Part shown: positions 1 through 31,573 of the stretch, one piece after another | Position numbering within the stretch: the stretch's first letter is position 1 | Layout of the letters: the number at the start of each line of letters is the position of its first letter | Source of the DNA: Nitrospinota bacterium | GTDB taxonomy: Bacteria; Nitrospinota; Nitrospinia; JACRGO01 | NCBI GenBank assembly: GCA_016212295.1 | Contig: JACRGO010000172.1 | Span: 1 to 31,573, forward strand | Direction: 5' to 3' | DNA: 31,573 bases | Position numbers and translations under genes: made by a program | The notes under the pieces: generated by a model | Database searches by the model: none | What the model saw: the letters and a program-made list of their open reading frames with translations, nothing else | What the model was told of the DNA's origin: nothing

Positions 1-250
1 AGGCAGTGGCGCGCGACTCATGACTCATGACTTATTACGGGAGGGCTTTTGCCAGTGCCTGAAAGCCAGCAACCGGCGTCCTGGATCTGTACTTATGGAT
101 ACGAATAGAACTTTAGCCGCTAAAAAAAATAAACTTTCGTGAAACTTTGGCGTTCTTCGCGGCTAAAAATCAAGAGGGGAAAGCGTAATTTAAAATATAG
201 CCAAAGATATTTGAAATTTTCAAAAAAGGCGCAATGTCTTTCACCTGCGT
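1..250. repeat. Gene-free left edge with dispersed repeat sequence
   Basis: No coding region is seen here. Near the left edge the sequence carries short direct copies of a catgact-type motif. An inverted pair lies at 112-120 (tttagccgc) and 159-167 (gcggctaaa), enclosing a segment with repeated aaactttcgtg/gaaactttgg wording. This looks like one of the self-complementary dispersed repeats found throughout the window. No promoter or RNA gene was recognised. Confidence 0.5.
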
Positions 251-403
251 AGATACTTACTCGCCTATTCCGAAAATTTATCTCTTTTTTTGCCATGAAA
301 CGTTTTGCTTTTTGCCGCCTTTTTGAAATTTCAAATATTTTTGGCTCATTGCCGGAAATGAAATGTGCGAGATAAATTCTCAGAATAGGCGAGTAAGTAT
401 CTA
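251..403. mobile_element. MITE-like element, copy 1 (about 152 bp, 34-bp terminal inverted repeats)
   Basis: The first 34 bases (251-284) and the reverse complement of the last 34 (369-402) match at all but two positions; the outer 20 bp of each arm are identical (starting agatacttactcgcc). The element starts and ends in TA, with t250-a251 on the left and t402-a403 on the right, as expected for IS630/Tc1-type target sites. There is no coding capacity. A second copy with the same interior lies at 20591-20738. It ends 8 nt from the stop codon of the neighbouring minus-strand TPR gene. The assignment to an IS630-derived MITE is inferred from the TA edges; no partner transposase is in the window. 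Confidence 0.75.
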
Positions 404-410
404 AAACCAG

Positions 411-1823
411 CTATTCAAATTTATCCGGATATTTTTCTATAAGCTTTGAAAAATATTTGTCCTCTTCAAACTTCACTTTCAATTCCGGGTCCAGTTCAAA
501 GGCTCTTTGCAGTTTATCAACAGCCGTTAACTCCTCCCCCTTCATATAATACGCCTTGGCAAGGTTGTACCTGAGGTGCGGGTCTTCAGGTTTGATCTTT
601 ATCGCCTTGGCGTAATTGGTGATGGCCTCGTCATTCTTCCCCTGCTTCCTCAGCGCTATCCCCAGCCTGTTATAGAGATGCAGGTGCGTCTCATTCATGT
701 TTATGGCCTCGCCGAATATATCCTCCGCCTCCTTGTTCATGTTATGTTTCAGGCAGAAATCCCCTGCGGTCAGGTAAAGGAAGGTCTGGTTCGGATTTTG
801 TTTAATGGCGGTTTTATAAACCAGCAAGGATTCCCTGGGATTTTCCTGGGCCTCGAAATTCTTGGCCAGTCCCAAATAGTTTTTCACGAATTTGGGGTTC
901 AGTTTCATTCCCTGCCTGAAATAGAACATGGCGGAATCATAATCGCCCTCATCCTGGTAAATGACTCCCACATTGTAATGCACCTGGACGTTATGAGGCT
1001 CCAGCTCAATAACCCGCAGGTAATTCTTCTTGGCCTTGTCAAAGTCTCCCAATTGGGCATAGGCCTCGCCAAGCCCCTGGTAAGCCCTTGGAAAACTTAT
1101 CTCAACCTCAGTGACGCGCTTGAAAACCTGAATGGCGTTTTCGACGTCACCCATCTTCAAAAGGGCGTTCCCCTTTTCCGCCAGTATCTCCGCGTTCTCG
1201 CCTCCCAGGGCTATGGCCTTGTTGTAGAAATTGATGGCGTTATCGAAAAGCCCCTGTTCCTGAAACTTATTGCCCTGAAGGAGCAGTTTGGTGACTTCCT
1301 GGGAAACGGCCGATTCCTTTGGTTTTTCAAACACCTCCAATACCTTGCTACCCAAGGAGACAGGATCGGATGGGAGGATCACGAACTGTGACGCCCCTGC
1401 CTTGAAGGCGGAAATAATATCCTTCTTTTCAAATTCCTTTTCCACGAAAATAAAGGGAATGGCCTTATCGGAAGCGGCGTTCAGGAGCATATCCTTGACG
1501 ATCGCCAGCAATTGCAGGCCCGTTTGGGTTGAGACGCGGCTATCAATGGCTTTTAAATGGCAAATTACCAGGTCCACCTCCGCCGGGTCTTGTTTAAGCT
1601 TGGATATGACGTCGGCCGGGGTGTTGCAGACCTTGAGCCTGTCCGCCGGAAAGCCCAGGGTTTCGAGATAGCCTTTCATCACCTCGCGCGCGCCCAGGTC
1701 GCCGCTTATAATGAAAATATTTTTATGTATGAGTTTTGAAACTTTTTCCCTGGTGTTTTTTAGTAACCTTTGCAGGCTCAGTATTTCCTGGATCCCGCTT
1801 TTTGGTTTTTCCCTGTCTTCCAT
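411..1823 (-). CDS. Degenerate receiver-domain protein with C-terminal TPR repeats
   Basis: A 470-residue, probably cytoplasmic protein. Residues about 35-165 have the alpha/beta pattern of a response-regulator receiver (IFIISGD, DLVICHLKAID, IPFIFVEKEF, AGASQFVILP). The usual phospho-acceptor Asp at the end of strand 3 is replaced in the CHL segment, so this is probably a phosphorylation-independent pseudo-receiver. Residues about 175-450 contain roughly eight TPR units (for example NAINFYNKAIAL, AKKNYLRVIELEP, EAITNYAKAIKIKP), a protein-protein interaction scaffold. The ATG start has a good Shine-Dalgarno (aaaggagaa) about 5 nt upstream. The next gene upstream on the same strand is the cyclase, about 200 bp away across repeats. 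A signalling adaptor role is an inference; no partner is identifiable. Confidence 0.85.
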   Translation of the reverse strand: MEDREKPKSGIQEILSLQRLLKNTREKVSKLIHKNIFIISGDLGAREVMKGYLETLGFPADRLKVCNTPADVISKLKQDPAEVDLVICHLKAIDSRVSTQTGLQLLAIVKDMLLNAASDKAIPFIFVEKEFEKKDIISAFKAGASQFVILPSDPVSLGSKVLEVFEKPKESAVSQEVTKLLLQGNKFQEQGLFDNAINFYNKAIALGGENAEILAEKGNALLKMGDVENAIQVFKRVTEVEISFPRAYQGLGEAYAQLGDFDKAKKNYLRVIELEPHNVQVHYNVGVIYQDEGDYDSAMFYFRQGMKLNPKFVKNYLGLAKNFEAQENPRESLLVYKTAIKQNPNQTFLYLTAGDFCLKHNMNKEAEDIFGEAINMNETHLHLYNRLGIALRKQGKNDEAITNYAKAIKIKPEDPHLRYNLAKAYYMKGEELTAVDKLQRAFELDPELKVKFEEDKYFSKLIEKYPDKFE

Positions 1824-1861
1824 TGGTTCTCCTTTGGGGGACTGAACTTATCGCCCTTATG

Positions 1862-1980
1862 GCGAAGTCAGTAGCCACTGGTCAGTAGCCACTGGTCATT
1901 GGTCACTGGTCATTGGTCATTAGGGTGTCTTCCTGTTTATCAATGACTAATGACAAATGACTAATGACGGTGATGTACAA
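1862..1980. repeat. Self-complementary short-period repeat cluster
   Basis: The interval between the TPR gene and the cyclase gene contains repeated copies of cagtagccactggt and ggtcattggtcac, followed by taatgac/aatgacta copies that are partly their reverse complement. The whole can therefore fold on itself. The composition matches the catgactcatgac wording at the left edge of the window. No gene is supported here. Confidence 0.6.
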
Positions 1981-2028
1981 CTATTTGCTTCATGAACGAA
2001 AAAAAATGGAAGTTCTTGTATTATAAAA

Positions 2029-4002
2029 TTACTGGCTTGATATGAAATGCTCGATTTTTTCTCTCGCGGAGGAGGGGATGTCCTGAAAGGCCGCGCCTAT
2101 GAGGTAATAATTGCTTCCAGCATCATCCTTTTGCATGCGCGCGGTTGCAATGCTGCATTGGAGTTTTTCAAATTTTATTCCGCCGCCCAAGTCAAAATCA
2201 ATAAATAGTCGCTGTCCCGCCTGGGAGGCCGTCCTGGTGTTCAATCCAAATCCCCCGGCGCTTATATTGGTGATGGTCCCCTGGAACACCTGGGTTGAGC
2301 CTTCAATATAAAAAGTCGCGTAGCAATTTGCCTCTCTCCGGTTCTGCTTCCTCTGGAATTTCGTTTCCTCCGCGGCGGCGGTTATCTCCTCAACTTCATA
2401 AACGTGGATAAGGTCGCTTTTCCCCTTCACCTTGATAGGCTCCAGTTTCTTTACAGCCACCCCGTCCTTGACCTTTTCGTATGTGGACTGGCTGATCAGG
2501 ACCTTTCCCGGCTGCGCATTGGACTCCAATCTCGACGCCAGGTTCACGTTGTCTCCTATGACCGTGTAATCCATACGGTCCTCCGCCCCGATGTTCCCGG
2601 CCACCACGACGCCGGTATTGACCCCTATGCGCATGTTAAAGGTCGTTTTTCCCTCAACGGACCACTTCTTGTTCAGTTCCCTAAGGGCGGCCTGCATCTC
2701 AAAGGCGGCCCTGACCGCGTTCATGGGACTCTGGGGATGGAAAATAGGCGCGCCGAAGATCGCCATTATTGCGTCCCCCACGAATTTATCCAAAGTGCCG
2801 TGTCGCTTGAAAATAATTTTCGTCATGATGGTGAAATACTCGTTCAGCATGGCCACTATGTCTTCCGGCTGCATCTTCTCCGACATGGAGGTGAACCCGC
2901 AAATATCGGAAAAGAGGACGCTGACCTCTATTTTTTCCCCGCCCAGGACAAGGCTTTCCTTCTTCTTGAGGATGTCTTCCACCAGGTTCGGGGACAGGTA
3001 GCGCTGAAGGTTGGCCCTGGCCTTTGTTTCCTTCTGGACGTTATTGTAAAGCTTGGCGTTTTCAATGGCGATGGCGGCTTGGCTGGAAAAGGTCATGAGG
3101 AGATCCACGCTGCGCTCGTTAAAGGCCCCGGCAAGCATGCGGTTGTCGATATAAATAACGCCCAGGACCTTTTCCTTCACCATCAGCGGGACACAAAGAA
3201 GGGAGCGAAGCCCGTAGCCCATGACGCTGGCCTGCTGGGAGAAACGTTCGTCCGACTTCGCGTCAGTGGTTAAAACCGGCTTTTTCTCGCTGGCTACCTT
3301 GCTTGTTATGCTGGAACTTATGGTGTGCAGGCGTTGGTCCTTCATCTCGGATTCCATGTTCCTGGCCACCTTCACCATAAGATCGCCCGTAGCGTCGTCC
3401 TTCAGCATAAGAAAGCCGCGCTCCGCGTTCATCACGTTGATCACATTATCCATGATCATGTTGAGAAGCTCATCCATGTCCAGTATGGAGGTGATCGCCT
3501 TGCAGATATTGACAAGCGTTTCCATCTCCTTGATGCTGCTTTCAAGGTCCTTCATCTCCTTTTTGATTCCCTGGTAGTTCTTGACAAGGTTTTTCGCCTC
3601 TGACTTCAGGCCCTCGGCCTCCTGCCCAGGGACCTTTGCCAACCCCCGCTGAATATTTTTTATGGATATCTCCAGATTTTTCACGCTGTCTCCAGCGCCT
3701 CCCTGAAGTTCCTCCTCCACCCCTGGTTCGGGAACAGGCGGCGCTGACGGGGCCGGAGCGGGAGGCTTGCGGACTGCTGGGGGCGGCGGTGGCGGGGCAG
3801 GTTGGGGCCGGACCGCCGGGGCTGGTTTAGCCTGGACCACTTGGGCCGCTGATGGAGGAGTCTGGGCTGGAGCGGCGAAATCCGGTTTTTTCACAGCGGA
3901 AATATTCTTGCAGCTTGGACAGCGGACCTTTGCCCCGGCCGGAGGGATCTTGGCGTCATCAACCCGGAAAACTGTATTGCAAAAACCGCAAGTTACGTTC
4001 AT
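2029..4002 (-). CDS. Zinc-ribbon / GAF / class III adenylate cyclase / PilZ protein
   Basis: A 657-residue protein. In order: an MJ0042-type zinc ribbon (C5, C8, C28, C31); a Pro/Ala-rich linker (about 41-95); a coiled coil (about 105-165); a GAF domain (about 170-320); a class III nucleotide cyclase domain (about 355-540); and a PilZ domain (about 548-657). In the cyclase, metal-binding Asp366 (FSDICGFT) and Asp410 (KFVGDAIMA), Lys406 and Asp478 (MDYTVIGD, the adenine-selecting pair), and Asn487/Arg491 (NVNLASRLE) are all present, so an active adenylate cyclase is expected. The PilZ part keeps RxxxR (551-555) and NISAGG (579-584), the cyclic-di-GMP binding signature. There is no signal peptide or membrane segment. 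Family knowledge supports cAMP synthesis; control by cyclic-di-GMP and by a GAF ligand is inferred. The start is an ATG with a weak gagctgaa Shine-Dalgarno. Confidence 0.9.
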   Translation of the reverse strand: MNVTCGFCNTVFRVDDAKIPPAGAKVRCPSCKNISAVKKPDFAAPAQTPPSAAQVVQAKPAPAVRPQPAPPPPPPAVRKPPAPAPSAPPVPEPGVEEELQGGAGDSVKNLEISIKNIQRGLAKVPGQEAEGLKSEAKNLVKNYQGIKKEMKDLESSIKEMETLVNICKAITSILDMDELLNMIMDNVINVMNAERGFLMLKDDATGDLMVKVARNMESEMKDQRLHTISSSITSKVASEKKPVLTTDAKSDERFSQQASVMGYGLRSLLCVPLMVKEKVLGVIYIDNRMLAGAFNERSVDLLMTFSSQAAIAIENAKLYNNVQKETKARANLQRYLSPNLVEDILKKKESLVLGGEKIEVSVLFSDICGFTSMSEKMQPEDIVAMLNEYFTIMTKIIFKRHGTLDKFVGDAIMAIFGAPIFHPQSPMNAVRAAFEMQAALRELNKKWSVEGKTTFNMRIGVNTGVVVAGNIGAEDRMDYTVIGDNVNLASRLESNAQPGKVLISQSTYEKVKDGVAVKKLEPIKVKGKSDLIHVYEVEEITAAAEETKFQRKQNRREANCYATFYIEGSTQVFQGTITNISAGGFGLNTRTASQAGQRLFIDFDLGGGIKFEKLQCSIATARMQKDDAGSNYYLIGAAFQDIPSSAREKIEHFISSQ

Positions 4003-4054
4003 TTCAGCTCATAAATTGAAGGTCCAATGGGAGTAATTATTTCCTGTACTACAA

Positions 4055-4081
4055 CTTATAACACTTTGTTTTTTTAGCCAA
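4055..4081 (-). promoter_or_regulatory. Weak sigma70-like promoter candidate for the cyclase gene
   Basis: On the minus strand TTGGCT (4081-4076) is followed after 15 nt by TATAAG (4060-4055), about 50 nt upstream of the cyclase start codon. The spacing is shorter than the optimal 17, so this is only a candidate. Confidence 0.3.
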
Positions 4082-4097
4082 TTTTTTGAAAGTATTT

Positions 4098-4174
4098 TTA
4101 ACCACGGATTTCACCGATTACACAGATTTTATAAAAAATAATTTAATCTGTGCAATCTGCGTAATCTGTGGTTA
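4098..4174. repeat. Palindromic dispersed repeat (30-bp imperfect arms)
   Basis: The left arm (4099-4128, starting taaccacggatt) pairs with the right arm (4145-4174, ending aatctgtggtta) around a 16-nt AT-rich loop. This wording is a common dispersed palindrome in environmental bacterial genomes. The rest of the 405-bp gap between the cyclase and larB holds a small gcggc-gaa-gccgc hairpin (4188-4200) and an AT-rich tract of reiterated caaattt/tcaaat words (about 4288-4325), with no gene. Confidence 0.7.
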
Positions 4175-4407
4175 AAAAGTTTTGGTTGCGGCGAAGCCGC
4201 GACATGGAGACATTGAATTATAAGTTTTGCGGTGATTAATTTCAACAAAGACCTGGCCTGGACAAGCGGGAATCAAGAAGATCAGGAAGCAAATTTCAAA
4301 TTTCAAATAAACTCAAAATTCCAATAAGGAACGTGTAAGAATCTTTATTGATTTGAATATCCTTTTTTGTTAGCATGAATCATCATTTCACCGCATAGCC
4401 TGAATTC

Positions 4408-5166
4408 ATGGATAAAAAAGCCCTTCATAAACTTTTCCTCTCAATAAAATCAGGGAAACTCGATTTTGATTCAGCAATGGAAAAGCTCCGGCATTTTCCC
4501 TATGAGGACGCAGGGTTCGCCAAGATTGACCATCACAGGAAGATCAGGAAAGGGTATTCGGAGGTTGTTTATTGCGAGGGAAAGACCCGGGAGCAGGTAA
4601 GCGATATTTTTTCACGGATGTCCAGGACTTGCGATTCCATCCTTGGGACCAGGTGCAGCGCTGAAATTTTTGAAGCCGTAAGGAAAGCCCTGCCTGGCCT
4701 GGTGTTCCACGAAGTCCCTAAAATAATCGAATATTCATCCAGGAAACAAAAAAAATATGCGGGCAATGTGGTGGTTGCCACCGGCGGGACGTCCGACATC
4801 CCGGTTGCGGAGGAGGCCGCCGTTGTCCTTGAAGCCTTTGGCAATAAGACAGTCAGGCTCTATGACGTCGGGGTCGCGGGCATCCACCGCCTTTTTTCCA
4901 ATATTAAAGTCCTTGACAAGGCGAATGCAATCGTGGCCGTGGCCGGGATGGAGGGGGCGCTGCCCAGCGTTATCGCCGGACTGGTCAATAAGCCGGTCAT
5001 TGCCGTGCCAACAAGCATCGGATACGGCGCCTCCTTCGGCGGCATCGCCGCCTTGCTGTCCATGCTCAATTCCTGCGCCCCAGGGGTCTCGGTGGTCAAC
5101 ATCAATAACGGGTTCGGCGCCGCCTGCCAGGCCGACATGATAAACAAGATGGCCGCGCGAGCGTAA
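4408..5166 (+). CDS. larB: LarB, NaAD carboxylase/hydrolase of nickel-pincer cofactor synthesis
   Basis: A 252-residue cytoplasmic protein of the LarB (PurE/NCAIR-mutase-related) family. Family knowledge: LarB carboxylates the pyridinium ring of nicotinic acid adenine dinucleotide and releases AMP, the first step to the nickel-pincer nucleotide of lactate racemase and related enzymes. The N-terminal part carries the LarB-specific segment with GYSEVVYCEGKT. The C-terminal PurE-like fold begins near residue 120 (VVVATGGTSDIPVAEEA) and includes DVGVAGIHR and the LNSCAPG..VVNINNGFGAA signature. Cys223 corresponds to the family's catalytic Cys. Length is typical. The ATG has little Shine-Dalgarno. 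larC and larE are not adjacent, and the gene stands alone between oppositely oriented neighbours, so the cofactor-using enzyme must be elsewhere. Confidence 0.93.
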   Translation: MDKKALHKLFLSIKSGKLDFDSAMEKLRHFPYEDAGFAKIDHHRKIRKGYSEVVYCEGKTREQVSDIFSRMSRTCDSILGTRCSAEIFEAVRKALPGLVFHEVPKIIEYSSRKQKKYAGNVVVATGGTSDIPVAEEAAVVLEAFGNKTVRLYDVGVAGIHRLFSNIKVLDKANAIVAVAGMEGALPSVIAGLVNKPVIAVPTSIGYGASFGGIAALLSMLNSCAPGVSVVNINNGFGAACQADMINKMAARA

Positions 5167-5221
5167 GATTTCGCAATAATTTAGCTGGACATCCCTAAAG
5201 TCTGACTGGCCGCCTTTTTGA

Positions 5222-5258
5222 AAATTAGTGGAAATTCGTGTTCATTCGTGGCTAATTT
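5222..5258. repeat. Short inverted dispersed repeat overlapping a stop codon
   Basis: Arms aaattag (5222-5228) and ctaattt (5252-5258) flank a ttcgtgttcattcgtgg-like core. The core wording recurs at about 13029-13047. The right arm supplies the TAG stop of the minus-strand YdjY-like gene (5252-5254). Confidence 0.5.
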
Positions 5259-5950
5259 AAGGAAAGTGTTATGATGACCTCCGTCCCGTCGGATGGCAGG
5301 ATATCTTCCCTAGCCGAGAAATGAGTGGACCCGGCGGCATAATCGTTCACGGTATAGGAGGCGTTGCTGATTTTTCCGCCAGGGCAGCTATACAGGCAAA
5401 GTATGCATCCTGATTTCCAGACCGGTATATGCTCCTTGTTTCCCCCGAATCGCGGCGTGATTCCCTTACCGCCGGTATCATTCAATAGTTCCTGAATCGA
5501 ATAATTCCTTGGCGCCCCTTCCCATGCCACTGAAACCTTAACCTGGGTCCCTTCAACTTTTTTATTTGGCTCCGGGTGCAGAGGGTAGCCGCGTTTGTTC
5601 CACGTATCAAGAGTCAGATTATTCCCCGGAATGCCTCCTATATTCATAAGCGCGTTGTGAATGGAGAGGTCGTCCGCATAAGAGACGAAGAGGATGTCCG
5701 ATTTTTTTACATTTCCCCCTTCCCATGCAATGGCGTGGTAATTTCTTACATGCCCTATGGACAAGAAAGGCTTGCGGTTGAATTCCCTTGCCTGGACGTA
5801 CCCGGCGATTTGAATCTGTGCTCTCTCTTTATCCACCACCAAAGGATGTTCCCTGGAAGGCGTTTCGCCGCAGGCCGTTGTGGATAACAGGAAAAACCCG
5901 GTTTGAAGGGCCAAGAGAGCTATAAGTGAAGAAAATACGAAATTTTTCAT
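5252..5950 (-). CDS. Exported YdjY-domain-like protein with a CxxCxxxC motif
   Basis: A 232-residue protein with an N-terminal signal peptide (hydrophobic residues about 5-25). Cys27 follows in STTACGE, a poor lipobox match, so lipoprotein status is uncertain. The mature part resembles YdjY-domain proteins: the segments NYHAIAWEGG, GGIPGNNLTLDTWNKRG, RFGGNKEHIPVWKSGC and CPGGKISNASYTVNDY are characteristic as I recall them. A tight cysteine cluster (C..C...C in GCILCLYSCPGG, about residues 182-190) could bind a metal or form disulfides. The molecular function of the family is not established. The gene is monocistronic and convergent with larB, with its stop codon inside a dispersed repeat. 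Confidence is high that it is a gene, moderate for the family. Confidence 0.75.
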   Translation of the reverse strand: MKNFVFSSLIALLALQTGFFLLSTTACGETPSREHPLVVDKERAQIQIAGYVQAREFNRKPFLSIGHVRNYHAIAWEGGNVKKSDILFVSYADDLSIHNALMNIGGIPGNNLTLDTWNKRGYPLHPEPNKKVEGTQVKVSVAWEGAPRNYSIQELLNDTGGKGITPRFGGNKEHIPVWKSGCILCLYSCPGGKISNASYTVNDYAAGSTHFSAREDILPSDGTEVIITLSLN

Positions 5951-6317
5951 GAAACGTCCATCTTTATTAGCTTCGTGATATTAATGCCTGAACGAAAATC
6001 CCGGCCTAGGACATTTGTGGCGAGGTTTGTGGTTCCACCTTCAGGCGCTGATTATTATCCAGGTTTTTTTTCTATTTACGCAAGAATTTTACCGTTTGAA
6101 TTTTAAAAAAATATTGATCTGTCACCTCTGTAGACACTTATAAGGACTGGAAAGTGTCTTTTACTGCAACAATCCAGGAGTTTTCCTGGGTAGAAGCATA
6201 TACGCTAATATATTGTTTTTAAAGAAAAAAAGCCCATATAAGCAGTTATAAAAAATATGGTATGTATGTTGCAATTTAGAGAACAGCAACGGCAATAAAT
6301 TTAAAAGGAGATTATCC
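5951..6317. other. Gene-free divergent intergenic region
   Basis: This 367-bp interval separates the divergent YdjY-like and cytochrome genes and should hold both promoters. A weak plus-strand candidate (TTGTTT, then TATAAG about 18 nt on, near 6210-6240) precedes the cytochrome gene. The interval is AT-rich and I see no coding sequence. Confidence 0.4.
6132..6159. repeat. 8-bp inverted repeat resembling a MITE edge
   Basis: Arms agacactt (6132-6139) and aagtgtct (6152-6159) surround 12 nt. The left arm and its flank (tcacctctgtagacactta) resemble the left flank and edge of the 251-403 element (tcacctgcgtagatactta), so it may be a short degenerate relative. Alternatively it is a simple hairpin or protein-binding site upstream of the cytochrome gene. 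Confidence 0.4.
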
Positions 6318-7595
6318 ATGTCACCCAAAAAAACGTTTGAAATCGTCCTTATAACATTAGCAACCGTTTCTTCCATTATTTCCTCCATTCCCAGTGTGGT
6401 TTTTGGTTCCTCGCACTACACTGGAAAAGGGAATACCTTCATGCGCGGTGATGACCACGAAGGAAAGGACAAGGGAAAAGACAAGGAAAAAGACAAAAAG
6501 GAAAAAGACAAAAAAGACGGCGGCAAGGAAAGTGACTTTGGCAAGGGCGGCGGTTGGAATGATGGTGGTGATGGTGGTGATGGTGGAGATGGTGGAGATG
6601 GTGGAGATGGTGGAGACGGCGGTGAGGGTGACGACGGGACCCATAGCCCTGGAAGGGATTGCTCCAGTTGCCATAATTTCAGCCTGTCCGGCACGGTCTA
6701 TGCCGACCCACAGGCCAATTCTCCCGCGCAAGGGGCTATAGTAAAGGCCCAGACGAGCAGCGGGACCATCACCATGAAGACCGACCACCTTGGGAATTTC
6801 TATACCAAACAATATATTTACGGCGCGTACACAATAACCATTACCCAGGGGGCAAACACTGCGGCAATGGTAACACAGCCTACATACGGTGGATGTAACT
6901 CCACAGGGTGCCATGACGGGAATTCCTTTCCACGGATTTATATAAACAGCCAGACCAGTGGAGGCAATACCGGCAACACTGGCAATACCGGGAATGGAAA
7001 TAGCTCCTCTTACGCCTATAATCCAGATGTCAAAAGTATCCTTGATAAGAGATGCACTATATGCCATGCCAAAGGAAGGGTTCGAAGTAAATCACCTCTG
7101 GACTCTTACATAACAGTCAAGAAGTTCGTGCAGCCCGGAAGCCCGGCAAGCAAGTTAGTGAGAAAAACACAGGCCGGCGGCACAATGAAAAACTACCTGC
7201 TCCCTTCCGAGGCGGAAATCATTAAGGCCTGGGTTATTCAGCATAAGGCCCAAAAGGAAAAAACAAGCGGTACCGGGACCACTGGCGGCAACACGGACAC
7301 TACCGGTAATACCGGCGGCGGCACTGGCAGCACAGGTTCGTTCCTGAGTTATAACGCGAATATAAAGAGTATCCTGAATAAAAAATGCACTGTATGCCAC
7401 TCCAAGGGCGGCCCAAGGTCCAGTTCACCCATGACCAGCTACGCTGAGGTCCAGGCGCTATTCACTCCAGGCGACCCTGCTTCCAAGTTAGTAGCCAAAA
7501 CTCAGGCCGGCGGCACCATGTCGCCTTATCTCACCGCCGCCGAGGCGGCAGATATTAAAACATGGATTGTCCAGGATAACGGCAGGGAAAATTAA
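6318..7595 (+). CDS. Exported multiheme c-type cytochrome with a DGG repeat and two C-terminal cytochrome domains
   Basis: A 425-residue secreted or periplasmic protein with a signal peptide (about 1-30) and a strong Shine-Dalgarno (aaaggag) before the ATG. Residues 44-107 are low-complexity: Lys/Asp-rich, then a run of DGG units. There are heme-attachment motifs at CSSCH (115-119), CTICH (246-250) and CTVCH (357-361), and an unusual CNSTGCH (193-199, CX4CH). Residues about 123-208 form a carboxypeptidase-regulatory-like beta domain between the first two motifs. Residues about 235-308 and 345-419 are two homologous cytochrome domains, each with a downstream GGTM..YL segment whose Met may be the distal ligand. 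Thr/Gly/Asn linkers precede each. A role in extracytoplasmic electron transfer is inferred; no partner oxidoreductase is adjacent. It converges on the pseudouridine synthase gene with a 17-nt gap. Confidence 0.85.
   Translation: MSPKKTFEIVLITLATVSSIISSIPSVVFGSSHYTGKGNTFMRGDDHEGKDKGKDKEKDKKEKDKKDGGKESDFGKGGGWNDGGDGGDGGDGGDGGDGGDGGEGDDGTHSPGRDCSSCHNFSLSGTVYADPQANSPAQGAIVKAQTSSGTITMKTDHLGNFYTKQYIYGAYTITITQGANTAAMVTQPTYGGCNSTGCHDGNSFPRIYINSQTSGGNTGNTGNTGNGNSSSYAYNPDVKSILDKRCTICHAKGRVRSKSPLDSYITVKKFVQPGSPASKLVRKTQAGGTMKNYLLPSEAEIIKAWVIQHKAQKEKTSGTGTTGGNTDTTGNTGGGTGSTGSFLSYNANIKSILNKKCTVCHSKGGPRSSSPMTSYAEVQALFTPGDPASKLVAKTQAGGTMSPYLTAAEAADIKTWIVQDNGREN
6561..6627 (+). repeat. In-frame 9-nt tandem repeat (gatggtgga type)
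   Basis: About seven degenerate units of gatggtggt/gatggtgga encode the DGG run of the cytochrome. Near-identity of adjacent units suggests recent slippage, so length may vary between strains. Confidence 0.8.
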
Positions 7596-7612
7596 AAACA
7601 GCGCGGCCTTTT

Positions 7613-8314
7613 TTATCTCTCCCATCCCGGATCAGGTTCGGCGGCCAAGATAATCTCGTCCTTGCTCACCGGATGTTCAAAGGCCAGGTAATGGGAAAAA
7701 AGGGCTATGTTTTGATTTTTCAATGGCTTACTGGCCCCGTATTTGATGTCGCCTAAAACCGGATGGCCGAGAAAGGCCATCTGGGCGCGAATCTGGTGGG
7801 GCCTTCCTGTCAGGAGTTCGATTTCGACCAGTGTGCTTGCCCCTTTCTTTTTTATGGCCCGGTAGAGAAGCTCTGATTTCCTGGCGTCCTTTGCAGGGTT
7901 GCGATGCACCGCCACCTTGTTCGTTTTTTCGTTCTTCCTTAAATAAGAAGTCTCCTTTCTGAACTCCGGGTTCTCAATTGTCCCCTCCACCCACGCCAGA
8001 TACAGTTTCCTTACAGTGCCTTCCCGCCATTGTTTGGAGAGCCGTCCAGCCGCCTTGGATGTGCGGGCGAACACCATTACCCCCCCAGCGGGCCTATCAA
8101 GACGGTGGACCATCCCAAGGAACACGTTTCCCGGTTTATGATATTTTTCCTTTAAGTAATCCTTTATCTCCTCCATCAAGTCCCTGTCCCCGGTCCTGTC
8201 CTTTTGGGTCAGGAGATTGAAGGGTTTGACCACGCCTATGAGATGGTTGTCTTCGTAGATTATTTTCACGTGATTCAGTTTGCACGAAAAATCCGGCCAA
8301 AAAAAGTTTTCCAC
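7613..8314 (-). CDS. RluA-family rRNA/tRNA pseudouridine synthase (no S4 domain)
   Basis: Up to 233 residues. The RluA-family catalytic motif HRLDRPAGGVMVFART is at about residues 70-85, with the nucleophilic Asp73. The typical downstream segments are present: RKLYLAWVEG, then TLVEIELLTGRPHQIRAQMAFLGHPVLGD. The S4 RNA-binding domain of RluD or RluC is absent, as in short RluA or TruC-like members, so the target uridine cannot be named. The longest frame opens at a GTG at 8314. A second GTG at 8269 gives a protein starting MKIIYEDNHLIGVVKP, which is where family members usually begin, so the 15 extra residues may not be translated. It converges with the cytochrome gene. Confidence 0.9.
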   Translation of the reverse strand: MENFFWPDFSCKLNHVKIIYEDNHLIGVVKPFNLLTQKDRTGDRDLMEEIKDYLKEKYHKPGNVFLGMVHRLDRPAGGVMVFARTSKAAGRLSKQWREGTVRKLYLAWVEGTIENPEFRKETSYLRKNEKTNKVAVHRNPAKDARKSELLYRAIKKKGASTLVEIELLTGRPHQIRAQMAFLGHPVLGDIKYGASKPLKNQNIALFSHYLAFEHPVSKDEIILAAEPDPGWER

Positions 8315-8777
8315 GTTTTTTACATGCCTTCAGCCCAGCATCTATGAGGGAAAACGGTTGGGATCGCCTTTATACCGAGGGTTTATAAAGGGCCTGAATT
8401 TGGCGGGAGGATTTCCCCTTTATGACTCCGGGATTTAATGCCCTTAAAGCATTCCAGACCCTTTAAATACAAGCCTTGCGTTTTCATGCCTGTGGAAAAC
8501 CTTTTCTAATTCATTGAAAATATGTATTAATCCAGATCAACAGCTTGATCTTTATTGTAAGTGTTTGATTTTAAAGGATTTTTTGTGGTGGCTAAATTTT
8601 AAGCGAAATAACAAAAAGCCTTGTATTTATTAAGGATTTTTTCCTTTTCAACATGGTTTTCCACAGGTTTTCCACAGTTGTTGTGGATAAAATTAATTCG
8701 TTTTTTTGCCTCGAAATATGGCTGCTTGGTGGCTGAGTAGATGCAAAAAAGGTATAATGGCCAAGACTATAAAGCTG
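8315..8777. other. AT-rich gene-free region with DnaA-box-like nonamers; possible replication origin
   Basis: No gene is seen. DnaA-box-like nonamers occur at 8491-8499 (tgtggaaaa, minus-strand TTTTCCACA), 8657-8665 and 8668-8676 (two direct TTTTCCACA, 11 nt apart) and 8682-8690 (tgtggataa, a perfect minus-strand TTATCCACA). Around them are AT-rich stretches and repeated cctttaa/ttaaagg words. Genes to the right are nearly all plus, and most to the left are minus, as expected around an origin. Against this, no dnaA, dnaN, rpmH or gidA is nearby. The closely spaced inverted pair at 8668-8690 could instead be an operator or hairpin. Confidence 0.35.
8657..8690. promoter_or_regulatory. Triplet of DnaA-box-like sites
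   Basis: Two direct ttttccaca nonamers with an 11-nt period are followed by one inverted consensus box (TTATCCACA on the minus strand). The last two form a small palindrome around gttgt. This is seen directly in the sequence; binding by DnaA is inferred. Confidence 0.45.
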
Positions 8778-8947
8778 AGTGACTAAAGTGTAAAGTGAAC
8801 TAAAGCGCCTAAAGTTGTGGTAGGTTTCTTTTTTATAGTATAAAAATAACTTCCACAACTTTAGTCACTTGAAACTTTAGCTCACTTTAGGCACTTTCAC
8901 TGCTATTCCGTTGATTTTCAAAGAAAAACTTTGAAATTCCGATACAG
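8778..8947. mobile_element. MITE-like repeat, family 2, copy 1
   Basis: A self-complementary block built from actaaagt/gagctaaagt modules and their complements (8778-8897) is followed by a 50-nt non-palindromic tail (8898-8947, ending attccgatacag). The same architecture and nearly the same tail recur at 28370-28510, with about three tail mismatches. There is no coding capacity. It lies 11 nt upstream of the lgt start codon, so it probably forms the 5' leader or promoter region of lgt. Confidence 0.7.
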
Positions 8948-8958
8948 AAAGGAATACC

Positions 8959-9723
8959 TTGCATCCAATCCTTTTTCATTTAGGCCCGGCGACCATCTAC
9001 TCTTACGGCGTCGCCATTGCCGCCGCCTTTTTTGTTGGAATAACCCTTGCCTCTAAAAGGGCGAAAAAAGAAGGCTTGGACCCCAATAAAATCATTGACC
9101 TGTGTTTCTATATCCTCATCGCGGCCATAGTGGGTTCCAGGCTCCTTTACGTGGGGATCAATATTTCCTATTTTATTAAAAATCCGCTGGACATATTCAA
9201 GCTTTGGCAGGGGGGGCTGGTTTTTTATGGCGGGCTGATAGGCGCGGTCATAGTAGCGGTCCTTTATCTCAAGAAAAAGCGGCTTCCAGTGTGGCGGGTG
9301 GCTGATCTCCTGGCCCCGTCTCTAGCGCTGGGCCAATCCATCGGACGCTTGGGCTGTTTCCTCGCTGGTTGCTGCTACGGAAAGCCGACGGAGGGCCACT
9401 GGGGCGTCACCTTCTCTGATCCGGACTCCCTGGCCCCCCTTCACGTTTCCCTTCACCCCACGCAATTGTATTCCTCCTTTCTCGACCTGGCCATTTTTTT
9501 CGCGCTCCTCTATATTCAAAAAATAAAAAAATTTCAGGGGCAGGTTTTCTGGACTTACCTTTTTCTTTATTCCACAGGCCGGTTTATTATAGAATTCTTC
9601 CGGGGCGACAAAAGAGGCTTTGTTTTCGAGGGGATTTTGTCCACTTCGCAATTCATCGGGATATTTATGTTTGCCCTCTCCATCTTCATGTACTTGCGCG
9701 GAAGGAGTTCGTCAGGGACCTGA
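8959..9723 (+). CDS. lgt: Prolipoprotein diacylglyceryl transferase
   Basis: A 254-residue polytopic inner-membrane enzyme that transfers diacylglycerol from phosphatidylglycerol to the lipobox Cys of prolipoproteins. The N-terminal HPILFHLGPATIYSYG and the signature GRLGCFLAGCCYGKPT (residues 129-144, the Cys-rich variant of the Lgt signature) are diagnostic. HPTQLYSS (166-173) and GRFIIEFFRGD (207-217) are also family-conserved. About seven hydrophobic segments are present and the length is usual. Translation starts at TTG (8959) with a gaaaggaa Shine-Dalgarno immediately downstream of a repeat element. The next gene begins 2 nt after the stop, which suggests co-transcription. The AMIN-domain protein at 27313 has a lipobox and is a likely substrate. 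Confidence 0.95.
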   Translation: MHPILFHLGPATIYSYGVAIAAAFFVGITLASKRAKKEGLDPNKIIDLCFYILIAAIVGSRLLYVGINISYFIKNPLDIFKLWQGGLVFYGGLIGAVIVAVLYLKKKRLPVWRVADLLAPSLALGQSIGRLGCFLAGCCYGKPTEGHWGVTFSDPDSLAPLHVSLHPTQLYSSFLDLAIFFALLYIQKIKKFQGQVFWTYLFLYSTGRFIIEFFRGDKRGFVFEGILSTSQFIGIFMFALSIFMYLRGRSSSGT

Positions 9724-9725
9724 AC

Positions 9726-10487
9726 ATGAGTGAACATACAAGCAATACGGACGATTACAGGGCCATTTTCCGTTCTTCTTATACTGGGCCGGACTGGCTC
9801 TCATGGGAGGAAGACGGGCCTTCATCCGTGTGGTTCCCGGAATTCCAGCCCCTTCGCGAGGAGTCCGATGAAACAGCCCTTTTGGATCTGGAAAAAAAAT
9901 TGCGGGAAATTGAAGAGACGGTTTCCCTAAAGGGCCGTGAGATTGAAGAGCGCCAAAGTGAAATAGAAGGACTGAAAGAAGAGCTTGAAAGCTTAAGGGA
10001 GTTGGTTGAAAAATCCCCAGGAGACGGGCAAATCAACCTGGAAAAGGACAGGGACGAGATTGCCAGGGAACTGGAAGAAATAGACCTCCTGAAAAAAAAT
10101 TATGATGAAAAATTGTCCCTGCTCAGTGAAAGGGAATTTGAGCTCAACCAGTTGGAAGAGGAGCTTGCAAGACAGAAAGAGGGACTGGGAAAAAAAACAG
10201 GAGAGGCCGTTGAACAAGACGCAAGGCTCCAGCTTGACTTTATTCTGGATAAGGGCAAGCACATGGCGTCCAGCGGCCAGAATTTACAAGCCTATTTCTT
10301 TTTTCGCCTCGCTGTTTACCTCCACCCCAATAATGCGACCGCGTTGAACAACCTGGCAATCTCCCTCTTTAAATTAGGATTCAAGGAAAAGGCAAGGACG
10401 TGCCTGGGAAAAGTGCTGGAACTTGACCCTGAAAACGAGGCGGCAAGGATCAACCTCGAAAGAATGGATAAGGCCAGGGAAGGTTGA
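9726..10487 (+). CDS. Coiled-coil protein with C-terminal TPR
   Basis: A 253-residue soluble protein starting with ATG 2 nt after the lgt stop. Residues about 1-45 are Trp/Asp-rich and unrecognised (SSYTGPDWLSWEEDGPSS). Residues about 48-155 form a long Glu/Lys/Leu heptad coiled coil (LEEIDLLKKNYDEKL and similar). Residues about 165-250 form two to three TPR units (AYFFFRLAVYLHPNNATALNNLA, KARTCLGKVLELDPENEAA). It is a probable scaffold protein with no known family name. Coupling to lgt suggests an envelope-related role, but that is only context. Confidence 0.8.
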   Translation: MSEHTSNTDDYRAIFRSSYTGPDWLSWEEDGPSSVWFPEFQPLREESDETALLDLEKKLREIEETVSLKGREIEERQSEIEGLKEELESLRELVEKSPGDGQINLEKDRDEIARELEEIDLLKKNYDEKLSLLSEREFELNQLEEELARQKEGLGKKTGEAVEQDARLQLDFILDKGKHMASSGQNLQAYFFFRLAVYLHPNNATALNNLAISLFKLGFKEKARTCLGKVLELDPENEAARINLERMDKAREG

Positions 10488-10493
10488 TTGTTT

Positions 10494-10592
10494 AAAATCC
10501 CCCCTGCCCCCCTTTTTCAAAGGGGGAACTGCCCTTTGAAAAAAGGAGACTGGAAAATTCCCCCTTTGGAAAAGGGGGATTAAGGGGGATAT
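10494..10592. repeat. C/G-run palindromic dispersed repeat
   Basis: Segments of the form aaatccccc...cccctttttcaaaggggga and their complements (to gggggattaagggggat) make a long imperfect palindrome between the TPR gene and the channel gene. This wording is a widespread dispersed repeat. As RNA it would form stable hairpins and could terminate or stabilise the upstream transcript. Confidence 0.7.
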
Positions 10593-10646
10593 TCATTCTC
10601 CTTTGTGAACGTTGGCTCATGAATATTCCGCCTGAAAAACCCCCTC

Positions 10647-12149
10647 ATGACCTATAAAGCCCTGAAAAAAAAAGCAAATCGTCTCATGAACGACAGGTCC
10701 TATTCCGGGAAGAGGTTCTTCGACCTGTTCATGATGGTGTTGGTTATCTTGTCCGTTCTGGTATTGATAACAGAGATGGAATACGGACACGAGGACATTT
10801 GGGGCAATTTATATGTTTGGGACGAGCTCGTCCTGTCGATTTTCATCCTGGAATATATCATGCGATTCTGGGTCTGCAGCAGCGTTGGAGAGGATTTCAG
10901 AAGCGCTTACGCTTCCAAGGCCCAAGCTTGGCCCTTGAGGGCCATGAGCGGTATCTACTCCGTGGCGAAAGGCAAGATCAAATTCATGATCCAGCCCATG
11001 AGCATCGTGGACCTCCTTGCCATTCTCCCCATGCTTCGGGTATTCAGGGCCATCAGGATTTTTCGCCTGCTCCGCCTCTTCAAGTTAGTAAGATACAGTC
11101 AAAGCATGGAAAGCCTCTTCAGCGTCTTCGAGGAAAACGCCTTTGAGATGGGCGTTATCCTTGCCTTCATTTCCCTTTTTGTCATCGTCTCCTCCACCTT
11201 TATCTATGTCTTGGAGAAGGGGGCGGTTTCAGGGAATTTCGAGTCCTTGGGGGACGCGGTTTGGTGGAGCTTCGTGACCATTACAACGGTTGGGTATGGG
11301 GACAAGGTGCCAATAACGAGCATGGGCCGCGTTATTGGGGTTTTTCTGATGCTGGGCGGCATAGTCACCATTGCGCTGCCGTCAGGTATAATCGCGTCCG
11401 CCATGACCCAAAAATTCATTTCCATCAGGGAGGGAAGATTGAGCATGAGGAAATTCAAGAACCATGTGGTTATCTGCGGCTGGAACAATTCAGCGGAACA
11501 ACTCATGAAGGAGTTTGAAAAAAACCAAAAAAGGGAGCAATGGGACATAGTGGCGGTGACCTTGAAGCCGCCGAGTGACATAGACTCCAATAGAGTGATC
11601 GTGAAGCAAGGCGATTTCACCAAGGAGGGGACTCTTAATGACGTGAACGTGAAGGACGCGCGTTATGTGATCGTCGTGGCCGAAGAGCTTCGGGGGATCA
11701 GCGACGAGAGCATCGACGCCCGCTCTTTTTTGGCATGCAACCTGATCCATCATATCAATCCGGATATCTATATCATCGCCCAGTTGTTGAACACCGAGAA
11801 CGCTGGCATCTTGAAAAAAACCGTTAAAAACGTGGAGGTCATTATCAGCGACGACATCACGGGCGGGCTGCTGTCCAGTTCCCTCCTTACCCCGGGCGCC
11901 TCGGCGCTGGTCAACTCCCTGATTTCCAGCTCCTCGGAAAATATCGTGAAGGTTTCCCTGGATACGCTGGGCAAGAAATTCAAGACCTTTCAGGAACTGC
12001 TGGCTTTTTGCCGGAAGCCGCCCGCCAATTGGCTCCCCTTGGCTATTGAGAGGAGCGGGGAACTGATCATCAACCCCAAGGACGGCTTGGAAATAATGGC
12101 CGGGGACAATATGTTCTGCATTCAAACGGAAATGGAGGTTATGGAATGA
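10647..12149 (+). CDS. Six-TM voltage-gated-type K+ channel with cytoplasmic RCK domain
   Basis: A 500-residue inner-membrane protein. The S1-S4 voltage-sensor-like domain is at about 23-150, with an S4 rich in Arg/Lys at every third position (RVFRAIRIFRLLRLFKLVR, 131-149). S5 is at about 167-189, the selectivity filter TVGYGD at 214-219 (the K+ signature), and S6 at about 228-252. The RCK/TrkA-N Rossmann domain starts near 272 (NHVVICGWNNSAEQL) and extends to about 400. Its glycine motif is degenerate (GWNNSA), so nucleotide preference is unclear. The C-terminal 100 residues resemble an RCK-C lobe. An extra segment lies between S2 and S3 (about 78-112). The stop codon overlaps the modA start (ATGA), implying translational coupling. 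Confidence 0.92.
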   Translation: MTYKALKKKANRLMNDRSYSGKRFFDLFMMVLVILSVLVLITEMEYGHEDIWGNLYVWDELVLSIFILEYIMRFWVCSSVGEDFRSAYASKAQAWPLRAMSGIYSVAKGKIKFMIQPMSIVDLLAILPMLRVFRAIRIFRLLRLFKLVRYSQSMESLFSVFEENAFEMGVILAFISLFVIVSSTFIYVLEKGAVSGNFESLGDAVWWSFVTITTVGYGDKVPITSMGRVIGVFLMLGGIVTIALPSGIIASAMTQKFISIREGRLSMRKFKNHVVICGWNNSAEQLMKEFEKNQKREQWDIVAVTLKPPSDIDSNRVIVKQGDFTKEGTLNDVNVKDARYVIVVAEELRGISDESIDARSFLACNLIHHINPDIYIIAQLLNTENAGILKKTVKNVEVIISDDITGGLLSSSLLTPGASALVNSLISSSSENIVKVSLDTLGKKFKTFQELLAFCRKPPANWLPLAIERSGELIINPKDGLEIMAGDNMFCIQTEMEVME

Positions 12150-12910
12150 AGGCCAGTAAAGCCGCGTCGCTTTTATTTTTTTTCGCGCTTAACTTGTTTT
12201 TAGCGCCGGCGGGTCGGGCCGAGGACAAGGTGACTGTTTACGCCGCCGCCAGCGCCACCAACGCGTTAATGGAAATAGGAAAAATTTTCGAGGGCGAAAA
12301 GGGAGTGAAAGTCGTCTCTTCCTTCGCGTCCTCTTCCACCCTGGCCAAGCAGATTGAAGCCGGGGCGCCCGCCCAGGTCTATCTCTCCGCCAGCCCGGTA
12401 TGGATGGATTACCTTGAAGGAAAGAATTTGATTGAGGCCGGGAGTCGCCGGGACCTGCTGGGAAACGCCTTGGTGTTGATCACGCCGAAGTGGAGGGCCT
12501 TTCCCGTCAAAATGGAAAAAGGCGCCGGTCTCGCCGCTGCCTTTCAGGGTAAATTGGCCATGGGCGACCCAACCCATGTCCCGGCCGGGATATACGCCAA
12601 GGAGGCGCTGGTTTATTTCGGGTGGTGGGAGGCGCTTTCTTCCAGGACCGTGCTGACCATTGACGTGCGGTCCGCCTTGAATTTCGTGGAAAGGGGGGAA
12701 GCGGCGGCCGGGATCGTATACGCTACGGACGCCAGGTGGAGCGAAAAGGTGGAAACAACTGCCGTCTTCCCGGAGGAGAGCCACTCCCCTGTTTCCTATC
12801 CAGCGGCCCTGGTTAGAGGGGCCGGGGGCCGGGCCAGGGAATTTCTGGACTTTCTTTCCTCCCCACGGACAAGATTGATTTTCACTAACCACGGATTCAC
12901 GGTGAAATGA
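12146..12910 (+). CDS. modA: ModA-type molybdate/tungstate-binding periplasmic protein
   Basis: A 254-residue periplasmic binding protein with a signal peptide (about 1-25, ending GRAEDK). Family hallmarks: VTVYAAASATNALMEI, VVSSFASSSTLAKQIEAGAPAQVYLSASPVWMDYL, and the anion-contacting DPTHVPAGIYAKEAL and AAAGIVYATDA segments. The expected role is capture of molybdate or tungstate for an ABC importer. A good Shine-Dalgarno (ggagg) lies inside the end of the channel gene, whose stop overlaps this ATG. No modB or modC follows; after 12910 there is about 156 bp without genes and then a glycosyltransferase. It is thus an orphan subunit that either works with a distant transporter or has another ligand. 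Confidence 0.9.
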   Translation: MKASKAASLLFFFALNLFLAPAGRAEDKVTVYAAASATNALMEIGKIFEGEKGVKVVSSFASSSTLAKQIEAGAPAQVYLSASPVWMDYLEGKNLIEAGSRRDLLGNALVLITPKWRAFPVKMEKGAGLAAAFQGKLAMGDPTHVPAGIYAKEALVYFGWWEALSSRTVLTIDVRSALNFVERGEAAAGIVYATDARWSEKVETTAVFPEESHSPVSYPAALVRGAGGRAREFLDFLSSPRTRLIFTNHGFTVK

Positions 12911-13066
12911 ATAAAAGTGTTTCCAGATTCATTGGCCGCGCCATGCCATGTATTTGACTTTGAAGCAGGGATGCCTTATTTTTTATATGCAGGTCCTGAA
13001 AGGCCCCATCCTGAGCCTGGTTTAAAAAAATTCGCGTTCATTCGTTGCTGATTTGTTCCGATCCCC

Positions 13067-15019
13067 TTGCCCGATAATCCATTGCCAGCTTTCCGCCCAG
13101 AAAACGAATCCGGCCCCTCCTCCGATACTGAACACAGGGCCGTCCCCTTTCCCGGATTTTTCATTCCGCTCCTTATTTTTGGATTGGGATTGGGCCTTCG
13201 GCTTATTTACATCTTTCAGATAAAAGATAACCCTACCTTTTATAATCTGATTCTGGATTGCCTTTCCTATGATAAGTGGGCAAGGGAAATAGCGGCCGGG
13301 AAATGGCTCGGAAACGGCGTCTTTTACCAGGACCCCCTTTACCCCTATTTCCTGGCCTTGTTGTATAAGGTATTCGGCCGCGACCTGCTGCTTGTCAGGA
13401 TTATTCAAGCGGTGATAGGCTCGATGAGTTGTTTGCTTATGTACTTCATCGGGCGGGAGGTTTATGGAAAACCGGTGGGCGTCCTTGCGGGTTTTTTTGC
13501 CGCTGTTTATGGGGTCTTTCTCTATTATGACGGAATGGCAAACAAACCCTTCCTGGGCGTTTTTCTCTTCAACCTGGCCCTTTTGTCATTCATCATCGGG
13601 GCGAAAAAAAAGAGGGGCGGAATCCTTTTCATGGCCGGGATTTTCCTGGGACTTTCAGTTCTGGAGAGGGCGAACATCCTGCTTTTGGTCCCATTATTTT
13701 GGGTGTGGATACTGCTGCTCCATTCCATCGGACGGAAAGGCCTGCTCCACTGCTTGAATTTCCTTGCAGGAGTTGTCCTCGCCATCTCTCCCGCAACCAT
13801 CCATAATTATCTTGTTTCGCATGAATTTGTATTGACGACTTCCCAGGCAGGGCAAAATTTCTATATCGGCAACTACCCTGGCAATAACACCGGGACCTAC
13901 CTCCCCCCCTTTTTCCTGAGGGCCGATCCGGAATTCGAGGAAGCGGACTTCAAGAGCCAAGCGGAGTTCCTCAAGGGGAAAAAACTTACCCCGACCGAGG
14001 TTTCGTCCTTTTGGGCGCAAAAGACCTTGGAGATAATAAAATCCGATCCGGGCCGATTCATTAAAAATCTTTTTTTCAAGGCGATGCTCTTTTTAAACAA
14101 ATACGAGATACCTGACAACCACAGCTACAGTTTTTTCAAGGCATATTATTCAGGCCTTTTAAGGTGGGACCCGTTTGATTTCCGCCTTGCCGGGTCCTTG
14201 GGACTAGCGGGTTTGATACTCTCTTTTTTCCGTGTGAAGGGAAATAACTTTTCAAGATTTTTCCCTTTGATATGCTTGTTTTATCTTTGCTCCATAATCC
14301 CGTTTTACATTTTCTCCAGATACCGTCTGCCTGTGGTTTCCATTATGATAATCATGTCGGCGTTCTTTATTGTTTTCGTTGTTGAGAAATTCAGGGCCGG
14401 AAATTTCAGGGAAACGGTTTTCGCGGTTGCGGCCTTTTTGATCTCCTTCGCCATTGTAAACGCCAATATCAAGAAAGATGATTTCTCGCCGCAATTCGGA
14501 AACATCGCCCATACCTTTCTTGAGCAGGGAAATCATGCGGAGGCGTTGAAGTATTACAAAAAAGCGGTTGAAGCAAACCCCGGTTTCGCGGAGCCTTATT
14601 ATTTTATCGGAAAATTGTTCGTTGATTCGGGCGACTTGAAACAGGCCGAGGAATATTTCAGGAAATCCATTGAAATAGAGCCGGGGCTTTTCGTGGGCCA
14701 TGCCGGACTAGGAATCGTTTCCGCGCAGCTTGGAAAAAGGAAGGAAGCGGAATATTTCCTGAAAAAGGCAGTTGAATTAAAACCATACGCCCCTGAGGCA
14801 CATAACAATTTGGGAATGATCCACGCCATGGGCGGCGACCTTGAATCCGCCAAAACGGAATTCCAAAAGGCGCTTTCCATTGACCCTGGTTTTGTCCAGG
14901 CAAGCCAAAATCTTGAGCGGTTGAAATCAACGGCAGGTGAAGATAGGGGACAGGGGACAGGGGACAGGGCACAAGGGACAGAGAGCAAAGAGCATAATAC
15001 GGAAGGCAGAGAGCGGTAG
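13067..15019 (+). CDS. GT39-like membrane glycosyltransferase with C-terminal TPRs
   Basis: A 650-residue polytopic membrane protein. About nine to eleven hydrophobic segments (residues about 25-470) carry GT-C/PMT_2 features: LDCLSYDKWAREIAAG and the QDPLYPYFLALLY loop after TM1, as in dolichyl/undecaprenyl-phosphate-sugar-dependent transferases, then RIIQAVIGS. The C-terminus (about 485-620) has four TPRs (HAEALKYYKKAVEANPG, AKTEFQKALSIDPG). The frame opens at a TTG (13067) without a clear Shine-Dalgarno, so the first 20-30 residues are uncertain. The final 30 residues (from 14937, GEDRGQGTGDRAQGT) are encoded by a dispersed ggacagg repeat, so the ancestral stop was probably near 14935. Followed closely by a second GT-C/TPR gene. 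A protein or lipid glycosylation role is inferred; the acceptor is unknown. Confidence 0.85.
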   Translation: MPDNPLPAFRPENESGPSSDTEHRAVPFPGFFIPLLIFGLGLGLRLIYIFQIKDNPTFYNLILDCLSYDKWAREIAAGKWLGNGVFYQDPLYPYFLALLYKVFGRDLLLVRIIQAVIGSMSCLLMYFIGREVYGKPVGVLAGFFAAVYGVFLYYDGMANKPFLGVFLFNLALLSFIIGAKKKRGGILFMAGIFLGLSVLERANILLLVPLFWVWILLLHSIGRKGLLHCLNFLAGVVLAISPATIHNYLVSHEFVLTTSQAGQNFYIGNYPGNNTGTYLPPFFLRADPEFEEADFKSQAEFLKGKKLTPTEVSSFWAQKTLEIIKSDPGRFIKNLFFKAMLFLNKYEIPDNHSYSFFKAYYSGLLRWDPFDFRLAGSLGLAGLILSFFRVKGNNFSRFFPLICLFYLCSIIPFYIFSRYRLPVVSIMIIMSAFFIVFVVEKFRAGNFRETVFAVAAFLISFAIVNANIKKDDFSPQFGNIAHTFLEQGNHAEALKYYKKAVEANPGFAEPYYFIGKLFVDSGDLKQAEEYFRKSIEIEPGLFVGHAGLGIVSAQLGKRKEAEYFLKKAVELKPYAPEAHNNLGMIHAMGGDLESAKTEFQKALSIDPGFVQASQNLERLKSTAGEDRGQGTGDRAQGTESKEHNTEGRER

Positions 15020-15086
15020 TCAGAGGACAGAAGGGCAGATATGGGAAAATTTTTCCTGCCCCCTGATCCCTGTCCCCTGCACCCTT
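14937..15086. repeat. ggacagggg-type self-complementary repeat between two transferase genes
   Basis: Tandem copies of ggggacagg at 14944-14970 are complemented by ccctgtcccctg at about 15068-15080. The intervening part is Gly/Arg/Glu-coding and purine-rich. The left half is read as the C-terminal tail of the upstream transferase. In another frame the segment adds a spurious 55-residue N-terminal extension to the downstream one. Confidence 0.65.
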
Positions 15087-15101
15087 AATTACGTGAAAGA
15101 A

Positions 15102-17399
15102 ATGAAAATTCCCACACAATCAATAAACCAGCGGTATAAAGCCCTGCTGCTTATTATTCTTCTGCCCGTGCTTTTGAACGTCAATATCCTCACGGGCGCC
15201 TTTCAATTTGACGACAATATTTTCATTGTTGACGGGGAACTCAGTTATAAAATCAAGGACATGGGCTTGTTGGCGGATTTTCTGCGGCACGGCGGATACT
15301 TCCAAAGGTCCGTTTATTGGGCCACCTTGGCGGTAAATTACCATATCGGGGGTCTGAACCCCTTTGGTTACCACCTCCTGAATATCCTTGTTCATATACT
15401 CAACGGGGCATTGGTGTTTTTTCTGTGCGAGAGATTAACGCCTCTTTTGCCGGGAGCAGCGCATTGGAGGACGTCCTGCGGTAAAAACCGTGATTTTCCG
15501 TTCTCCTTTTTCTCAGCGCTGGTATTTCTTTTTCTACCGATACAGACTGAAACCACCGCTTATATTTCGTGCAGATCGTCCAGTCTTGTTACTTTTTTTT
15601 ATTTGTCCGGGACCGTATTCTTTTTAAGGCTCCTTGTTTTAAGAAGAGATCACGCTCCTTTCGCCAAATGGGTCCCGCCGGTCCTTGGCATTGCCGCTTG
15701 CGCCCTTATGGGACTTGGAACCAAAAAGACCTTTTTTACCTTCCCTTGCATCCTGCTCTTGATTTTTTTCCTTCACACCGGTCTCTCCCTGCGGGGTTTC
15801 ATTAAAAAACACAAGACGTTGTTCGCGGTTGTGCTATTAATGCCCATACTCCTATTGTGCGTTAAAACCGCCGCGGTTTATAAGGAATTCAAGGGGCAAA
15901 ATGACCGCATGGAAGAGGAGTTTTCAATGGAGAGGCGAAAAGGTCTTGTGGGGTCCAGGCTGGAGTTCATGTTTAAAAAAGGCGTGTACTCCGTTTTCGG
16001 CATAGCGGAGGGATATCACCCTGAAATGTATTCCCCCCTTTCCTACCTCTTGACCGAGGTCCATGTGGTTTCCAAATACTATATAGGGAAGGTCCTTTTC
16101 CCGTTTGAACTTAATTTATCGCCTGATTTTCCAATAGAAAAAGGGATGCGTTTGGGCACAATAATCGCGGCCCTTGGAATGGCCTTAGCGGTTTACGCCG
16201 CCTGGCTTGGTTCCAGCCGGCAGCCCCTGGCGCTCCTCTCGGCGCTTTGGTTCTTCACGGCCCTGCTTCCCACTTCCAGCTTTGTCCCGCTCTTTGACGT
16301 GGCCTCGGAACACCACACCTATATAGCCGCCCCAGGGGCCGCCATGCTCCTTGGGCTTTTCCTTTCCCGGGTATCTTCAAATAGGTCTCAGGGAAAATCC
16401 GTCGGCATTGGGCTCCCGGCGGCCTTGGCTGTCCTTGTTTGTTTTGCCGCCGCCTGGCTTGATCGCAATGCCGATTGGCGGACAGAGACGTCTTTGTGGT
16501 CCGATGCGGCGCGCAAATCACCCAATATGGGGCGGACTCACCACAACCTCGGACTTGCCTACGAAAAAAGCAACCTTTTTTCAGAAGCGCTGTTGGAATA
16601 TAATAAGGTCCTGGCGATTCATCCCGCGGCCGATACTTATGTCAATATCGGCCAGGTCAACTTAAAATTAGGCTTTACCGGAAAAGCAATCCAGAGTCTC
16701 CATGCCGCGCTGGATATTGACCCCAAGCTGGCCTTAGCGCATTACAATCTTGGGGTCATATATAATGATATTGGAGAATGGCCGAGGGCCATTGATTCCT
16801 ATCAAGCGGCCATATCATTCAGTCCAAACTATACTGAAGCCTTGAATAATCTAGGTGAAATCCACCTCAAGCAAAACCAGTTGGAAAAAGCCGCTGAATA
16901 CTTTGAAAGGGCCCTCAGGTCCAAGCCTTTCCATTTTGAAACGCTTAATAACTTCGCCACTCTGCACCAGAAAAAAGGAGATATTGAAAATGCCGGGTTG
17001 TTCTACCGGCGGGCCATTGAATCCAATCCATCCTCTCCAGAGGCCCGGTTCAACCTTGGGACCCTTTTCATAGCGCAGGGAAAGATAGACGAGGCGGAAG
17101 CGCAACTAAGGGAAGCGGCCAGGTTGAATCCAAAATTTGAACCTGCCCTGGCGACCCTTGGAGACGTGCTGATCCAGAAGAAACTTTTTGAAGAGGCCGC
17201 TGGAACGTATCAAGCCGCCCTGGAATTAAAACCCGGCAACCACATAATCCATAGAAACCTGGGAATCCTGTATTATGAGCATCTGCATGATAATAAGAAG
17301 GCGCTCCTTCATTTCAGGAAGACCCTTGAGCTTGTCCCGGAACAGGATTTCGCCGGGTCCATTAAGGAAATAATTGAGGACCTCTCCAAGGATATTTAA
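15102..17399 (+). CDS. TMTC-like (DUF1736-type) membrane O-mannosyltransferase with TPR tail
   Basis: 765 residues if started at the ATG at 15102 (MKIPTQS). The frame is open to 14937, but that extension is encoded by a dispersed repeat. The N-terminal half is polytopic GT-C, with the TMTC-like first loop GAFQFDDNIFIVDG (acidic pair at about 31-32) and a FGYHLLNILVHILNG helix, then HPEMYSPLSYLLTEVHVVSKYYIGKVLFP of the DUF1736 type. The C-terminal about 270 residues hold seven or eight TPRs (AIDSYQAAISFSPNYTEALN, AAEYFERALRSKP). Eukaryotic TMTC1-4 O-mannosylate proteins in the secretory route; a periplasmic counterpart is inferred here. The start has only a weak Shine-Dalgarno. Confidence 0.87.
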   Translation: MKIPTQSINQRYKALLLIILLPVLLNVNILTGAFQFDDNIFIVDGELSYKIKDMGLLADFLRHGGYFQRSVYWATLAVNYHIGGLNPFGYHLLNILVHILNGALVFFLCERLTPLLPGAAHWRTSCGKNRDFPFSFFSALVFLFLPIQTETTAYISCRSSSLVTFFYLSGTVFFLRLLVLRRDHAPFAKWVPPVLGIAACALMGLGTKKTFFTFPCILLLIFFLHTGLSLRGFIKKHKTLFAVVLLMPILLLCVKTAAVYKEFKGQNDRMEEEFSMERRKGLVGSRLEFMFKKGVYSVFGIAEGYHPEMYSPLSYLLTEVHVVSKYYIGKVLFPFELNLSPDFPIEKGMRLGTIIAALGMALAVYAAWLGSSRQPLALLSALWFFTALLPTSSFVPLFDVASEHHTYIAAPGAAMLLGLFLSRVSSNRSQGKSVGIGLPAALAVLVCFAAAWLDRNADWRTETSLWSDAARKSPNMGRTHHNLGLAYEKSNLFSEALLEYNKVLAIHPAADTYVNIGQVNLKLGFTGKAIQSLHAALDIDPKLALAHYNLGVIYNDIGEWPRAIDSYQAAISFSPNYTEALNNLGEIHLKQNQLEKAAEYFERALRSKPFHFETLNNFATLHQKKGDIENAGLFYRRAIESNPSSPEARFNLGTLFIAQGKIDEAEAQLREAARLNPKFEPALATLGDVLIQKKLFEEAAGTYQAALELKPGNHIIHRNLGILYYEHLHDNKKALLHFRKTLELVPEQDFAGSIKEIIEDLSKDI

Positions 17400-17827
17400 A
17401 ATTTAAAAATTTTTTACCGCAGACGCGGTAGGGGCACGAGGCATCGTGCCCCTACAACCATGAACATTTTTCAAAAATCTCAGCGCCATGTCTCAACGGT
17501 TCATTCTTTGGAAAATTTAGCAATACAGAACAAATACATAGGGCCTGACCTTAGAAGATCATGGAAAGACCATAAATAGCGAATAATTTTTTTTAAAATT
17601 TTCTTTAGACGAGACTTGGACTTTATAATGGCTCAATTTAAAAAAAAATCAAGCCAAGGGAATTTAGGCGAATAAATATTGAGGCGACAACGAAAATCAA
17701 TTCACAATTCAAAGTTGATCCCACGCCTAATCTGACCCTAATTTGTGTTTAAACTATAATAAAAAATGCTTTTTGCATTCTCGGACAGCCTGACAAGCTC
17801 TGCCACCAATTTCTATCTATTTTTTAT
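17400..17827. other. Gene-free repeat-bearing interval
   Basis: This 428-bp interval contains a perfect 12-bp-arm palindrome at 17428-17455 (gtaggggcacga, loop ggca, then its complement), a well-known type of dispersed hairpin. It also contains an AT-rich tract and the word ttgcattctcggacagcctg (17773-17792), which recurs at 20768-20787. Words such as gggcctgacc and the segment around 17716-17745 resemble transposon-edge or REP-like debris. No gene is seen. Confidence 0.5.
17428..17455. repeat. Perfect GC-rich hairpin palindrome
   Basis: Two 12-nt arms (gtaggggcacga / tcgtgcccctac) with a 4-nt loop, 28 nt after the TMTC-like gene stop. It could act as a transcript 3'-end hairpin, although no U-run follows. 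Confidence 0.75.
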
Positions 17828-18682
17828 ATGCTAAAAGATGAATTAAAAAATAAATTTGGTAACATAATTATGCAAACTACCCAAATAGCACTCGAAAAAG
17901 CGCTTCCGCATTTAAAAGAGTTGCCTTTAATCAAGCAAATATTGCACAAGTATAATGAGGAATCTGTTATAAGACAATTCAGTCCAGAGCTATTATATAG
18001 AAAAAAAATAATAGAAGTCGCACAATACCCCATAGGATATGCGATAGAATCTTCTTTAAAAAAAAATTCGGGTAGTGGTTTATATTTAGCAACAACCTAT
18101 GGAGAAGCCTATAAGTTTTGGAACATTGAGAAAAATTTTATACCATTCGAAGCTATATTATTACAGCATGAAAAAAATGGCGGTGAGGTATTAAGAGTTT
18201 TTCTTATTGATAAACATGAATTTACAGATTACAATTTTTCTTTAATTCTATATAGAACGTTAAAGAGACATTCCGAGCTTGGTTTTAAAACAAAACTTAA
18301 ACCTATAGAAAATTCTTTAAGTGAAAAGGAAAAAATTAATTTGGCTATCAATAGTATTCTAAAATGGAAGTCTTCTTTTGAATTTACAACTTTCACTGTT
18401 GTCAACAGACAATATGTCTCTTTTTTTCAGATGTCAAAAACAGTAGAAGCAGAGCCGTTAGTCATAAAAGTTCATGACACAAATGTGATCAATAAATGTG
18501 AAGGAATATTTTTACAAGCTTGGAACAATTCATATTGCATACATTTAAATGATAGCAACAAATTTATTAATGACCTTAAATCCCATATAGAAAAAAATGA
18601 TTCTCACTTAATTGATGAAAAAGTAGAAATCGACATAAATCGTATAAGGCACTATTCCAAATTTTTTTTGAATCACTTTTAA
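17828..18682 (+). CDS. Hypothetical protein in an AT-rich island
   Basis: A 284-residue, probably cytoplasmic protein that I do not recognise. There is no signal peptide or membrane segment. The N-terminus is helical (LKDELKNKFGNII). A central part (about 80-165) has an alpha/beta pattern (FIPFEAILLQHEKNGGEVLRVFLIDKHEF...YRTLKRHSELGFKTKL) recalling ligand-binding or PLD-like regulatory folds, but this is a weak impression. Base composition is much more AT-rich than neighbouring genes, and codons are A/T-ending. It is flanked by repeat debris on both sides, which suggests horizontal acquisition. No good Shine-Dalgarno precedes the ATG. That it is a gene is supported by the long, uninterrupted frame in AT-rich DNA. 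Confidence 0.65.
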   Translation: MLKDELKNKFGNIIMQTTQIALEKALPHLKELPLIKQILHKYNEESVIRQFSPELLYRKKIIEVAQYPIGYAIESSLKKNSGSGLYLATTYGEAYKFWNIEKNFIPFEAILLQHEKNGGEVLRVFLIDKHEFTDYNFSLILYRTLKRHSELGFKTKLKPIENSLSEKEKINLAINSILKWKSSFEFTTFTVVNRQYVSFFQMSKTVEAEPLVIKVHDTNVINKCEGIFLQAWNNSYCIHLNDSNKFINDLKSHIEKNDSHLIDEKVEIDINRIRHYSKFFLNHF

Positions 18683-18786
18683 CTCATAAGAAAAATGGCT
18701 CGAGGAAATGAGTTCATGTATCCGCACCTTGAATAGGAACTTAACGCCCTTCGGGCGAACAAAAAAAAGTGGATACCCCAAAAAAA

Positions 18787-18865
18787 GAATTCAGAATCCA
18801 GTAATCAGAATATTAAAAAAATTCTTCCTTTATTCTGAATTCTGGCTCCTAACTCCTGAATTCCA
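18787..18865. repeat. Self-complementary gaattcagaatcc-type repeat
   Basis: aattcagaatccagtaatc-type words at 18788-18807 pair with tattctgaattctggctcc at 18831-18849. The intergenic strip 18683-18927 otherwise has a small cgccc-ttc-gggcg hairpin near 18740-18755 and no gene. Confidence 0.55.
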
Positions 18866-18927
18866 CATCCTCTGCTAACTGTTTGATTCATAAGCAATAA
18901 AAATGGAAATTCCTATACTATTATAAA

Positions 18928-20430
18928 ATGCCTGACAATCCTTTGAAAATCCTTATATTAAACCCGCCGTTCGTGGACGATTTTTGCCGCTCCGCCCGGT
19001 GGGCCGCGAAGTCCAGGGGACGTGTCCAGCGCCATCCGGATTGGCTCCTGGTAGCGGCCGCTGTTCTTGAGAAAGAAAACAATGTCCGGTTCGTGGACGG
19101 GGCCGCGCTTAATCTCAAGCAATCCGACATTGAAAAAATGGTGGCGGAATTCAAGCCGGACATGGCGGTCCTGCATACCACAACCCCGTCCATCTATAAC
19201 GACGCCGCGTACGCCAGGCTGATAAAGGAGCATAGCTCCGCCATCACCGTTTATGTCGGCCCCCATGTTTCAGTGGAGTGGGAAAACACCTTTGAAATAA
19301 CGGGCGGCTCCCTTGATATTATCGCCAGGGGGGAATACGACCATACCTTGAGGGACCTAGCAAATCTTCTAAAGGAAACCCTTGGCGGAGGGAGGGAAGA
19401 CTTCTACCGTGGACTGGAAAACGTGGGCGGCATCTCATTCAGGCTGCCGGGCGACGGAAGCTCCAATGGCCTGGAAATCCGCAAAACCGGCGAGAGGCCC
19501 CCTATTGACGTAAACGAGCTGCCCTTCCCGGCATGGCATTTCATAAAGCCGGAATGGTATAACGACGCAGGGAAGAGGTCCCCTTTCCTGACGCTTATCT
19601 CAGGCCGCGGGTGTTTCGGGATGTGCACTTTCTGCCGGGACACCCCGATAATGTACGGTAGAAAGCTGCGCTTCAGGGAGCCCAGGCTTGTCGTGGAGGA
19701 AATGGAATATGATCTCAAACTGTTTCCACAACTTAAGGAAATAATGTTTGAGACGGACGCCTTTACCGCCTCCCCCAGGCATGTGCGCGGGGTCTGCGAG
19801 GAAATCCTCCGGAAAAACCTGAAAATATCCTGGAATTGCAACACACGGGTGGATATGGATTTGAGTCTCCTTCCCCTGATGAAAAAGGCGGGATGCAGGA
19901 TGCTGATGACCGGGTTTGAATTCGGCGACCAGGCGCTGCTGGACGCGGTCAAGAAGGGCGTTACCCTGGAGCAGGCCAGGCGGTTCGCGGAAGAGGCGAA
20001 AAGGCACGGCCTGATAATTCATGGCTGCTTCATGATAGGGGCTCCTAACGAGACCAGGGCCTCCGCGAAAAAGACCATCGACTTCGCTAAATCCCTGCCC
20101 CTTGATACCGTGCAGTTTTCAGGAATCTGCGCCTATCCCGGAACGGAAATGTACAACTGGGCCAGGGAAAAAGGCTTTCTGATCCCAAAGGACTGGCGGG
20201 AATGGGTCAGCAAGGAACATGAGCAGGTGACCCTGCTGGATTATCCGCAGTTGAGCAAGAAGGAGATTGATGATCTCATAGACGAAGGCCTGCGTTCTTT
20301 TTATCTGAGGCCGGGCCAGATTTTGAAGATGGCTTTCAATATCAGCAGCCTTGAGGACTTGAAAAGAAAAATTTTCGGATTTAAGGGTTTCCTGAATTAC
20401 TTGCTGAAGAACCGCGTGGAGCTTAAATGA
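18928..20430 (+). CDS. B12-binding-type radical SAM protein
   Basis: A 500-residue cytoplasmic protein. Residues about 5-150 resemble the N-terminal cobalamin-binding Rossmann-like domain of this superfamily (KILILNPPF, then PDMAVLHTTTPSIYND and YVGPHVS). The DxHxxG base-off histidine motif is not evident, so cobalamin binding is doubtful. Residues about 218-430 are a radical SAM barrel with C229-x3-C233-x2-C236 (GRGCFGMCTFC) ligating [4Fe-4S], followed by LKEIMFETDAFTA and CRMLMTGFEFGDQALL. Overall shape and the HPDWLL segment recall HpnJ/BchE-type enzymes. The substrate is unknown; the glycosyltransferase context suggests lipid or glycan modification. It starts at an ATG directly behind a repeated tatactattataaaat stretch, with no convincing Shine-Dalgarno. 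Confidence 0.88.
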   Translation: MPDNPLKILILNPPFVDDFCRSARWAAKSRGRVQRHPDWLLVAAAVLEKENNVRFVDGAALNLKQSDIEKMVAEFKPDMAVLHTTTPSIYNDAAYARLIKEHSSAITVYVGPHVSVEWENTFEITGGSLDIIARGEYDHTLRDLANLLKETLGGGREDFYRGLENVGGISFRLPGDGSSNGLEIRKTGERPPIDVNELPFPAWHFIKPEWYNDAGKRSPFLTLISGRGCFGMCTFCRDTPIMYGRKLRFREPRLVVEEMEYDLKLFPQLKEIMFETDAFTASPRHVRGVCEEILRKNLKISWNCNTRVDMDLSLLPLMKKAGCRMLMTGFEFGDQALLDAVKKGVTLEQARRFAEEAKRHGLIIHGCFMIGAPNETRASAKKTIDFAKSLPLDTVQFSGICAYPGTEMYNWAREKGFLIPKDWREWVSKEHEQVTLLDYPQLSKKEIDDLIDEGLRSFYLRPGQILKMAFNISSLEDLKRKIFGFKGFLNYLLKNRVELK

Positions 20431-20497
20431 AGGAATTTCTGTATCGATATTTTTTCATTTCCGCGACGAGTTGAAACTGGCTCCTGGTATGATTCTT

Positions 20498-20593
20498 TTA
20501 CTTACGGTAATGTTTTGTAACCGCGATTATTTCTACTTTATCCCAAGGCAGATAGATGAACAGCGCTCTATACTTTTTGTCTATTCTAAATGA
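20498..20593 (-). pseudogene. C-terminal remnant of a RelE/ParE-type toxin cut at a MITE edge
   Basis: Read on the minus strand, the segment encodes SFRIDKKYRALFIYLPW, then DKVEIIAVTKHYRK and a TAA stop (20498-20500). This matches the C-terminal core of RelE-superfamily toxins (YSFRIDxKYRALF...VEIxxVxxH). The frame loses its similarity where the 20591-20738 element begins. No matching N-terminal half could be found beyond the element. It is therefore an inactivated remnant with no antitoxin partner on that strand. Confidence 0.6.
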
Positions 20594-20738
20594 ACTTACT
20601 CGCCTATTCCGGGAATTTATCTCTTTTTGCCATAAAACGTTTTACTTTTTGCAGCCTTTTTGAAATTTCAAATATTTTTGGCTCATTGCCGAAATGAAAT
20701 TTGCGAGATAAATTCTCAGAATTGGCGAGTAAGTATCT
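20591..20738. mobile_element. MITE-like element, copy 2
   Basis: Nearly the same sequence and order as the 251-403 element, including the interior gaaatttcaaatatttttgg and the right terminal repeat ending gagtaagtatct. The left terminus is eroded (its first few bases are missing or changed where it meets the toxin remnant), and one base in the right arm has changed (aattggcg for aataggcg). By eye identity is above 90 percent. It sits between a toxin remnant and a toxin-antitoxin operon. Confidence 0.75.
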
Positions 20739-20841
20739 ATAATCATATAGTCATAAATTTTGCGGATTTGCATTCTCGGACAGCCTGTCAAGACGTGACC
20801 CAAATTTTAGGAACGCGTTCCCCTGCAATTTGTAAATTTTC

Positions 20842-20871
20842 TTGACTCATCTGTCCTTATCTTGCTATCCT
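20842..20871 (+). promoter_or_regulatory. Sigma70-like promoter of the toxin-antitoxin pair
   Basis: TTGACT (20842-20847) and TATCCT (20866-20871) are separated by 18 nt and lie about 24 nt upstream of the antitoxin ATG. Confidence 0.45.
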
Positions 20872-20894
20872 TCTATATGAAGGGAGGAGAAGAT

Positions 20895-21182
20895 ATGACT
20901 CAGGTTTTAAATTCTCATTATAAAAAAATTCTTGAAGAACTTAAAAAACTGCCAGAGGATAAACTTACTGAGGTCGAGGATTTTATAGAATCTGTAAAAA
21001 GAAAATACATAGATGGAAGGGTGGAGAAACTAAAGGATTTTGAACTGGAAGAGAAAGACTTAATAACATCCCCCAAAAATGAAAGAAAGGAATTGGAAAA
21101 AACTGGTAGATATTCAAAAGAGTTCCTCGATCAATTTGAAAGGAATATAGCTAACTCATCTATATATTCCAGTAAATCATGA
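20895..21182 (+). CDS. Putative type II antitoxin (DUF2281-like N-terminus)
   Basis: 95 residues from the ATG at 20895, which has a strong Shine-Dalgarno (ggaggagaag); the frame is open further upstream to 20862 without one. Residues 10-35 (KKILEELKKLPEDKLTEVEDFIESVK) match the short helical LPEDKLxEVxDFIE motif of DUF2281-type antitoxins. The rest is highly charged and helical, as in the toxin-binding tail of antitoxins. The stop is followed after one nucleotide by the start of a RelE-like toxin reading frame, the classic antitoxin-first arrangement. It probably represses its own promoter. The DNA-binding fold is not obvious, so the annotation relies on motif plus context. Confidence 0.65.
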   Translation: MTQVLNSHYKKILEELKKLPEDKLTEVEDFIESVKRKYIDGRVEKLKDFELEEKDLITSPKNERKELEKTGRYSKEFLDQFERNIANSSIYSSKS

Positions 21183-21183
21183 A

Positions 21184-21426
21184 ATGCAAATCCTTCCAAT
21201 AGCAGAACATCTCCAGCAAATTCTCGATAAACATGGATTACGAAAGGCTTTTGAAAAACAGAAACGACTATTTGAGAATAATTGGAGACATCCTTCGTTG
21301 CACACAGAAATTTTAGAGCCCCGTCATCTGAAGATATACTCCTTCAGAATTACACAAAAATGAAGAGCCCTCTTTTTTATCAAAGGAGGGAAAGTTGAGA
21401 TGTTTGATATTACTGATTATCACTAA
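21184..21426 (+). pseudogene. RelE-superfamily toxin gene with an in-frame TGA at codon 60
   Basis: The ATG at 21184 opens a frame encoding QILPIAEHLQQILDKHG and later HPSLHTEILEPRHLKIYSFRITQK, then TGA (21361-21363), then RALFFIKGGKVEMFDITDYH and TAA (21424-21426). The part after the TGA is clearly the continuation of the RelE/YafQ-type core, where a Tyr (KYRALFF) is expected at the stop position. The truncated 59-residue product would lack the last strand and catalytic C-terminus. TGA is a normal stop elsewhere here (modA, the channel gene), so this is a nonsense mutation, not recoding. The antitoxin remains intact. Confidence 0.65.
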
Positions 21427-22044
21427 CATATCTCATATATCTCTAAGAGGAGAAGAAATTACCCCCCCCCCATCCCCCTCTCGTTCCCAAGCCCTGTCTG
21501 CCGTAGCACAGGCAGGTCCAGCTTGGGCAAGCAAAAAATTGTAACAGTTATTTTTTACCAGGCCCTTATTAAGGATGTAGCGCAGGCGTCTCGCCTGCAT
21601 TGTTCTGAATAAATTTTTCAAAAATCTAAATTGATACGATTTTTTTTTGTTTTCCAGCCACTGATGCATCCCGGAGGGATGCCGGCCATTAGCCAGGGGT
21701 TGAGGCTGCAAGCCGACACCCCTGGTATCCGAAAAATTAATTAATCCGACCCCGGAGGGGTCGCGGTCTGGCGCCCCTCCAGGGTGCAATCGTTATCGCA
21801 TTGTTTTCCGGTGGTGTCGCCCGTTGACACGGGCTTAACCACCGGCTAATAGCTTCGAACCCTCCTGGTTCGGCAAATACGCGTCCCATACTTTGGGCTT
21901 TAACATGGTTTCCACTGTAATTGCGCTTGAAGCCGCTTCCCATGAAATCTCGTGAACGGTTCCACGCGTTACAGTTTTGCAACCTGTAGCGCATAAAACC
22001 CTCCTAACCTGGAACTGACAACTGGAAACCGGCAACCGCATTTC
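21427..22044. repeat. Cluster of palindromic dispersed repeats, no supported gene
   Basis: Contains gcaggcgtctcgcctgc-type hairpin wording near 21582-21599; a gatgcatcccggagggatg block (about 21662-21682) with a related ccccggaggggtcg (about 21750-21764); and a ccggtggtgtcgc block with complementary accaccgg (about 21808-21844), followed by gaaccctcctggttcg. A minus-strand reading frame starting at 21994 has a good aggaggg Shine-Dalgarno but runs straight into the repeats (product MRYRLQNCNAWNRS...). It resembles no family I know, so I do not call it. Confidence 0.55.
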
Positions 22045-23124
22045 TCATTGTATACCTCTAACGCAACGGGCATAGAGGTAGTTAAATTTACGTTCGGAAT
22101 TGACGCGACCATAGTAAAAATCGACGGCCCATGCGAGCTGGTAGCCTCCTCTCTCAATGGTGGACGACCAATAGGAAGACGATTTTGCATTTGGAAAATA
22201 TGTTATGTCTATTGTTGGTCTCTTGCTTGTGTCAATTAAAGTTGTCAGTTCATCAATTGTCGGCAATCGCCAGCCGGAATAACCAGCCAGGGACAGGGCG
22301 CCACACACGTTGATAGAATTGGGATTTAATCCTGCGTCATACGTGCCAGAAGTCTCATACCAATTGTACGTTTCTAAATTTGGAAATTCTCCCTTCTGCC
22401 ACATGAGTTTATTCGCGCTGTCAGTCACCGTGCCATCGCGATTGTCTTTGAAGGAAGACGTTGTATATGTCCCGCCGGTTGAGCTTCCTCCAGTTGTTCC
22501 CCCAGTTGTGCCGCCACTGGTTGACCCTCCGCCGGTCGTTCCCCCGCTGGTGGAACCGCTTGAACTCCCTCCGCTGCTGCCACCTGGCGAGCCGCCGGAT
22601 GTATCGGCGCAGCCCTCGCTCGATTTGCATTTCAGGTAAATATTCACCTCACTGGGCTCGCCTTTATATTCCACCTTTTTCAGATTATTTTCATAGCCGG
22701 ACTTTTTGGTGGTTATCATGTATTTGCCGATTTTCAGATCTGAAAAACAATAAAATCCGTCCGACTCTGAATACTCGGTTAAAAGCTTGGCTCTTCCAGT
22801 GAGCAGTCTCGCCTGCATCTTGGCGTCAGCGACCTCTGTTTTTTCCTTATAATCCAGAACAAACCCGGAAAGGGAGCATTCGCCATCCGCAGGCGCGGCA
22901 TGGAGAAAGGCAGTTGACGGTTCCCGGTTTTCAATCATCAATTGTCGATTGTCAATTGTCGATTGGAGACCGGTTGCCTGTGGAGTTTGGGACTTGGCCC
23001 TGTGGCGGCGGTTTTTCCTGTCCGCCGCTTCGGATGAGCCAAGAAAAAAAGAGGCGATAAAATACGCCGCGCATATAGCGCAAATAAAAACAACCGCCTT
23101 TGTGAAAAATTTTTGCCTGAGCAT
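22045..23124 (-). CDS. Exported carboxypeptidase-regulatory-like plus DUF1566 protein
   Basis: 359 residues. The N-terminal signal or anchor is at about 8-33. Residues about 52-69 (TIDNRQLMIENREP) are encoded by a dispersed attgtcgattg repeat. Residues about 82-165 form a carboxypeptidase-D-regulatory-like beta sandwich (SLSGFVLDYKEKTEVADAK ... YCFSDLKIGKYMITTKKSGYE). Residues 170-220 are a Gly/Ser/Thr linker (SGGTTGGGSTSGG). Residues about 223-358 are a DUF1566/Lcl-type C-type-lectin-like domain: DNRDGTVTDSANKLMWQK, GYSGWRLPTIDEL, YWSST, YARCVRG. An adhesive or sensor role at the cell surface is inferred. The Shine-Dalgarno is strong (aaggaggaca) and a TTGACT/TAGAAT promoter precedes it. Confidence 0.85.
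   Translation of the reverse strand: MLRQKFFTKAVVFICAICAAYFIASFFLGSSEAADRKNRRHRAKSQTPQATGLQSTIDNRQLMIENREPSTAFLHAAPADGECSLSGFVLDYKEKTEVADAKMQARLLTGRAKLLTEYSESDGFYCFSDLKIGKYMITTKKSGYENNLKKVEYKGEPSEVNIYLKCKSSEGCADTSGGSPGGSSGGSSSGSTSGGTTGGGSTSGGTTGGTTGGSSTGGTYTTSSFKDNRDGTVTDSANKLMWQKGEFPNLETYNWYETSGTYDAGLNPNSINVCGALSLAGYSGWRLPTIDELTTLIDTSKRPTIDITYFPNAKSSSYWSSTIERGGYQLAWAVDFYYGRVNSERKFNYLYARCVRGIQ
22932..22968. repeat. attgtcgattg-type repeat inside a coding region
   Basis: Alternating caattgtcgattg/tcaattgtc words, partly self-complementary, lie within the DUF1566 gene and are translated. Similar words occur at about 24316-24345 and 30996-31028 outside genes. Confidence 0.65.
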
Positions 23125-23158
23125 AATATGTGTCCTCCTTTTTTAGGAATTGCGGTAA

Positions 23159-23186
23159 ATTCTACCCCTTCCCCAGAAAAAGTCAA
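23159..23186 (-). promoter_or_regulatory. Sigma70-like promoter of the DUF1566 gene
   Basis: On the minus strand TTGACT (23186-23181) and TAGAAT (23164-23159) are separated by 16 nt, about 35 nt upstream of the ATG of the DUF1566 gene. The match is good. Confidence 0.6.
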
Positions 23187-23286
23187 GAAAATTTTTCATA
23201 TTTTTTCAAGAAAGCGCGGTTTTCCTGGAAAAGAATTAAGGTCCTCCGTTGACTTTGGCCGCTGGATACTTTATCTTTTGGTTATA

Positions 23287-23437
23287 TATTATTACGTTCC
23301 GAAATTTGCGTTTTCCGCGCAAGTTTTAAACCGCTTCCTGGAGCGCGACGCGGCCGCAACCAAAATAAATTTCTTTTGAAGCATTCAATGCCGGTTGTAT
23401 TTCAAGCGGAAAACGTAAATTTCGGAACGTAATAATA
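23287..23437. repeat. Long inverted repeat A/A' (32-bp arms)
   Basis: Arm A (23287-23318, starting tattattacgttccg) and arm A' (23406-23437, ending cggaacgtaataata) are reverse complements with one mismatch. The enclosed interval contains arm B of a second inverted repeat, so the two repeats interleave. A-to-A' spans 151 bp. The rest of the gap to the left (23125-23286) holds the promoter of the DUF1566 gene and no other gene. Confidence 0.85.
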
Positions 23438-23492
23438 TCATCAAACGTTTTACTACATCGAAATTTTATTTTGATTGCGGCCGCGTCGCGCT
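23342..23492. repeat. Long inverted repeat B/B' (32/33-bp arms) ending at a start codon
   Basis: Arm B (23342-23373, starting agcgcgacgcggccgc) and arm B' (23460-23492, ending gcggccgcgtcgcgct) are reverse complements with one mismatch and one inserted base. The span is 151 bp, the same as A/A'. Arm B' ends immediately before the ATG at 23493. A:A' and B:B' pairing are mutually hindering because each pair encloses one arm of the other. Confidence 0.85.
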
Positions 23493-24260
23493 ATGAAAAA
23501 AGAAGAAAAAACCAGCGACCCTGAAGAAAATATTCAAAATTCCGGCGCTCAAGAGGTCCGGGAGAACAGCATGGAACAAGAGGCCGCTCATGGAGAAGCC
23601 GGCATGGAGGCCCTTGGCGCCGGGCATGACGCCATGGACGAAGCAAAAACATGCCCTGGCGGCCCTGAAAAACCAAAAAGCGCGTCTTCCAGCCTTTTTC
23701 TAAAACTGGCCCTTGCCCTGGTATTGGCGGGCGGCTTGGGGTTAGGCGGATTCTGGTGTTATGCCAAAATAAGGCTGGGGATGAACGCCTCGGAAACCAT
23801 CGCGCAACTGGATTTAAAAATCGCCGGGATGGAAGCCAGCCAGGCGGAAATAGCCAAGACCCTTCAGGGCATTGAGTCCAGGCTTGGCCAATTAGAAAAA
23901 TCCGACCGGATAATATCTGAAATCCCCGCTAAGTTAAATGGCCTGGAAAAAGTGCTGGCGGACGTCAGGCAAGCGGTCTCCAGGGTTTCTCAGGGAGTTG
24001 CGCGAATGGAGGAAGGAGGACCTATTCCCTCGGTCCAGGAAGGGCAGGCCCCGGCAAACCTGGGGGTGGAGAGCGCCCAGGAACAGGCGGCAATTGTCCA
24101 GGAAACCCCCGCCCCCCAGGAGGAGCCTAAGGTCCAGACAAAGGAGCAAGTCTTTGAAAATTTCCTGAAATCCCTTTTAACAAGCATCGGACGGGGCCTT
24201 AAGTGGTCCGCCGAAAAACTTTTTTTCGTTGTTGATGAAATTCTTAAAAGAGTTTTTTAA
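23493..24260 (+). CDS. Single-pass membrane protein with extracytoplasmic coiled coil
   Basis: 255 residues from the ATG at 23493. The frame is open to a TTG at 23475, but that part lies inside inverted-repeat arm B'. The N-terminal about 70 residues are acidic and disordered (EEKTSDPEEN, EAAHGEAGMEALGAGH). A single membrane helix follows at about 72-96 (SLFLKLALALVLAGGLGLGG). After it comes a heptad coiled coil (about 100-180: IAQLDLKIAGMEASQAEIAKTL, LNGLEKVLADVRQAV), then a Pro/Glu/Gln linker and an amphipathic C-terminus. I recognise no family. No Shine-Dalgarno is present because the upstream DNA is the repeat arm, so translation initiation may depend on RNA folding. It is followed after 111 bp by the NusG-like gene. 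Confidence 0.75.
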   Translation: MKKEEKTSDPEENIQNSGAQEVRENSMEQEAAHGEAGMEALGAGHDAMDEAKTCPGGPEKPKSASSSLFLKLALALVLAGGLGLGGFWCYAKIRLGMNASETIAQLDLKIAGMEASQAEIAKTLQGIESRLGQLEKSDRIISEIPAKLNGLEKVLADVRQAVSRVSQGVARMEEGGPIPSVQEGQAPANLGVESAQEQAAIVQETPAPQEEPKVQTKEQVFENFLKSLLTSIGRGLKWSAEKLFFVVDEILKRVF

Positions 24261-24371
24261 CGGATTTTTATACCCATCCCACAGGTCTCTCCATTTATTA
24301 CGCATCACAAGTTCATGTCAATCGACAATTGGCCGATTCCAAATCATCAATTTTAAAGAAGGTCCGCGCAA

Positions 24372-24878
24372 ATGGATGAAAAATGGTATGCGGTAAAAAC
24401 CAGGAGCCGCCATGAAAAAGTGGCGACGGATATGTTGCGCAGGAAATCCTTCACGGTTTTTTTCCCGGAAATCAGTTCATGGAGCAAGAGGAAGGACAGG
24501 AAAAAACTCATCATGAGGCCGCTTTTTCCAGGCTATATCTTCATTCATTTTGAATTGGATAACGACCGCTGGCTGGACATAAGGAAAACACGCGGGGTCG
24601 TGGATTTAGTCAAGTTCAGGGATGAGCCGGAACCGGTCCCGGATGAACAAATTCTCTCCGTCAAGACCGTTGTTGAGTCCGGGGTCATTTTTACCAACAG
24701 GCCCTACTTGAATCTAAAAAAAGGGGACAAGGTCGTGGTGGCAAAAGGTCCCCTTCAAGGGGCTCTGGGAATATACTTAAGTTCCGATGAAAAAAAAGGA
24801 AAACTCGTGGTGTCGGTTGATCTCCTTAACAGGTCGTTGGAGGTGGAAATAGAGCAAACGGACGTGGAGAGATTTTAA
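24372..24878 (+). CDS. NusG/RfaH-family specialised transcription antiterminator
   Basis: 168 residues. The NGN domain (about 4-105) begins EKWYAVKTRSRHEKVATDML and contains RPLFPGYIFIHFELD and the TRGVVDLVKF segment. A KOW domain (about 112-168) begins LKKGDKVVVAKGPLQGALGIYL. Length and the KWYAVKT start fit the RfaH/UpxY/LoaP group rather than the housekeeping NusG, which sits with rpl genes. Such paralogues accompany RNA polymerase through long exopolysaccharide or secondary-metabolite operons. An aagaagg Shine-Dalgarno is present. Only 15 nt separate it from the following SDR gene, so it probably heads an operon running to 28374. Confidence 0.9.
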   Translation: MDEKWYAVKTRSRHEKVATDMLRRKSFTVFFPEISSWSKRKDRKKLIMRPLFPGYIFIHFELDNDRWLDIRKTRGVVDLVKFRDEPEPVPDEQILSVKTVVESGVIFTNRPYLNLKKGDKVVVAKGPLQGALGIYLSSDEKKGKLVVSVDLLNRSLEVEIEQTDVERF

Positions 24879-24893
24879 TTTTAGAGCCAAAAA

Positions 24894-25889
24894 ATGATTT
24901 TCGTTACCGGCGGGACAGGGTTCCTGGGAAAAGTGGTGGTCAAGAAGCTAATTCAGCGCGGTGAAAAGGTTAAGCTTTTGATCAGGAAAAGCAGTCCTTT
25001 GGATGGATTGGAAGGAGAGCCGCACATAAGTTTCTTTAACGGGGACCTTTGCGACAAGGACGACATACACCGGGGATTGGAGGATTGCACCCGCGTTATC
25101 CACGCCGCGGCCCTTGTAAAAACCTGGGACATCCAAAGGTCTAACTTTGATAAGGTCAATATAAATGGATTGAAAGCGGTGGCGGAAGCCGGCATGGAAA
25201 AGGGCATTGACAAGTTCTGTTATGTCTCGTCCTTTATCGCCCTTGGACCCACGGACGGAATCACCGCCAATGAGGACACGCCTTATCCTGAGCACGGATG
25301 GCATAATGACTACGAACGCACGAAACACCTTGCCGACCTGGAAATAAAGGGGTACATGAAGGGCGGGCTTCCGGCGGTTGTTCTCTATCCAGGAGTGGTT
25401 TACGGGCCTGGAAGGATCACCAGCGGCAATATGATAGTCCGCCTGATCTCTGATTTTAATAAAGGGAAAATCCCTGGGATACTGGGGGACGGCGCCAAAA
25501 GATGGAGTTACGCCTATGTTGACGATGTGGCGGAGGGCGTGGTTTGCGCGCTGGACAAGGGAAAAACCGGGGAGAGCTATATCCTGGGCGGGGAAAATAT
25601 TTCCATGGAGGAATTTTTCGAGGTCCTGGCAAGATTGCTTGGCAGAAAGAAACCTTCCTTTCATGTCCCTTACTGGCTGGGCAAGATCGCCGGTTTCGGG
25701 GAGGAATTGGCCGCCATGTTGACCGGCAGGGAACCGCTTAACACCAGAGGGACCATTGAAATATTCAAACACGAATGGGCGTATAGTTCCGAAAAGGCCA
25801 GGAAGGAATTTGATTACCACCACCGCTCCCTGGCCAAGGGCTTGGCCCTTACCGTGAACTGGATGCGGGAAAATGATCTCCTTCAATAG
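24894..25889 (+). CDS. Extended SDR NAD(P)-dependent epimerase/dehydratase
   Basis: 331 residues. The N-terminal Rossmann motif TGGTGFLG is at 5-12. The catalytic Tyr140-x3-Lys144 (DYERTKHLAD) with preceding Ser112/Ser113 (VSSFIALG) shows an intact active site. The segment VVLYPGVVYGPGRITSGNMIVRLI and the late YAYVDDVAEGVV are typical of extended SDRs of the dihydroflavonol-reductase/HpnA-like group, acting on nucleotide sugars, sterol-like or hopanoid-linked substrates. The exact substrate cannot be told. It lies 15 nt after the RfaH-like gene, consistent with an envelope glycan or lipid operon. Confidence 0.9.
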   Translation: MIFVTGGTGFLGKVVVKKLIQRGEKVKLLIRKSSPLDGLEGEPHISFFNGDLCDKDDIHRGLEDCTRVIHAAALVKTWDIQRSNFDKVNINGLKAVAEAGMEKGIDKFCYVSSFIALGPTDGITANEDTPYPEHGWHNDYERTKHLADLEIKGYMKGGLPAVVLYPGVVYGPGRITSGNMIVRLISDFNKGKIPGILGDGAKRWSYAYVDDVAEGVVCALDKGKTGESYILGGENISMEEFFEVLARLLGRKKPSFHVPYWLGKIAGFGEELAAMLTGREPLNTRGTIEIFKHEWAYSSEKARKEFDYHHRSLAKGLALTVNWMRENDLLQ

Positions 25890-25965
25890 TAATTTACTGA
25901 TTATAGCCAACGCTTTTTAAAAAGTGCCATAATTTTTCAGGCAAAGAAGGCGGAAGTAAACGCAA

Positions 25966-26083
25966 AAAATAACAAATAACAAGCAGCAAATTACAAATAA
26001 GCTCCAATAACAAAATTTCCAAAACTTTCGCAATTGGGGCTTGGAGTTTATTTGGATTTTGTGACATGAAATTTGGGATTTCA
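25966..26083. repeat. Self-complementary aacaaataac/aaatttgg dispersed repeat
   Basis: The left part (caaataac, ttacaaataagctccaa, aaaatttccaaa) is complemented by the right part (ttggagtttatttgg, attttgtgacatgaaatttgg). The annotated start codon of the next gene (26066) lies inside the right arm. Confidence 0.6.
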
Positions 26084-27307
26084 CCCTTAAAACCTTTTGT
26101 GCTCTGGCTTCTTCGCGTCAAAAGCGGGGAGGCGGAACCTCAAAAAAGAATAACCCCCTCCTTTCCGGCTTTTTTCACCCTTTGTTTTTCCCTTCTCTTT
26201 TCCGCTCCTTTTGTTTTTCCTTCCCCGGTTTTTGCCTACGCCGACTCCATGCAGTGGGATTTCCGGGCGCGGGACGACGGTTTGGGGTGGAGAATTTCCG
26301 GCGCCAATTCAGTGAAAAACACCCTCAGGGGTTTGAATATATCAGGAGAAAATTTTATCCAGTTTCTCTTGCCTGAAGGGATATCCATACCGGCCGGTGA
26401 GTTTTGCCTCCTGGAGATGCGGGTAAAGGCGTCCGGGGTCTTTGCCAGGATGGCCGTCACCTGGCCTCAAAAAAACGTTGAAGCCGGAAACAACCGGGAA
26501 ATAATCAAGTTGCTTGAAAACACCGGACAGTTCCAGACAGCGCGTCTTGACCTTGGCAATTATCCGGAATGGTCTGGCGGCGTCAGCCAACTTCTTTTGG
26601 GGATTTACTCCGAAGGCGGACGCATGGAGATGGAATCGATAAGGATATTGCGCCCTACCCTGGCCGGAAAAATCCAGTTCGCATGGTCGGAATTTTTTCA
26701 TCCGGAATATTTTCGTCCCCTATCCATAAACGCGATACACGGCCCTGATTTTTTGGGCGCCAAGTGGCTTTCATGTAATTATGCCCTTATTTTAATCCTT
26801 GTCCTATTGCTTGCCGCCCTTTCCGTTTTTCAAAAAAAAAGCCCCTTTGATTTTTTTTATTCAAGGAAAGGTTTTAAAGTCTTTTCCCTGCTGCTGTTTT
26901 TTTGGATTATCTTCGATCTCCGTTTTTCTTACGACATGGCTTTTTCGCTGGAAAATATCCTGGAAAGGGTTAAGGCGCCAAAAGAAAAAAAACCTCCTTT
27001 CTATGTTTTCGGGGACTTCCTTGAATTCACGGACTTTTGCCGCGAGAACCTGCCCCCTTCTTCTTCAATCAACTATTACGCCCGTGACGATGCTTTTTTT
27101 CCTTTTTTTAAATACCATATATTTCCCCACAAAGCCGGTTTCGAGGGAGTGGAGGGGGAATATTTTGTCGTCTACAATGATCCGAGGATTTTAACAGGTG
27201 GAAGACAGTTGATTAAAAGGGAAAAAGAAGGCAATAATATCCTTTCCGAAAAAGGGTCGGTTACCGCGCGATTCAGCGGAAATTCCTTTATCTACCGGAA
27301 GGATTAA
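26066..27307 (+). CDS. Membrane protein with extracytoplasmic beta domain, unknown function
   Basis: Up to 413 residues. The first codons (MKFGIS) come from a dispersed repeat arm, so the true start may be the GTG at 26099 or elsewhere. A hydrophobic signal or anchor is at about 33-55 (FFTLCFSLLFSAPFVFPSP). A beta-rich extracytoplasmic region follows (about 60-215: QFLLPEGISIPAGEFCLLEMRVKASG, resembling carbohydrate-binding folds). Two membrane helices lie at about 237-255 and 272-290, and the C-terminal about 120-residue domain includes PFYVFGDFLEFTDFCRENLPP. The C-terminal part recalls the soluble tail of some membrane glycan-related proteins, but I do not name a family. It lies 5 nt upstream of the AMIN lipoprotein gene, so the two are coupled. 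Confidence 0.7.
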   Translation: MKFGISPLKPFVLWLLRVKSGEAEPQKRITPSFPAFFTLCFSLLFSAPFVFPSPVFAYADSMQWDFRARDDGLGWRISGANSVKNTLRGLNISGENFIQFLLPEGISIPAGEFCLLEMRVKASGVFARMAVTWPQKNVEAGNNREIIKLLENTGQFQTARLDLGNYPEWSGGVSQLLLGIYSEGGRMEMESIRILRPTLAGKIQFAWSEFFHPEYFRPLSINAIHGPDFLGAKWLSCNYALILILVLLLAALSVFQKKSPFDFFYSRKGFKVFSLLLFFWIIFDLRFSYDMAFSLENILERVKAPKEKKPPFYVFGDFLEFTDFCRENLPPSSSINYYARDDAFFPFFKYHIFPHKAGFEGVEGEYFVVYNDPRILTGGRQLIKREKEGNNILSEKGSVTARFSGNSFIYRKD

Positions 27308-27312
27308 CGGCA

Positions 27313-28374
27313 ATGAAGCCTGCTGAAATCTCTTTTTTAATGGCTCACCGCGGAGGCGCAAAGGGCGCTGAGAAAAAAAACGCAATTGCGGCATTCTATT
27401 TCCTTGCCTTGGCCTGCTTTCTTCCGGCCCTGGCCGGGTGCGCCGCGTCCCCTGCGACAAAACCTGTCCAGCCCCTTTCCGCGCATGGCCCCGTAAAGGA
27501 ACAAACCGGAGGCGCCATTTCCAGCATACTCACCGAGGAGACAGGCGGGTCCACCGTCATGAAAATCACCGCCACGGGACCTTTCAAATATATCTCCTAT
27601 ATGCTGGATAAACACCGCCGCCTGGTTTTGGAGATAGAAGGCGCCGGCAATTCCGTTTCCTCAAAACTTATTCCAGGCAACGGGGGCCTGATAGACCATA
27701 TCGCCATTGATGGTTCCACTAAGCCAGGCGAGGTCAAGGTGGAAGGCATTTTGAAGCGTCCTTGCGGGTATGACGTAAAGATGGACGGGACTGTCCTGTC
27801 GGTTGTCTTTACGCCAAAGCCAGACGCCTCGTCCGCTCCCAAGCCGAAGCCGATGGAGAAAAAAGAACAGGGTGAAAACGAGGTCGACCGCTTGAAGGCG
27901 GAGGTAGCGTTTTTGAAGAGCAGGAATTCCGATCTGGAGGACAAATTACGGCAGTGGAAGGAAAAAAGCGCAGCGGCCACGGCTGTTGCTTCGCCTCCTC
28001 CGGCGCCAGGAAACGTCGCCGGGATACTGGAATCCATTGAATCATGGAGACTGGCTTGGCAGGAAAAGGACGTGGAGAGATACGGAAATTTTTACGATGA
28101 ATCATTCATCCAGGACGGACAAGATAAAAAGGCGTGGCTGCTCTCAAAAAAGGAAAAATTCGCAAGGGCTGAAGGAATTTCAATTAAGACCGAAAATATT
28201 CAGGTGGATATCAACGGAAACCAGGCATCGGTAAAATTCATTCAGGACTACCAATCAGGCCGTCATAATGACCGCGGAATAAAAACCCTCACCATGGCGC
28301 AAACCAGCGAAGGGTGGAAGATATTATTCGAAAAATGGGAGGCGTTGAAAGTTTCTGTTTCAAGTTTCAAGTGA
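27313..28374 (+). CDS. AMIN-domain lipoprotein with coiled coil and C-terminal NTF2-like domain
   Basis: 353 residues from 27313; an in-frame ATG at 27340 is also possible. The first about 20 residues (MAHRGGAKGAEKK) are encoded by a ccgcggaggcgcaaag-type repeat. A lipoprotein signal with lipobox LAGC follows (Cys at about 43), so the protein is probably lipidated by Lgt and sorted to the envelope. An AMIN domain is at about 74-172 (VMKITATGPFKYISYMLDKHRRLVLEI...GEVKVEGILKRP), a module that binds peptidoglycan or the secretin periphery. A coiled coil is at about 190-225, and an NTF2/SnoaL-like C-terminal domain at about 240-350 (WRLAWQEKDVERYGNFYDESF, GWKILFEKWEALK). The stop codon TGA (28372-28374) lies in a repeat. 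It is the last gene of the putative operon. Confidence 0.85.
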   Translation: MKPAEISFLMAHRGGAKGAEKKNAIAAFYFLALACFLPALAGCAASPATKPVQPLSAHGPVKEQTGGAISSILTEETGGSTVMKITATGPFKYISYMLDKHRRLVLEIEGAGNSVSSKLIPGNGGLIDHIAIDGSTKPGEVKVEGILKRPCGYDVKMDGTVLSVVFTPKPDASSAPKPKPMEKKEQGENEVDRLKAEVAFLKSRNSDLEDKLRQWKEKSAAATAVASPPPAPGNVAGILESIESWRLAWQEKDVERYGNFYDESFIQDGQDKKAWLLSKKEKFARAEGISIKTENIQVDINGNQASVKFIQDYQSGRHNDRGIKTLTMAQTSEGWKILFEKWEALKVSVSSFK

Positions 28375-28510
28375 CTAAAGTTTAAAGTGAGCTAAAGTTG
28401 CGGTAGAAAGGCAATTTTTTATTTTTGACTTTAGGCACTTTAGCTCACTTTAGTCACTCGCACTGCTATCGCGTTGATTTTTAAAGAAAAACTTTGAAAT
28501 TCCGATACAG
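28370..28510. mobile_element. MITE-like repeat, family 2, copy 2
   Basis: actaaagt/gagctaaagt modules with an inverted complement (28370-28456), then the 50-nt tail (28461-28510) almost identical to 8898-8947. The first bases provide the stop codon of the AMIN gene. Confidence 0.7.
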
Positions 28511-28532
28511 TAAATTATAGCCAAAGTATTTT

Positions 28533-28636
28533 GTTTCACGCAAAGCTCGCCAAGAGCGCAAAGGAAAAAAGAGGTGTTCGAAAAATAAAAATAGCGCCCA
28601 AAAACCTTTGCGGCCTTTGCGTCTTTGCGTGAACTT
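28533..28636. repeat. Palindromic gtttcacgcaaag-type repeat
   Basis: The left arm (about 28533-28564, gtttcacgcaaagctcgcc...cgcaaagg) is complemented by the right arm (about 28604-28633, cctttgcggcc...tttgcgtgaac), with an AT-rich centre. Between this and 28697 there is no gene. Confidence 0.65.
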
Positions 28637-28696
28637 TTTTATTTTGGTTCCGGCTTGTCCGGGTTATTTATTAATAAACGGCTAAAGCAAAAACCC

Positions 28697-30310
28697 TCAA
28701 AAATGAAAAATGGCGTTCATGGACAAGGTGTCTTGCGATTTAACATTTCTTTCATGGTCCAGGAAGAAGTTTTCACTGGATTGATCGTGGTGGTATTCAA
28801 CCCGGAAAATCATATTCTCATGCACGGTAAACTCCGGGGTAAAGGTGAATTCCCATAAATTCTGAGCGACTCCAAGTCTGGTCCCGGTCACGTCGTCGAA
28901 ATATTCCGCTCTCGCGTTAAAGGCCAGAAAATCCAGCAACGTATAACGGGCAACTCCGGCTATCCCCCACCATTCCGTATTCTGGGACGCTCCCTGGTCC
29001 TCGCTTCCGTAATCGCCGCTCAATTGGAACTCCCACTTGGTAAAGGGCTTTACGACCAGGACCCCGTCTAAGACGTTCCTCCAGTTCTGATCATTACCGC
29101 CCTGCTCCGGCCCGCCAGTATAGTTCAAGAACAAGGAAATATTTTTCATTGGTTTCACGGCGGCCTGAAAGCCGATGGTTTTTCCGTCGTTATTATCCAC
29201 GGTCCTGTCACAACCGTTGGCGACCATTGCCAGAAGGGAAAGCTTTTCATTGATTGCGTAAGCCGCGCGAATACCCGTGTGAGTGAAGGGGATGGCCCAT
29301 CCAAAATTGAAAATGGCGGTTTTTACGGACTCCACATTCCCGGAGTTGTCCACGCTGAAATATTTCAGCAACGTGGTCTCGGAAATGGTTATAGGTGAAC
29401 TGTAAAGATTGGATGCCGCTGTGGGTTTTTTTCCGTTAGTGGTGTAATAGGTGAAATCGCAGCCGGCGCCGTTCTTCCCGGGGTCAGCGCAATTTAAACT
29501 GACGTCCCTGGGAGAATCGTATTTGCCGGACTGCACGGAGGTCCCGGTTCTAGGCGCTTTAGTGTCTGGATCGGCCTTTTCATATCTGCAAGTATAAACC
29601 CGGGTCGCGCCGGCCTTAACGGTAATATTGAATACACTTTTCCCTTTACCCGCATATCCAGGCAGATTTCCACACTCAAGCTTATGATGTCCGGTTTTAA
29701 GATTTGGTGAAACCTTTCCAGTGGCCAAAAAGACCTCGTCCAGATAAATGGGGGCGTTATCGAGAATTTCGCCGGTAAGCGCCTTGGGAACAATAGTCAC
29801 TGTGTTGAAGTTTATAGTGTTGGCCCGCACTTTTCTGTAAATGCCCTCCACTGTGGCGCTATCGCTCCCGGGCGCTATCTGGATGATATAATCACTCTTT
29901 TCAACAAGGACCGTGCTATTGCCGGCTGACGAGGCCATTTGCACTTTTTGCCTTAAGGTCCCGTTCTTTTGCGGCTTCAATAAATTATTGTTGTTTACGC
30001 AGGTAGCGCAGCCGAACCAATATCCATCCACATAACCGAAATTTATTCTATACGCCTTGTTCTCCGATTGCTCGCCGTTCATGTTGACCTTGCCTGTTCC
30101 AGCGAACTTCTGGCCGACATATATTCCAGCGTCTTTGAGTAATTCTCCGTCGGTATTGTAGGCGATAATATTGATGTTTCTGGTACCGCTGGAGCCAAAG
30201 GCCGCGCCTGTTTCAGGATACTTGGGGCCGTCAACTCCTCCTTCCTGGCTCTCCCTTTTTCGGTTTTTCCTTGACCACGTCTCCGGGCAGGACCACTGTG
30301 ACGGTTTCAA
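28697..30310 (-). CDS. Beta-barrel outer-membrane protein fragment with CHB_HEX_C-type domain (chimeric, frame-disrupted)
   Basis: An open frame of 537 codons opening at a TTG. Its first 20-25 codons overlap another real frame, so coding similarity starts near 30255. Residues about 45-255 have two repeated modules (NINIIAYNTDGELLKDAGIYVG / VTIVPKALTGEILDNAPIYLDEVFLATG). Residues about 258-340 match a chitobiase-C/CHB_HEX_C-type beta domain (SVQSGKYDSPRDVSLNCADPG...YYTTNGKKPTAAS). Residues about 345-537 match the second half of BBP2/OmpL-like porins (PFTHTGIRAAYAINEKLSLLAMVANG, to a C-terminal Phe). The barrel part is about half normal length. An A-run (30256-30260) is the likely frameshift site joining it to the upstream fragment. 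Confidence 0.7.
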   Translation of the reverse strand: MKPSQWSCPETWSRKNRKRESQEGGVDGPKYPETGAAFGSSGTRNINIIAYNTDGELLKDAGIYVGQKFAGTGKVNMNGEQSENKAYRINFGYVDGYWFGCATCVNNNNLLKPQKNGTLRQKVQMASSAGNSTVLVEKSDYIIQIAPGSDSATVEGIYRKVRANTINFNTVTIVPKALTGEILDNAPIYLDEVFLATGKVSPNLKTGHHKLECGNLPGYAGKGKSVFNITVKAGATRVYTCRYEKADPDTKAPRTGTSVQSGKYDSPRDVSLNCADPGKNGAGCDFTYYTTNGKKPTAASNLYSSPITISETTLLKYFSVDNSGNVESVKTAIFNFGWAIPFTHTGIRAAYAINEKLSLLAMVANGCDRTVDNNDGKTIGFQAAVKPMKNISLFLNYTGGPEQGGNDQNWRNVLDGVLVVKPFTKWEFQLSGDYGSEDQGASQNTEWWGIAGVARYTLLDFLAFNARAEYFDDVTGTRLGVAQNLWEFTFTPEFTVHENMIFRVEYHHDQSSENFFLDHERNVKSQDTLSMNAIFHF

Positions 30311-31067
30311 GGGCGTCCTGTGTCACGGTAAAGGTATTTCCCGCAATGGTGATGGTTCCTGTCTTGAAATTTGTTTCGGCATTGGCCTCAGCAGAATAAG
30401 CAACTGTCCTGCTTCCGGTCCCGCGGGACCCGGCTGTGACGGCAATCCAGGGTGTATTGCTCACCGCCGTCATCCGTTTAAGGATCAACACATCAGTAGA
30501 ACCGATTATCGTCAGCGCCGGCGTCGTGAGGCTGCCGCTGCTAAAATTCCCCCCCAGGTACACATTGCCGCTGCCATCCACCGCGATGCCATAACCATAC
30601 GCACTCGCCCCACTGCCGCCGAAATTCTTGGCCTAGAGCACCGTACCGGAAGCATCGAGCTTGGCGGCAAAGGCATCCCGAGTGCCGATCCTGGTCAGGA
30701 TCACGCCGCCCAAGGTGAAGGTCGCTCCGGTAAAATCCCCGGCGATATAGACATTGCCCGAGGCATCGACCGCCGTGGCCTGGGTATAGGCGTTCTGCCC
30801 GGTGGTTCCGCCATAGTTCATGGACCAATCGGCGGCGGACGAGGGACCAGCGGCCAATAAAACCAGCAGCACGGCCGGAAAATAAACGGCGGAGACGCGG
30901 AGGCGCAGGGATTTCCGAACCGCGGCGTACAGGCAAAAAAAAGGACGGAAGCCCGCATCGCGAAGCCCCGCCCTTTCATTAATTTTCCCTCTCTTCAATT
31001 GGCGATTGACAATTGCCAATTGACAATTAAAGGGTGTTACACTGACTGGGAAATCCGTCCGACACAA
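30231..31067 (-). pseudogene. 5' part of the same gene: SBBP beta-propeller repeats with an in-frame TAG
   Basis: One frame carries a signal-like segment (SAVYFPAVLLVLLAAGPSSAADW), then two SBBP-type propeller repeats (TAVDASGNVYIAGDFTG; IAVDGSGNVYLGGNFSS). These are followed by a BACON-like module (WIAVTAGSRGTGSRTVAYSAEANAE...TFTVTQDA) and KEKPKKGE. The frame is broken by TAG (30633-30635) where SBBP sequence SGTVL-W-AKNFGG would have Trp (TGG). It ends at 30231 shortly after the A-run, beyond which the next frame continues the protein. The start is uncertain: the ATG with a good gagaggga Shine-Dalgarno (about 30983) is in another frame. A gcggagacgcggaggcgcag repeat is embedded in the signal-peptide-coding DNA. 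Confidence 0.65.
30996..31028. repeat. caattggcgattgacaatt self-complementary repeat
   Basis: Same family as the attgtcgattg words in the DUF1566 gene; upstream of the decayed propeller gene. Confidence 0.55.
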
Positions 31068-31167
31068 TTATTTTCCTCATATTGTGCACAAGCCAAAAGA
31101 AGTAGTCAAGGATAGTCAAGGATAGAAAGCCCATTTCCCACGGCTTTTTCCAATGGAAGGGCGGCGT

Positions 31168-31212
31168 TTAACCTTGAAATGTCATAATTGCCGTTTGATA
31201 TTTCAAGGTTAA
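31168..31212. promoter_or_regulatory. 13-bp-arm palindromic operator candidate upstream of the ATPase gene
   Basis: ttaaccttgaaat (31168-31180) and atttcaaggttaa (31200-31212) are perfect reverse complements with a 19-nt spacer, ending 6-18 nt before the candidate start codons of the downstream gene. Position and symmetry suggest an autoregulatory operator. Confidence 0.6.
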
Positions 31213-31218
31213 TTGTAT

Positions 31219-31573
31219 ATGCTTTATGGCATGCGCCTGTTAAAAAGAAAAATCGATAAAGAGGAAATTAAAAAACGGCTCGCCCAATTTCCCGTGACCG
31301 CGATCCTGGGTCCACGCCAGTGCGGGAAAACCACCCTGGCCAGGCAATTTCCCTTTGGCCACTATTTCGACCTGGAAAATCCCAGGGACGCCGCGAGACT
31401 CGACCAGCCGCAGCTCGCCCTGGAAAACCTCAGCGGCCTGATCGTCATCGACGAGATTCAACGCGCGCCGGGCCTGTTCCCCTTAATTCGTTATCTTGTG
31501 GACAACAAGCCGAAGCAAAAATACCTGGTCCTGGGAAGTGCCTCCCTGGACCTGCTTCAACAAAGCTCCGAAA
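31219..31573 (+). CDS. AAA_14/DUF4143-family ATPase (truncated by the window end)
   Basis: An open frame continues off the right edge without a stop. The start is the ATG at 31219 (MLYGMRLLKRKI) or 31231. The N-terminal ATPase core shows Walker A GPRQCGKTT (about residues 31-39) and Walker B LIVIDEIQRAPGLFP, then YLVLGSASLDLL (sensor-1 region; many family members have GSSS or SGS here). The DUF4143 C-terminal half is beyond the window. This widespread family, often mobile or of defence or toxin-like distribution, has no firm function. Palindrome 31168-31212 overlaps its promoter region, suggesting self-regulation. About 118 residues are visible. Confidence 0.88.
   Translation, partial: MLYGMRLLKRKIDKEEIKKRLAQFPVTAILGPRQCGKTTLARQFPFGHYFDLENPRDAARLDQPQLALENLSGLIVIDEIQRAPGLFPLIRYLVDNKPKQKYLVLGSASLDLLQQSSE

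Follow-up and report, generated by a model that had tools for sequence, protein, structure and literature searches.

The interleaved inverted repeats at positions 23286-23495 of the window (the whole 31,573-nt stretch of Nitrospinota DNA that was analysed) are probably one copy of a dispersed, non-coding and non-autonomous MITE-like element, which has two unlike ends, A and B', and whose interior most commonly holds the element itself in reverse. A full copy would be built as left end, segment x, a reversed left-to-right unit, segment z and right end. Since a reversed copy placed inside an element with unlike ends necessarily gives the arm order A-B-A'-B', the pseudoknot-like order would be a by-product of this build and not a designed switch. 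The inner copy presumably arrived by insertion of the element into itself, and the compound would then have spread as a unit. This reading draws on the full copies, the unlike and conserved ends, the contiguous reversed unit, the copies with exchanged interiors, the forms found in a sister genome and the layout of two further families. The build is an unusual one of a known kind of element, and the repeats are not evidence of a gene switch.

The arm order reported in the first-pass annotation was confirmed by an inverted-repeat search, and the whole site was found to form one unit of about 207 bp. Arms A and A' are 33 nt long and 97% complementary, and arms B and B' are 31 nt long, ungapped and 94% complementary; the spans are 153 bp for A..A' and 151 bp for B..B'. 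The parts of the site, which belongs to a family called F1 here, are as follows.

23286-23495, + strand: F1 element in its compound form, with left end, interior holding the reversed inner copy, and right end closing in ATG
23286-23318, + strand: A, outer left end
23319-23341, + strand: x, left part of the outer interior (copy alignment, segment comparison)
23342-23438, - strand: inner reversed copy (B-y-A'), running left to right on the - strand, about 96 bp
23342-23372, - strand: B, inner right end, pairing with B' (repeat search, covariation)
23406-23438, - strand: A', inner left end, pairing with A (repeat search, covariation)
23439-23461, + strand: z, right part of the outer interior (copy alignment)
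23462-23495, + strand: B' and terminal ATG, outer right end
23493-24260, + strand: downstream ORF of 255 aa, a predicted membrane protein, outside the element and starting at its terminal ATG

With arms of at least 17 nt, nine interleaved inverted-repeat pairs were found in 400 kb of this genome, none in 400 kb of base-shuffled sequence, and none in an equal amount (400 kb) of sequence taken from three same-class genomes. An interleaved match in the only other genome of the genus available, G001 (L156), is a low-complexity GGAG repeat and was discounted.

The site had been taken for a single locus, yet the entire 207-bp unit is a dispersed repeat in this genome. A 231-bp query returned about 30 nearly full-length matches, 80-91% identical, among the 40 of 303 candidates that were scored, and 26 full copies, each about 205-208 bp long, were aligned, so that the genome holds at least 26 full-length copies. 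The first 25 nt of the A end gave 161 genome matches (88 + 73) and none in the control; with up to two matches per full copy, this puts the F1 loci at the order of a hundred, as an estimate and not a count. The copies are non-coding, intergenic and scattered over unrelated sites, as MITEs are. A second family, F2, has the identical arm order with different arms, and a third, F3, shows the interleaved layout again in other contigs of the genome. Members of both lie in the window.

199-403, + strand: F2 element, arms 199-225/320-346 and 250-284/369-403, reversed inner copy 250-346
20594-20745, + strand: partial F2 copy, B-y-A'-z-B' part only
25902-25972, + strand: F3 fragment, left part

Although the arms differ, the families are alike in length (F1 about 207 bp, F2 205 bp, F3 193-217 bp). 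A weak TTTTTCA motif is common to their x segments (z 2.0-3.3), and a common origin of the three families is possible on this basis but not established. The 152-bp MITE noted earlier in the window is probably part of the F2 element at 199-403 or else the partial copy near 20594-20745. Many contigs of this genome's assembly (C27, C51, C82, C149, C166, C177, C181, C184, C187 and C236 of G000) have their first bases within an F2 copy. The assembly is thus probably interrupted by F2, which would be more numerous than the count suggests. At L057 (G000:C127:1492-1793) about 136 bp interrupts an F2 copy, and the two F2 pieces overlap by 9 bp, which may be the target duplication of another element.

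The ends of F1 are retained where the interior changes. Both of them, ATATTATTACGTTCAGAAATTTGCG on the left and ...CGCGCTATG on the right (in short form ATATTATTACG... and ...GCGCTATG), are kept through internal deletion in L116 (96 bp), L095 (67 bp) and L141 (46 bp), and enclose unrelated palindromes in L090, L092, L098 and L099; altogether, the same-ended copies in this genome that do not carry the inner copy range from 46 to 183 bp. Neither in F1 nor in F2 do the two outer ends form an inverted-repeat pair, and those of F3 have about 12 nt in common (TATAGTMAACGC); because of these unlike ends the label can only be MITE-like. Read on the opposite strand, full F1 copies include an uninterrupted left-to-right unit, which measures 93-96 bp and in most cases exactly 96 bp. 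In one F1 subfamily the inner right end is CATAGCGC, which is identical to GCGCTATG once reverse-complemented.

Some observations count against an element that carries its own reversed copy. The resemblance between outer and inner interior is weak (z 1.3-2.95 per family). In consensus sequences the inner copies lie between GG and C and the outer ones mostly between T and A, and the inner copy may therefore not have come by the same kind of insertion. Neither an empty site nor, among the PF01797 and PF13358 matches, a mobilising enzyme was found. Finally, there are solo copies, A..A' in L023 and in the F3 locus L195, and B..B'-like in L120. Such copies would be expected if A..A' (153 bp) and B..B' (151 bp) were two ordinary MITEs that moved independently on perfect terminal inverted repeats, had overlapped and had become frozen in that state, and each span does end in inverted repeats. 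We nevertheless think this improbable. Simple nesting gives A-B-B'-A' and cannot reach the observed order; the compound is commoner than the solo forms; many copies retain A and B' and have neither A' nor B; and in the sister genome the A and B' ends of F2 are paired with each other. Of the nested-MITE alternative raised earlier, the origin by transposition fits, but not the nesting of two separate MITEs.

Several other palindromic repeats were seen. Near-perfect 57-bp palindromes, in which A and A' are joined by a loop of 7 nt, are found at L118 (1058-1114), in the region 15970-16032 of L134 and at L108, some of them standing alone. A dispersed palindromic repeat of the ACTTTAGTCACTTTAG type lies at 8778-8950 and 28370-28513 of the window; it also occurs as cargo in the F1-ended L090, and directly adjoins another F1-ended copy, L024. 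Copies of an ATTCGTGTTCATTCGTGG-type repeat lie at 5232-5258 and 13028-13054 of the window, and a related palindrome is the cargo between the F1 ends in L098.

In the sister genome G001 the F2 ends are present, and the A and B' ends occur paired with each other. In L216 they flank only 16 nt, giving a 78-bp element, and in L221, L223, L225, L226, L227 and L230 they stand around several unrelated palindromes in elements of about 133-262 bp, other loci being less certain. No reversed inner copy was found in the G001 F2 loci that were read. These loci are the strongest evidence that it is the pair of unlike ends which defines the element, the reversed copy being one kind of interior among several. 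An inverted repeat at 4095-4178 of the window (TTTTTAACCACGGATTTCACCG...), with arms of 34 nt and a loop of 16 nt, resembles the palindromic interiors of the F2-ended G001 elements. In 59 relatives, G001 included, F1 had no match beyond 29 bp in G002; F3 was missing from G001, and among the relatives just 25-31-bp matches to it were found in G011 and G017. No F1 match was found in the plasmid collection. Pattern scans returned a single match of 21 bp in Aquibacillus, and in viral contigs ten of 18 bp; since the alignment to F1 extended over only 18-31 bp about the pattern, these were judged to be due to chance. Nothing relevant on interleaved or self-nested bacterial MITEs was found in the literature searched.

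The geometry is pseudoknot-like, as the first-pass annotation stated, and both stems show compensatory changes across the 26 copies in the genome. Changes on both sides were seen in 16 of 63 pairs, against 6.2 after shuffling, and in 44 cells against 14; none of 500 shuffles reached the observed values, a result that is no strict probability because the aligned copies are related by descent. When the pairing was slid as a control, it fell to 38-47% paired. The pairing is maintained either by selection or by templated (palindrome) correction between the arms, and the data do not separate the two. The types of mismatch in the stems (G-T versus A-C) showed no clear strand preference. It is conceivable, although we hold it to be unlikely, that the interleaved fold is itself the selected substrate of transposition: the outer left-right pair lies on one strand and the inner pair on the other, so that the element could be mobilised from either, and the three families keep the fold with different arms and ends.

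A regulatory switch ahead of ATG 23493 had also been suggested, in which competing leader hairpins would control the gene at this position and the RfaH-like operon as a cis-acting RNA. The element does fold strongly (z -5.75), both stems covary as described, and the start codon stands directly at the end of B'. The element's ATG is also the predicted in-frame start of 6 of the 13 rightward F1 neighbours (L001, L004, L011, L020, L022 and L026), and likely of a seventh at L016; among these are UvrA-like and sugar-phosphate-isomerase-like proteins, named by eye from their sequences. At some loci the ATG may therefore be used as a start codon, but this by itself is not regulation. An ATG stands behind 41 of 59 right ends, among them reversed inner ends and ends with no gene after them, and so ATG 23493 belongs to the element's terminus or to a target preference, and not to a leader that evolved for the gene. 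The copies lie at unrelated intergenic loci beside genes unrelated in kind, on both strands and with no upstream bias of the sort expected of a cis-acting RNA regulator: by simple ORF calls, 19 left neighbours were on the - strand and 21 on the +, and 20 right neighbours on the + strand and 23 on the -. The single-stem energies average -37.7 kcal/mol for A/A' and -34.3 kcal/mol for B/B', but within a copy they are often far apart, and the mean gap of 9.6 kcal/mol shows no general two-state balance. An Rfam scan of 22000-25000 gave no convincing match, only one chance-like miRNA match far below the gathering score. The suggested switch was therefore unsupported, and we regard it as very unlikely.

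Profile searches of the genome with PF01797 and PF13358 identified two Y1 (HUH) genes and one IS630-type remnant, and among the matches to these two families none was bounded by both element ends. The IS630-type remnant, at C157, was rejected as a source of F2, having no matching ends and just a 30-bp match to the z region. One Y1 gene, at G000:C179 (L123 1465-2453), is RAYT-like with the HUH motif NHYH, and a partial F1 left end (31 nt, 90%) directly follows its stop codon. We therefore considered whether this protein moves a REP/REPIN system, the F1 copies being numerous, intergenic, palindromic and rich in compensatory changes, as REPINs are (PMC3116915). However, the partial end lies on only one side of the gene, no GTAG-type foot was seen, and the C179 protein, by our reading, resembles the long HTH-bearing RAYT subclass 2.1, for which no flanking REPs have been found (PMC6006769). 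A REPIN, moreover, is a replicative unit closed by two like REPs that are inverted copies of each other (PMC3116915), and the outer ends of F1 are unlike. We therefore consider such a system doubtful. T|A is common at both edges of the element copies, no empty site was recovered, and a TA-targeting transposase is a possible mobiliser.

An unlike-ended element carrying its own reversed copy illustrates how, in a simple way, small mobile elements can spread as compounds, and such compounds create interleaved inverted repeats that mimic RNA pseudoknots. Because such copies covary too, caution is needed in structure-based searches for regulatory RNAs. The constant ends and exchangeable palindromic interiors of the sister species provide material for asking which parts the transposase needs.

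Compared with known systems, F1 is, like the bacterial MITEs (reviewed in PMC10969869), short, non-coding, dispersed, intergenic and palindromic and does not encode an internal transposase, but the ends of F1 and F2 are not mutual inverted repeats and what lies between them is the element itself in reverse. REPINs and BIMEs with their RAYTs (PMC3116915, PMC6006769) share the high copy number, intergenic position, hairpins and compensatory changes, and a RAYT-like Y1 gene is present in this genome; they consist of two like REPs side by side and inverted, whereas F1 has one reversed unit inside another. Non-autonomous elements of the IS200/IS605 type have subterminal hairpins and transpose as single-stranded DNA (PMC6006769, and in part general knowledge). 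F1 differs from them in that no autonomous partner bearing its ends was found among the PF01797 and PF13358 matches, but like them it has unlike ends with a hairpin near each, AAATTTGCG/CGCAAATTT and GCGGC-CAT-GCCGC as read from the sequence, and by this analogy F1 looks most like a product of single-strand IS200/IS605 (HUH Y1) transposition.
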